Of a DNA stretch of 64,000 nt, positions 1 to 64,000 are shown one piece after another. The position numbers and the translations under genes are program-made. The notes beneath the pieces are model-generated. The model saw only the letters and a list, made by a program, of their open reading frames with translations, did no database searches and had not been told where the DNA came from. The DNA is from Owenia fusiformis (lineage: Eukaryota; Annelida; Polychaeta; Sabellida; Oweniidae): contig CAIIXF020000005.1 of NCBI GenBank assembly GCA_903813345.2, forward strand, positions 11,475,375 through 11,539,374, read 5' to 3'. Position 1 is the first letter of the stretch. Each line of letters opens with the position of its first letter.

Positions 1-1204
1 ACAATATTGCAGAAATCCCCTGTGGTGCCCCACAAATTGAAACGATTGTTTTTCACGATTATCTTTATTATTTCCACTAGGAACCATTATATATTGATCT
101 AATGTTATACATCAAGATAATTGTTTAATGATAGATCGAGGTTTTCCATCTAAAAGTCTTCAGAATAAGGAGAAATGTTAATAAAAAGAAGCGAAACTTC
201 ACGACCTTGACATGACCTTCAAGATCGCAGGTTTGTAAAATGTGAAAACAAAACTCTTAATTTGAGCATTTCCTTTATTCATATCGGACTATTTTGGTAT
301 AACATTACTTAAGAATTGTGTGAAAAGGACCCAGTGATAAATATTTATCGGGAGGATGCATCAAATTACAATATATGTCATTTTTATCCCATTTTAGTGT
401 AAGCACTCTATTATCGCCCACTTTATTTTCACTTTCACAATATTTTCTTGAACTTTGTGAAGAAATAAGAGGGACGCAAAAGAATTAGATGGGGACTCAA
501 ATTTTTCAAATGGGTTGCGTCCCAGGGACTCAGAAATTTAAATGGCTAGCGCGAACACTGCATAATAACAAGGAAAGCATATAGAATATAATGAGGAAAG
601 CACCTTTAGAAGACACGAACCAATTTTTTACAAATATTATTATTAAAAAAATCTTTATTAAATTAGATGTTCCTCGATGCTCTATTTTGGGGTATATGGC
701 ATCCTTGTAGTATAACTGTTGTAAATGAGATAAGAGAAGTCCATTAGAAGTCCACTCTTCTTGCTAAGGGGGTGGGGGACTTTTTGACAGTTTTGGCAAA
801 AAAAACTCAAAAGTGCTCAGAATGGTGAAAAACTGCATGAATTTAAGAGAATTTCCCCGAGGGTAAGCTTCAGCCCTAGATCCCCCTTGATCATGGGCCT
901 GGATCCTTACATCACAAAAGCGTTAACATAATCATCTATATAACAAACATCGAACAGAGTGTTAATTAGGATTTATATATGATGAATCCTAACAATATTT
1001 TTTATCATAGAGACAATATTACGAAAAACAAAAATTACAAAAAACATTTCTGGTTCGTACTACAGAGAAAATATTACAAAAAACAATGTTATGAAATACA
1101 TCTCATTCATATTTTAAGATTGCTTCTTGATTTTTCAAAAATTCAAATAAATTAGGATATCTCAGACTTCAGCAAGATGATCAAGTGAAATCAATGACTG
1201 TCCC
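1..1204. other. AT-rich stretch without recognised gene
   Basis: No long open frame, splice-bounded exon or clear repeat was recognised here. If the casein kinase gene at 17 kb is intact, this is intronic or lies 3' of that gene. Confidence 0.4.
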
Positions 1205-1770
1205 TCTGAGGTTCTTTATATGATTGTTACTTCGAGGTTCTATGGTTGTCAATTTGAGGTCCTATGGTTGTCAATTTGAGGTTCTATGGTTGTCCATTTG
1301 CGGTCCCATGCCTGTCAATTTGAGGTTCTATGGTTGTCAATTTGAGGTTCTATGGTTGTCAATTTGAGGTCCTATGGTTGTCAATTTGAGGTTCTATGGT
1401 TGTCCATTTGCGGTCCTATGGTTGTCAATTTGAGGTTCATTGGTTGTCAATTTAAGGTTATTTAGTTGTTACTTTGAGATTCTATGGTTGTCAATTTGAG
1501 GTTCTATGGTTGTTACTTTGAGGTTCTATGGTTGTCAATTTGAGGTTCCATGGTTGTCAATTTGAGGTTCTATGGTTGTTACTTTGAAGTTCTATGGTTG
1601 TCAATTTGAGGTTCTATGGTTGCCAATTTGAGGTTCTATGGTTGTCAATTTGCGGTCTTATGGTTGTCAATTTAAGGCTCTAAGGTTGTCAACTTGAGTT
1701 TCTATGGTTTTTACTTTAAGGTTCTACAGTTGTCAATTTGAGGTTCTTGGTCACTTTAAGTTCTATGAGT
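1205..1770. repeat. Minisatellite, about 21-bp unit
   Basis: About 25 diverged head-to-tail copies of a unit like GAGGTTCTATGGTTGTCAAT. Variants include TGTTACTTTGAGG and TGTCCATTTGCGG versions, so several sub-lineages are interleaved, consistent with local expansion after divergence. Confidence 0.95.
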
Positions 1771-4700
1771 GCCATTTTAAAAACATATAAATGTATTGTG
1801 AATTGAAAGATGAACCAAACCATCACAAATGATCTAATATTTCAACTGAACCACGACTGCCTATAACTGCATATACATTCAGATTTCAGATTCATGATCT
1901 TAATTACCTTCAATCCCACATACGGGGTCATATACAAAGCAAATCCACTGTGATATCTTAATATAATATTTCAGCAGAAGTTCAATGACTTCCAGAAATT
2001 TGGTAGACATTACGCATGAACCTCGTCTATTACAAGTCTACTGTTATATAATTCATGATTAGCGAGTCAACGTTACTATTGCCAAGTAACACAAGAGGAG
2101 GTAACTAGAAAATTGACGCAATTGACTATTTTATAGTATAGATTATTTTAGAAACCATTTTACAGTAGATCTTCTGGGTAAATTTTCAGATTGAAATATA
2201 AGATGATCGATCTATTTGAGTTACTATAATATTATATAGATGCTAGTGTAATGAACTACAGTAGATCTAGGTTTACTAAGGAGTAAAATTGCTGGCATAT
2301 ATTTTATTTGATCAGTATGAAAACATATCTCATATTTGCAAGAATCAAATCTATAAACACTAGTAGCAAAATATGAAGATACACTTCGGTCACTTTACTT
2401 ATACTGAAATTAAGGAGATAAGATCTGAGGAAAATGTGGCCAAGTGGTATATCATGTACAGTTAACCCTGTTAGAGACAAGAACGCAGGGAAATCTCTAA
2501 TACACATCTATACTTGAGTGCAGTCTCATCTGTTCACTTCATGTTAAGATATTGGGTGCAAATTATTCAGATATTGATCTGCAGATCAACAATTCTGCTT
2601 TTTATTTCACATTCCCCAAATGTATGCAGTTAACTCTTTTATTTCTTTTCAGTAAGATGTGAATGAGAATTTGTTGAAACAATAAGATGCTCTTGTTTTA
2701 TGGTTAATTTTATTGCAGATTAATTCAGCACAATAATCATTTTATTCACCAGAGCATATATGTACATCTATGTACAGGTTAAAAGAATGGTCCAGTAGCT
2801 GTTTATGAGATTACCCAAGTAAAAAACTCATTTTTCAAAAGTGTGATATTACAAAATTGATATGTTGTAAAATTAATCAATCATCAAATTGCGCCTCTGT
2901 TATAGCATGGAGTCACCTATTTCCAGGATACATGATTCAGCTTACCTTAGGAAAAACAGCATTCAGTGATCTCTTCAGGATTAAAGCAAGTGGGTGCAGA
3001 ACCAACCTGAGATTTCATAGCCTTGCACCTACTTTGGGAATCCAATTGCACCAACTTGTAAATGAGATAAATCATGAAAATGGGCATATTTTGACCAAAT
3101 TTGGTCTGAATTGTGAAAATGAGAATTTTGCACCCACTTGAGAAAAAATCCTGTGGTGAACACTGACCATTGCCAAATTGCCAATTATAATGATAATGTG
3201 AACTCTTCATGAGATCATATACTCTATTAACTTATACATTGTACTTAAAAATGAAAGGATAGCAGCCATGGCTGTTTTTTTACAAAATCTTTCTACTACT
3301 TTTCAGAATATAGAAAAAGTTGTAAAATAGCACACAAAAATGGCCACCATTTTCAAAATGGTCACTCACAAGCCAAATCATCAAAAGAAAGTATAATATA
3401 CTTATAAGTAGGCACATATCAGTACATATCCCCATAGAACACATGTGTACAAAATATGAATAAAATCAGGTCAATGTTATTTGAGTTATAGCTTGGATGG
3501 ATGGACAGATGGATGTAGGCATTCCTTATATCCCGTCGGAAGTAATAATAAGCAGTTCATCCCCCTCTCCAGTCAATAACTAGATATATTAGATATTGTA
3601 GGATGGCCTTAGTCTACTGGTCTTAATAATTAACATACTGTGTTTTATGTGTATAGGAATACTGATACAGGCAATCGTAGATGCAGTATAAGGAGTCTGA
3701 AGCATCTCACCTTGAAACATCAAAAAGTCAAATGCTAGTAGTATACAATTAACACGTTCAAGGTTTACTTGTTGTACAGCTTTACATGTATTTTATAGGC
3801 ATATGGAGGTCTCTGAAAATATGTCTGCTAATCCCATGTAAAACTGTTAACACTTTCCTGAACACCTTCATAAAGTGAACCCCATTCTCAAGTAAATACC
3901 TATGTAAAATAAATACTTATAAAATGTAAACACCTTTCTAGCTGTGGTATCAGGGTCTCTAATATGAACACTTATACATGTAGTTAGGTCTTGCTAGAAC
4001 TATTCACGAAAATAAATGGGCTTTATTTATTATTATCAGCTCACTAATGAGCAAGGCATAAACATACAAAATGTCACCACCTAACATTTGTTACAGATGC
4101 CAATCACTACTCATTGAATGCCAAATGCCAACTGCCACTGAATGCCAAACACTTGAAGTTTAACACTATCAATTATAACAGCAGTTTGATGATATACTCT
4201 CTTACTATCTAAGCAATCTTAACACAACCAAAAATGATTATATCATCCAGCATTAATCGACATAATACACAACATAATGCCAAGTGTAAAAATGAGGGAG
4301 CACACTGTATAAGAAGTACAGTACCACACGCAATAAGCTATGACTTCATGTACCTTTTTGCTTACTTACTTTTTACTTTTTAAAACGAATGTGACTGATG
4401 ATTTAATTTCATATCACGTTACTATTCAAAAAGGGGACCTAGACTCAGTTAGTAAACATAGTCTGTTTACAATGTTTACTTTTCAATAACTTGTTCTATG
4501 CTAACCTCTACAGTATTATAGGGGAATAGCGTGCAAATTCAACAGATAAATAAAGTGCACAAGTAATTCAACTACTTTCAATAAATACAAGACTCCACCT
4601 CTTTATGCCTAAGTACGTGGTTTATAGAAACACACCCTGCTTCTGAAAAAATTGCCAGGTACCCTGATTTGCCATCAGTTAGCCATATGACCCTCTTACT

Positions 4701-5934
4701 ATGACAGATTAAATTCTGATAATATTAAATATATCATTCGGATGATTTTATGACATTTTGCATATGAAATGCATGTTATGTGCTTCTAGGTAGAATGTGT
4801 CCTATACTCTGAATACCCTAATTCAGAATTGTATCTATTATGAAGAGGACAGCTGAAGTCAACTTCTAACAAAGGGTAATTGTAAGTTTTTTCACCAATA
4901 ATACATCATGTGAGGTTAAGTTGTCTAAAATGAATAATGGATGTATGATCATAAATGTCAATCTACTGTCCAGGTTAAATTGATAAGTCATCACAAAATG
5001 AATGAGGCTAATCTGTTTTGTGAATGAAAAAGGCAAATTCTGCACTGTTTTTTGTAAGAATAATATAAATTCTGCAAACATATTTCATAATTTGATAAAT
5101 CCATGGAAATTATAAATCTTTGAAAATCCTACATGAAAATATGAACCCATCACATATATTTTCAAAAATGGGAATTTTGCCATTATTCTGCTGCAGCACA
5201 AAAAAATGAATTCTGGAATATTTGGCTAATGTATTATAAATGCAATCGCATGTTAAAGCGGAAATGCGCTGAAATTCATTGTGTCTATTTTTAGACTTCA
5301 ATTCAGAGAAAAATAATTTTCTGCTAACTGTTACATAATGAATATAGTACACTTTACATAGAGAAAAAGCAAAAGATCAGTTTTTTCTGAATCAACTCCT
5401 CTGTTCAAATTCCTCATTCAAATGATGAAAACGATTTGTCAAATTGTGCATACTGCTAACACAGCTTTATATTATGACACCATAAATGTTCACTCTTTTG
5501 CAATTGTAGACAAGGGTTTCACTTGAATTTCAACAGGCGATTTTGTGAAAACATCCAGTGAAAATCGCCCGTTGCCTGCTGCTAATGATACCCCTGGTAG
5601 ATCATCCCGACTCATGGCCAATAGATGTTTAATAACAATTCTATTATGGAAGATCTACATAATAAGTATTTTAATGATTATAATTAACAAAAAACTAATA
5701 ACTGAATTGAGGCAAGTATCAAAATAACACCTTGAACACAACAACATATTCCTTGCAAGTCATATTTTTCCTGATCAGAATGAAGTCATGATATCGCTAT
5801 TTTAGGTCTTTCTGACAAAGTACAAACAAGGTATGCTTGGGAAAGATGTGTTTTATCATATAGTTATATCCCGTATATGTATCTAGACAAGTCCATATAT
5901 GTTGATGAAGTGATTAAGATAATAGTAAATCCTT
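1771..5934. other. Noncoding AT-rich region with repeat fragments
   Basis: No exon is supported; the few open frames overlap each other on both strands and resemble nothing known. Recognisable pieces are a fragment of the GGCCGCCATTTT family (about 3290-3542), a fragment of the CATTTTGCATGTTAA family (about 4070-4150) and a short piece at 5520-5600 that recurs at about 30,295-30,375. Confidence 0.5.
3290..3542 (-). repeat. Dispersed repeat, GGCCGCCATTTT family (fragment)
   Basis: Contains the paired words ATGGCCACCATTTTC and AAAATGGTCACTC, then a GGATGGACAGATGGATG tract and an end like TATCCCGTCGGAAG. The same order, in the same or the opposite orientation, occurs at 40,140-40,781 and 57,432-58,694. 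Confidence 0.55.
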
Positions 5935-6500
5935 GAGACTATTGAGGTCCTAGCAACGAGATCTATTCAGGTCCCAGTAACCACCAGGCCTAGTATTCTT
6001 AGTATCTAGGCCTAGTCAGGTTTTGGCAACCTATACAGGTCCTAGCAACCAGGCCTATTCAAGTCCTAGCAACCAGGTCTTCCAGATCCTACCAAACAGG
6101 TCTTTCCTGCTCCTACAAACCAGGCATTTTCTGGTCCTACAAAGCATTTCCAGGTCCGACCAACAAGGCCCTTTCAGGTCCTACCAATCAGGCCTTTCCA
6201 GGGCCTACCAACTAAGGCCTTTTTAGATCCTACTAACTAGGTCTCTCCGGCCCTCACCAACTAGGCCTTTCCAGGTCCTATCAATCAGGCCTTTCTAGGT
6301 TCAACCAACAAGGCCTCTCCAGGTCCGACCAACCAGGCCTTTCGAGATCCTACCAATCAGCCTTCCTGGGTCCCATCAGACCTTTCCAGGTCCTACCATG
6401 TACCAACCAGGCTTTTCCAGTTCCTACCAACCGGGCCTTTTGAGTTCCTAGCAATCAGCCCTATATACTGGTCTATCCACTATCCAGGTACTAGCAACCA
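5935..6500. repeat. Minisatellite, about 21-24-bp unit
   Basis: More than 20 diverged copies of a unit like CAGGTCCTACCAACCAGGCC. A short open frame through it (6023-6226) is a by-product of the repeat and not a gene. Confidence 0.93.
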
Positions 6501-6771
6501 GGCAGAATGACCTTTAGTTTCCCTATCAACTCATAGCCTCTGAGTGTTCAGTTCATAGATATCTTTCAACAGATGTCTACAATAAACATGCCTTGAATGA
6601 TTCCTATGGTACATGGCATGCATATACTTGTAGGTCCTGTAAAATATGATTTAGTTCAGATAAGTACTGAAAGTTCCATTCATGTACATGTACATCATAC
6701 TTTTAAAAAATAATAATACAACAGTTCAAATCAATAGACAAAATTCTGAAATAGAGAATTCAACAGAGATA

Positions 6772-7381
6772 CAGGGTGGGCCAAAAAACGCCACTTTTTT
6801 CAAGACAGTAGAACTTTTTTATTTTCCAACCTACATACCCCAAATTTTGCGTTATATAGTGGTTCTGAGTAATAATATAATGTAACAAGTCCTTCAACTG
6901 GGATTATTTTATCTAAAAGAGGAGTTCAATTTGTGCGCCACGCCATTTGATGATAGATTTTAGTTTTAGTCGCCTTGCTGATATAGCAGTATCAATGAAA
7001 TGTTAGCTAGATTTTTTTCAACGTGTCCTAATTGCCAGCTTTAGTTTAGCAATTTTTTAGATTGGGTACCTTCATACCATCTCCTGGAGACCTCCCCATA
7101 CCCTATACTTACTTGGGTTTGAATTAGGGCTATTAGCTTGCGGTCATCAGGGCGTATCAGTTTAGGAACATTATGCAAATTATGCTTATTTCTCATGGCA
7201 CACCACATGTTTAAGTGAGACGCTGGTGACATATTTTATTCAAGTAAAAGTGTATAATTCATGATCAATGGCTAGATAACAACGTCAAGTTTCATTTGGT
7301 ATGTAAATTATGATTTTGTATCAAAAATTAAAAAGTTATAGCATTTTGAAAAAAAAGTGGCGGTTTTTTTGGCCCACCCTG
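6772..7381. mobile_element. Mariner-type MITE, 610 bp (copy 1)
   Basis: The left end CAGGGTGGGCCAAAAAACGC and the right end, read in reverse complement, CAGGGTGGGCCAAAAAAACC form a terminal inverted repeat of about 30 bp. The element is flanked on both sides by TA, the target duplication typical of Tc1/mariner elements. No intact transposase frame is present, so it is non-autonomous. A relative with the same terminus lies at 34,577-35,158. Confidence 0.85.
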
Positions 7382-7540
7382 TATGTATCATCAATACTAA
7401 CAATTAAGAATTTGTGAAAATTATATGTGAATTAAAGATGTTTCACAACTACTTATATTTATAGGCTTCAAAACAAAGCCATGTCTATCAAGACATCTGT
7501 ATTAAAAATGAATGCCCTATACTAGCTTGGTAAATACATA

Positions 7541-7610
7541 GTCCAACAACATTAGACCTAGCCCGGGCCTCGTTTCTTATCTGACATGTGTTATGGCACG
7601 GCTAGGTCTA
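7541..7610 (+). repeat. Dispersed repeat, inverted partner at 35.9 kb
   Basis: The sequence around GTCCAACAACATTAGACCTA and the following CCCGGGCCTCGTTTCTTATC recurs in reverse complement at about 35,843-35,913. The element type is not recognised. Confidence 0.6.
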
Positions 7611-7717
7611 ACCTCCATGACCATTTTGCCTTTGATGCGTTAATTTAATCGTTCAGCAGGTTTCGACAAGCGGAACTAATTGAACCCTGAAAACATGGCA
7701 ATATTACACAAAGAATG

Positions 7718-8304
7718 GCTGCCATCGAACTCAAATGTCAGTGTCGACAGTCGAACTCTGCTGTCGAAAATATTGTCGACAATCGAACTTTCCAGGGAGA
7801 AAAAATCATCGGGAAAAAAAGAAAAATTATTTCTGTGTTGTTGGTTCGTTTTTTCCAAATCTTTCAACACTATACACTATCGGGGAAAAGCTTCATATAA
7901 CTTATATTCATATTGGTATGTAATTGCCTAATATTGTTACTAAATGCCAAGTTAATAGAATATTATAGACGAAAATGGGACAAATACCTGCAATGTTTCG
8001 ACCGGGATTTATTTCGACTGCTCGGGCGAAATCTCGTACAACGTCTCGCAAGAGAGAAGAGAAGTCATGAAGGGAACTTCCGGGTGAATTTATTTTTTGA
8101 AAATGAAATGAATGTGAACAATATTTCCGCAGAATACGCGCACATAACACGTTGAAATGTGTATTGAAATGTATTGGGGCCATTTGGATATTTTCAAGTA
8201 AGTATTGATATCGTTTGCTGTCGACATGACGGGAATTTTGTCGACTTCGTTGTCGAACTTGCATTTTGACTGACAAGTCGACGTTCCGACTAATGATGGC
8301 AGCC
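7718..8304. mobile_element. MITE with GGCTGCCATC ends (family B)
   Basis: The ends GGCTGCCATC and GATGGCAGCC are inverted repeats of each other. The interior near both ends is rich in GTCGACA and TCGAAC words, as in the element at 22,261-22,834, whose ends are close variants. Overlapping open frames on both strands are explained by the symmetry. No transposase was recognised. Confidence 0.7.
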
Positions 8305-9883
8305 CTAATGCATACATACCTTATAAACACATACACCCCGTCCCGTATCCCCCTTAGACCCTATTGATGCATAATTACGAAAATATTGGAGACAGGTTTG
8401 GAATATGACGAAAATGTTGGTCAGTTTCGGTAACATTGAAATTGCAAATCATTTCAGGAATTAACCGTCATCACGGCACTGCATTAACGAACAGTTGGTT
8501 TGCAATTAATAACTATTTTGCGTGTATATACGCGCTATATAAATTAATCAAAGATACCTGTTATCCTCAAAATTGATCTTTTTATCCCGAGTAATCGCGA
8601 TAATAATTATCAATCTATTTGACAACAATTTCGTTTCGCTGGTAGTTCAATTTTACGATCCGGGACACTCAGACGAACAGACACAATGACGGACATGCGG
8701 AAATGTCACTTTAGAGATTGGTAAGTGTAGCCTCATTTTACTCGTATAAATGAACATTTAACACAATAATATTGTGTTAAATCGCTTGATGTTATGTGTT
8801 TTTATATTATTGTCAAGTATCAGTTGCACGTTATCACGGAAAAATGGTTTCGATGGATTCAGAACTTGCATCAAAGGAAAGAATAGTAAGGAGGTTAAAC
8901 TCAATAATGGCCCCAAGAAAATTCCTAATAATAAAGAACGCCGTTATTGAGTTTAACGACGTTGAACTAGGTAAATACAATGCAAAGGCGTCACTACTCA
9001 TTATACTCAACTTCAGTAACATGAACTCTATGCATTATTCTGAAGAGCAGCAACTTATTACCATGATTTCATGTTGGAGATGATTACCTTTTTATATGAT
9101 ATCTGATATGATTTTTATATCTGATTTATGAATACGTATAGTATAATGAGGACTGAAGTCAAACCTACTCTAAAAGTACTCTTAGTTTTTACTATCTAGT
9201 ATTCTGTATGTAGCTGCATATAATGTGCTATGCTGTAGTTTGTGATTGAATAATCTGTACCCCCTTCCCTCTCAACCTGTGAAGGAATGGTTACAGGGGT
9301 GGGGTTATGTAGAGGGCCTGGACTTAAAACTATTAATGCGGGTAAGGTACATAAAGCCTCAAGTTGATATTCACATATTTGTGGCCTCTTACTCGTCATG
9401 TGCACTACATGTTGGCCTTTTATGTATATATTTTGGCCTCAATTACATAAACATGTTTTGGCCTCTTTTACAAGACTGTTCAGTATATTAACTTTTAAGC
9501 CTCTTTTACGTGATATCTTTAGCATTTCATACATTAAGTGATACCCTGAAGCACAGAGTAGTAATTTCTATAACCTCTAACTATGACAAACAATAGAAAT
9601 GGGTACCTACTTCTTTCTGACAAACTGACTTCCTACGCAACAACTTGTTTTCCTATGTAAGACCTAACTTAAAGCTCAAGTGTCCAAAAAGCAATCAGTT
9701 ACAATATATTCTCATTAGAGACACCTACATCTATCCAGATATGAGGCCAAATATTAAATTAACAATACCTCCTGTGGTGAAATCGTAGATTTGCAGCCTT
9801 CTCTTGAAAACAAGAATTAGATACTCAGATAAATCAGTAGTAATAAAAATCAAAGAGGATATGTTGGTTAGAGGAGTGAATTT
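8305..9883. other. Noncoding or possible 5' end of an unknown gene
   Basis: Contains the candidate exon at 8686-8720 and a weak open frame at 8796-9083 that I do not recognise. Between 8894 and 8957 a perfect 14-bp inverted repeat (GTTAAACTCAATAA and its complement) could form a hairpin with a loop of about 36 nt. Confidence 0.35.
8686..8720 (+). CDS. Candidate first coding exon of an unknown gene
   Basis: ATG followed by 11 codons and two bases, ending at a good donor (GTAAGT at 8721). The peptide begins MTDMRKCHFRD. It joins in frame to the candidate exon at 10,370-10,425, completing a Trp codon across the junction. No family was recognised and no further exon could be assigned, so this may be a short, lineage-specific or noncoding transcript, or chance. 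The locus would lie antisense inside the putative casein kinase intron. Confidence 0.22.
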
Positions 9884-10110
9884 TTGAGTGATGATGGAGA
9901 TGTTGGTTTGAGTGATGATGGAGATATTGGTTTGAGTGATGATGGAGATATTGGTTTGAGTGATGATGGAGATGTTGGTTTGAGTGATGAGGGAGATGTT
10001 GGTTTGAGTGATGAGGGAGATGTTGGTTTGAGTGATGATGGAGATATTGGTTTGAGTGATGAGGGAGATGTTGGTTTGAGTGATGAGGGAGGGATATGTT
10101 GGTTTGTTGA
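9884..10110. repeat. Minisatellite, 24-bp unit
   Basis: About nine copies of a unit beginning GTTTGAGTGATGATGGAGAT. Because 24 is a multiple of three, frames stay open on both strands (SDDGDIGL-type octapeptides on plus; ITQTNISI-type on minus). No start context, splice sites or homology support translation. Confidence 0.95.
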
Positions 10111-10369
10111 TTAAAATGAATTGTTTTTTGTGAGGGATAAGTGCATAAAAACAAATCCTCAATTTTGCTTGCAAAACAATTTAAATTGAAAGGAAATTCT
10201 TGATTATTTTTTTCTGTTCGTGCTAATTAAACTAGTATTTTAAGTTGTATATATTAACATTAATTTTCTTTTCATTTTGACAGGGTTTCAAATGTACTAT
10301 ATCTCCGACAACAACAAACCATACTGTAAATCTGAGATATAGTGTATAAATGTTAATTTTATCTTTTAG

Positions 10370-10425
10370 GATTCAAACAATGGACAATTCAATAGAACTT
10401 CCTGTATACTCAAACCTTGTTCTAT
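10370..10425 (+). CDS. Candidate second exon of an unknown gene
   Basis: Preceded by a pyrimidine-rich tract and acceptor (ATCTTTTAG) and followed by GTAAGT. It carries an internal ATG at 10,380 and the peptide MDNSIELPVYSNLVL, and it is in frame with the candidate exon at 8686-8720. The gene is not recognised; the next exon (phase 1) was looked for by eye downstream and not found. Confidence 0.22.
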
Positions 10426-10969
10426 GTAAGTTTATTAACAATAGAAGGGTGGAGTTATTGGCCTGTTTACAATAAACACAATTTAACAATAGAGAATCTG
10501 CCTTCAAATACTACAAAAATAAACAATCAAGTAACTGGCACTGAGGTACCATGTAAACTGGTACTAGTACAAACTTGTTTTTTGCCAATTCTAGCTACAA
10601 AGCTTTACTTTTTGTGATGTAAAAGGGGGTCGCAAGGGCCTGTAGATAGATTAGATGTTAGACACAGATATCCAACTATGTTTTAGGCTATCATTTTTTA
10701 TCAAACTTGCAAATGTAATACCTAGGGCTGAAATTAATATACTGAAATGAATATACCAATTGAAAAGTCAGGTCAAAGTCTTTAAATATCAAAGAAAGTG
10801 AAAAATGTAGATTTAAATAAATAAAGTACACTGGTAGTATTCTGATACTCCTCACATCTGTTTGTTACTAGGAGATGACATGTTTTATGATGATGGGTAG
10901 TGGGATAACTCCTTTGTGCATATTTTGGGATACAGCTTATATGTAGATGTTTAAAGTAACCTTAGCATT

Positions 10970-11395
10970 TGCCACTTGACCTAACTTAAACATTCAGCTC
11001 TTTGCACCTGGTCTAGCTTAAACTTTCAGCTCTTTACACTTGGCCTAGCTTAACTTTCAGTACTTTACACTTGGCCTAACTTTAATGTTTAGCACTTTAC
11101 AACTGGTCTAGCTTAAACTTACAGCTCTTTTACACTTAGCCAAGCTTAACTTTCAGCTCTTTACACTTAACCTAACTCAAACATTCAGCACTTTGCACCT
11201 GGTCTAGCTTAAACTTTCAGCTCTTTACACTTGGCCTAGCTTAACTTTCAGTACTTTAACACTTGGCCTAACTTTAACGTTCAGCACTTTACAACTGGTC
11301 TAGCTTAAACTTTCAGCTCTTTACACTTGGCCTAACTTAAACTTTCTGTATTTTACACTTGGCCTAGCTTAAACTTTCAGCTCTTTACACTTAGC
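10970..11395. repeat. Minisatellite, about 31-bp unit
   Basis: About 13 copies of a unit like CTTTACACTTGGCCTAGCTT followed by AAACTTTCAGCT. Copies differ by small substitutions and indels. Confidence 0.95.
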
Positions 11396-13009
11396 GGGCT
11401 GTTGACTGTCTATCTCATACCCAATTTTTGGTCTTTAAGCTTTTAGCATAATAGTCTTCAAGTCATGATCATTAAGTCTTTGCTCACCTACTTCATTATT
11501 TATAACCAAGCTATATACAGTGGATAATACAAGTTGCCCATGCTGCAGGCTTAGCAATTGTTCATGTTATAACAAGAGAATGTTACCAGAGAGAATCAGT
11601 TGATATAATAATTAAAGTGCAATGTTCTCATTTAACCCATCTCTTATCTAACTAAGTCAAAATATCTGATTTTTCATGATTTATCAAATTGCCAAGGGGG
11701 TGCAAACTGAAAACATGTAACCTAGTAGGTGTAACATGTAAAACTTTCATTGTCTTCACTATTGGGAGTTCGAGATGGAGTGTTTAGTACACTCTCAACT
11801 AGGTGTATCGATCCTGGACAGATAGGTGATTTTAGAACATAAATGCACAAGTTTTTGCTAATTGCAAAGTAACTGCCCTGTAAAACCTTAAGGTTATCAA
11901 TCACATTTTTAAAATTATCATTATTATCTCCTTGTGCAAGATAGGCAAGAATAAGCAAAGTTAAGGTACCGTTTGTCGGTCAGTCAAGTTTTATCAAAAT
12001 TGCGTAATAGGAACAGGTATACACACTTATCTGGGATGTAAAAATAAATCTGATTTTGAGGCGTACAGTAATGTTTATATCCTGTTGACTAACTGAAGTA
12101 TTTATCTAGAAATGTTAGCCAGTGCTCTACAGGCTCCAAACAGTATAATCAGCTGAGTAAAATGTACTTCATACACCTGAATACTCCTCAAAATATCATA
12201 CAATCCAGGAATAAAGGTACCTTCAGTTTGGACCAAAAATAAATGAGTACCGTAGTTGATTTTCTATCACCATTTCCAAACCATGGTGGTTCGAAAACCC
12301 ATAGTCTCCAATATTGTCCAGATACAGATCCTCTAAAATGTGTATATTTTACATTTTGTATACTCTCATCCAATAATGTATGGCCTCTTTACATGGGAAA
12401 TCTTCACTTCAGCATATCCATGACTCATTTATTAATGGTTCAAACTGTAATTGATTATTTGATTGAAAAATAGTTTAATCCCCTAAGTTCTGCCAAATAA
12501 TGACAGTGCAGGATGAAAATGAGTGCAGTTTCACAAGTTTTTGTCCTGAAATGTTATCTACTGCATAGATGATACTAGTATATAATTAGATGGATTATAT
12601 TTTCTTTGAAGACCCGAGGTCTCCAAAGACAGATAAAGTAAATGCCTAATGGAGGACTTGAACTTACGACCTTCTATACTATGATAGTACTATCAAGCAA
12701 AGTCTTCAAGATCCAGACCATTCTGCAAAGCCTCATAAAGCTTACCCATTTAGTTATATTAATCGTTGCATCTTCTTTTTTACAACTGACCATGATGTTA
12801 TTTGGCCCATATATGTCAATACAAGCTTGTTCATCAAGTTAGGAATTTTTGTTGCAATGCAGCATATAGAGGTTATTTTATGGGAGGTTTTTATCAAAAA
12901 TCGAGCATTTAATAACTGATTTATTCTATACTTAGTAGATTATGAAGAGTTAAACCCAAGTCCCCTGGCTCAGTATCTTCTCTGTGAATTTTTGACGTCA
13001 TAAATCTGA
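11396..13009. other. Noncoding AT-rich region
   Basis: Short open frames only, none with recognisable content. No repeats of note. Confidence 0.4.
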
Positions 13010-13468
13010 TGAGCGGGTGATATTGAACGAATATTTCACTCTATTGAGGTGAATACCTGTACATCTTTCACAAGTGATATTCCACGAAGCCCGAAGGGCA
13101 AGTGGAATATCACCTTGTGAAAGTGCTACAGGTATTCACCGAAAATAGAGTGAAATATTTGTTTTATTATATCACTGTCTATATAGCTAGCTAAACATCC
13201 CTAATATTATTAAGTCATAGGTTAACATTGAAATACATACGAATCTACTCGGTTCGTCTGCCATTTTGACTTACACTGAACTAAATCATTTACACTGAAC
13301 GAAAACAAATTCTTTGAAAATTCCCGGGAGCGTGGGATATCGCTAGATATCTCACGGTTGTCTTATCTGATTAGCATTGCCATTGAATATCGCCAGATAT
13401 CCCACGACATGTGACCCGGTTTTGACCAATCATACTGTCGCTAGCTAGATAGCGATATAATAATAGTA
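13010..13468. mobile_element. Foldback element with nested hairpin
   Basis: An imperfect palindrome at 13,028-13,161 has arms of about 58 bp around the loop GAAGCCCGAAGGGC. The outer parts also pair: TATTATATCACTGTC near 13,165-13,180 matches the complement of GATAGCGATATAATA near 13,447-13,461. No coding sequence. The structure is that of a small non-autonomous foldback transposon. Confidence 0.7.
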
Positions 13469-16400
13469 GGTATCACATGCTCACTTCAGATATCAATTAT
13501 ATTCCTGCATAGTATTAACCAATAACACTACTTAGTATGGAATAAACTGTATTATATAACTAATTTAGAAGGATCAAGGTCAAAGCAATTCATTGCAAAC
13601 AAGATAAATAATAAACAACAATTTGTTTTGAAGATGGATGGATGTACTTTCTGATATAGTAAAGGTAAACAAACTATCTTGGTAAAGGCAATCAACTCAT
13701 AAATTACAATTAATGTTGAACAATCACCTTAAGACATTTCATTTACAAAAGTACAATTAATAAATCAATTTAATTGGAGCAAAGGTTAATTAAGGACTTT
13801 GTAAATATTTCTCTTCTCTAAATTCTAAGCTGCCACAAAAGAATATCAATAAAATTCTTAAGATATACAGAAAATACCAATGAAAACATAAATAAATAAA
13901 TCAGAAATAAATTCTCTCGTCATTAAGAAGATTAAAAATAAATATGTGAGGTACATATATGGTGCATTACAGTAAAACCAAATATAAAATACATCACTCC
14001 ATGTACATGTTCTGGCATTTTCAGCATTAGATTAGCTTAATGATTAAAGATATTTGAAACAGCAGGATGCTAGCATAATCGATTGATGTTGACAGAATTA
14101 CAAGTGCAATTATTGAATTCATTTATATTTGCATTTATCCATCTACTATAAAAACATCGTTGCTCACGGTCATCTCAGGACAGCTCATTATCCTATGGTT
14201 GAATTTACAAGTGGGAAGCAACCTGCACCATGATTACATGATGCATCCTACTCTACACGATCCTACTCTATTTACACATTCTTTTTCTCATTGCATGCTT
14301 CACTGAGTTTTGTTAAATTGACGCTCTGTAGTGAACATATATTTGTGGTTCCATAGGTGTTAACTATATACAGGTTTTACTGTACTAATAAACCACTGTG
14401 TAGAATCTTTAAATATTAATGTTGAAATAGTTAAAATATAGTTAACACTTAAATTTGAATAGATATATCATTTAATCTCACGGTTCATTAAGATTTAGAG
14501 AGAAACTGAATGGAATGAGCATAGCCAGAAAAATAAACATTTTAGCATGTTAAATAGCTTCTTATACTTAATTAATCTACTGTTCTCTTACTATGACATG
14601 GTATCCATGGTTACTACAAGTGACATGGTATCCATGGTTACTACAAGGAATCCTAGATTTACAAAAGCATTTGATAATTACCCTCTGGTTCATCTCAAAA
14701 TGGAGCAGACAAAAACAAGCAATAAACGTATCGTTAGGAATGTACCTATAGGTTTATATCATTAGGAATGTACCAATGTTTATATGATGTAATCAGGAAA
14801 TTAAACCCCTGAGCAGTGTGAAGCTGGCATAAACATGTATTTATTTATATACCCGATATCACAACAAGATGAGTAAATAGTTGACTTCATATCATGTGAG
14901 AGATTAAACAATTATATCATTTGGCATTGTTAAAGCATAGTCAAAAAATTATTCTTAAAGTATTGCTAAAGTCTGATATTGAAATCTGTTCTGCATAATA
15001 TTTATACATGTAATTGTTTCTCAAGTCGTTGCCAAGTCAAACGGCATGGCATAAACAATTATGTGTTGAAGACAATAAATTGTTGGAGCTACCAGTACAA
15101 CCAGGTATGACTGCCATATTTACATGACAGACTGATGAGACAGTGTTCATCCAAATCTATGTATGTATTCTGAACATATCCGTACCAACAGCCAATAGTA
15201 ATCTTCTTGTAATAGAAAAGGCTTATAAACTGACAGACTGGCAAAAATCCATAGATAATATCCAATAGATATCCATCATATATGTAGCACCCTATCAGTA
15301 AATTCTTGTGTTCTAAATATATTGAAATGTAGAGTGAAAAGGGGTGATATTAACAAGGAACGAAGCAAACAGCCATCACGAGACATACTCTAATTAGACG
15401 CAAACTCAAATGTATAAAGTATAATTGAGATTATTTTAATGTAACTTGGCAATACGATGTACAAAACTTGTTTGTACATGTAGTCATAATTAATATACCC
15501 TTCTTGTCATGTTTTTTGCTTTGAGGCATTTGTTTGCTATCATAGACAACAGTGATAAATGATCAACTCATAGTCCTATTATATTGCTTTGTAGAAACAC
15601 ATGCCATCTGATTGCACAAAATGTCATTTTCAAAATCATATACCTCTATAACATTCAGATCATTAGGGGATTTCTGTCTGATTATGAACTGTCAAATTAT
15701 GATGAATATACCAGAATAAATATATATGATGAACAAGCTCCTTTATATATCATGTTTGATATATGTATGGAATAATAAATCCATATGAAGCTAACAATTA
15801 TGCAGCCTTAATAAACATCCTACATGTATGAGATGCCAAAGGTTCAAATCATTAATATCATTTATTAATGCTGAATATTGAGAACACAATTATTACATTG
15901 GTAATGACATTTGCAGATCCTGATTCATTATGACCTGATAAACTGTATGAGTTCTATTTAGACATTTCATAAATTTTAAAGATGCATTCAATACCATAGG
16001 TTTCTCACCCAGACAATCAAATGATGTCCCACTGTTATTGCTCCTATAATATCTCACATACCATGGATATATCTTGAGAATAACTTATGTAGATATATTA
16101 TTGCCGAAATATTGAAATAATCAACAGAACAACCAACCTCTAGAATTAAACACAATTGATTCCTCGGCTACCGAGGGGAATCCCCATTGAGTGACACAAG
16201 TGCCCACATGCGCCTTGAACCAAACAGCCAATCAGGTTCATGATAAACAAATTGAAAATAATCCGTGAAAATAATCAGTCAGCACAATCGCAAAATTAAC
16301 ATTGAAAGCAGGGGATTTGGGACTTCTTCTTTGGAGATGAGTGAATATGTGGTGAAACTCAATATGCAAAAAGGTCCAGAGGGGTCTTGATTGTGGTATC

Positions 16401-16831
16401 CTATGGTATAGAGCCTCTTTAATGTGTTATTTTGATGAAATTGGCCCAATCGTGAAACACAATAAACACAACCAAATATGTGGTTGAGACATTACCTTGT
16501 TAGAAAAAATTATGCTTGTAAACAACATGGAAGACATGTACTAACAAACCTACAATTTGTATTTAAAAAATCTAATGGTTGTCTTGGTACTGAACAATTG
16601 TAGGACTTGATTTTGACTGTCAGTTTGATTGTGTTGTGAAAATACCACCATCTTGGATTTTTGTGAACCATTATAAATTGTTGTGAAATTCTAACGGATA
16701 TTGCTAAATAAACAAATAAAAATAAACATGACATGTACTCATCTTCAATACATGTTTCTTTGTATGGCTTCGTGGTGAAATCTTTTCTTAAATCTGAGTA
16801 CATATAAACAGTAATTTCACGGTCCACTCAC
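13469..16831. other. AT-rich DNA, probable casein kinase intron 2
   Basis: No coding exon was found on either strand. It lies directly 3' of the second casein kinase exon. A word like ACAGGTTTTACTGTACTA at about 14,369-14,388 recurs at about 18,647-18,665 and marks a dispersed repeat. Confidence 0.4.
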
Positions 16832-16938
16832 CTTATGTGGGGTATTCCGACACCTCCCTGAAGAATTTTGTATAATTTACTTTCGTAAAGTAACTGAGGA
16901 TGTCTGGCTTTTTGCGACTCTAGCTTTACGGCTACTTC
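16832..16938 (-). CDS. CSNK1A1: CK1 alpha exon 2
   Basis: 107 nt after acceptor GTTTTAG, beginning [14 protein letters not shown] and ending GGVGIPHI plus AG of a split Arg codon, before donor GTGAGT. It contains the ATP-binding lysine. Confidence 0.92.
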
Positions 16939-17174
16939 CTAAAACACCAGAAACATGAGCTATAATATATTAACTAGGATATGTCAAATTTTGGATCCTC
17001 TAAATGGACTAAAACGTGTCGAAATCGACAATTTTGTTTGGTACCTACCTCTCCATTTGAAATGTTGATTCCCAAATAAATATCTCCAAATGAACCACTT
17101 CCTATTTTCCTTATAAGTTTGTATTTACCGTTCATCAAGAACTCCTTGTTCGTTGAACTGTTGGCACTAGCCAT
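16832..17174 (-). CDS. CSNK1A1: Casein kinase I alpha, 5' two coding exons (partial)
   Basis: Exon 1 (17,174-17,049) and exon 2 (16,938-16,832) join in phase 0 and encode the first 77 residues plus two bases of the next codon (Arg). The start is the ATG at 17,172-17,174, giving [12 protein letters not shown]. Family features seen: the glycine-rich ATP loop [10 protein letters not shown] at about residues 24-33, the ATP-binding lysine in EVAVKLE (Lys47) and the CK1-specific stretch [22 protein letters not shown]1 alpha is a constitutively active Ser/Thr kinase acting in Wnt (beta-catenin priming), clock and cell-cycle control. The next expected exon, starting WYGQ, and the catalytic-loop and activation-segment exons were searched for by eye on the minus strand to position 1 and not found. 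Either intron 2 exceeds 16.8 kb or the gene is incomplete here. It reads the same way as SEC23IP, starting 2.2 kb beyond its stop. Confidence 0.9.
17049..17174 (-). CDS. CSNK1A1: CK1 alpha exon 1 (coding part)
   Basis: 126 nt, 42 codons, from ATG to the Glu codon before donor GTAGGTAC. Read-through into the intron gives an early stop, consistent with a splice site here. Confidence 0.9.
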
Positions 17175-19341
17175 TGTTCTTTCGTTTTTATCCTAAAACG
17201 TCCACATAAAGATGGTAAAATCACAGAAAACTGTGTAAAACTCAGCGATGGTCTCTCGACATTTTTCTTTCGTTGGTGACGTGCACTTGCTAAACAAAGC
17301 GCGCAATGAACTCTGGGTAATTTGATCAGTGCACCACCATTGATTATGTTGCTGTGGGAAACAGGCCCTGCACTGAATTGTCTTCCTCTATTAATCATAT
17401 GATCGTATTTACCTTTATAATTGCAGATGATGAGTAATTATGTAAATTGAATGTATCATGTATAAGATGTAGATTTAGTCATAATCCATGGCTTCCCTAA
17501 AATGTGTTTTTGTTGATTGTGTGGTTTGAAAATACATCAATGCCCATGGCACAATCAACCTAGCCATTCAAACTTGGTTGTTTCATTGAGAGGTAAAATT
17601 TTGTTGATATTCAATGTTGCTCTCTAAAGGGGAGAAGGTAATAATGGGCACGTATTTAACCCAGTGAGTTCAAATAACCCTCACAGGTAAACATATTTTA
17701 CCATGGGCTTTGCCCCCATGTTATTACAAACCTGATTTTATCAACAAAAATTAAAATCCATAGGGAAAATTTACAGTATGAGTTAATCAGGTAATTGGGA
17801 TTTTATTACATTTTCTTGATCTTATTATTGTATTTAATTCAGTGATCTCCCTAAGTTCTCTTTAACAGAGTGCAAAACATACCAGAACCATATTTTTACT
17901 TAGGTTTTGGTCATGGGCAGCTCTTGAAACCTCATGCTTTGGTCAATACACTGTATATCTCAATATTTCATCATTTTTGACAGGATGCAAACAGGTTTTC
18001 AATAGGGTGGCATGTAATTTCAAATTTTCAATGAGATTCAGCAGTTAGCACCCTAAATGCTCACCCTAGATGGTGGAGATCACTTTTCATTCAAAACTGA
18101 ATTATTTGTGAAAAAATCTGAAAAATAATAATCTTGTTTTTTACAATGGAGCCACCGAGAGACATCTATACTCAATAATATAAAACAAAAGATCTGTTTG
18201 TATAGGTAAAATTAGATTTTATTCTCACCATTCATACACTATTTATAAGGCAGTTCCATGCAATTCATTTATCGGCAATCAATGGCATACACAATCCTAA
18301 CAAAACATTTACCCAAAGACTGTCATTATATTCAATATAATTAGCATGATAAATTAATATGATAAATAAATACATTACATGTCGGTAGGTAGCTCTAAAA
18401 CCAAGGCAAGCAAAATGGAGAGGCAAGGAAAATAATAAAAGGCAAACCTTTCTATAAAACATCCATTCTGATTTTGCAGATCACAGTTCAATATAAATAA
18501 ATTCTATACAGCTACTCTCAGTGATAAGAAAATTGGAGATGTATGACTATACCTCTTTAATATATACATTCAGATCGGGAAGGGGAATTTCTTGGTCAAT
18601 TAATAATAGCATTAATTATGTGAATCCATAGGTGTTCACTGTGTACAGGTTTTACTGTACTAGTAACATATATTACAATGGAGTTGAAGTACATGCTATT
18701 AAAGTATTCCATGCACCAGAAATACTATCAGAAGTATTCTATGACAATTGTGTTACATGTAATCATAAATAATGTAACATGTAATAATTCTCTGAGTGAA
18801 CAATGTCTAATCAGTAACACAGCTGTTATTCACAATAAACAACATCCAATTTACAACAGTGATTTCTCCTTAATTATTCACCAGAAATTGTCCATAAATG
18901 AATAATACATGTATATATAATTTGTCAAGGTATTTAGATAGTTTTATAAAAACTATACTTATTCTAGCTTATCCAGTGTAATACATAAATGACTGCACAT
19001 TTCCCACAACCAACTCTTCTTCAGAATTAGAAGCTAATCAAAATTCAAATTTTTATCATCTTCAAGATTTCTTACTTAAAGGCCCCATATGAAGTTTAAA
19101 CCAGCTTGGCTTATATATAAAGTTTGACCCAATGTTATCAAAGGAATACAAACTGAATTAGGGAAAAAAGATTGGTAAAAAGCATACTGCTGAATTAACA
19201 CTTAGTATTTTAATTTTAAAAGTATAAATGTTAGCCAATTCAATAATAGCTACTAATCCAATATTAGCTATTGATTCAATATCAGCTGCTAATTCAGGAT
19301 TAGCTTCCAATTCTGAGTAAATCCTCCTGGCCGGCGTTTTA
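17175..19341. other. Intergenic: CK1 alpha upstream / SEC23IP downstream
   Basis: A 2.2-kb spacer between two genes on the minus strand. It should hold the CK1 alpha promoter and 5' UTR near 17.2-17.4 kb, where GC content is locally higher, and the SEC23IP 3' UTR. No exon or recognisable element was seen apart from a dispersed ACAGGTTTTACTGTACTA word near 18,647. Confidence 0.5.
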
Positions 19342-19678
19342 TTATTGTTTCCTCATGAATCCAGCCATGGGGGGTGGTCCAACAGGCCCTGAGGCAGCCT
19401 GGGGGGTGAAACTACTGTCCAGAGGGGGTCCTCCCATATTAAATGATGAATCAAAGTTCGTGGAGGGTGTGAACCCCTGGGCTTGAGACATTGGAGGTGG
19501 TCCTGAAACACCAGATATTGGGGGCCCCTGTGGGGGACCTCCAGACATTGGGTATGCACCTGGTCCTATAGGAGGTGGCCCTGTTTTCTTTGAAGTGTCA
19601 CTACCAGGCTTTATTGGTGATATACCTTTCAGTGCATAAGTCTCTTTCAGTATCATCAGCACCGTGTCTTCAGATTCC
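19342..19678 (-). CDS. SEC23IP: SEC23IP exon 18 with Pro/Gly-rich tail
   Basis: 337 nt including the stop. [20 protein letters not shown] matches the end of vertebrate SEC23IP, which stops a few residues later. Here about 90 further residues follow, rich in GPPP, GGPP and PPM words, ending AGFMRKQ. The stop TAA is immediately followed by TAAAA, giving an AATAAA-like word at the stop. Confidence 0.93.
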
Positions 19679-22600
19679 CTGCAATTACAAACAGAACATT
19701 TATTGTATGTTTTAATGATACAATGTGCCAAATCATTGTACATTTGAAATATAAACATTTGGATGTTCAGAGATGCATAGGCAGGAACAAGGTTTGCAAA
19801 TTCATTCATAGAAATATTCACTCCCAAGGGTTTCAGCAGAAACAAGTAGAATTTCATTTTGCTTGGCCTCAATTTGCCTAGTCTGCATCAAAATCCTGGC
19901 TATGCCACTGAAGATATAATAGACACTAGAGCATAATGTGTTTAAAATATCAACAAAGTGTACATTTATTTTATGTTTGATATGCCTATGTACCATATAC
20001 TCTTTAACATTGCAACCAAGCTTTAATACAATCTCTTTACAAACTAGCATATAAGGTTTATGACACATTATAATTTATTTTAGAACTTGGTTTCGAATAC
20101 CATAAAGCTTTATTTTTGTTTTATAAGAATACAGGATTCAGTAAAATCCAGTTCATACTACCATGCACGTGATCAAAGTTTAAACTTAATTCAGAAATTC
20201 AACCTCAAGTCAGAACCACATTATATGCAAGCACCCATACAAAGTCAATACCATATACAGCCAAAGCCTTGGATTAAACCCCACCAGAAAACTAGGGATG
20301 AATCAAATCTATTGTAAAATCCAGCTGCTGTTCGAGAACAACATTAGGGGTATTCACCAAGGAGGGGATAACAAGACCACTAACTACACATGCGACAAGA
20401 CCAAATTCTACCAGTGCCAAAAAATGAAGATCATTTTACAATTTCCATTTAACAACCAGAGGACATTGTAGGATCAGGCTTATTTATGGCTGAGTAATGA
20501 CAAATCATGAATTTCATAAAAAATCACATTCAATGCCAAAATAAATTGGCCATTATATTTTTCAGTCAGTTGTACTGTATTATCTTGTTCCCCAACCCTT
20601 TATCATCTTGAAACATTGAGGATCTAAACAAAACAAATATAGAAGGATAACCACCCTTAACCAGGATTTGAAAACAGGGAAATTGACCATACCAGTAAAA
20701 TCCATTCTGCCTGTTTATGTGATTGTAGTATTGGAAATATGTATTATATATTAACTTGTCAATTATCCGGCCCAGTATTAAAATCTAATATATAAATCAA
20801 AGTTCAAAATTCTTTCAGTCTAGAGTCAAAGTCACAAAGTTTTTGATTAAGATACTGACCTAGAATTGTGAATTTCTAATGTCTTAATTTTCCTTTTTTG
20901 AAGCAAGCAAAGACAAACAACTATGTATATGATTTTGAATTTCATCAAATTGCTTCAGAACATAATAATAACATATAATGTGCCTCATCTCCCCCCCCCC
21001 CATATCCTCCCTCCTAGCCCTATTATAATATTACACCCAACTTACCAGTAACAACCATGGCTGCCTAAGGCAAACAGGTAATCATTGAAGCTCTCTATTG
21101 GTTTCTCCTGTAGTACATAATCTACACGTCTGCCCCCCTGGTTCAGACTCCCTATTGGCACCTCATCTTCATTGATACTGGAAGCTATGGCTGGAATCAA
21201 TTTTGGCATTATTTTGTTATTACAATTTTCTTTTGTTTATAGTCAGCGATTAGAATGTGCATAAGATACAATTGCCATGGTTAATAAATGAACACTAATA
21301 TCAATTGTAATTCTCTAAATGCTCACTATAATACTTAAACTGAAAGTTGGAATTTCATATCAGCCAAATAGTTCTGATTTGCAAGATTTACTTTTGTAGA
21401 AATAAATCTCTCATCGATATTAGAATACAATATCAGGAATCTTGCAGCTATACTAGTTTTTGCCTTGTTGATACGCATTAAAATCATTTCCAACTCTCAC
21501 TTTAGACATACTTTTCAAAATATAGAATCATATAGGATCCAGAAACTCTGATTTCATACTATCTTCACTTGGTTACTTACAGCTAGTTTCTGCCTGGTCC
21601 ACCTCAGCCTCCAGGCTCTGCATGACTTCATTCACCTCAGACTCAACCTGTTCCTCTGATCTATGAGCCTTAGCAAAGTCACTGAGAGTGTTCCAGCCCT
21701 TACGTATTGACTCCATGAACTTTTGTTTGATATCTGACCCCATACGTGCTAAACTCTCCTTTAGTTCTGAAATAGGCACCCATTTATAAAATATTACTAA
21801 AATGTTCTGGTCTGCCTTTGAGAGTTCTAAATTATAATTCTGGTTTTAATTCTGAAAAAATATTTACACCAATGAATGAAGAAATCTAATTGAGGTGTTC
21901 TCATGTGTTTTTGAGATTCCTTTTGATTGTTTTTGCTTCTAGAATACGAGAAATATCAAACTGATCAATATTTTAAAATACTCAAATGGGTGCAAACTGT
22001 TGTTCAGCTTGGTGCAAGTTATTTTCAAATTCTCAACTGGGTGCAAATAATTGAATATTACAGCTATACATACCTAAATGTAGCCGTTTTCTTCCTTTAT
22101 GATGCTGCATTTGGATTGGTTTTAAATTAAATTCAGGGTTTATTAAAGGTTCCATTCTATAGGCCTGAAATAAAAAGAGAAATATGCAACGTTATCTGAA
22201 CCATTTCTCGTCAATGCATTCTCGTACTACATCAATTTAATTAATATGCTATTAGTATTATTAGAGCTGGCATCGAATAGGATTTTAATGTCGACATATC
22301 GGAGCTCTCGATCGACAACGATATCGACATTGTCGGGTCCAATGATATTCGAAAAATGAAAAAGATTTTGAAGAAAATCTGTCTGAATTTTAGATTTTCT
22401 AGGCTTGTAATTAGCAATACGATGCACAATAGTCATCCTCAGTTGTATGTTTTATATTTAACTTACAGGTAAACCATGTTCAAGTATCAGACTTTGACGA
22501 AAAAGCAATAAATAGACATAAAACTATGATTTCTGTTGTTATTTCCGGGCAGCCATTGAAAATAAATCTCGAGGGTAAATCTCGAGGGGCCCCCGAGACC

Positions 22601-25600
22601 AAATTCGAGAGCAGGAAGTCGATCAAAACAAAAAAGAAAATTTGAAAATGTAGGCGGTAAAACTTCACTAAAATACACCATACAGCAGGTAGTAACAAAG
22701 ATTTTAATTCATAGGGAAATAGCTTATTATGTCGTGAGTTCCGACTGTCGATCAAGAGGCGTTGTGTCGACATGGGTGTCGCAGAGAGCATTCGACTGAC
22801 AATCGACCATTCCGACATTTGATGCCAGCTCTAAATACTATTACCATCCTTGGTAGAAACATTCAATAAGCAATCTACACTCTAAATCTTGACAAGTAAA
22901 ACTTTCCATACTACCCTTAATAATGCAAACAAATTATGTTGTATCAATGACTCTCATATGAATATACTATTATATTGCTCAGCATTGGAGGGAGCAAAAT
23001 GAACAAAAAAACAACAGGCAAAATTACTGGAAATTAACATTTTAACATTGGAAAGTTTACAAAATCCCTAATAAAAACAGGCAATATTGGTAAAAGCAAA
23101 TGGTGAAAGTAAATAAATATACTCCTGAGTATGTACTGATACTTACTATGGGATCAAATGGATGAAATATATTGAAGAAACCTGGACAAGTAGGAAACCT
23201 GAACTCTTCTCCCAATGTCTCTGTACCCCTCACTGTCATGAACATCGCAGTCGGGGACCCAAGAGCGAAGAAATTTGAGGGGGTGAAATCCAGCTGGTTG
23301 TATTGCACAAATGGTGAACCTATGCCCTGCACTCCTGTCATGTAGTCTATTGAGAGACTGGATGCTTTACTGAGTAAGGGGTCTCTGTAAAAAATACACA
23401 TATTATAATTATATTGGTCTCTATAAGGTCTCTCTTATAATCTGCAAAGTGGAACACCTCTGTTAATGGAACACTTTTCAGAGTCCCAACTGACTAAATA
23501 TTAAATGAACCTCTATAAGTGGAACACCTAAGTGGAATACTTTTTAGATGTACCAAAGGTGTTCCACTTAGGCAGGTTTGACTGTTATCATATTGGAGCT
23601 AAGTTGCTTGTATTACAGAAAATGTGAACAAATATTATACAAATTATGTACATCAATATATATATATATATTGTAAAGTACTATGTATTATACAGTATAC
23701 CAGTAATATTACAATACATTGCATTAATTATCTTATTGTAGAGTAACTTAATTTATGCTGATGTCATGCAAAAATATGTACATTCATTGAAAGTCTAGCT
23801 TATCCAGACAAAAATGTGACCATTGAACAAAACCATTCATTACTTTGATTCACATCATGAGAGCTAGATCAAATGTCACCACCTGTCATTTGTTACAGAT
23901 GCCGAACACCAACTGGTGAATGCCAAACATCAACTCCCCAACATCATCCACAAGAGTTGGAGACCATAACAATATGTTACCACTTGTGGAGGTAACAAAA
24001 AATGCTTTAAAGCTTAGATCTCAAATTAAAAGATGCCATATGAGTAGACATTTGATTCTTGAATTGAACAAACCATCCCTTCATTATTGAAATGTTATTC
24101 CAAAAGGCGGGTTGCATTTTTGTGTCACCCTGCACACTGAACATACATATCGGGTGTCCCAAAAAAATGAGCCACTTTTTGACAAATATTATCTCGGCAA
24201 CTGATGAACAAAATTCTTGATCTTTTTTATATTTTTACATGCTAATAATACTCTTAGGCTACTTTGTACAAATTTTCAGTTAATTTGGTTTATCAGTTGT
24301 CGAGATAATACTTGTCAAAAAGTGGCTCATTTTTTGGGAAACCTGATATGTAGCATGTTATTTGAATGCAGTAAATCAGATTCAGATAGACTCATGCAGT
24401 GGATGAAATAAATATTTGACAGGCTACTAAACCATAAATACGCATTGTTTAAAAATAAGGTTTAAAGTTTAAACCCTAAAAATTATATTTGAAGCCTGTT
24501 ATATACAATATAGCAACATTAACAATATAGCAACATTAACATCCCCATGAAGCCTTGCTTTATTCACTAATTTATTTATTTGAGAAGCTACACATTTCAA
24601 AGGAATGGCTCTGTGGGTATAACTTTGCTACACAAAAATAATTCTTATACACATGTAAATGTGAAAATGTTAAAGAATCATTAAAGCAAGATTTAGATAA
24701 AGAGACAAGCAATGACTTATTCTAGCGTAACATAACTAAATTTTTGTTTACATGTATGTTACCTGTTGATATGCTTTTGAAGGTATGATGCTGCCTTCCT
24801 ATTATGAATAAATAAAAAGTTTTCCAGATAACTTATCATAGATCACAGAATTATTCAGAAATTGTCTTTGAGTTATACTTGTACATATGTATTTGTAAAG
24901 TGTTATTCTGAAACCCAATTAATAAGTGAATATTGATAAGTCAAATGTTCAATAAACAGTCCAGCTAAAAGCCCTTGTGAGCCCTCCCCCCCACTACACA
25001 CCTCCCCTCCCCCCACTACACACCTCCCCTCCCCCACTACACACCTCCCCTCCCCCATTACACACCTCCCCTCCTCCCACTACCCACCTCCCCTCCCCCC
25101 ACTACACACCTCCCCTCCCCTAGCCAGTGATTACTGACCTTGTATGAGAAGGTGTGTAGTCAAGTAGTGGGAGATAGGGGCTTGTAGCTAGACTAATCAA
25201 TAAACGACATTTGATAACTTACGTCATTTGTGATTTCTGCAACTCAAGCTGTTGTTGTTGTTCTATGGCTGCCAGCTCTTTGCGTTGTCTTTCTTCCTCC
25301 CTTTTTGCCCGTTCCTCCAGTAACATGGCCCTTCTCTCAGCTGCTAGTCTTTTCTTCTCCTGGAACACATGGTAGCACATGAGAAACATGACATAGTGTA
25401 GATGAGAAACATGTCATAGTGTAGATGAGAAACATGTCAAAGTGTACATGAGAATCATGTCATAGTGTACATTAGAAACATTACATCATGTACTCAAGTA
25501 CACAAAAAAACGTGTCATAGCGTACATGAGAAACATACCTTCATTGAATGAGAAACATGTCAAAGCGTACATGAGAAACATGTCACAGTGAACATGAGAA

Positions 25601-28600
25601 ACTTGTCATAGTGTACATGATAAACATATCTTCATGTACATGTAAAATGTGTCATAGTGTACATGAGAAACGTGTCATAGTGTAGATGAGAAACATGTCA
25701 CAGTGTACAAGAGAAACGAGTCATAGTGTACATGAGAAACATGTCATAGTGTACATGAGAAACGTGTAATTGTGTAAATGAGAAATGAGTCATAGTGTAC
25801 ATGAGAAACGTGTCATAGTGTACATGAGAAACGTGTCATAGCGTGAGAAACGTGTCATAGTGTACATGAGAAACATGTCATAGTGTACATGAGAAACATA
25901 TCTTCATGTACATGAGATTATTTAGAAACATGTAATGTTGTGGTATATAATAAAGTAAAATGGGATCATTATAGGAGACACTGGTAAAGTTAAGTTTCCT
26001 TAATAAACTATTGTGTCCATGAAAATTATGGCATCATAGATAGAGACAAAAAAACTATGGAATTTTATCTCGGCCAAATATTCTAGTAATGACCCCTTGG
26101 CATGCTGAATGTACATGTAGCAGACAATCTACATTTATAGAAAAGCCAGGGAAATAAGTATTCATTGAAGGCCCCTAGAGTACTTATCCTAATTCGAGCA
26201 AATTCAAGTCATTGATGATTGGTTTGTTATTAAACTGCTTTAAAAATCAGCAAAAAAGCAAGCTAACACTCAAGTATTACGCAAAATTCCAATAAAAGCT
26301 CTGAACATGAACTAAACTATAAACTAAAGCTTAAACATAACAAGACATAATGCTCTTTAATGTACATTTTATAGTATGTGTAACTTTGTAACTTCTCAGA
26401 CAAAAAGACACACATGTTAACCCCCTCCCAAAGATATAGTACTGTACAGGGTGATCAATAAATAAGGTAAAAGTATCTGGCATTTTGTAAATATTGGTCC
26501 AAACATCCTGAAATTTGGTCAGAATATACCTTGTACATTTCTAAATTAAAACATATAAATATATAACTTCTGTCATCTGATTGGTTAATATTATAGTTAC
26601 TATGGCAACTGGAGTCGGGGGTACCCGGGGCAATTTCATTGCGTCCAGTTTGAACAAAAATGATAAAAAGTACATATTTTTCAAACTGAAAAGAAATAAA
26701 CGTGGGTGCCAGCATTAATTGTTTTAATACTTTGTTTACATTGTTACATATTTTCTTGCAAATTTGATGTTTGATGTCACGGAAAAGATTAATATGTAAT
26801 GAAAACTGATGTGATCATAGAAAGTCTATGACACAGGTCAATGATGAAAAACAATACCCACAGAAGAGATTTGATGAGAGAAAAGAGGAAGAAGCTACTA
26901 AGACTAAGAGGCCTGCAAAACGTTTTACATTGCACTGGGAAAATGCTCCGTCTAACAATTCTATTCTCAAGGTACAAACCAGGTCATGTACTATACTCTC
27001 CTGACTTGTCGACTTATGATTTTACCGTCATGGTAAGCTGAAGAGGGAGTTGAGAGAGTTTCTCATGGGATGACTTGAAGCCAGCTGTCTATGCAGGCTA
27101 TGTGAAAAATTGGTTTAAAAGGTGTTCAATGACTGGAGTAGAAGACATGAACTATATGTTAAAAACAAAGGACATTAAGTAGCAGTTATGAAGTATGAAA
27201 TAAGAATATGATATGCCATTTTAATTGTAATTTGAAATATATTATCAAAAGTGTTTCGACTGAAAATTTAGTTCTTTGATAGTTGCCCCGGGTCTTCATG
27301 CTTTCTGTTGCTATGGCAACCATAACTTCAACCAATCACATCACTTTGATCTGTAACTTAGCATATCAATTCAATAATGTTTGATCATTATTCTGTGCAA
27401 ATTCCATGAGGATTGGGTAAAATCTGAAGAAATGGCAGATACTTTTACCTTATTTATTGATCACCCTGTATATGTGTATTTTAGTACACTAAGAAAATGA
27501 GGCTAAAATAAGTGATCACCTCTTTATGTTTCAGGTCTCTCATAAAGCCCTGGAGTTTCTTCCTAGGCCCCATAGGTATTCCCATCTCCTTGATGTCTGA
27601 CTCTTCACACATTATCTATGAACAAACACATGCAACAAGGTTAGAAAAGAAACATGTAGTTGTCACATATTACTTGCAGTGGTTTCATTAGCAGAAGGCC
27701 ATAGGCGATTTTCACTGGCAGAGTTTATCAAAATCACCAGTTGTTTTGAAAAATCTCGCAACTGATTGTTAGAAGTTATTATGGTTTCCAATGATTTTTT
27801 CAGTTGTTTTCATTTGTCAGAAATTCTAATGAAACTCCTAATTTGCTTCCAAATATATGCGTATAAGCCTAATAAAAGAAAATCTAATTCAAAATGTATT
27901 TCACATTTAGCAAAGCAAAATGCAACAATGTTAATATAACATGCATGATTCATTTAAAATATTTCTATGTTAAAAATAAGGGAGGGTCAAAACATCAACT
28001 CAAGATAATAAAATTGGGTTTTAACTTATTCCTTCTCATCCCAATTCCTCTCCAAAAGGATATCAAAAATGTTGGAATTTTTTTTTCGAGAAGGATTACC
28101 AAGAAATAACAGGATGATGTCAAAGAATACTTTTTGTTAACAACCAATTTTTCAACCTGCCCTGAGCTGTAATGAATATTTTCATATATTTTTCTAATAA
28201 AAAGCTTGACATACCAATGTTTCCATGTCTATTTTTTCTTTCTGGAATGCCTCTAAATAGTCTGACAGTCCCAGCTTTGCCAGTAACTCCTCTAAGGAGA
28301 GCTCTTTCTCATCCTCCTCTGCATTTGAAGATTCGTCAAGGTCAATATCATCTTTGGAAACCTTAAAATTAGAATAACTCAATTTTGTTTAATTTTGATA
28401 TTTTTCTTCATTTTTTGGGGGTAAATACCTGAATTACCATAAACTGGAATCTTCCAAAACAGAATGGATGATATTAAAGCAAGAGACTATAGGTTATATT
28501 TAAATCGCTTTTAATAAGAAAATGGGACCATTTAAAATTCAAATACGACATGACCAAGCATTCAACCTACCTCCTGAACTTCTTGTGTTTCTTTAGGGGT

Positions 28601-31600
28601 CTCAACAGGATCTGCAACTACTGGTTCTGGTGCTAAGGGGTCTCTTTGATGAGCAAGCAGATCGAACAGGATCAGTGAACCTACATGTAAGGCAAATTAC
28701 AACGTTTAAACCCTGACTGCTCAAATACACTTTTTATGCTTTTTGGGGACCTTTTACAACACCTTGAATTCACAGGTAATTCATGCATCTGTGTGATGCT
28801 TGTATTTTTCAATTCTAGGGAAATTTATACATAATGAACAATGAAATATTACATATTATTCCACAGTTAGCATGATATTCATAGGATAACATGTGAAAAT
28901 AAAAACGGTATTTTTGTAATCAGTGGTAAAATATGATATTTTTGACAAATTTTCACTTAACCATAGCATACGGTTTTTTAGCCATGACATACGATGTCGT
29001 ATGCGATGGTTTATGGATTTTTGCTACTTCAGACTCAAAACGAGGCTAAGTGTCAACATCGCCGGATCGTTTGGAAAATTCGAATTAAATGACTTAATTT
29101 CCGACGATTCTGATGATGACTTTAACTATGGAATAAAAAGAACATCCTATGATTTACTCGTGATATGATTTTAATCCACTCATGGTTATTGATATCTGCA
29201 CTCTCTCGCTACGCTCGCTCGTGCAGATATCATATCCATTCGTGGATAAAAATCATATCACTCATAAATCATAGGATATCCTCTATTTATTATGTTGATT
29301 TGTTCTGCTAAAGATACTTCTCCTTATTTATAGTTTTATATTTAGAGTCTCACCTAGACTATGTCCTGCTAAAGACACTCCTCCTTTATAGTTTGAATTA
29401 CGACTAGTAAATAGTTTATAGAGACGGCTGATCTCTGACGTTACAGTATCTGCAATTGTCTGAAAACAATACAAACATCTTAAAATAGTTACATAGCCTC
29501 CAAATCATAATTACATGGTTGAATTAATATTTGGTTTAACACAGGTGTTCTTATGTACGTTATAGTCTCCAACTCTTTTGTGGATGGCGTTCAGCAGTTG
29601 GTGTTAGGCATCTTTAACAAATGCCAAGCGGTGACATTTTGCATGTTAATCAAATTAAATGCCTTACGATCTTGTTTTTTAAAGTTATTTTATTTCCTGT
29701 TTGCTTAAAAGATTGTAGAATTACCTGAGATAGAATGTTGATTTAGGTGTAAAAGGTGTAAATAGCAGTGCATGTAAAAGGGTGCTTTAAGCCTAGATTA
29801 CCTGGCAGTATGTTGGACTGGTGTAAAATAGAATATCTAGCAGTGTGTCATTTGTGAAGTGCCTCAACTTTGCTATGCTCCCCAGTGTTATAGCCTTCAA
29901 CCTCCTAGAATAATAAAACAACTTTCGGTTATTCTCAGACTTTAAGACACGTTACAACTTCAACATATTTTTTTATAAAGGTGAATTAAGTGTCCGATTC
30001 TCTTGCATTTTATATAATTTAGTGCATTAACACCATTCCCATTCCACTCAACACTTTCCTCTAAATTTCCAATTTTAAAATGTGATCTGCCATGTGATTT
30101 TGCAGAGGAAGTGCATGGCCCATGTAACTCTTTATAATGAGAAGATAACCATATACTTTAATCTTTCAAATAAAGACACACTTTATTATAGAGAATGGCA
30201 GCGGGTTACAGGGGTTTCACAAGAATTTCTCACAGCAGGCTAAATAAATGAAAATAACAGGCAAAATTAATGGAAATCATAAATTGAACATGGAAAATTT
30301 GGAAAGTCAAACAACAGGCGATTTTGTGAAAACAACTGGTGAAAATTGCCTGTTGCCTGCTGCTAATGAAACCCATTTGGTAAACATTTGCATTACAAGC
30401 ATGTGGCGGTGCAATATATTGTCTATGAATATTGTAGTAACTTACCTATCGACTCCGGTGGCATCACCATGTAAAGCTGCATGCCAATGAACAGGTATGA
30501 ACTCAATGCGACTCAATTGGTTGTTCTCCTTATATGGTTTGAAGTGACTGTCTATTAACTGGAGGGAGATAGACCTAAAGTCATCAACTGGAATACAACA
30601 ATGATTTTTCTGTGATCATTGACAGTTTAAACAATAAGAGGAATGGGAGCGAACTAAGTTAATTTTGTAAGGGGAGAGAGGTGATTTTTGAAGAATTCTG
30701 TGAAAGGCATATTAAAATTTTCAAATTAGAAATTATTTTGAATTTCAAAACTTCAATTCACTCTCATATTAATACACATATTATTGCGTATAGAACCAAC
30801 CCACAGTGTTATAATTTCTTTGAAATACATGCTATGAGTCATTTTACCAGGTCACTCTGTAAGTAAACTATGTAATGAGATAATTTCTTAACTGATCCTA
30901 CCTCCTTCTACAATAGAGCGTCCTCTAAGGTCACAGACTTGGCCTATACCATGTACTATGAAGATAACATGGTCTATATTGCGAGGCTCCCCTTCAGGAA
31001 TGTCATCAAACTCTTCAATTCCACGTCTCACAACACGCGGCCTCATCATGTCACTCTGTAACACATAATATGTGAAATATGTGAAGCATATGTGAAATAT
31101 GGGAAACAATTGTAATATGTGAAGTATATGTGAAACTAATATGTGAAGAATATGTTTTAATATGTGAAACAACTAAGTAATATGTGAAGTATATGCATAG
31201 TATGGGAAATCTTTTTTGTGTATGAAACATTTGTGTAATATGGAAAATAAATGTGTATTATGTGCAATTTATGAAATATGAGTTGAATGTGAAACATATG
31301 AGAAACAGGTGAAGTACATCTGTGAACATGTTTGTGAAATATATGAGCCGAGTGAAAGAAATGAGTAATACATATCGGGAATTTACATTGTGGTTGTACT
31401 ATAATGCAGTTAAGAGGGTGGTTGCGTAAATGATGCCAACAATAACTTTTTTTTATTTTTTTATATGTGAAACTTTGTTCAATTCTAAGAAAAATGAGAC
31501 CAAAAAAAATTAGGGTCACCGTGCTCGAATTTTTTTTACAGCCAAAACAAAATCATACCCAAAACACTAAAAATCACTCTTAGATATCCCCTAAATTGAC

Positions 31601-34600
31601 CTTTTCATTGTATTTCAATGGGAAAAATAATGTATTTTCTCCCCTATAATAACATTAAATAATAGTAATTTCCCAACAATAACTTTTTTTTATATTTCAT
31701 TAATTTAAACTTCGTTCAATTGTTAAAATAATGACCCGAAAAAAATATGGGGTCACCGAGCTAATTTTTTTTCTACAGCCAAATCAAAACCATACCCCCA
31801 AAACACTAAAATCACTCTTAACATGTCCGTTAATTGCCCTTTCTATTGTAGGTAGTCTAAATGATGGCCCAAAAGTGCTAGGAAAGCAATTATAAATGTA
31901 CACTTATGACATAGGGCTATGGATAAATTTGGTACCGTTGGAAAGCTCATAGTGCTAACTTTGGGATTCACTTGTTAAAAATTATGAAATGTGGACCTTA
32001 AGTGCCCAAATGCTCGTTTCCATAGTAACCACAAAAATAATGACAAGAACGTGTTTTTTACACATAACTCCCCCAATATTTCTTCGATTTTGATAAAATT
32101 TATATCATATTAAAGATAAAATAGAGCTCAATTTTTCAAAATTACATTTATGCAAATTAGCTCATTTGCATATTGATTGTGACGTCATAACTGAATTATT
32201 TTGTATTTTTAAATAGACGAGTATATTTTGTATTTCAATGAGAAAATCACCATACTGAACAGCAATTTAGAGTTCTTTCCAACTAATACTTTATTATGTT
32301 AAAATTTTCATTCATTTCTTCAAAAATGACACCGAAAAATATAAAGTTTATTTTGAAGTAAAAATACAGCATAATTTATGCATATAGTCAATATACCCTT
32401 TCCAACCAATACGTCCAGTCCCTTATTGTCTAAATTGCCCGAATTGGCTATAGTTCCATGATCATTAAGTATCAATATTATTCTTTTGGAAAGTTTCATC
32501 ATTGTAATACTATTATTAAAAACAAATGAATATTGTTATTGATGTGGAGCTTAGGCATTGTCCCAATAATCTGTTGCTATGACAACCAATAGTTATGTCT
32601 ATTTACATTGTGTACATGCAGGCCCATAGCCAGTGGTTCGTTGGGTTTGAGTAAATCCCCTGGCCAAAAATGTTCACCATTCTGAGCATTTTTCAAGTGG
32701 TTTTTGTCATTTTTGGGCCAAAATGGTCAAATGTGAACCCCCTGGAATTTTTTGATTTTTTTTAGCAAAAGCAGGCTATAGGCATGACATGTATAATAAA
32801 ATCATGTACGTGACAAAATATGCATAAAATATAGATTTATTTTCATCAGAATAACTACATACCACTTTTTTAAAATCCCGAAAATGAATAAAGTGTTCTG
32901 TAGTTCATAATTAAGTATTTGTAAATATGGATTTATGGATACCCTGTACATAGCTACATGTGTTTAGGAATGGTGTTTACAGGGAACATATTCTCTTGAG
33001 CTGTTGAGAGATATTGTCATTAAATCAGTTGCTGTTCTTTTTGTTCTTTTTGTTCTGTGTCCATTGTTATATATTATGAATGCCATAAATACCATAAATC
33101 CAAAGATAGACAGAGAAAATTAAATAAAGTCAATGTGCTCAGCAAGTTCCACTTCTGCCATGGACTCGTTTGTCAAACTCATTATTGCCTCGCTGGTCAT
33201 ATCCTGTCATCTGTAGCATGTGCTTACATACACTCTAAGAGGGCTGAGTCATACAAGAAGACCCAAAGACCAATAATGTGGATCATACCTGAAATTGAAT
33301 ATCACACAAAAGTAACAAATTGCAGGTATCACTATGATATAAAAGAAATATGAATGCAGTTACTTCATTCAAGCATAACATTATCCAAAGGACGATTCTC
33401 GGTTTGGAGAACAGTGTCCTGGGCTAATAATTTTTTTCATGAAAAATATAGAAATATTACCCAAATTAAACTATGAATATTCAAAAGAGGACATTTAAAT
33501 CTACAAGATGTGAAAATAAAAAATTGGTCTAAAGCAAGGATAACGCTCAATTAGACCGATTCCATAAAATACAAGTCTCGATTTGGGGAAACAAGTTCAT
33601 CAGTGTACTGCGCTAATTTTTTTTGCAAAAAATCTAGAAATATTACCCAAATTAAATTAGGATTATCCAAAAGAAGACATTCAGATCTATATTATGTAAA
33701 AAAATCAGATTTGTCCGAAGCAGGGATAGTGCTCATTTAGATGGATGAACTTCGTTCTCCAAACCGAGAATCGTCCTTTATAGTTACATAGTATTGGAAT
33801 TCCAATCATGGTATAAAAAATTGTAATCAGGACCAAATTATGAAGGCCTATGTGTAGTTTTCTTTTTGAATTAGGCAAGAAAGTTATCATTACTTAATTA
33901 GATGCAAACATTTTACTTATAATCTTATTTTGATAATAAAAATGATGAGTTAATCCCATACAGCAAAACCTGTATATCTGAACACCTAGCTGATCCAAAT
34001 ACCTTCAAATGCTAACACAATTTCTGGCTCCATTTTTCCTCCCATTGACTTGACTCCCATGTTAAAAACCTTGAAATCTGACAACATCCTAATTCCAACA
34101 GTGGACACTCATATTTGAAAATTTAACATGTGTTAATTGAACACTTTCCACAATTTTTACAAAACTGTTCAAATATTTTAAATTTAAGACTAATTTGATA
34201 TGAAATTCTGAAAAATATGAAATGGCCTCAGAATTTTGATGCCATGAAGCCAAATGCTCAATAGAAATATTAATATTCATTGAGAATGCATTAAAATCCA
34301 CAATCTTGCGGATAGAGAAACCGAAATCAATACTTCTCCCCATCCGAATGCTTTCTGACCATTCTCAATGATGTTCAGATTGGACAGATTTTCCTGTATA
34401 TTACTTGTTCTCTTACCTCTTACATTCTGTACCTCTAGCTAATTTTGTATAATGTCAAATGACTGTTAGTCAGGTGTAACGTACATCCACTGAAGCCAAC
34501 TTTCTGGGCACCCAAGACATCTTTGGAGACAAGGCCTGCAGAACATAAATTAATATGTTGTAAATTTACATATCTACAGGGTGGGCCAATAACAATTAGA

Positions 34601-37600
34601 AAATTTTTCCATTTCTTCAATTTTCTTTATTATTGCAGCTCAATCAACAAAAATTCAGATAGCTGTAAAATGATTACTGGTGAACATGTTAAATTTAAAA
34701 ATGTGTATGTATTTATTTTTGGCTTGTCAATTGATCATGATCTGTATTCTACATGCAGACATGTGTCATGACGAATTTCAAATTTTCTCAGCTTGAGCCA
34801 TCACTGCTGAAATCATCTTTTTAACATACAATATGTGCCCTGCAAATGGTCTCACCACACTTTTCATCAATTAAAACATATGTTGTTATCTCTAGAAGTT
34901 AACCATCTCTCCCTTGGATAATATAGCTTACTGACCTCAGCTTTTCTTCAAAACTGGCATAATATGTCTCAGACTGATTGTTCAGGTGGATAGAGAGGAT
35001 GTGTTCAGGAAATCCCCGAAGTGAGTAATTAAAGCTTGAGCTTGTATATTCAATAATTATATTTACACAATATTGACAATGAATTATTTTTTCAATTTCC
35101 TAAAGTATTGAAGATAATACATGACTAAAAGTTACAATGGATTTTTTGGCCCACCTTGTATATAATCTATTTATTACAAAAACAACTAGACTTGAAGTTA
35201 TTTTAGTACCAGCTGGAAAGATCACTTGATACCATACATCAAAGTATCCATGCCATTTTGATACTTATTGCATCTTTCTGTTTAGCCAGAAACATGATAT
35301 TTTGAGGCATATTGTGATCTGGGCTCAAGCGAATGGGAATTGAGTTACACCTGTCTATTCATTTATTGTATTCTGTAGTCATTGCCTACACAGGCAAATG
35401 TGATATAACATCTATCTATATGACTTGAACAATATATTACATGTCATTTATACAATTACCTGTACTCAAAAACTTCCAGGTCATTTGACTGGACAAGTAT
35501 GTATGGCCTATGTCGACAATGACGTGACAGTCATCTGAAGGATCTAACTGCATTGCATGATCATTTATCATTAATCATAATAACTTCCTCAACCTCCCAA
35601 TCATTTTGACGCAACTGTTAGTGGTCCATAAAACCGTTGTTTGTTGTTTTGGGTAACTTGTCATCTGAAATACATGGAAAAGTTTGAAAGTATATCAAGA
35701 ATAAAATGAAACTTGAGACGTCATATGATGTTCTATGATATCTAATACCGATACAGTAAACATAAATGTACAATTTCAACTATACTGCAGTACAGCACAT
35801 GTACAGTACATGTACGTGTAGCATGTTTATCCGTACCCTAGTTCAACGCCGGGGCCATAAGACATGCCAGATAAGAAACCAGGCCCCAGGCTAGGTCTAA
35901 TGTTGTTGGACTATCCGTGCCCAAATATTTATTGATGATAACTGCATGTGATTGTTAATACATGTACACGAAACATGTACATGTAATTTTCCATTACAAA
36001 ATTATCTTTTTGCCCACATCAAAATGTACTTTTACTGCGATAGGCAGTCAAATATAGTTAACATTTCATTTAAGATGTCCCGACTCTGCCCGCATGGGAG
36101 GTCTCTGGGACATGAAAACCTGTTGAGTTTGAACATGGGCTTTGTAAGATCAAGGTCATGACGAATCGATCACCCAAAATAAATTCATATGTAATTTTAA
36201 GAAGAATTTCAGTGATTATATGCATACGATCACAGAATAATCCATTGTATTTATATATAACACTACCATCTACTATTAACATACCAAATTATTACATTAA
36301 ATACTAAATTTCAAGGGAATTTATGAGAATTTTCAAATCAATATTACGCAAATGACAATTCCCGATCGAGAACCAGGAAGCGATTTCTACCTTTAAATAT
36401 GGTGATTTTGATCGATTACAAAAGGAAAATGATATTGAATTCGATACTTCTTACCTTCATAAACAGTTGTTATGATGTTTAATGCTACGATTCTCCACTG
36501 TTTGCCCGATTGAGACTGAAATCGTCCCGTCATCAGTGCAGCATCTTGTTTCTAGGTGGGCGATAATTGGTGAGGAGTTTCAGAGACGTTCAAAAATTAC
36601 GACAATAGAGTGTCTTATTTTCCCGTGCAACTAATTCTCTCACCAAAAATAAATATTATAAAGCCATTTTCATTCATTTTGAACATACGTTTTATTTATT
36701 TGAGTAATATACATTAAAATAAAAAAATCACGGCATCGAAACCGAAACCGAAAGTTAGATGCGCGAGAATGATGCGCACTCGTCCATCGGCTTTAGGAAA
36801 CCACCCTCTTAATATATTGTAATGAGTGTGCCATTTACTTACAGCTGTTGTGCCCCATTCATCAGGCTGGGCAGATGCTCTGAAGTGGACTATAACATTG
36901 GGGTTGTGCATCACTATGGTCTCTCCCCCAGGGAACTCTAGTCTTTTGTGCCAGACATTGTTTGTGATTGCATTCTTGTACTCTTCCTGCAATAAACACG
37001 TAAAGTAAAAAATTAGTATATAGATATTGCTAAAATGTGAGGTGTCAGCCATCTTATGCAAACCTACTTGATGGCTTTCCCAGTATTGTCGTAAGTGAAT
37101 GTGTTCAGCACTGATGTCTGGTAACCAGATGAGAATCCTTTTGAAAACAGATTATTGAAATCTTAAAGTATTTCGGATACTTTAATTCTAAACTTAAATT
37201 TTGGAAAAGATAGAAAATAAGTCTGTTTGGGGAAAATCTCATAAATCTATGATGGATTTATTACAATTTTGCACTCGGTTTATTACAAAAGGATTTTCTT
37301 ACCTCTAATTTATCTGAGAAACTTTCATCATATGGTACAAAACGATTATCTCGCTCCCGCTTAAAAAACCAGGAGCATCGACGCACTTCAGTTGGATTTT
37401 CCTCCCAATAGATGGCCTTCCTCTGTCTGGCCTGAAGGTCAACATCATACCGACCTCCATCTGTGGGAATCACAAAACCACCTGTGCTTGCTTCATCTGA
37501 AAGTAAAAAGTTACAAAATCTCAAAATATTGTAACACAAAAATGGATAATTGTATTGTTTGGATGGCCTAAATTATCAGCATGGATGCCAAAATGGATAT

Positions 37601-40600
37601 AAGCTCAGACAATAGGCAGTTTCCATTTTTTGAAAATTGCTGAAGGTATATGTTTTACTTATATCTTGTATAGACTTACCACTATAAATAAAAAATAAAA
37701 ACAAACAAACAAACATATATCAATACCTATTTCAAACAGTGACGATCTATTCCAAAAACTTTTTGAAATACCATATAACCTTTCAAAGCACAAACATGAA
37801 ACATGAGTTTGATATTGCTTTCCCCTACATTAGGAATATTATCATTACTCATATGAGAATTTCATTTTAGACAGTGTCTAAAACTTAATATAACAGAGTA
37901 TAACAAGGTACAAAATTAAAAAATGTACCCAGCTTGCTCAAAATCGAATTATTTCTATTATATATTTCATGAGAAAATATCCTTGTAAATTTCTGATCAG
38001 TTCATCTTTACTTCAAATGAGCAGACAAGAAAAGTGACATTCCGCCACCTGCCTATCAAATTAACAACAATAAACCGTAAAATTGTATCTTTATCAGGTA
38101 TGATAAAACTATGACTTACCTGATCTATAAGCATCCTCTAGTTTTTGATTGTCAATATTGGAGAATGGAAACCACATTGTTGTGAGCTCAATGTGCTTAG
38201 AATAGAACCAATGGAACTTAATTGGATTATAAATTCCTGGCTGTTCCCCAGGTACTCCTCCAGGATTAATTGGTGGTTGTGAATAATCTGGCTGCTGGCT
38301 CTGTGATGTTGGGGCTCCAGTGGGAAATTCTGGAGGACTAGTACTCGGGGGATATATTGAAGATGTGGAACTAGGAGGGGGAAGCATACCCCCAGGTCCT
38401 GGTACAGGAGGGTAGCCCAAGGCAGGGGGCAAGCCTGAGGGTGGTGGCAAGGTGCCTGGGCCTGGAGGAGCATGCATGGTGGAGGAAGTAGCTACCTCAG
38501 GAGCAGAGATATACTTCCTGGGCCCAGAGAGCGGATTTCTTCGACCCGATGGGGTACCACCCATAGGAGGACCTGAAATATAAAAGTTAAATATCAAATA
38601 AATATAAGTGCCTTTTCATATCATTCATGCTGAAAGATTTTTTTATTTAAAACAAGACTTCTTCGTGAAAAGTCACGTGAATTCCGGCTTTTGCTCGGTC
38701 ATCTCGGCATCTCGGCTCCAAACCCAATCAGATGTTTCAATTTTGAGTGACAATGCATATTAATTCTCAAGTCTCGCCCAATATATTTATGTATACGTTA
38801 AACAAATTCAAACCTTCAAAAAATCTGTGTTAAAAACAAGGAAGTGTGGGTGAAATAGATAACACGTAGAATTGCAGATTTAAATGTAAAACTTTCAACA
38901 GTTGCCATAGTAACATTAATTAACACAAAACAACTTATTGAAGCAAAAGTGCTACAGTACCTGATATCTGTCTGTCTACATGCTAAATATCTCAATCCAG
39001 TTACTTGTTTTTCTTTTACTTTTGTTACTATGGTACATTTTCATGAAAGTGACATCATAAATGTTTATTGTGTGCATTATGTGTAATGTTACAATAGCAA
39101 CTAATGAATGGAAAAGCTGAAGATACCTAGCAGATGAAATCATACTATTTCCTACTCATTTAGTTTACTTACCAATCGTGACAGGATAAAGCTATCATAT
39201 AATGGGGTTTAACTAATAAAGCAGTGGAATTTATGTTTATGTTTTGATTGTTTCATTTAAGAATCGTCTCATTAAATCAATTTTTGATTACAATCATTTG
39301 CAATTACCTCCTGTGGGGAATCCAGGAGTAGCTCCCCCAGCACTGGATAGGGGTGCCTGCATAGGGATCTGTGGGGTGAAGGTAGAACTTGGAGTTACTC
39401 CGACTTCGCCAAAGGGATCAGCTGCTCCAGAATTTGGTGTACCAAACATGCTGTAGGGTGCAGGGGATGGTGCATTAGAATCGGGTGGAGTTTGTCCGAC
39501 AAAGCTGTCAGCTTCACCTTCCAAATCTGAATTACATAGGAAACTTACATTATTCAATTAAGTATTCTTGTACAATGTAGGTAATTGACAATGCTAGTTT
39601 TGGTAATGAATCTTATACTAAGGTGTAATAGGCTTTTAACAAAGATGGAATTGTAGAGAGTTGAGATACTCAGTATGAGCTCATATCTGTTATATCTCAT
39701 CTTTTGATGAGTCCTTCTTTATAATATGCCTTTACTCAATAATCAATGGACACCCTGCTCCAAGCACTCCCATAGATGTGAACATATCTCTTATTTCTGC
39801 GATCGTGAAAATCACAAGTGAAAAATATAAAATCATGCTAAAAATTAAAAACAGAATGAATGTCCTCTACCCATTATTTTGAAAAATCTGTTATGATTAG
39901 CCAAATTAGTTTATTTTTGAGGTAAAAAAATCCAAAAACACTGGGTGGTTTCTTAATCGTGTCTTAGGCCTAAAGTATCAGTTATAACTAGAAAATGGCA
40001 ACTCCACGGAGTAGCAAATCCCAACGAACACTATATAAATCATCAATCTGCACAGTCACAATGTAATATTTACCATCTACTCTTACCTTCAATAAATATT
40101 TTAAATCATTGAAGTATCATGTAACCATACTTTCAAGATAACTCTAAGTAATGGCGAATATCTGCTCTAGTCAGCCATTTTGAATTTTCAGAGGCGCAAA
40201 TCAGAAAAACAATGCCATAATTGTGATCTACTCTGAAATACCTTCAATTTGAGTATAATATAGCCATACTTTTAAGAGATTAGAAAACAATTGCGAAATC
40301 CCGCATTAGGCGGCCATTTTTGAATTTTTTGAGGCCCGAATCAGAAAAACGTTACAATATTTGCAATCTACTCAAAATTTCCTTTCATTTGAGTATAATA
40401 AAGCCATACTTCAAAAACATCTCAAAATTAACGCAAATTCCTGTTTTCCCGATCCCCCATTTACGGCCCATGGGGGTCAGGGTGAAGAACTTGAGATATA
40501 TGTGAAATAGATAGATGTTGTTAATATACTACCAAAATTTCAAATAATAATATTTATTATTTTGGTTTAAAATGAAAAACATAAGATTCTAGCAAAAAAT

Positions 40601-42515
40601 TCCCGCCATTTTTAAACTGGTGGCCATCTTGAAAAACATTTTTTGCATAAAACTGTTCACCAATATACATCTTTCCACCAAATATGAAGAAAATCTGTTG
40701 ACTAGTATTCGAGTTATCTTCCGGACAGACGGACGGACTGACGGACGGCTTCACTACCTACAGAACTTCGTTCGTTGGGATAATTAATGTATGTCGTTAA
40801 TACAGGATGCTTCTGTAGGTTTTAAGTATTTTTAGTGCTTTCTTCCTCTCATGAAATCCCTTACCCCCATAAATGTGGGGTTATTTTGAGGATTTTTAAT
40901 ATTTAGGACATTTGTTACTCAAAATAACCCCACAAAGTTAAGGCTTTGATTCTTTGGGGATTTGCTAAACAATAGCATACACATAGAATTTGTACTAATA
41001 TTATTAGAATTTACTCACCTTTTTATGTTTTTCGTATCGACAAGACATTAATCTTCAACATGCTACCAAATATAGCCCTCTAAGTGTTGTATTCATTCTT
41101 GTAATGACGATTTAATACGGATAGCAGATACACCGTATTTCTAGAAAAGTTTTTCAAATTTCATGCGCAGTCGATATTTTTATCTAAATAACAAACTTCG
41201 CGCAAATACGAAATCCAAAAGTAAAAATGGAGGGAAATTTTGAAAAATGATTTTCACCTTCCGGAGTGTATTAAAAGGACTGTCAACCTCAAGTTTGGCC
41301 GCTGTAACGTCTACGGCCTTTGTTTTCCTGAACTTAGGCATAAGCAATAATTTTGTTATTAATTTGACAGGTGATTTCGTTTGGCACTGTTAAGTTTCCC
41401 ATCTACCACATAATTCCTCCCAAAATGCAACGCGCGAAAATGGCCAAAATTTGAATAGATTTCGAAAGTCAAATATTACAGCAAATTGTTCCAGTTATAA
41501 AGCATTGTTTCGACTGATCGGTCGCTCATTACATTGGAAAAAGAATCTTCTTCACAGAAGAGAAGAAAAAAGCTAAGGAAACTGCCGATATTGTCAGAAC
41601 TTGAATCTTAAAATCATGTGAAAAAACCGCAAAGAATCAAAGCCTTAAATTTGTGGGGTTATTTTGAGAAACAAATGTCCGAAATATTAAAAAACTTCAA
41701 AATAACCCCACATGTATGGGGCTAGAAATCCCTTGGATAGAAGAAAGCACTAAAAAAACATCTTAAAACCAATAGTATGAAAACTGCCCATGCTTATCCA
41801 TTACTAAGTCTCATGTGATGACGTCCACTCGTTGGATTACAATTTGGTAGTTTGGGACACATATAACTGACAAAAATAGCACACCTCAAATAAATTCCTG
41901 AGTATTTTAGGATTCTTTTTTTTAACCTGTGGCTCATCTTGTGCCAAGACCATCTCAGATTCTGGTCTTGCAGAGCCTCAGTGCTAAATTGTAAACTGCG
42001 GGATTGTAGCTACACACATACTTCTTACCTCACTTGATTCTAAACATGGCAGCTAGTGCCAAAAAGCAGTGGACATTTGGCCTAACTGACCACTTATAGC
42101 TAGATCACTGAATCAATCAATGATGATCAATGAAGAATGATTTCAGAAAGTACGGCTCATTCATCAGTGATCGTTCTGATGTATTAGGACCGGAACAGAT
42201 ACAAGAATAGTAGAATTGACCGAAATCAAAACCCCCCACCCCTAGACTTACTCTATCCTAAAGTTGTTCTGAAATTTTTTGAAAGTTGCCCTAGGCCTAC
42301 TTCACCAACCCCCCCCCCCCCCACCTGATTACACAGTTTTCCTTCTGTATTTGTTATGAAAAAAAGTACAAACCTTGAGGAAAAAGTGAGGCATCTGAAC
42401 TCATCACAGGCATAAGAAAGTTCGAGCCACCGGGTACATTCATCGTAAGACCGTCCCCCGCCGGCATTAGAAGCAGAGGAGGGGGAGTAGCATCTTTCTG
42501 ATTTCGGTCTGCCAT
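19342..42515 (-). CDS. SEC23IP: SEC23-interacting protein (p125-like), complete gene, 18 exons
   Basis: Eighteen exons join with matching phases into 1046 codons including the stop (1045 residues; human is about 1000). Exons, 5' to 3': 42515-42374, 39526-39308, 38572-38120, 37496-37303, 36986-36843, 31055-30902, 30587-30446, 29904-29802, 29459-29354, 28680-28571, 28361-28215, 27615-27520, 25359-25223, 23384-23147, 22164-22074, 21766-21581, 21184-21046, 19678-19342. Domain order: Pro-rich Sec23-binding-type region (about 121-235), WWE-like region from HWFYSK (241-336), VHGIG (418-422), lipase-type GHSLG with Ser551, SAM domain (610-668), charged Glu/Lys/Arg/Gln helix (671-716), DDHD domain (from 717, with HPFDP at 790-794) and a Pro/Gly-rich tail (955-1045). 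In other animals the protein sits at ER exit sites, binds Sec23/Sec31 of COPII and phosphoinositides, and supports ER-to-Golgi transport. An ATG ten codons upstream (42,545) is possible, but the chosen start, MADRNQ, matches the MAERKP-type vertebrate start. Confidence 0.95.
21046..21184 (-). CDS. SEC23IP: SEC23IP exon 17: DDHD domain end
   Basis: 139 nt. [20 protein letters not shown] and [10 protein letters not shown], the last strands of the DDHD fold. Confidence 0.95.
21581..21766 (-). CDS. SEC23IP: SEC23IP exon 16
   Basis: 186 nt. [16 protein letters not shown], then a helical, acidic segment ending QAETS. Matches the LKESL.RMGSDLKQ block of the human protein. Confidence 0.94.
22074..22164 (-). 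CDS. SEC23IP: SEC23IP exon 15
   Basis: 91 nt. [12 protein letters not shown] and [10 protein letters not shown] continue the DDHD domain; AYR.EP and HHKGRKR.H are conserved in the family. Confidence 0.95.
22261..22834. mobile_element. MITE with TTAGAGCTGGCATC ends (family B), SEC23IP intron 14
   Basis: Perfect 14-bp terminal inverted repeats (TTAGAGCTGGCATC and its complement) bound 574 bp with further inverted GTCGACAT/ATGTCGAC-type words inside. The open frames within are symmetry by-products. It shares end words and the interior style with 7718-8304. Confidence 0.82.
23147..23384 (-). CDS. SEC23IP: SEC23IP exon 14: DDHD domain start
   Basis: 238 nt. Contains [20 protein letters not shown] and [14 protein letters not shown], core DDHD motifs including the conserved His and Asp (His790, Asp793). 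Confidence 0.96.
23874..23970 (-). repeat. Dispersed repeat, CATTTTGCATGTTAA family
   Basis: Contains TGTCACCACCTGTCATTTGT and CCAACTCTTGTGGATG-like words (reverse complement). Other pieces lie at about 4070-4150, 29,545-29,645, 54,140-54,245, 56,450-56,570 and 63,160-63,215. The family is not recognised; no tRNA-like promoter boxes were seen. Confidence 0.65.
24146..24350. mobile_element. Short foldback MITE, SEC23IP intron 13
   Basis: Arms of about 60 bp are near-perfect inverted copies: CATATCGGGTGTCCCAAAAA on the left, and on the right, in reverse complement, CATATCAGGTTTCCCAAAAA. The arms continue through TGAGCCACTTTTTGACAA on both sides. Total about 205 bp. Confidence 0.85.
24975..25125. 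repeat. C-rich minisatellite, about 24-bp unit
   Basis: About six copies of a unit like CCCCACTACACACCTCCCCT in SEC23IP intron 13, just 3' of exon 13. It is strand-asymmetric: the transcript would be G-rich. Confidence 0.93.
25223..25359 (-). CDS. SEC23IP: SEC23IP exon 13: charged helix
   Basis: 137 nt. A strongly charged Glu/Lys/Arg/Gln segment ([20 protein letters not shown]) likely to form a long helix or coiled coil. The 22-bp minisatellite of intron 12 begins 13 bp upstream of its acceptor, so the polypyrimidine tract is very close to unstable DNA. Confidence 0.85.
25372..25915. repeat. Minisatellite, about 22-bp unit, adjoining exon 13
   Basis: More than 20 copies of a unit like GTCATAGTGTACATGAGAAA in SEC23IP intron 12, beginning next to the exon 13 acceptor. 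Confidence 0.95.
26447..27468. mobile_element. Decayed mariner-like element, SEC23IP intron 12
   Basis: The ends CAGGGTGATCAATAAATAAG are identical inverted repeats for about 32 bp and remain similar further inward (ACTATGGCAACTGGAG against GCTATGGCAACCATAA in complement). TA flanks both ends. The interior (about 26,850-27,170, plus strand) holds degraded transposase-like words: [13 protein letters not shown] resembles the mariner LPHPPYSPDLAPSDF block, and [16 protein letters not shown] resembles the C-terminal part. Stops and frame changes interrupt it, so it is inactive. Confidence 0.78.
27520..27615 (-). CDS. SEC23IP: SEC23IP exon 12: SAM domain, second part
   Basis: 96 nt, 32 codons. 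[19 protein letters not shown] is the conserved C-terminal SAM helix region. Confidence 0.94.
28215..28361 (-). CDS. SEC23IP: SEC23IP exon 11: SAM domain, first part
   Basis: 147 nt. Acidic linker, then [20 protein letters not shown] and KEKIDMETL, the first helices of the SAM domain. Confidence 0.94.
28571..28680 (-). CDS. SEC23IP: SEC23IP exon 10
   Basis: 110 nt. [11 protein letters not shown] finishes the hydrolase helix; the rest is an acidic, Pro-rich linker to the SAM domain. Confidence 0.92.
29143..29277. mobile_element. Long palindrome / foldback, SEC23IP intron 9
   Basis: Arms of about 57 bp (ATCCTATGATTTACTCGTGA and its imperfect complement on the right) surround a GC-rich loop, CTCTCTCGCTACGCTCGCTC. 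A second small palindrome, CATACGATGTCGTATG, lies about 150 bp to the left. No coding content. Confidence 0.75.
29354..29459 (-). CDS. SEC23IP: SEC23IP exon 9: nucleophile elbow
   Basis: 106 nt. Ends in [10 protein letters not shown] plus the first base of Gly, so the serine-hydrolase elbow GHSLG (Ser551) is completed by exon 10. The nucleophile is retained, although vertebrate p125 is reported to have little phospholipase activity. Confidence 0.94.
29545..29645 (+). repeat. Dispersed repeat, CATTTTGCATGTTAA family
   Basis: GTTATAGTCTCCAACTCTTT, a GGCGTTCAGCAGTTGGTG stretch, ACAAATGCCAAGCGGTGACA and TTTTGCATGTTAA appear in the same order as in the copies at 54.1 and 56.5 kb. Confidence 0.7.
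29802..29904 (-). CDS. SEC23IP: SEC23IP exon 8
   Basis: 103 nt. Encodes [20 protein letters not shown] plus YCQ, matching the [20 protein letters not shown] pattern of vertebrates. Confidence 0.94.
30446..30587 (-). CDS. SEC23IP: SEC23IP exon 7
   Basis: 142 nt. [15 protein letters not shown], then [20 protein letters not shown], a family hallmark. Donor GTAAGT splits an Arg codon. Confidence 0.94.
30902..31055 (-). CDS. SEC23IP: SEC23IP exon 6: VHGIG segment
   Basis: 154 nt. [12 protein letters not shown], then the strand-turn segment [18 protein letters not shown], which opens the alpha/beta-hydrolase-like part of the intracellular PLA1 family. Confidence 0.95.
31065..31345. repeat. Degenerate short repeat, ATATGTGAA words
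   Basis: Irregular repetition of AATATGTGAAGTATATG-like words in SEC23IP intron 5, next to the exon 6 acceptor. The minus-strand frame through it (HILHIL-type) is a repeat by-product. Confidence 0.8.
31430..31870. repeat. Two diverged direct copies of about 240 bp, SEC23IP intron 5
   Basis: Blocks such as CAACAATAACTTTTTTTTAT, GGGTCACCG and CAAAACACTAAAATCACTCTTA-like text occur twice, at about 31,436-31,640 and 31,674-31,870, in the same order. Confidence 0.75.
33387..33779. mobile_element. Foldback-type element with 26-bp inverted ends, SEC23IP intron 5
   Basis: The left end starts AAAGGACGATTCTCGGTTTG and the right end is its exact complement for 26 bp. Inside, a block of about 190 bp containing AGAAATATTACCCAAATTAA occurs twice as a direct repeat. 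No coding sequence. Confidence 0.85.
34577..35158. mobile_element. Mariner-type MITE, 582 bp (copy 2), SEC23IP intron 5
   Basis: The left end CAGGGTGGGCCAATAACAAT and the right end (reverse complement) CAAGGTGGGCCAAAAAATCC are flanked by TA. The outer 13 bp match the element at 6772-7381; the interior differs. Confidence 0.82.
35843..35913 (-). repeat. Dispersed repeat, inverted partner of 7541-7610
   Basis: ATAAGAAACCAGGCCCCAGG, then CTAGGTCTAATGTTGTTGGA, is the reverse complement of the copy near 7.55 kb. Lies in SEC23IP intron 5. Confidence 0.6.
36843..36986 (-). CDS. SEC23IP: SEC23IP exon 5
   Basis: 144 nt, 48 codons, phase 0 on both sides. Contains [18 protein letters not shown] and PDEWGTT, highly conserved in this family. 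It is followed by the longest intron of the gene (5.8 kb). Confidence 0.95.
37303..37496 (-). CDS. SEC23IP: SEC23IP exon 4: WWE-like region
   Basis: 194 nt. Signature pieces are [26 protein letters not shown] and [15 protein letters not shown], near-identical in pattern to vertebrate SEC23IP and DDHD2. Confidence 0.95.
38120..38572 (-). CDS. SEC23IP: SEC23IP exon 3: Pro-rich region and start of WWE-like region
   Basis: 453 nt, the largest exon. About 115 residues of Pro/Gly/Ser-rich sequence (the region that binds Sec23 in the human protein), then HWFYSKHIE and [17 protein letters not shown], the first half of the WWE-like region. Confidence 0.93.
39308..39526 (-). CDS. SEC23IP: SEC23IP exon 2
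   Basis: 219 nt. Contains EADSFVGQT, which matches the short conserved EEDSFLGQT-type motif of the vertebrate N-terminus, then a disordered Pro/Ser/Gly-rich stretch with a DPFG word. Confidence 0.88.
40140..40781 (-). repeat. Dispersed repeat, GGCCGCCATTTT family, SEC23IP intron 1
   Basis: Ends with CAGAACTTCGTTCGTTGGGA preceded by GGACAGACGGACGGACTGAC and contains several CCATTTTTGAATTTT-type words. It is in reverse orientation relative to the element at 57,432-58,694. Confidence 0.65.
40820..41769. mobile_element. Large foldback element, arms about 147 bp, SEC23IP intron 1
   Basis: The left arm (40,820-40,966) and right arm (41,624-41,769) are inverted copies sharing TTTTTAGTGCTTTCTTC, ATGTGGGGTTATTTTGA, CAAAATAACCCCACAAA and AAGGCTTTGATTCTTTG. 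About 650 bp of noncoding DNA lies between them. Confidence 0.85.
42374..42515 (-). CDS. SEC23IP: SEC23IP exon 1 (coding)
   Basis: 142 nt, residues 1-47 plus one base. It starts [13 protein letters not shown], is hydrophobic and Pro-rich and has low complexity. Donor GTTTGT is weaker than the others. A 30-nt in-frame upstream extension to 42,545 is open. Confidence 0.85.
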
Positions 42516-42808
42516 TTCCACGTCAAGTAAAGGAAGTGACGTCATTCATGTCATTGCTTTGATTTTTTTTGATTTTTTGTTAATTTTGATAAATTGGTAA
42601 TTTGATGAATAAATGGAACATTATATTTTTATATTTGTTGATAAAATTGATAAATAAATAATTTTGAGACTATGTTTATCGTTCTCGTTTTGGCGGGTTT
42701 TCCAAATCCACATGTTTTATTTCCCGCCATTTTTCTAAACAGGTCGCACGTCCACTACGCTGTTGCTCCATTTATTCAAGTTTTGCGGTGTTTGCTGCAT
42801 CGCCAAGG
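42516..42808. promoter_or_regulatory. Bidirectional promoter between SEC23IP and MCMBP
   Basis: The start codons of the two divergent genes are 293 bp apart. Within the gap are TTTTGGCGGGTTTT (42,687-42,700) and ATTTCCCGCC (42,719-42,728), both close to the E2F consensus TTTSSCGC. The second overlaps AAAATGGCGG on the minus strand, a YY1-like word. No TATA box is placed convincingly for either gene. E2F control of MCMBP would fit its role with the MCM proteins; that is inference. Confidence 0.6.
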
Positions 42809-42866
42809 ATGCCAGGAATTGAAGATTGGTTGCATTGTCCTCTGGACATCATACAGAATATATATG
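42809..42866 (+). CDS. MCMBP: MCMBP exon 1
   Basis: 58 nt, residues 1-19 plus one base, [19 protein letters not shown], matching the MPCGEDWL..PL start of vertebrates. Donor GTGAGA opens a 10.7-kb intron. Confidence 0.92.
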
Positions 42867-45800
42867 GTGAGAATGTTTACTGTAATCGTGTCAAAAAGTG
42901 ACTTAAATCAAAATATCAGAGATGAATGAAAAATCACATGGCCGGAAACAAAGACAAAGATTTGTAAGCAATTACTCGCTGAGGTTTTGGTATGATTATC
43001 TTGTTATACTCTGTTTATTTCTAGTATAATGTTGCCTTAGTTATGTAGTTATCATTTCCACTGCCAAATTTGATGTGAAATTCCGATTTTTGATAGAAAA
43101 TCTGATTACAAAACTTGACTTTCAACACGTCAAAACGTTGTGTTCATGTTGTCAGTATTTCTTATCCTGTTCCCGGACTATGGTCCTGTGAACATCTCAC
43201 TCTTTTGCCTGTGCGATTACAACATGGGAGAGTTTTTTACGCTTCTTACACTTCAGATACCTACTTCAATAGATTCCTTGGTATTTTAGCATTCTTTTCG
43301 TGTAGTTGAATCCACAATTGTCTGGGTTTATCGGCAGAACGAAGACATTTTCGTTTTTGATCGCAATATTTGCGTGTAACATTTAACTTATTTCAACCGT
43401 CAAATTCCTCCATATTGGTACTTCCGGTCCACATCCGGGACAGTCATACGGGGGATTCCCCTTTTAAATCCAACCGCCATGTTGAAAAGTGATGGAATCT
43501 CTCTCGATGAAAAAGAAAAATGTTCCCGTTCTGCCGATATACCCAGACAATCGGCGGTTCCAATACATTAGAAGTTACATTTTGAGTTCTATAATGCATT
43601 GAGGTAGGTATCTTAGAGTCCATTTCACTGCTTCAGTTCGTCAGTAGAACGGCAAAAATAAGAAATTGGGAGACCATTGTACAATAATATATGGAAAAGT
43701 ATATTCATAATGTACATGAATGACATTTGTATATCTTGGATTGCTTCTAGTTTGGCTTATAAAGTGTGTGGCCTCTTATATTTGGATGTTTCTCTGCCAT
43801 GTTATTTTCAATAAGATTAACATGGCTGAAATTCTTCAAATTACAAGACGGCACAGGCTTATTGCACAAAAAACTAAAAAATCTGAAATATACAAATGTC
43901 ATTCATGTACATTATGAATATTCTTTTCCATATATTATTGCACAATGGTCTCCCAATTTCTTATTTTTGCCGTTCTACTGACGAACTGAAGCAGTGAAAT
44001 GGACTCTAAGTGTAAGGGGCGTAGATAATTCTCCCAAGTTGTAATCGTACAGGCAAAAGAGTGCGCTCCATACAGGACTATAGTCTGGTACGTAGTATGT
44101 ATCCAACAGACTGACTAGAAGTCAGTCTGTTATGATGTACTACTTTCCTGTGGAAATTGCAGTGAAATTTTTTGCACAAAATTATCAATTGGAGGAACCA
44201 TTTTTTCAATAAAATAAACATTACAAAATTTCAATTAAATAGTAAGGTACAATTAAATGCAATAAAAAGTAACATAGCATATTGTCAAGTGGAAATAAAG
44301 CTAGTTGAAATAACAAATGTGCAAATTAATTTTACCCAATCGGCCATTTTGAATAGCACTTCCTATGTAAACAAATATATAGAATTGCCAAACTTTAACA
44401 TAGGTGCCTTATAGTCTGAATATAATTCAGACTAAATAGGATATAGTCTAGTCTGGTACGGGATAAAGTATTTCAGTTTTTCCATTTTTGAAAAAATTGA
44501 GCTTTTGATTGCCTATTTGTTATGTTTTATCTGCGCACAACCTAATAGAGATGAACTGCAACTACAAGGGTAATCTGGATATAATTTTTGTGCAAAACTG
44601 AAAGATGAAGGGTACCCTTTGCATTCGTTTGACTTCACTTCTGAAAAGAGAGCTTTGTCTTCACTTTTTCAAACTAAAATAAACCTGTGAATTCACTGCG
44701 CAAATCAGTGTACGTCGGCCAAATTTGACCGACGTTCTATATATGGTCATTCCTTCTGACATCATTTTTGAGCCCGGAATTGACCAATGACATGCGCATA
44801 TTTAATTAGAATGCATTAGGCGTATGTTTCTTCAAACTCGCTGATTGGTGGAATAAAGGTCAGCGCGTAGGTCAGAAGTGATTATTACCCAAACTGTCAC
44901 TGGTACCTGTCGTGGGGGCGGGGCTACTAAACTGTACTATGGTCTCTAATAGGCAGAGTGTAGTTTAACTAGACTGCACGCAGGGTAGATGAAGGGGGTA
45001 ACTTTGACACCTTGTTTATTTGCTCTAATTTCTGATCTAGGGGGAAGCCATGTTTTTTTCCGCATGGATCGAGATCACGCGAGATTTTATAATTTTTCCA
45101 GAAATCAGACATGGCGGAAAACTGAAATTCTACTTCAAATATACCTAAGTTTCGAAGTTACCCTGTCTCTTATGTCAACATTAGCCCACACGTCAACGTT
45201 ACACCCCTTTGCCCTAAAGAAAGATGTTAAGAGAAGACCATGATTTTTTAACAACTTTGATCATGAAAAATAAGGAAATGATGATACTCATTCACCACGA
45301 ATTTAGTTACCAGTACGTATTATGTGCTAAAACCTCCATAAGTTCCATTGTAAATTTGTCAAAAAATCATGATCTTCACTATAGACCATGGGATGAGTTA
45401 AGTGTACAGCGGCTTTCAAGAGGAAGTTCTTCAAAGGCCATGGTAGGCCTACCTGAACATAGCATTGGACTGAGTCCAGCTTAGAAGCCATTAGAATTTC
45501 TTATCATGCTGATATACATCAGTAATCTCATGTTTTAAAAAGCTCACCTGATTTCGTTGCACTGTGCTTTGTGGCAGTTTTCTAAGAACTGAATGTATTA
45601 CTGTTACTGCTAGGACGGAAAATGTGCAATCTTTGTGTTATATGCTAAAATTGCACATATCCCGGCCTTACAGTAGCAGTCTTTACAACATTTCAACATT
45701 GCATAAATTACATTTCTTTACCTTTGATTGTGATGGCATGTTCATCATCAATCATTCAAACATTTTACAATAAGGAAATGTATTTTATTGATGGTGAGAA

Positions 45801-48800
45801 ATTTTCGAACAAATAAGAAGACAAAAATGGTGAAGATTAATGGAATCTAAAATGTGAAAATGCAACAGTTCAGTTTGTTGATGGAAGGTCTAGAAAGAGG
45901 CAGTCTGTATGAGATAGTCAAACTGCACCTGTCTCGGCCTCCTGTCTCAAACAATATCAACAAAAGATATAATTGAAAAGTTGAGTGAAGACAACAAGAA
46001 CTAAAGTTCAGCTGAGGATATGGACACATCAACCTGCAGAGTTTATGATATAGTAGAAGTTTATGACCATGTCAAGCTTTCTTTTATGAGCTGTAGTGTG
46101 AGTTTTGATAATAATACTGCTTGTACTTTCAAAATACATGTACATATTCTTAGAGCGTGCATGACTTTAGGATGTTCTCTGTGTAGGCTAAGACGTGTGC
46201 AAGATTGTTTGTGGTAGCTCAAATTGCACTTGTCTCGGTCTGCCAAGAGAAAAAAATTGACTAACAAATAACACCCAATATCGATATGTTGAATAGACTG
46301 CTACTTTGGCATACTTTTGACTGTTACCTACAACTATCCAGTATGCAGTTGAACTATTATGTTCTTTCAAAGATTAAAAATCAAAAGTTTTGCTTGTGGA
46401 AGTCTGCACTTTCTAGTCGTGGAGTATGCAGAACGAGACCATATTCAATGATATTTGAGAAGCTGAATAAGTAATGCATGTGAGTAAGCTTTTACCTGGT
46501 TTCTAGTTGGGGTCTGTAGGCCTTGACAGGTTGCAATATTTGTATTTTTGTAATCAAATTGCACTTGTCCCGGCCTGCCTGCTGCAATCTTTGCTACCAA
46601 CATAAACTACAACCAACCAGAGAATGAAATAGCTAGCTTTTTAAATGACCTTATAAATCAAAGAATAAAGATTCTATCGCCATTATAGACTATTATTAGG
46701 TTTAAACAGGTTTGAGAAGAGTCTGGTGCATTTTGTTGAAGTTGTAGAACTAGAGCTGAAGCTAATAACTATGATAAATGGGTATAATGTTCAACTAATG
46801 AGTTTTTAATTGCTACTTTAGCTCCAACCTTATGTAATTGTAATGGTACTGCTTCCTGGTTAAAAGCAGAATCAGATCTATAGGGAGTTTACCATTCTTA
46901 TAGACAAATATTACATTATTGTTAAAATCATTAGTTTCCTCAAATAAAGTATTTTGGGTATTTTTAGAAAATAGACTTTAGGGGCATTTAATATTATGCT
47001 CAAGGATGAATATCCAATATGTTCTCTCAATAGAGGAGCTGCTTTACAGGGCAAATCAAAAAAGTGCAACAAACAGTTGTCTTATAAAGCCACAAAACCA
47101 GTGCAGGGGTTTCAATAAGCACAGGCGGATGGCGAAAACGCCTGTTCAAATCTCAATTACGCCTGTTCAAATATGTAGAAATAAAATTCACTGTTACTTA
47201 CCTTACCCTAAATTATTTTAGTGAAATAAGTTTCAGCCTGTTGAAATTTGCCAAAAAGAAGAGTCTGGTGCATTTTGTTGAAGTTGTAGAACTAGAGCTG
47301 AAGCTAATAACTATGATAAATGGGTATAATGTTCAACTAATGAGTTTTTAATTGCTACTTTAGCTCCAACCTTATGTAATTGTTATGGTACTGCTTCCTG
47401 GTTAAAAGCAGAATCAGATCTATAGGGAGTTTACCATTCTTATAGACAAATATTACATTATTGTTAAAATCATTAGTTTCCTCAAATAAAGTATTTTGGG
47501 TATTTTTAGAAAATAGACTTTAGGGGCATTTAATATTATGCTCAAGGATGAATATCCAATATGTTCTCTCAATAGAGGAGCTGCTTTACAGGGCAAATCA
47601 AAAAAGTGCAACAAACAGTTGTCTTATAAAGCCACAAAACCAGTGCAGGGGTTTCAATAAGCACAGGCGGATGGCGAAAACGCCTGTTCAAATCTCAATT
47701 ACGCCTGTTCAAATATGTAGAAATAAAATTCACTGTTACTTACCTTACCCTAAATTATTTTAGTGAAATAAGTTTCAGCCTGTTGAAATTTGCCAAAAAG
47801 CCTGTTGAAAAAATATTTATTGAAACACCTGCAGTGAGGACTGAATCAATTTCATTCAATGCACCATGGAGTCACATCCCTCCTCTTTTCAACGATATGC
47901 CATTCATTCACACTATAAGGTTTGGTTGGGCAAAAAATCATTGCTTTTGCAGTGGTTCAAAGTCTGCTCTGGACCAAGTTTTAGACAATTCCATAAGTCA
48001 GTGCAAGGGCTAAGTGCTAATGGAAGTTCTCCTGACCTGAATTGTTGTGACTCCTATCTCAGGAGCAGAGTAGTGATCTGCGGTATTGAAAGAAGTACCG
48101 TTACGGTGGCATTCTGGCCTTATGTCGGCACTGAGAGTATGGATTATTTTTATGAGAATATGTATTTGTTACTTACACATTTTAGAACGGGCGAAGATTC
48201 AGCAAATAACCATTCATTGTGTGTATTTAAAAAAGATCAGATTTGTGCGGTGACGCATCAGCTGTACGGTGACGATTCATTATAATTTGTGAAAGTAATA
48301 TAAAGAACTCATTATCATTCATTATAAGTTTTGGTGTGGAAGTTCAAATGTCGTCAAACTGATCAGTATCAACAGACGATACTGCGGTCACTTTTGCATT
48401 TAAGATGGCAGACAGGAAGAGACAATTTCACTGAGTTAAACTTCTTCATAGTTGGTGTTATGCTTTGATGAACTAAAAGAGACCAAGCTTATCTGATCAC
48501 TGATATAGTGCATGGGCGCTACAGTTCAACGATATCTTCCAATGCTTAATGGAAGGTTTAAATGGAAATGTATGATATGGTAAGGATCATGAAACCAAAA
48601 ACTCAGTATATTTGTTGCTATGTTATTGATGCTTTTAAACAAGTGATGTCACAACTAAATCTCATCTTGCACGTGTGACTTTTAAGGATGAAAGATGCAA
48701 TATCTTGCATGGGGTGAAGATGGCTCTTGGCTATCTTTGTTAGTGTTGAATGGGATACAACATTTGAATTTCCACACAAAAACTTATGGAATCTTACGTA

Positions 48801-51800
48801 TATGAGCTCATATATTACACTTCATAAATTCTAAGGGATAAAAATTATCCATTCTCTCAGACGACAGGGAAAATAATAACCAAACAAAAAGTGAGAAAAA
48901 CAACATTTTTCTTTTGAGTCGACTATGTGGGCCGATCCAGTCAGAAAAAATCCAAGCAGTGCTCGAAAAACTTTTATCATAATTAGAAAGTTGAAACCAT
49001 TTCTAAGAGAATGCTGTTTTTATTACATCGTATTTATTTTCATCTAATTAATTTTTTTAAAAACTCATTACAGTTTTTACTTCAACTCAGTTAATTTTCG
49101 TCACCGTACAAAAATTTGTACTACTGTATTTTTTGACGCTGTACGGTGACGCCTGCTTACGCGATGGTTAGGCGTGCACAGATGACTCAGGGCTGAACCA
49201 TGCATGACGTGGACAGATGAGCGCACCTTTATGTGCAAGGAAGTGGTGGCAATTTGGAGGGGTAAAGGATGTATTCTTGCAAGAGTATGAGTATGAACAC
49301 TTTACTGTCTATGCCAGACCTGTCACACCTTCTTCCAATAGCCCTTATGCCCCTTGTATTGACTTTTGCAATGTTTAAAACTTGGGTCCGAGCTGAATTT
49401 TGCCCCACTTTGCAAAATTAATGATTATTCAGCAAGCCATGACTCCCTGTGAATGAATGATATTCCATTGCAGAGAGGAGTAATTTAGCTTTTTGGAACA
49501 TTGAATGAAAAGGATGCAGTCAGCATTGGTTTTATGTTTTCTTCCAAAATTCCATCGAGCTCCGTACACTGACTTTTGCGATGTTTATAACTTGGTCCCA
49601 AGCTAATTTTGGCCCACTTTGCAAATGGAATGATCACTCGCCCAACCATGACCAAATATCAATGAATGATATATCATTGTAAAGAGGAGACACATGGCTA
49701 AATGGTGCATTGAATGAAATCAATGCTGTTATCACTGGTTTTGTGCTTTTCCTAGATAACAATCTGTTGCGTTTTTTTGAAACGCACTGTGTAGGTAAGG
49801 ATAGAGGGATAGAGTAGAGAAAAGAATTACAAAAAAATATGAGAATTTCTGACATCTGTTCGACTGCAGTATTAAGATCATTAGGTTTTTAGCTAACCAT
49901 TATTATTACTTTTGTAGGTTTTGTAGCGGCGGGTATTTAATTTGGCGGAGTCAGGACTGAACTCAAGTTTTATCATTGATCTGGAAATAGCATTCAGATT
50001 CACATATTCTACGTGCAGTATAGCACTGACATCAGATAGGAATACTTACACAAGTGAAATAATTGCAAATCACAAATTACTTTGGGGATTTTCTAAAATA
50101 GATCTAAAAATTGCCAGATTATTAATTTGGCAGATTTTTTCAATCCGCAAATCCCGTCAAATTAAAACCGTAGTCAAATTAAATGTATCTACAGTAATCG
50201 CCATCTTTAAATGAAAATTAAACAGATCTGATAATTTTATTTTCAAAAGTGGTGACATATTTTTGTGGTCATGGCGGTTGGCGTCTGTAACAATTTCTTA
50301 CAACTTCCAATAATTAGCAAATACTGTTTAGACTGACTTCAGATTTTTTCAAAACCATTTACAAATCTAGAAGTTAAAATCGGAGTTCAGATTTGAGATT
50401 TAACTTTCAATGACCTTTTCAAGGTAAAAAAAAAGTCCAAAATTTTTTCAGAATCCCCTACAAATTCTCAGAAGTTCCAATCTGACTTAAGATTCTACCT
50501 TCAACTTCATATACTTGATTTCAAACAAATTCTTCCAAATTCCAAAAACTTTAACAAATACTGTTTAGACCGACTTCAATTTTTTCAAAATCATCTACAT
50601 GTTTTCAGAAGTTCAAATCTGACTTTATATTTAAAATCTGACCTTTTCAAGGGCAAAACAGGTCAAAAGGTCTTTTAAACTTGCTTAAAATTGACCAATT
50701 TTTTTTTTCAAAATTGTCTACAAGTTCTCAACAGTTCATTCAATGACATTTTCATCTTGCTTCAAATTGACCTTTTTTTCAAAATCATCTACATGTTCTC
50801 AGAAGTTCAAATCTGACCTTAGATTTGAGACTTGACCTTCAATGACCTTCTCAAGGTCAAAAAGTTTCTTTTTCAACTTGCTTCAAATTGACCTTTTTTC
50901 AAAATCATCTACAAGTTCTCAACAGTTCAAATCTGACTATAGATTTGACCTTCAATGACATTTTCATCTTGCTTCAAATTACTCAGATGCGAGTTGGTAG
51001 TTACCAGTTTCGCCACCAGGTGGGCGATTCGGGGGAAATAACATGGTAGGGTATTACAAAATTCCCTTAAACTTGAATATTCATCAGTTTTAGTGGTTCA
51101 CTTTTCATATTACCCTAATCATAATGTATCTGATAGTTATACAAATCAAAATATGTACAGTAAAAGAAAATATTATCTGCCCAACACAAGAAAAGATATT
51201 TCCATTTTTGTGATTTTACAACATGGGGGCTATGGGGAATCTCCCTGACCTAGAAGTCACATTTTCAAAGAAAATTAAATTTTCAAAGTTTATAAACTCT
51301 TTATAAAACCATATTTTTAGATGTAATTTTACATGTAGATTCCAAATATGACATCAGTTTGACTTAATTTTGAATTTTTAATGATGTAAATCAAGATTAT
51401 TTCTACTCTCATCTAGGCCACGCCCGGTGATCGTAAATATGGGACGGAGGGGGGGAGCAGGCAATTTCTGCTAGGAAATTCAACATATCTGGAAGATTTA
51501 TTTTTTCAAGAAAAAGTTTACTATTGAATTGCTAAATGGATAGGCGCACGGTATGGTAGAATATGTTAGGTTTTCTGGGATTTTTTCTGAAACGATACGC
51601 ATCTAAGGTATGAGATCTATTAAAAAAGGCGCAAGGCCATTAACAGGCACAAATTAACGTTTTTGCTATAAATCAAGCAACAATGGTCTGGACGACCTGT
51701 AATAAATACTTGTAAGTGATGTTATCATAACTAAATTAATGTCATTGCTGAATTTATAAAATAAGTTTCCATATGTGAAATAAAAAATAATCGAAAATAA

Positions 51801-54800
51801 TGAATTTGGGACAGAGGGGGGGAGCAATATGTATATAAGACATGATTAGAGATGTTTCGCGACTTAAAGTCCTTTTACTCCAAATGTCCCCATTTTTCAG
51901 TCTCCAGGGGTATATCATCCAGTTTCTTACTAAGTTAATGAGTTCATTTTTCAAATACAAGAATTCGTGTGAAGTTGTTTCACTTTATAGAATTATTACT
52001 CCCCCCTCCCCCACGATCACGGGGCGTGTAGGATATTGACCATTTTTTTCAAAATTACACGTTCTCAGAAGTTCAAATCTTTAGATTTGAGATTTCACCT
52101 TCAATGACATTCTCAGGGTCAAAAAAAGGTATTTTTTCAACTTCAAATTGACCAATTTATTTTTTCAAAATCATCTACAAGTTCTCAGAAATTCAGATCT
52201 GACTTAAGATTGAACTCATAATATTGTGAGCAACTAGGTCGTGACTTTTTGTCATGTTAATGCCTTGCTTCAAATTGACCAATTTTTTTCGAAATCATCG
52301 ACAAGTTTTGAGAAATTCAAATCTGATTTTTGATTTTAAGACTTGACTGTCAATGATCTTAAAGGAACATTCCTTGCCAGACTATTTCTCTCCTGATATG
52401 GTAGCTACAATCATATATATACTTTACATATTTAGCAAAACACGGGAAAAAAAATTTCAAATGGTCAATATTGATCATTTAAAAATGTAGTACTCATTCC
52501 CAGTAAGCTGCCATGTTTTCAGATTTCTTTCAGGAAGTGATGTCATCGACTCTCACCTGTTATAACCTTGTCTATTACTGTATAGGAAAGAAGTACAAAA
52601 TCACTTCTAAACAAGAAGCCCTTATCTTCTATGTAAAAATATTTTCAGGAGTTGTCAACTTAGAACTAAAGAAGAGATCATCAAAAGGATTTTAATCATA
52701 GACCAAATTGAAAAAAATATTCAGCTGGTTTAGTAATTCTAATAGCTCCTTACCTAATGTTATATGCAAAGTTGAGAGTCGATGACATCACTTCCTGAGT
52801 GAAATTTTAAAAGATGGCAGCCTACTGGAATTGAGCACTACATTTTTAAGTGATCAATATTGACCATTTCAAAACATTTTTCTGTTTTTGATAAACTTGC
52901 AAAGTATGTATATGGTTATAGCTACCATATTAGGAGAGAGATGGTCTGGCAAGGAATACCCCTTTAAGGTCTTTTTCAACTTGCCTCAGATTGACCATTT
53001 TTTCAAAATAATCTACAAGTTCATCTGACAGTTAGCAGCATGTAGTGGTTGAACAAATTCTGGAAATCAAAGTCGACTAGTTGAGGCACAAAAGTTGAGT
53101 TGAAGTTGATTTTTCTGACTTTTCATGAAAACAATTATTTTAAGTAGAACATGGAGTTACACCCTCATGCTTAGATTGAAAGAAATTGAAAAACAAAATT
53201 TTGAACTTTGGATTTAGTCTTTTTAAGAGCAAGCAATATTCGCTACATGTTTTCTGAATGGCAAGATTTTATATTTCCATCAGCACGTACAAATGCCCAA
53301 GATGATTAACCAATCAAATTTATCACAGAAACTTACACGTGTGCCTGAAACAAACAAGGGCAAAAATTAATAATTAATAGCACTTGGAGATAAAAAAAAC
53401 TTTCCATTTGCCTGTTTTGTTTTGTGAAATGTTAAAACATTTAGGCAAAGTAGCTTTAAATACAAAGAAAACTAAAAGTATCAAAAATCAAAATCTACAC
53501 TTGCCATCCTCCATTTTGAAAGAGTGAAATGTCCCTGGTTTCATGTTAAATTATTAAACTTAAGACATATTTTTCATTTTCAGACCAGAAACCAGAACAT
53601 CATGATGAAGCTATCAAAGAATATTTCACTGCACGTCTGAATGCTAAAAATGCTCTGAGCTGGGTAAGAATTTAATCGTCTTTTAAATGTCCCTTTAAAA
53701 CAAGAAAGTATGCCCACAACTTATATGATTTTGTTTCTTCCACTTGACCATATATCTGATGTAAGAGAATGAACAGCATTGTATAATATGCATCAGTTTT
53801 AGACATATAAGGCAAAGTTGAAAGTATACCTGAACTATATGCATGTATCTATCTATTATACCTTTCAGATCCCATCTCTGAATGATACTCCACTACATGA
53901 CTTGAAGCCTAACTCTATAGTGAGGTACAGATGCATGGTACAAGATATGTTTGACCCGGAGTTCTTTCTGGGTGTGTATGAAGTCACAGACAAAAATACT
54001 GGCCAGAGTAAAATACATTCTGGCAAATATAAAGATATTGCCTCATGTGCAGTAAGTGTATTGTAGTGCTTTCTAGTGTTCACATTGGCCCATTGTTACA
54101 TTGTAACTTGCATAAGAAAGATTTCGAAAGGTTTTGTTATAGTCTTCAATTTCTTTTTGGGTGGTGTTTGGTGGGTGGTGTTCAGCATTTGTAACAAATG
54201 GCAGGTGGTGACATTTTGCATGTTAATACCTTGTTTACAAAATACAGAAATCCTCAAAGCCAGGATTAATTCTTTTTTTAAATATCTCAGAATAATCTCA
54301 AGCTAGAGCACCTCGATTGAATCACCTTTTATGTCCCATAATTTAAATAATCTACAAGCCATTCAAAAAATATAAAATCTGTGTAGTCTTCCTTGGATTC
54401 ATCTATTTCACCTTGTCTAACATCAAGGTCTTATTAGATAACTTCTATATGTTAAAAATGAATAGAAATGTTTTCTCTTTGCACAACATTGCATCAATTT
54501 ACACCAGTAATGATCAAACTGAGTTTTAAATATCTGATGGCAAGATTCATTCTTCCATTAACATTTTTATCTAGAATAACCTTACTTTGTAGGCTCACCA
54601 ACAGGTAAATGTTGATTCTAACAGAAATGTGACAATGGAGAGGCAGAAACTGTACTGTGTTCCAATTCCAGGAGAGACTCAATGGGTCAAAAATGTATCC
54701 TTATTGACAGAAAAATCAGCAAATCTTCCATGATAATATTATCTCCGGTTTTAATGCAGTTCTGGTTTCTGAGAACATTTATGGTACACTTTTCAAAAGT

Positions 54801-57800
54801 TTGGATTGGCATTTCTGTCAATTCATTTTCATGTTTTTGGCATTTCAAGCTCAGTGAATTCTACCTTTGAGATCATCAATCAAGATCATGATATTTTGAA
54901 ATAATTATCTGCCCCCTCCCCCTGATTAAGATTTCCTGTTTCCAAATATGGATTTATCTTTTCTCTCATTTTTCTTAACCTTAAAGACTTATTCTAGCAA
55001 CAATCAATCAAAGGTAAAACCATCAACTTCTTCCAATCCTATCCGAGCCAAACGCAGCTTAGACACTGAAAGTGATGTCAGTTGTGATGAAATAAGGGGT
55101 GGCAGTGCTGCGACATCTTTACCTAATCCAGCCCAAACTTCAGGTGGAGATGTAGAGATGGAAACAGATGCAGAAAACAAACGACCTAAAACTGATGAAA
55201 ACCCAGGTGAATTAAAGAAAATCAGTTTTTCAAGGTCGAACAAACAAGAAGATTGTGTGAGGTTTCATTTAATAATTTTTGAAAAAACAAAGATATATTT
55301 TGATTTTTGACATGCTTGAGGAACTTTAAAATATGTTACAGTAAAACATGTATATCCGATCACCTTTCTCTTCTGAACATCTCTCAATGTGAACAATATA
55401 TTGACCTTTTGATTCACATACTAAGAAACCTTGAAATGTGAACACATGCTAATTTGAACACTTTTGACCAGCTCCATTGTTTATCAGGCTTAGCCATATG
55501 AAGTGTAGTTATACTAGTTACATCTGGACATGTATACAAAAGAAAAAGACTTCTCATTATCATAATGTCCCTTGAAGTTAACCCGCATCCAATGATCCAA
55601 CTGTGCATGCCTATGGTGTGACTTTTAGCAAAGAAAAGACACTATACAAGCTTTCATTTGACATCTTATTATTGTCCTAGATATATGAACTGATGCTCAT
55701 ACATCATGCAGAAATGTTAAAAGTAAGTTTAAGTTACAGTTGAACAATGGTACATTTTATTTTTGCAGGGGGTTCTTCCATCTCTGCACCAGATTTGAAT
55801 TTCCCACTGCCTCGTGAACAAGGGCCCCCTTGTCTTGTAAAAGTAAGTAAAGTTACAATGTAATACTTAACATTTTCCCAAATTACTGCATATTATTTTC
55901 ATTTTATAGTTTTCTCTCCAGTATTAGAGCAACTGGGTTCTGTATCCTGTTGAAATTATGAAAAGTAGGCTATACATGTATGCCAACCCTGTTGAAAATC
56001 TGAGAACTACATGCCAACCCTGTTTTGACTTGTGGTATTTTCAACAAAACAGTATTATGTTGAGAAAAGTCTAGGGAGATTATTTTTCAAATATGAATTT
56101 TATCCCTTAGGAAATCTAGTGTGTAGATATTGATATAAGATTGATGTCATTTCCACATCAAATCATTTCCCTCCTGTCAAGGTCAAAGCTATCCTTCTTG
56201 TTTGAATTGACCTAAGTGAACATGTTTTGCAGATATATGACGATTCAGACAGCATCAAACTGAATGATATCTTCGAGTTTATAGGTGTCCTATCTATTGA
56301 CCCTGCCCTGGCCAACTTTTACAGTGAAAGCAGGTAACAATTGCTGCTCAATATCACTTTATTTGAAATAAAAATTAAAGTTTTTCTGCAAAAAAATCAA
56401 TAACATTCTGTTAATCAGTAGTTTGTTATGTCACACCACAAGCAGTATTATATTGTTATCGTCTCCAAGTTTTTTGTTGAAAGTGTTCAGGTGTTGTTGG
56501 TGTTCAGCAATTGGCATCCGTTACAAATGGCAGGTGGTGACATTTTGTATGTTAATGCCTTGTCATATAATTCTCAAGGAGTTAAGGAAGAGTTAAGTGG
56601 TAACATACTGATATAGTGAATCTGTGATATACTCCATCTGACCAGGCGAATTTTGTTATGTCAAATAGCCACAATTTCTTTTTGACGGGATGCAACTTTG
56701 TCATGTTAATGTTTTTGTTAATTGTCTTCCTCATATTTTGGCAGAAAATGAATGATTGTACTTGTACAAAATTATTTTGTGACAATCGGATTTGTTACTC
56801 TATGGATCAATTTCAATATCAATAAAAATCTTTTGTTACCAGTTGCATACAGTGACATTTTGTTCATTGATAATTATTTAATGTTGTTTCTTTTCAGCGA
56901 AGAACAGTCATCATTTCTTGACCCTGCTGAAGCGCTCTCTAATATGGAGGAAGAAAATGTACATTCCCCACCTCCATCATTAGTTCCAAGGCTACATGTG
57001 ATACTAACAGAAAAATTAAACCATAATAATCCACTTTTGCCAATTTCCACAAAAAGTGATGACTTTAAATCATGTAAGTTGGATAATGAATATTATGGTG
57101 AATTCATTGTCTATTGTTAGTCTTTTTAAGTGCAAATAATATGAACAAAAACTTCACAATTTCCTTATTGAAACATCTTTATTCTAACCTTCTCATTTTA
57201 ATTTCCTACATTAATTTTTCTGTTCAATTTTTAAATCTGTCTTTGTAGCATGCCTTTTTCTCTCTTTTGCTCTTCTCAAGAACTAAAACTAAAAAAAAAA
57301 TTCTGGGACAGAATATTCTTCTTTCATACGGTAAAACTTGTCTCATATTAACGTTTCTAAGACAAGCTAAATACTAAGGTATTTGGATCAGGAGGCATGC
57401 ATTATATTTAGGTTTTACTGTATATTGTTATCCCATCGAACGAAGTTCGGAGGGATATAGGGAACGCTTCCGTCCGTACGTACGTACGTACGTACGTCAG
57501 TCCGTCCATCCGGGCAATAACTCAAATACCGTTGGCCCGATTTTGTTCATATTTTGTACACATATACCCTATGGGGGTAGAAGTTCTGCTCGAAGTTCAA
57601 AATGGCCGCTCATTTCAAAATGGCGGCCATTTTAGTGCCGATTTTACAGTAATTTAGGTGTAATATGTAAAACTGTAATAGCAATATGTTTTAAATGTAA
57701 AAAAATTATAAAGGACATTAATAATGCTACAAATGTAGATATATTAAAGAAGCGCATGGCAGCCATCTTGAAAAATGGCGGCCTTTACTCGTCATTTTAC

Positions 57801-60800
57801 GATTTTTGCTATAACTCAAAAAATAGTGGAGCGATTTTGTTCATATTTGGTATGTGAATACAATAAGCATTGCACACTGTCTAAAAACACTTTTGGTAGA
57901 AGGCGGCCATTTTGAAAAATGGCCGCCATTTTAACTTATTTTAATATAACTCGAAAAGTAGTGGAGCGATTTTGTTCATATTTGGTATGTGAATACTATA
58001 AGCATGGCACACTGTCCTATGACACTTTTGGTAGAAGGCGGCCATTTTGAAAAAAAAATTGAAAAATGGCCACCATTTTAACGTATTTTACTATAACTCG
58101 AAAAGTAGTGGAGCTATTTTGTTCATATTTGGTATGTGAATACTATAAGCATGGCACACTGTCCTATGACACTTTTGGTAGAAGGTGGCCATTTTGAAAA
58201 AAAATTTGAAAAATGGCCGCCATTTTAACGTATTTTACTATAACTCGAAAAGTAGTGGAGTGATTTTGTTCATATTTGGTATGTGAATACTATAAGCATG
58301 GCACAATGTCTATTTCTAATGACACTTTTGGTAGACGGTGGCCATTTTGAAAAATGGCTGCCATTTTAACGTATTTTACTATAACTCGAAAAGTAGTGGA
58401 GCGATTTTGTTCATATTTGATATGTGAATACTTTAAGCATGGCACATTGTTTAGTAAAACTTTGGGGAGTAGTCGGCCATTTTGAAAAATGGCCACCATT
58501 TTTATGTGTGTAATTTTACAAGTACGTGTGCAATTTTTCAAAAATTTTAGAGGTGGCTACTTAAAAGCATATTATTTCTTCTGATGACAACTTGGCTAGT
58601 GAGCAACCATTTTGAAAATGGTGGCCTATCTGGTGTGTTGTTTTATGATATTTGCTATTCGTTTGTAAAAATGCCAGCCATTTCTGTTCGATGGGATTCG
58701 CTACGCTTTGGCGTTGCCGTTGTTCTGGTTTACTTTCCATTTTACACTGTCTAATATTCCATCCTTCTGCTTTAAACTTGCAACATTATTTCATTTACGA
58801 ATTTGGCATCATAATGCCAGAAAAAGTCACGAGGGAAACTATCAGAATTGTGATTATAACATTTTTTACATTAATCTGAGGCAGAAAATATTCTTAACAT
58901 ACAATCAACTCCAAGAAATCATAAAATGTTGAAGTTGATCGTTTGATGAATCTCAGTCTATCCCAGGGCATCTCTACTTACACTTTATCGAGTAGAATGA
59001 CTATATAGATGTTCAGTGAAATTAGATGCCAGTGTCAAGTTTATATAATATCACCCACACAAATATCCTTATGGCTATCTTCAATCACTATGTGTATATT
59101 GTATTGTTTTGTATCCGAATTACCGCATAACATAAAATATTGCAATGCTATATCTGGCTAATAATATTTTAACATTTGTAGCACAATCCAATATACTTAG
59201 TGAGGCCTTACTGCTGAAACAACAAATGTTGACTGTGCTTGAGAGGGCTGTGTTTGGGGATGGCCTAGCTGCAGAATACCTCTTGTGTAACCTCATTTCA
59301 TCAGTGTAAGTACTTCCTATTTAACCTCATCTCATCAGTGTAACTACTTCCTATTTAACCTCATCTCATCAGTGTAAATACTTTCTATTTAACCTCATCT
59401 CATCAGTGTAAGTACTTCCTATTTAACCTCATCTCATCAGTGTAAGTAGTTCCTGTTTAACCTCATCTTATCAGTGAAAGTACTTCCTATTTAACCTCAT
59501 CTCATCAGTGTAAGTACTTCCTATTTAACCTCATCTCATCAGTGTAACTACTTCCTATTTAATCTCATCAGTGTAAGTACTAAGTACTTCCTATTTAACC
59601 TCATCTCATCAGTGTAAGTACTTCCTGTTAAACCTCATCTCATCAGTGTAAGTAGTTCCTGTTTAACCTCATCTTATCAGTGTAAGTACTTCCTATTTAA
59701 CCTCATCTCATCAGTGTAAGTACTTCCTATTTAACCTCATCTCATCAGTGTAAGTACTTCCTATTTAACCTCATCTCATCAGTGTAAGTACTTCCTGTTT
59801 AACCTCATCTCATCAGTGTAAGTAGTTCCTTTTTAAACTCATCTAAGTACGGTGAAACTTGTGAAGTGGAACACTTTTCAGTCCCATGACCAATTGACGT
59901 TATGTTAAAGAACCTTTTTAAGTGGAACACCTAATTATTAAGTAGTAACACAATAACAGTACATTATATTGTGCAGTACACTAAATTACAGTATATTAAT
60001 TATGTAGTACACAAAATTACAGTACATTATATTGTACAGTACACTAAATAACAGTATATTAATTATGCAGTACACACAATTACAGTACATTATATTGTGC
60101 AGTACACTAAATTACAGTACAGTGTATATTAATTATGTAGAACACAAAATTATAGTATACAATTGTTGACCTCACCAGAGGTCTACCGGCAAAATTGTAT
60201 ACCGATACTGTAAACCGAGATACTACTGTTGACAGAGACTGAAGGTCGAGGTCAACAGTAGTTTCAAGGTTTACTGTCGAGGTATGTGATTTTGAGGGTT
60301 GACCGAATGGAGAGGTCTACAATTGTTTTGTTAGTCCAAAGAAACTAATAATACACATATAGCCGACAATCATCAATCGGCATGGCTTTATTTTGCAATG
60401 CATACTGATTAGTAAATTAATGTTAGTTTTACGTTTCTATTTGTATTTTTGTCTACCATGTTTTTCTGTAAACATTATGACATCATGAAACTTATTTTTC
60501 AAAAGTCGCGGTCAACAGTACCTAGTAGCGGTCAACAGTACATATGCCCTCAATGACAGTTACTATTTGTATAATATTGTACAGTACACCAAATTACAGT
60601 ATATTAATTATGTAGTACACAAAATTACAGTACATTATATTATGCAGTACACTAAATTACAGTATATTTATTATATAGTACACAAAATTACAGTACATTA
60701 TATTATGCAGTACACTAAATTACAGTATATTAATTATGTAGTACACAAAATTACAGTACATTATATTGTGCAGTACACTAAATTACAGTATTGAACCCAG

Positions 60801-63800
60801 AAAGTCCATTTCAGAGGGCAAAATAGGATAAAAATATATAATAGCTCCAGTCCAAAAGTCTTGAAAAATATTGCATTTGAAAAGACTGAATTGATCAGTG
60901 TTAATGTGTTCACCAGTTACTTTGTTGAGTCTTTGATTATATTAAAAAACACTGTCATTAAAGTTGTACACAATTCTTTCCAGTAAACCCATTGTTCAAT
61001 CAAATATTTTGATGATTGAACATATGCTTATATTGTGGTATTGCTAAGATATGTTGACAAAAGCACACATTGTTGTTAATGGTTTTATGCATAACCATGG
61101 GAGCTTTGTTTAATGTTCCCTGCATAAGTTTGTTTATGTAGATTGGAAACTCAGTTTTTGTAAGATCCAGTTTCCAGAATTCAGCTTCATCTCTTATAAT
61201 GTTTGGTTGGATTTGTAAGAGCAGCTGTTGCAAACATTGGTTGATGTCATATTTCACAACATACATGTTTTTTTCAATACCTCCAAACCATATATACATT
61301 TTATACTCAGTCATTGCTGTGAGAGAAATATCCCTTGTGGTACGAATAGCTCCTTTTTGTTTTCTTTCTCTCACAAATGAATATATGAAAGGTGTTATAA
61401 GTGGAGCAGATGCAAGCACAAATGCTGTTGTTACAATAAATACAGCAACAGAATAATCCACATTATCAAATGGCATTAACAGCCAAATGGAATATTGTTC
61501 TGTTTGGGGATCCTTACCTTGTAGCAAATTACCCAAATTTCCAGCACCCATCGCTATCCAAAATCCAAGCCATACAAGTCCCACTATCGATAATATGAGT
61601 ACACAACAAACATATTTTGGTAGGCATCTGAAGGAGGCCCGTGCAATTCTAATGCCAGATTCATGAAGATTCAGTGTTTGTAGTATTTCATTCATCTTTT
61701 CTTCAGATATTGTGATACCTCTTTGCTCCAACTCGTCTGTACCATTTTCGGGCATATCAAACTTCAGTTTTGAACCACAGCATCTTTGCTGGATTGTTTC
61801 CCTAAGTAGGAAAGAGGACCCATTGGCACGTAAATTAGCATCCTGTGGGATAAACCCTTGGCCAGGCTTCTCTACATGCTTTCGTAGCATCACCGCAGCT
61901 TTCGGTATATCTCTATCTGTTACATCGACGTAGTTAATGTGCTTTATCGTGTCTGGTATGGGGCACTCTTCCAGCATGATTGGTAGTAAGCTGATATTAT
62001 TTGCTACGGATGCAGTCTGCGCCATCTGCATTTCCCACTCACACCATCGACTGTCCATGAATGCGGGTGTCAACACAAACACAGTTCTCATGCTACCTGT
62101 GATACACCGAAACATCTCATTCATATCATTTTGACCTGGCAGGAAGTCCCGCTCACTGAATGCACACTGGAGATTATAGGGCGGAGCTTCAAGAATTTTC
62201 ACAACAGCCCAGACCCATGCTAGGTTCACAGAGGAATGGCAGAAGAATAAATGATACTCCTTCCCTTCCTCCAATTCATGCTCCAAGATTTCACCAGCCA
62301 CGACACCAGCAGCATCAATATTTACAATGACCTCATCCATTATTTCATTTTCTTTATCATATTGTTCCTTCATATTTTCGACAACATGCATCTCTAATCC
62401 AGAAGCTCCACCATCTTCACCTATAGGTGTGTTGATCCCTTCGATATCTTCATTATCATGTTCAATTAAATGTCTGTATTCATCACCCATTGTTGTTGCT
62501 GTTGTGTTTAGACTAACTAATCTTTTGCTAGAATATTCTTTGCACTCTTTAAAGGAATTATGTTATACTGAATGTTTTGTCTAAAATATTAGTTTCTTCT
62601 AAGAATGAAATCTACAGCAAGTAGCAGAGACAAGGAGGTGCTACTTGATGCATTTGCTTCATGTGAGCTCATTTTTTCTTGTAATCATCACTAAACAGTT
62701 CTCGGAAGTTCCAAAAATAGATATCACATCTTCTCTGAAGCATTGGAAGTTGTATGCCAATTTTTATAATAAACATAGCAGGAGATTGAATGACTCACTG
62801 TCTATGAAAGTTGAGATTCCCGCTTATGAATCACACCTCGACTATGAATGATCTGCAATGTGGAATTAATAGCACATTGCATTACACTATAAATACACAA
62901 GGACAATGCTTGATTTTATTGCTTTTCCTGATACTTGCATCTGGATGATTCCAGGTTAGTGCATATTGGGAAATGTAAAGGCATTGACGGGATGCTTGCA
63001 AGGACAGGGCAATTTGCCAGTCATGAAATGTCACTCTAACCTTGGCACTCAATTTAGCTTAATGTTAACTGAAACAATATTAACCGAACTACAGTCTAAC
63101 AAAAATGTGCATGGTTTAGAAATCCAGAAAGGTTGAGAATGGTTTAAGAAATAAGTGTCTGTAACAAATGGCAGCTGGTTATATTTTGCATGTTAATACC
63201 TTGTTTTTGAAATGTTGCAGCTGTTAAACATTGAATAAATAACTACAAGTAGGCCTATATTAGATCATTTTTGGAGGGGCCGTATATGCTTTAAGTATTG
63301 CATTGTATTTATACATCCTTAATTTAATTGTAATATCATGGTTAGAATCAATTGCTCTAGTCATTACATGTGCATCTCTTTAAAGGCTCATGGAACGTTA
63401 TAAGCACTTTGTATCACACCTCCTTGACAGTATGGGTTTTACGATTTTTTTATCACATGACAAGTGACTTGTGTTTTCACACTCGCCAATGAAAATTTAC
63501 ACTCACCACAGTGTTGTCACTGATGATAAATTATAAGTATACTCACAGTTTTCTTGTGAATAAAAATCTTTAAAAAGAAAGTATTATGTTTTTCAAAGTA
63601 CTAAAAATTGACTTTGTTCTATAATATTCCACAATGGCGAATTTCATATTTTTCATGTTAAACAATGTGGCAAGGCACTTCAATTTTACACTAGACTCTA
63701 AATATTTTCATCCACTTGGGGCTACTGTCAAGTGGATATGACCCACACTGCTTGACTTTGACTCATTAGGTCCTCAGTTCCAACCTCGCTGACCTCATTC

Positions 63801-64000
63801 CTTTCACCTGAACCAGCTGTGTGGGTTGCGATCTGGAAACTCGATGTGCAAGTGGATAAATGAGTTCGGGTGGGAGGAACTGGTGGTTCGCTACTAAAGA
63901 ACCAATAAAAATATCTGCAAACCTTGCATTTAACAGAATAATTTTGCTACTTTCAGATATGCACGCCGAGATGTTGCAGCTCTTGGGAAATTCAGTGTAA
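42809..64000 (+). CDS. MCMBP: MCM complex-binding protein, 5' ten coding exons (runs off the right edge)
   Basis: Exons 42809-42866, 53584-53663, 53869-54051, 54593-54694, 54987-55206, 55769-55842, 56233-56333, 56898-57073, 59182-59305 and 63957-64000 join with consistent phases into an open frame of 387 codons; human MCMBP is about 642 residues. Conserved pieces: [15 protein letters not shown] (start), [103 protein letters not shown] and [16 protein letters not shown] binds MCM2-7 subunits, helps assemble and unload them and supports sister-chromatid cohesion; it acts in the nucleus. It is divergent from SEC23IP. Intron 1 hosts a microRNA cluster, intron 4 has U12-type signals and intron 9 hosts an antisense TIR-domain gene. 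Confidence 0.95.
43173..44096. mobile_element. Nested inverted repeats (foldbacks), MCMBP intron 1
   Basis: Three nested foldbacks. Inner arms 43,612-43,733 and 43,888-44,010 are 122 bp with only two mismatches noticed. Outer arms 43,173-43,254 and 44,009-44,096 are about 80% identical (CACTCTTTTGCCTGT in both). Between the left outer and left inner arm sits another hairpin, 43,311-43,555, with CTGGGTTTATCGGCAGAACG paired to its near-complement. No coding sequence. Confidence 0.85.
44097..45599. other. MCMBP intron 1, no element recognised
   Basis: Short open frames on the plus strand (44,172-44,414; 44,989-45,243; 45,224-45,484) lack homology, splice context and codon pattern, so I leave them as noncoding. 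The region lies directly upstream of the microRNA cluster. Confidence 0.4.
45600..45680 (+). ncRNA. mir-92: miR-92/25 family precursor 1
   Basis: Mature-like sequence at 45,649-45,670 starts AATTGCACATATCCCGGCCT. Upstream arm AGGACGGAAAATGTGCAAT pairs with it at about 16 of 19 positions, and the base extends with ACTGTTACTG (45,600-45,609) against CAGTAGCAGT (45,671-45,680). The mature strand is on the 3' arm, as in the whole family. Seed ATTGCAC is intact; bases 9-11 differ from miR-92. It is the most 5' of four hairpins on the MCMBP strand. Confidence 0.85.
45874..45964 (+). ncRNA. mir-92: miR-92/25 family precursor 2 (altered seed)
   Basis: Mature-like sequence at 45,921-45,942 starts AACTGCACCTGTCTCGGCCT. 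5' arm AGGTCTAGAAAGAGGCAGT pairs with it, and the base TTTGTTGAT (45,874-45,882) pairs with ATCAACAAA (45,956-45,964). The seed is ACTGCAC instead of ATTGCAC, and the 5' arm has GCAGT to match, a compensatory change that keeps the stem. It may target a different set. Confidence 0.82.
46175..46251 (+). ncRNA. mir-92: miR-92/25 family precursor 3 (miR-25-like 3' half)
   Basis: Mature-like sequence at 46,222-46,243 starts AATTGCACTTGTCTCGGTCT, which matches vertebrate miR-25 (CATTGCACTTGTCTCGGTCT) apart from its first base. 5' arm AGGCTAAGACGTGTGCAA pairs at about 16 of 18 positions; outer TTCTCT pairs with AGAGAA. Confidence 0.9.
46510..46590 (+). ncRNA. mir-92: miR-92 precursor 4 (canonical)
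   Basis: Mature sequence at 46,557-46,578 starts AATTGCACTTGTCCCGGCCT and, apart from its first base, is the bilaterian miR-92 core. 5' arm GTAGGCCTTGACAGGTTGCA pairs along nearly its whole length with a single bulge and a two-base mismatch; terminal loop about 15-20 nt. It closes the cluster. Confidence 0.93.
46717..47258. repeat. 542-bp tandem duplication, copy 1
   Basis: Followed without a gap by a copy (47,259-47,800) that I find differing at one base only (the A of TGTAATGG against T at about 46,842/47,384). Both contain the same short open frame, which is not a gene. It lies in MCMBP intron 1, about 140 bp 3' of the microRNA cluster. Confidence 0.95.
47259..47800. repeat. 542-bp tandem duplication, copy 2
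   Basis: Second unit of the head-to-tail duplication. The near identity implies a very recent event, or an assembly artefact in which two haplotypes or an overlap were joined. Confidence 0.95.
47801..50329. other. MCMBP intron 1 with an inverted, diverged repeat pair
   Basis: A block near 47,835-47,935 (frame [16 protein letters not shown]) reappears in reverse complement near 49,635-49,740 ([16 protein letters not shown]) and partly near 49,430-49,500. The word CTGTACGGTGACG occurs at about 48,262 and 49,139, with its complement near 49,100. This suggests a decayed transposon of about 1.9 kb. A 139-codon open frame at 47,866-48,285 has no recognisable homology. Confidence 0.5.
51413..52032. 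mobile_element. Insertion with inverted ends, inside the array
   Basis: GGCCACGCCCGGTGATCGT on the left and ACGATCACGGGGCGTG on the right are inverted copies, and GGGACGGAGGGGGGGAGCA recurs internally as GGGACAGAGGGGGGGAGCA. The whole insertion relative to the array may start near 50,981. No coding sequence. Confidence 0.65.
52359..52967. mobile_element. Foldback MITE with TTAA ends and arms of about 180 bp
   Basis: The left end TTAAAGGAACATTCCTTGCC and the right end, in complement, TTAAAGGGGTATTCCTTGCC continue as inverted copies through the CAATATTGATCA and GATGTCATCGACTCTCA words. TTAA may be the target duplication. It interrupts the 120-bp array. Confidence 0.85.
53584..53663 (+). CDS. 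MCMBP: MCMBP exon 2
   Basis: 80 nt after acceptor CATTTTCAG. Encodes [20 protein letters not shown] and ends ALSW before GTAAGA. Similar to vertebrate EKKVIEYFKEKL..NNAPKW. Confidence 0.92.
53869..54051 (+). CDS. MCMBP: MCMBP exon 3
   Basis: 183 nt, 61 codons. [20 protein letters not shown], then [19 protein letters not shown], the best conserved N-terminal block. Confidence 0.96.
54140..54245 (+). repeat. Dispersed repeat, CATTTTGCATGTTAA family, MCMBP intron 3
   Basis: GTTATAGTCTTCAATTTCTT, then ACAAATGGCAGGTGGTGACA and TTTTGCATGTTAATACCTTG. Partner copies at 29.5, 56.5 and 63.2 kb. Confidence 0.7.
54593..54694 (+). CDS. MCMBP: MCMBP exon 4 (upstream of U12-type intron)
   Basis: 102 nt, 34 codons, ending [14 protein letters not shown]. 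The donor is GTATCCTTAT, not the GTRAGT type. Confidence 0.93.
54695..54986 (+). other. MCMBP: U12-type (minor spliceosome) intron in MCMBP
   Basis: The 5' end GTATCCTT matches the U12 donor consensus RTATCCTTT. A branch-point-like TTTTCTTAAC lies 6 bp before the acceptor AAAG, matching TTCCTTAAC and the short branch-to-acceptor distance of U12 introns. The usual polypyrimidine tract next to the acceptor is absent. Splicing here preserves the alignment WVKN/TYSSNNQ to vertebrate WVKE/AYVNANQ. Confidence 0.85.
54987..55206 (+). CDS. MCMBP: MCMBP exon 5
   Basis: 220 nt, residues 142-214. A disordered Ser/Asn/Asp-rich linker with [10 protein letters not shown] and ENKRPKTDE, likely carrying the nuclear-localisation basic patches. 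Downstream frame read-through to 55,310 is intronic. Confidence 0.9.
55769..55842 (+). CDS. MCMBP: MCMBP exon 6
   Basis: 74 nt. Encodes [20 protein letters not shown], matching FDLNFPLPGEKGPACLVK of vertebrates. Clear TTTTTGCAG acceptor and GTAAGT donor. Confidence 0.94.
56233..56333 (+). CDS. MCMBP: MCMBP exon 7
   Basis: 101 nt. [20 protein letters not shown], then SIDPAL, matching VYEDWD.FK.NDILE.YGILSVDP. Confidence 0.94.
56450..56570 (+). repeat. Dispersed repeat, CATTTTGCATGTTAA family, MCMBP intron 7
   Basis: TTGTTATCGTCTCCAAGTTT, GGTGTTCAGCAATTGGCATC, ACAAATGGCAGGTGGTGACA and TTTTGTATGTTAATGCCTTG in the same order as the other copies. Confidence 0.7.
56898..57073 (+). CDS. MCMBP: MCMBP exon 8
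   Basis: 176 nt. Contains [20 protein letters not shown] and NHNNPLLP, a strongly conserved block. Confidence 0.95.
57432..58694 (+). mobile_element. Repeat element with internal array of about 140 bp (GGCCGCCATTTT family), MCMBP intron 8
   Basis: Starts CCCATCGAACGAAGTTCGGA and ends with TTCGATGGG, a short terminal inversion. After a GTACGTACGTACGTACGTAC tract, units containing ATAACTCGAAAAGTAGTGGA, TTTTGTTCATATTTGGTATG and a small palindrome of GGCCATTTTGAAAAATGGCC type repeat about five to six times. Copies in other places (3.3 and 40.5 kb) share the ends. No open frame of note. Confidence 0.8.
59182..59305 (+). CDS. MCMBP: MCMBP exon 9
   Basis: 124 nt. [20 protein letters not shown], then NLISS, matching GDSLAAEYLILHLIS of vertebrates. 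The exon's last bases and its donor are the first unit of the downstream 34-bp array. Confidence 0.94.
59291..59839 (+). repeat. 34-bp minisatellite built from the exon 9 / intron 9 junction
   Basis: Sixteen units of the type AACCTCATCTCATCAGTGTA plus AGTACTTCCTATTT. The first unit is the real end of exon 9 with its donor. Twelve of the sixteen keep the donor GTAAGT; units 2, 3, 6 and 8 read GTAACT, GTAAAT, GAAAGT and GTAACT. In the exon frame each unit reads SerSerVal then TAA, so use of any later donor would insert an immediate stop. Confidence 0.95.
59940..60160. repeat. Tandem repeat, about 63-bp unit (left part)
   Basis: Units with ATTACAGTACATTATATTGT, GCAGTACACTAAATTACAGT and ATTAATTATGTAGTACACAA. 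Interrupted by the insertion at about 60,150-60,560. Confidence 0.93.
60150..60560. mobile_element. Foldback insertion splitting the 63-bp array
   Basis: CTGTAAACCGAGATACTACT plus GTTGAC is matched in complement by GTCAACAGTAGTTTC plus AAGGTTTACTG a little further on, and GTCAACAGTA recurs twice near the right end. GGTCTAC words flank the pair. The array resumes on the far side. Confidence 0.7.
60560..60795. repeat. Tandem repeat, about 63-bp unit (right part)
   Basis: Same unit as 59,940-60,160. The plus-strand frame of [11 protein letters not shown] type is a by-product of the repeat. Confidence 0.93.
61000..62490 (-). CDS. Intronless TIR-domain membrane protein, antisense in MCMBP intron 9
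   Basis: A single open frame of 496 residues, far longer than any other unspliced frame here. Order: acidic N-terminus (1-76); TIR domain about 77-205 with box 1 [10 protein letters not shown], the BB-loop motif ERDFLPGQ (113-120, RD..PG type) and [20 protein letters not shown] plus E, where Glu153 is at the position of the catalytic Glu of NADase TIRs; a linker; two hydrophobic segments likely to span the membrane (about 293-316 and 346-372); and a C-terminal region of about 120 residues that I do not recognise. No signal peptide, so the TIR domain probably faces the cytosol. TIR domains signal in Toll/MyD88 pathways or cleave NAD; which applies is not known. Absence of introns suggests a retrocopy or an intron-poor immune family. 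No partner exons are needed: start and stop are both in frame. Confidence 0.88.
   Translation of the reverse strand: MGDEYRHLIEHDNEDIEGINTPIGEDGGASGLEMHVVENMKEQYDKENEIMDEVIVNIDAAGVVAGEILEHELEEGKEYHLFFCHSSVNLAWVWAVVKILEAPPYNLQCAFSERDFLPGQNDMNEMFRCITGSMRTVFVLTPAFMDSRWCEWEMQMAQTASVANNISLLPIMLEECPIPDTIKHINYVDVTDRDIPKAAVMLRKHVEKPGQGFIPQDANLRANGSSFLLRETIQQRCCGSKLKFDMPENGTDELEQRGITISEEKMNEILQTLNLHESGIRIARASFRCLPKYVCCVLILSIVGLVWLGFWIAMGAGNLGNLLQGKDPQTEQYSIWLLMPFDNVDYSVAVFIVTTAFVLASAPLITPFIYSFVRERKQKGAIRTTRDISLTAMTEYKMYIWFGGIEKNMYVVKYDINQCLQQLLLQIQPNIIRDEAEFWKLDLTKTEFPIYINKLMQGTLNKAPMVMHKTINNNVCFCQHILAIPQYKHMFNHQNI
62491..63956. other. MCMBP intron 9, upstream side of the TIR-domain gene
   Basis: Should contain the 5' UTR and promoter of the antisense TIR-domain gene just above 62,490. 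A fragment of the CATTTTGCATGTTAA family lies at about 63,160-63,215. Nothing else was recognised. Confidence 0.45.
63957..64000 (+). CDS. MCMBP: MCMBP exon 10 (cut by window edge)
   Basis: 44 nt visible after acceptor CTACTTTCAG. The A completes Val, then [14 protein letters not shown], matching YTRRDVLPLGKFTV. The rest lies beyond the window. Confidence 0.93.
   Translation, partial: MCTPRCCSSWEIQC

Follow-up and report, generated by a model that had tools for sequence, protein, structure and literature searches.

Host gene and promoter interval

The window, a 64-kb stretch of Owenia fusiformis DNA, carries on its forward strand the first exons of MCMBP, the gene for a helper in the assembly of the DNA-replication helicase (Table 1). 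The N-terminus encoded by exon 1 resembles that of human MCMBP, and the protein obtained by joining exons 1 to 3 likewise resembles the human protein. PF09739 matches run on from 53866, and 11 out of 11 fall on one stretch of C5. At 10.7 kb, intron 1 is long enough to leave room for a separate promoter.

Table 1. Features of the MCMBP locus and of the related cluster on chromosome C7; positions are those of the window unless C7 is given.
Feature	Position	Strand	Remarks
SEC23IP-MCMBP start-to-start interval	42515..42808	.	294 bp, head-to-head; likely shared promoter
E2F-type site TTTGGCGGG	42689..42697	+	120 bp upstream of MCMBP start codon
E2F-type site TTTCCCGCC	42720..42728	+	89 bp upstream of MCMBP start codon
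MCMBP exon 1, coding part	42809..42866	+	ends in phase 1
MCMBP intron 1, cluster host	42867..53583	+	GT...AG; exons 1-3 join in frame
Hairpin W1	45600..45683	+	predicted mature 3p 45649-45670 AATTGCACATATCCCGGCCTTA; miR-92 seed retained
Hairpin W2	45872..45955	+	predicted mature 3p 45921-45942 AACTGCACCTGTCTCGGCCTCC; seed altered to ACUGCAC
Hairpin W3	46173..46256	+	predicted mature 3p 46222-46243 AATTGCACTTGTCTCGGTCTGC; miR-25-like
Hairpin W4	46508..46591	+	predicted mature 3p 46557-46578 AATTGCACTTGTCCCGGCCTGC; canonical miR-92
MCMBP exon 2	53584..53663	+	in-frame join
MCMBP exon 3	53869..54051	+	PF09739, E 6.9e-22; in-frame join
Seven miR-92 hairpins A-G	C7:16092917-16102486	-	other chromosome; spread over 9.6 kb

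Upstream, the MCMBP start codon (42809, + strand) is paired with that of SEC23IP (42515, - strand), and the SEC23IP-type domains DDHD and WWE_3 are encoded on the - strand. The interval between the two start codons holds two E2F-type sites, compared to five in the whole window and seven in 104 kb (those two included), and two or more such sites occurred in 24 of 5,000 Markov-resampled promoters. As a positive control, 80 kb upstream of MCM domains gave 15 E2F-type sites in 6 of 8 pieces, two pieces having none, with back-to-back pairs in three of the eight; these pieces are anchored on MCM domains rather than on start codons, and their sites are thus candidate promoter sites. MCM genes are driven by E2F according to the accessible text of PMC9018068, and ETG1, the plant orthologue of MCMBP, appears as an E2F target in the accessible part of PMC2806904. 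An earlier sequence-only reading had suggested that the position of the microRNAs would tie them to replication-linked transcription. The E2F-type sites upstream of MCMBP and of the MCM genes, together with ETG1, lend this suggestion indirect support, while co-transcription itself is what we infer.

Four miR-92/25-type hairpins in intron 1

Intron 1 of MCMBP contains four hairpins (W1-W4) in sense orientation, each with a sequence of the miR-92/25 type, an ancient microRNA family, on its 3' arm. The cluster begins 2.7 kb inside the intron, and the predicted mature first bases (45649, 45921, 46222 and 46557) are separated by 272, 301 and 335 bp. The sequence-only reading had placed four such hairpins here, on the MCMBP strand and with these same 5' ends, and on all of these points it is borne out. 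Folding of the four segments, a check proposed with that reading, gave energies of -35.0, -30.0, -31.7 and -35.1 kcal/mol for W1, W2, W3 and W4, with z values of -6.5, -3.1, -5.8 and -5.2 relative to 200 shuffles each. W2 has the weakest fold of the four, equalled by one of its 200 shuffles. Between 16 and 20 of the 22 bases of the mature arm are paired across the four hairpins, and the antisense strand of W1 folds equally well.

Stable hairpins are not rare by themselves, as -27 kcal/mol is reached in five other regions of intron 1. Scanning the + strand from 44957 to 48027 at -27 kcal/mol or better returned W1-W4 and no further hairpin. It is the mature arm combined with the structure, and not hairpin stability alone, that places W1-W4 above chance.

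W4 contains the 19-base miR-92 core ATTGCACTTGTCCCGGCCT with 0 mismatches; given the base composition of the window, 7e-8 exact copies would be expected in 64 kb on both strands. W1, W2 and W3 differ from this core at 2, 3 and 2 positions, respectively. W3 carries ATTGCACTTGTCTCGGTCTG, identical to human miR-25-3p across positions 2-21 of the latter. The descriptions of copy 4 as canonical miR-92 and of copy 3 as close to miR-25 thus both hold. The seed AUUGCAC is present at mature positions 2-8 in three of the four hairpins (W1, W3 and W4); W2, which has ACUGCAC, ranks only as a seed-changed relative. A 3' part of the CGGYCU type, as CGGCCT or CGGTCT, is found on the 3' arm in all four.

A second cluster on C7 and profile searches

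Seven further miR-92 hairpins (A-G) lie on chromosome C7, all with the seed kept and with the mature sequence on the same (3') arm as in W1-W4. W4 and copy C share an identical mature arm of 22 bases, so that small-RNA reads alone could not separate the two, and the arms of W1, W2 and W3 are distinct from those of all C7 copies. Given this second cluster, miR-92 reads could also arise exclusively outside the MCMBP intron. The open reading frame lists of 30 kb gave no nameable host gene for the C7 cluster; one possible short exon between the copies was noted by eye.

Over positions -4 to +26, the nearest C7 copy is A for W1 and C for W4. W3 is nearest to C (0.83), followed by D (0.80) and B (0.77), and its TCTCGGTCT recurs only in B. 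Duplication of a whole cluster between C7 and MCMBP was considered and set aside, collinearity being no more than suggestive.

None of the four intronic hairpins reaches an Rfam gathering cut-off, a practical threshold rather than a biological trait, and there is no match at gathering score in the 64-kb window. W3 and W4 score 28.1 and 28.3 bits with mir-92 (cut-off 47), and W2 matches no family at E <= 10. The best Rfam score of W1 is with the mir-310 cluster family of Drosophila (RF04249), a fast-evolving miR-92 relative, at 41.9 bits in sense and 44.9 bits in antisense, yet below the cut-off of 48. Similarly, 0 of the 7 C7 hairpins reach the cut-off with RF00464, RF04249 or RF02020 among the places scored, and bantam in the same genome, a match that points to a protostome, is also under its own (53.2 vs 61 bits). 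We then used R2, a model built from the seven C7 hairpins alone, with W1-W4 left out. In 154 kb, its top sense-strand matches are W3 (51.5 bits), W4 (49.9), W1 (43.3) and W2 (29.6), with E values from 1e-14 to 6e-7, the lowest-scoring W2 being at 5.6e-7. The antisense strand of W1 scores 38.7 bits.

Conservation, covariation and the CNNC motif

Identity over mature positions 1-22 averages 80% among W1-W4 and 84% against six C7 copies, while the flanks of the hairpins fall to 27-29%, which corresponds to chance. In the 11 hairpins, 85.4% of stem pairs are standard pairs compared to 74.5% in shuffles, and 24 cells are double-changed compared to 8.3 (none of 500 shuffles as high in either case); shifting the stem alignment by 1-3 columns lowers pairing to 30-43%. 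A caveat is that both the shift and the shuffle controls are biased towards a structure taken from those very sequences.

The Drosha-side motif CNNC has its first base between +15 and +17 in three of the four hairpins, in five of six distinct C7 copies (A, B, D, E and F) and hence in 8 of 10 distinct hairpins, against a background of 0.086; this range was picked after the data had been seen, and the usual range, +16 to +18, gives 6 of 10. The motif is at +16 in W1 (sense), W2 and W4, and is absent within 30 nt from W3 and from the antisense strand of W1. The build of the hairpins, their family sequence, the pattern of conservation and their position are all read from the DNA itself.

MCM loci and the origin of the linkage

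Searching the genome with PF00493 gave 28 matches at 8 MCM loci, with no MCM-domain match on C7. The mature-arm pattern with 0 or 1 mismatch occurs at 19 places, none of them within 300 kb of the eight MCM loci, the nearest being C4:31561543 at about 320 kb; at 2 mismatches the pattern behaves as chance (155 matches vs 167 in the control, partly listed), and diverged copies may be missed. The available text of PMC3082007 gives Mcm7 intron 13 as the host of mouse miR-106b~25, and that of PMC4441384 gives jigr1 as the host of miR-92 in Drosophila. Our literature search, with most subscription papers outside its reach, returned no paper on a miR-92 microRNA in Owenia.

These results bear on the proposal that the MCMBP cluster is left over from an old association, in which an ancient tie of miR-92/25 to MCM-licensing genes would be common to this locus and vertebrate MCM7. 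The miR-25-like W3 would fit such a tie, as would the MCM-like domain of MCMBP, which may share ancestry with MCM proteins as far as the accessible part of PMC9018068 goes. With the larger cluster on a chromosome devoid of MCM-domain matches, no miR-92 match at 0 or 1 mismatch within 300 kb of the eight MCM loci and hosts that vary by lineage, the old association is unsupported and we regard it as very improbable. An independent linkage of the family to MCMBP is likelier.

Interpretation of the cluster

The data can be read in several other ways. W1-W4 could be chance or mobile-element hairpins instead of microRNAs, in keeping with the other stable hairpins and inverted repeats of intron 1. 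Such an origin is scarcely credible in view of the family-specific mature arm, the independent R2 model, the covariation and the CNNC position, and a repeat search (length >= 40) did not group the four hairpins. A partial decay, with W3 and W4 working, W1 and W2 degenerating and C7 serving as backup, is a possible but less favoured account: W2 has an altered seed and the lowest R2 score, W1 and W2 (together with W3) differ most from the core, and seven other copies are present on C7. However, W1 and W2 both retain the CNNC motif at +16 and fold better than shuffled sequences, while the likeness of their flanks is gone.

It is rather unlikely that real miR-92-family genes are driven by a promoter of their own inside intron 1, with MCMBP merely a neighbour. 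The length of the intron and the place of the cluster 2.7 kb into it would allow this, and in mouse the loss of FoxO3 lowers Mcm7 mRNA and leaves miR-106b~25 unchanged, for which the authors raise a separate promoter in the accessible text of PMC3082007. A separate promoter is nonetheless unnecessary, as the cluster is oriented in sense and the host promoter is suitably placed.

Taken together, we consider it probable that W1-W4 are miR-92/25 microRNA genes co-transcribed with an S-phase gene from a promoter with E2F-type sites, by a linkage independent of the vertebrate one. All four lie in sense within the host intron, the position of an intronic co-transcribed cluster. The MCMBP pre-mRNA would begin at the head-to-head promoter shared with SEC23IP and its two E2F-type sites, Drosha would excise the hairpins from the intron, and the 3' arms would then serve as mature guides of the miR-92 type after loading. 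That W1-W4 are co-transcribed with the host, controlled by E2F, processed and directed at targets is predicted. The linkage most likely arose when the family landed here, or was duplicated, independently in this lineage; as a conjecture, selection may have favoured or tolerated it, miR-92-family guides being of use to cells that proliferate. Points against this preferred explanation include the Rfam scores below cut-off, the seed and weak fold of W2, the antisense fold and higher antisense mir-310 score of W1, the room for a separate promoter in the intron, the CNNC range chosen after the fact and the two MCM pieces devoid of E2F-type sites.

Comparison with known clusters and possible host targeting

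As in vertebrate miR-106b~25 within Mcm7 intron 13, a miR-92/25-family hairpin lies in sense in an intron of a replication-licensing gene. The host is here MCMBP (PF09739) and not MCM7, the MCM-domain loci being elsewhere. In vertebrates, miR-25 is accompanied by miR-106b and miR-93, whereas the four members here are all of the miR-92/25 type, with no other hairpin at or below -27 kcal/mol from 45.0 to 48.0 kb. In Drosophila, miR-92a and miR-92b also reside in a protein-coding host of a protostome, and they repress that host, jigr1, in the accessible text of PMC4441384. The host there is unrelated, with one of the copies in an intron and the other in the 3' UTR, in contrast to four copies in one intron here.

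The altered seed of W2 has an 8-mer match in the MCMBP 3' UTR (L009:5910, site GTGCAGTA) and a 7-mer match in the coding sequence (L009:4689). Between the MCMBP stop (about L009:5777) and L009:9732 there is no GTGCAAT, the site for the canonical seed. With 7 occurrences of GTGCAGT in about 31 kb, about 0.05 would be expected in the approximately 220 nt that precede the first AATAAA, and this seed was one of two tried. The 8-mer site does not stand out by free duplex energy, and we treat it as weak evidence of host targeting, a lead only. In an improbable extension of the preferred explanation, an E2F-driven MCMBP transcript would deliver three canonical guides for proliferation control and a W2 guide that dampens MCMBP in S phase. 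If this were true, it would follow MCM7 and jigr1 as the third independent host capture of the family, with a licensing gene as the host for the second time.

Should co-transcription be shown, miR-92/25 would reside in licensing genes of two distant lineages reached by separate routes, through MCM7 in vertebrates and through MCMBP here, and coupling this family to S-phase transcription would look repeatedly useful.

Hairpins in the first intron of MCMBP

The exon joins and the 11 PF09739 matches, which lie in order on C5 (the large contig carrying MCMBP) and nowhere else in the genome, place the hairpins W1-W4 on the sense strand of the 10.7-kb first intron of MCMBP. All four carry a miR-92/25-type sequence on the 3' arm and are members of a known microRNA family. 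W4 matches exactly what we take to be the miR-92 core, the mature arm of W3 is miR-25-like, W1 retains the miR-92 seed with two changes beyond it, and the W2 seed is ACUGCAC instead of AUUGCAC. The sequence-only reading had proposed four hairpins, a canonical copy 4 and a near-miR-25 copy 3; these are borne out, folding of the four segments beating nearly all of 200 shuffles of each sequence, and its four mature start positions coincide with the predicted first bases.

Features of the MCMBP locus and the second miR-92 cluster (window positions unless a contig or stretch is named; L009 holds later MCMBP coding sequence and 3' UTR)
Feature	Position	Strand	Remarks
MCMBP exon 1	42809-42866	+	19 residues, phase 1 join to exon 2
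MCMBP exon 2	53584-53663	+	joined to exon 3
WWE + DDHD domain gene	start 294 bp from MCMBP start codon	-	head to head
E2F-type site TTTGGCGGG	42689		between SEC23IP and MCMBP start codons; motif match
E2F-type site TTTCCCGCC	42720		between SEC23IP and MCMBP start codons; motif match
W1	45600-45683	+	fold z -6.5; 0/200 shuffles as good
W2	45872-45955	+	fold z -3.1; 1/200 as good
W3	46173-46256	+	fold z -5.8; 0/200 as good
W4	46508-46591	+	fold z -5.2; 0/200 as good
7-mer matching W2 seed	L009:4689		MCMBP coding sequence
8-mer GTGCAGTA matching W2 seed	L009:5910		MCMBP 3' UTR
Second miR-92 cluster	C7:16092917-16102486	-	seven hairpins; located via RF00464 and mature-arm pattern

Three chance tests, of identity, structure and prediction, are largely independent of the eye that first picked the hairpins. 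Mean identity over mature positions 1-22 is 0.80 among W1-W4; in comparison with six copies on C7, another large contig, it is 0.84, and in the flanks it sits at the chance level of 0.27-0.29. When 11 hairpins are compared, pairing holds in 85.4% of cells (74.5% when shuffled) and 24 cells are changed on both sides (8.3 when shuffled), values never reached in 500 shuffles of a test that favours structure, since the structure came from the same alignment; pairing falls to 30-43% when the partner is slid by 1-3 columns. A model built solely from the seven C7 hairpins (R2) returns W1-W4 as its top four sense-strand matches in 154 kb (W3 51.5, W4 49.9, W1 43.3 and W2 29.6 bits; E 9.8e-15 to 5.6e-7), with 38.7 bits for W1 antisense. 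A CNNC motif starts +15 to +17 past the mature arm in three of the four W hairpins and in 8/10 distinct hairpins of both clusters (chance 0.086; G left out as a near copy of F); at +16 to +18 the count is 6/10.

Across the window every Rfam model stays below its cut-off. At relaxed thresholds W1 scores 41.9 bits sense and 44.9 antisense against mir-310 (cut-off 48), W3 and W4 score 28.1 and 28.3 bits against mir-92 (cut-off 47), and W2 has no match. Because the bantam hairpin of the same genome also falls below its own cut-off, Rfam models seem to underrate this lineage. The portions of the literature searched, outside miRBase and MirGeneDB, yielded no report of MCMBP as host of miR-92/25 hairpins.

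W1 is a near-palindrome (45604-45676): either strand can fold into a hairpin resembling miR-92 (-35.0 and -37.5 kcal/mol), which makes an antisense microRNA conceivable; no CNNC motif lies within 30 nt past the antisense mature arm. The W2 seed matches GTGCAGT, and with exon limits in L009 set by eye one such site falls in the short MCMBP 3' UTR, where about 0.05 are expected by chance (two seeds tried). A third match (54047) straddles the exon 3 donor and is removed by splicing, and the canonical-seed match GTGCAAT is absent between the MCMBP stop and L009:9733. On the precedent of Drosophila, where miR-92a/b repress their host jigr1 (PMC4441384), putative targeting of the host by W2 is a lead and nothing firmer.

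A second cluster and the relation to MCM genes

All seven C7 hairpins (A-G, in stretches L005 and L006) keep the miR-92 seed. F and G, 623 bp apart, are 97% identical over 92 nt, so this cluster is still growing through tandem duplication. Hairpin B (L005:5754, - strand) has a miR-25-like mature arm, as does window 46222-46243, and equals over 21 bases what we take to be human miR-25-3p. A 2009 amphioxus paper (PMC2728532) includes miR-25 in its list of microRNAs with no known protostome occurrence. At L005:1591 (C7:16094591, + strand), antisense within the cluster, a miR-92-like core with two mismatches forms no hairpin (-2.4 kcal/mol); read on the cluster's strand it is a near-perfect complement of miR-92, which could be an inverted copy that has decayed or else a target site built into the cluster.

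The mature-arm pattern, at 0 or 1 mismatch, occurs at 19 genome places, 12 inside the two clusters (one an antisense place on C7) and seven scattered singles known from the pattern match alone. An MCM-domain search gave 28 matches at eight loci, none on C7, and the closest pattern place lies about 320 kb from any of them. The larger home of the family in Owenia fusiformis is thus not an MCM gene, and the linkages to MCMBP here and to an MCM gene in vertebrates are best read as two separate events; of the two origins proposed earlier, independent linkage is the likelier and a trace of an old association is unsupported.

Host gene, neighbourhood and proposed expression

The start codons of MCMBP and of the opposite gene, taken for SEC23IP from its domains, stand head to head (42515-42809). 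The pairing may be old, since the two are presumably neighbours in human too. Directly downstream of the W cluster lies a tandem duplication (46715-47556; 542-bp period, 300 nt 100% identical), either recent or an assembly fault. Intron 1 also holds long inverted repeats of mobile-element type (43612-44010 and 52352-52974, 81-87% complementary), and a TIR-domain open frame of 520 residues (61000-62562, - strand) lies nested and antisense inside MCMBP, flanked by exon matches near 59.2 and 64.0 kb.

The E2F motif as generally known, TTTSSCGS, occurs five times across the window and seven times across 104 kb, counting the two sites between the start codons; at least two sites occurred in 24/5000 resampled promoters. 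Among eight 10-kb pieces upstream of MCM domains, anchored on the domains rather than on start codons, six hold 15 sites, three have back-to-back pairs and two have none. In plants the MCMBP orthologue, ETG1, is targeted directly by E2F (PMC2806904), and in human MCMBP promotes the assembly of MCM2-7 (PMC9018068). The main rival to expression with the host is a separate promoter inside the intron driving the hairpins; in the parallel arrangement in mouse, host and microRNA levels do not change in step (PMC3082007). On the preferred reading, expression with the host, MCMBP intron 1 is probably transcribed as cells prepare to replicate, and the transcript would give rise to miR-92-type guides.
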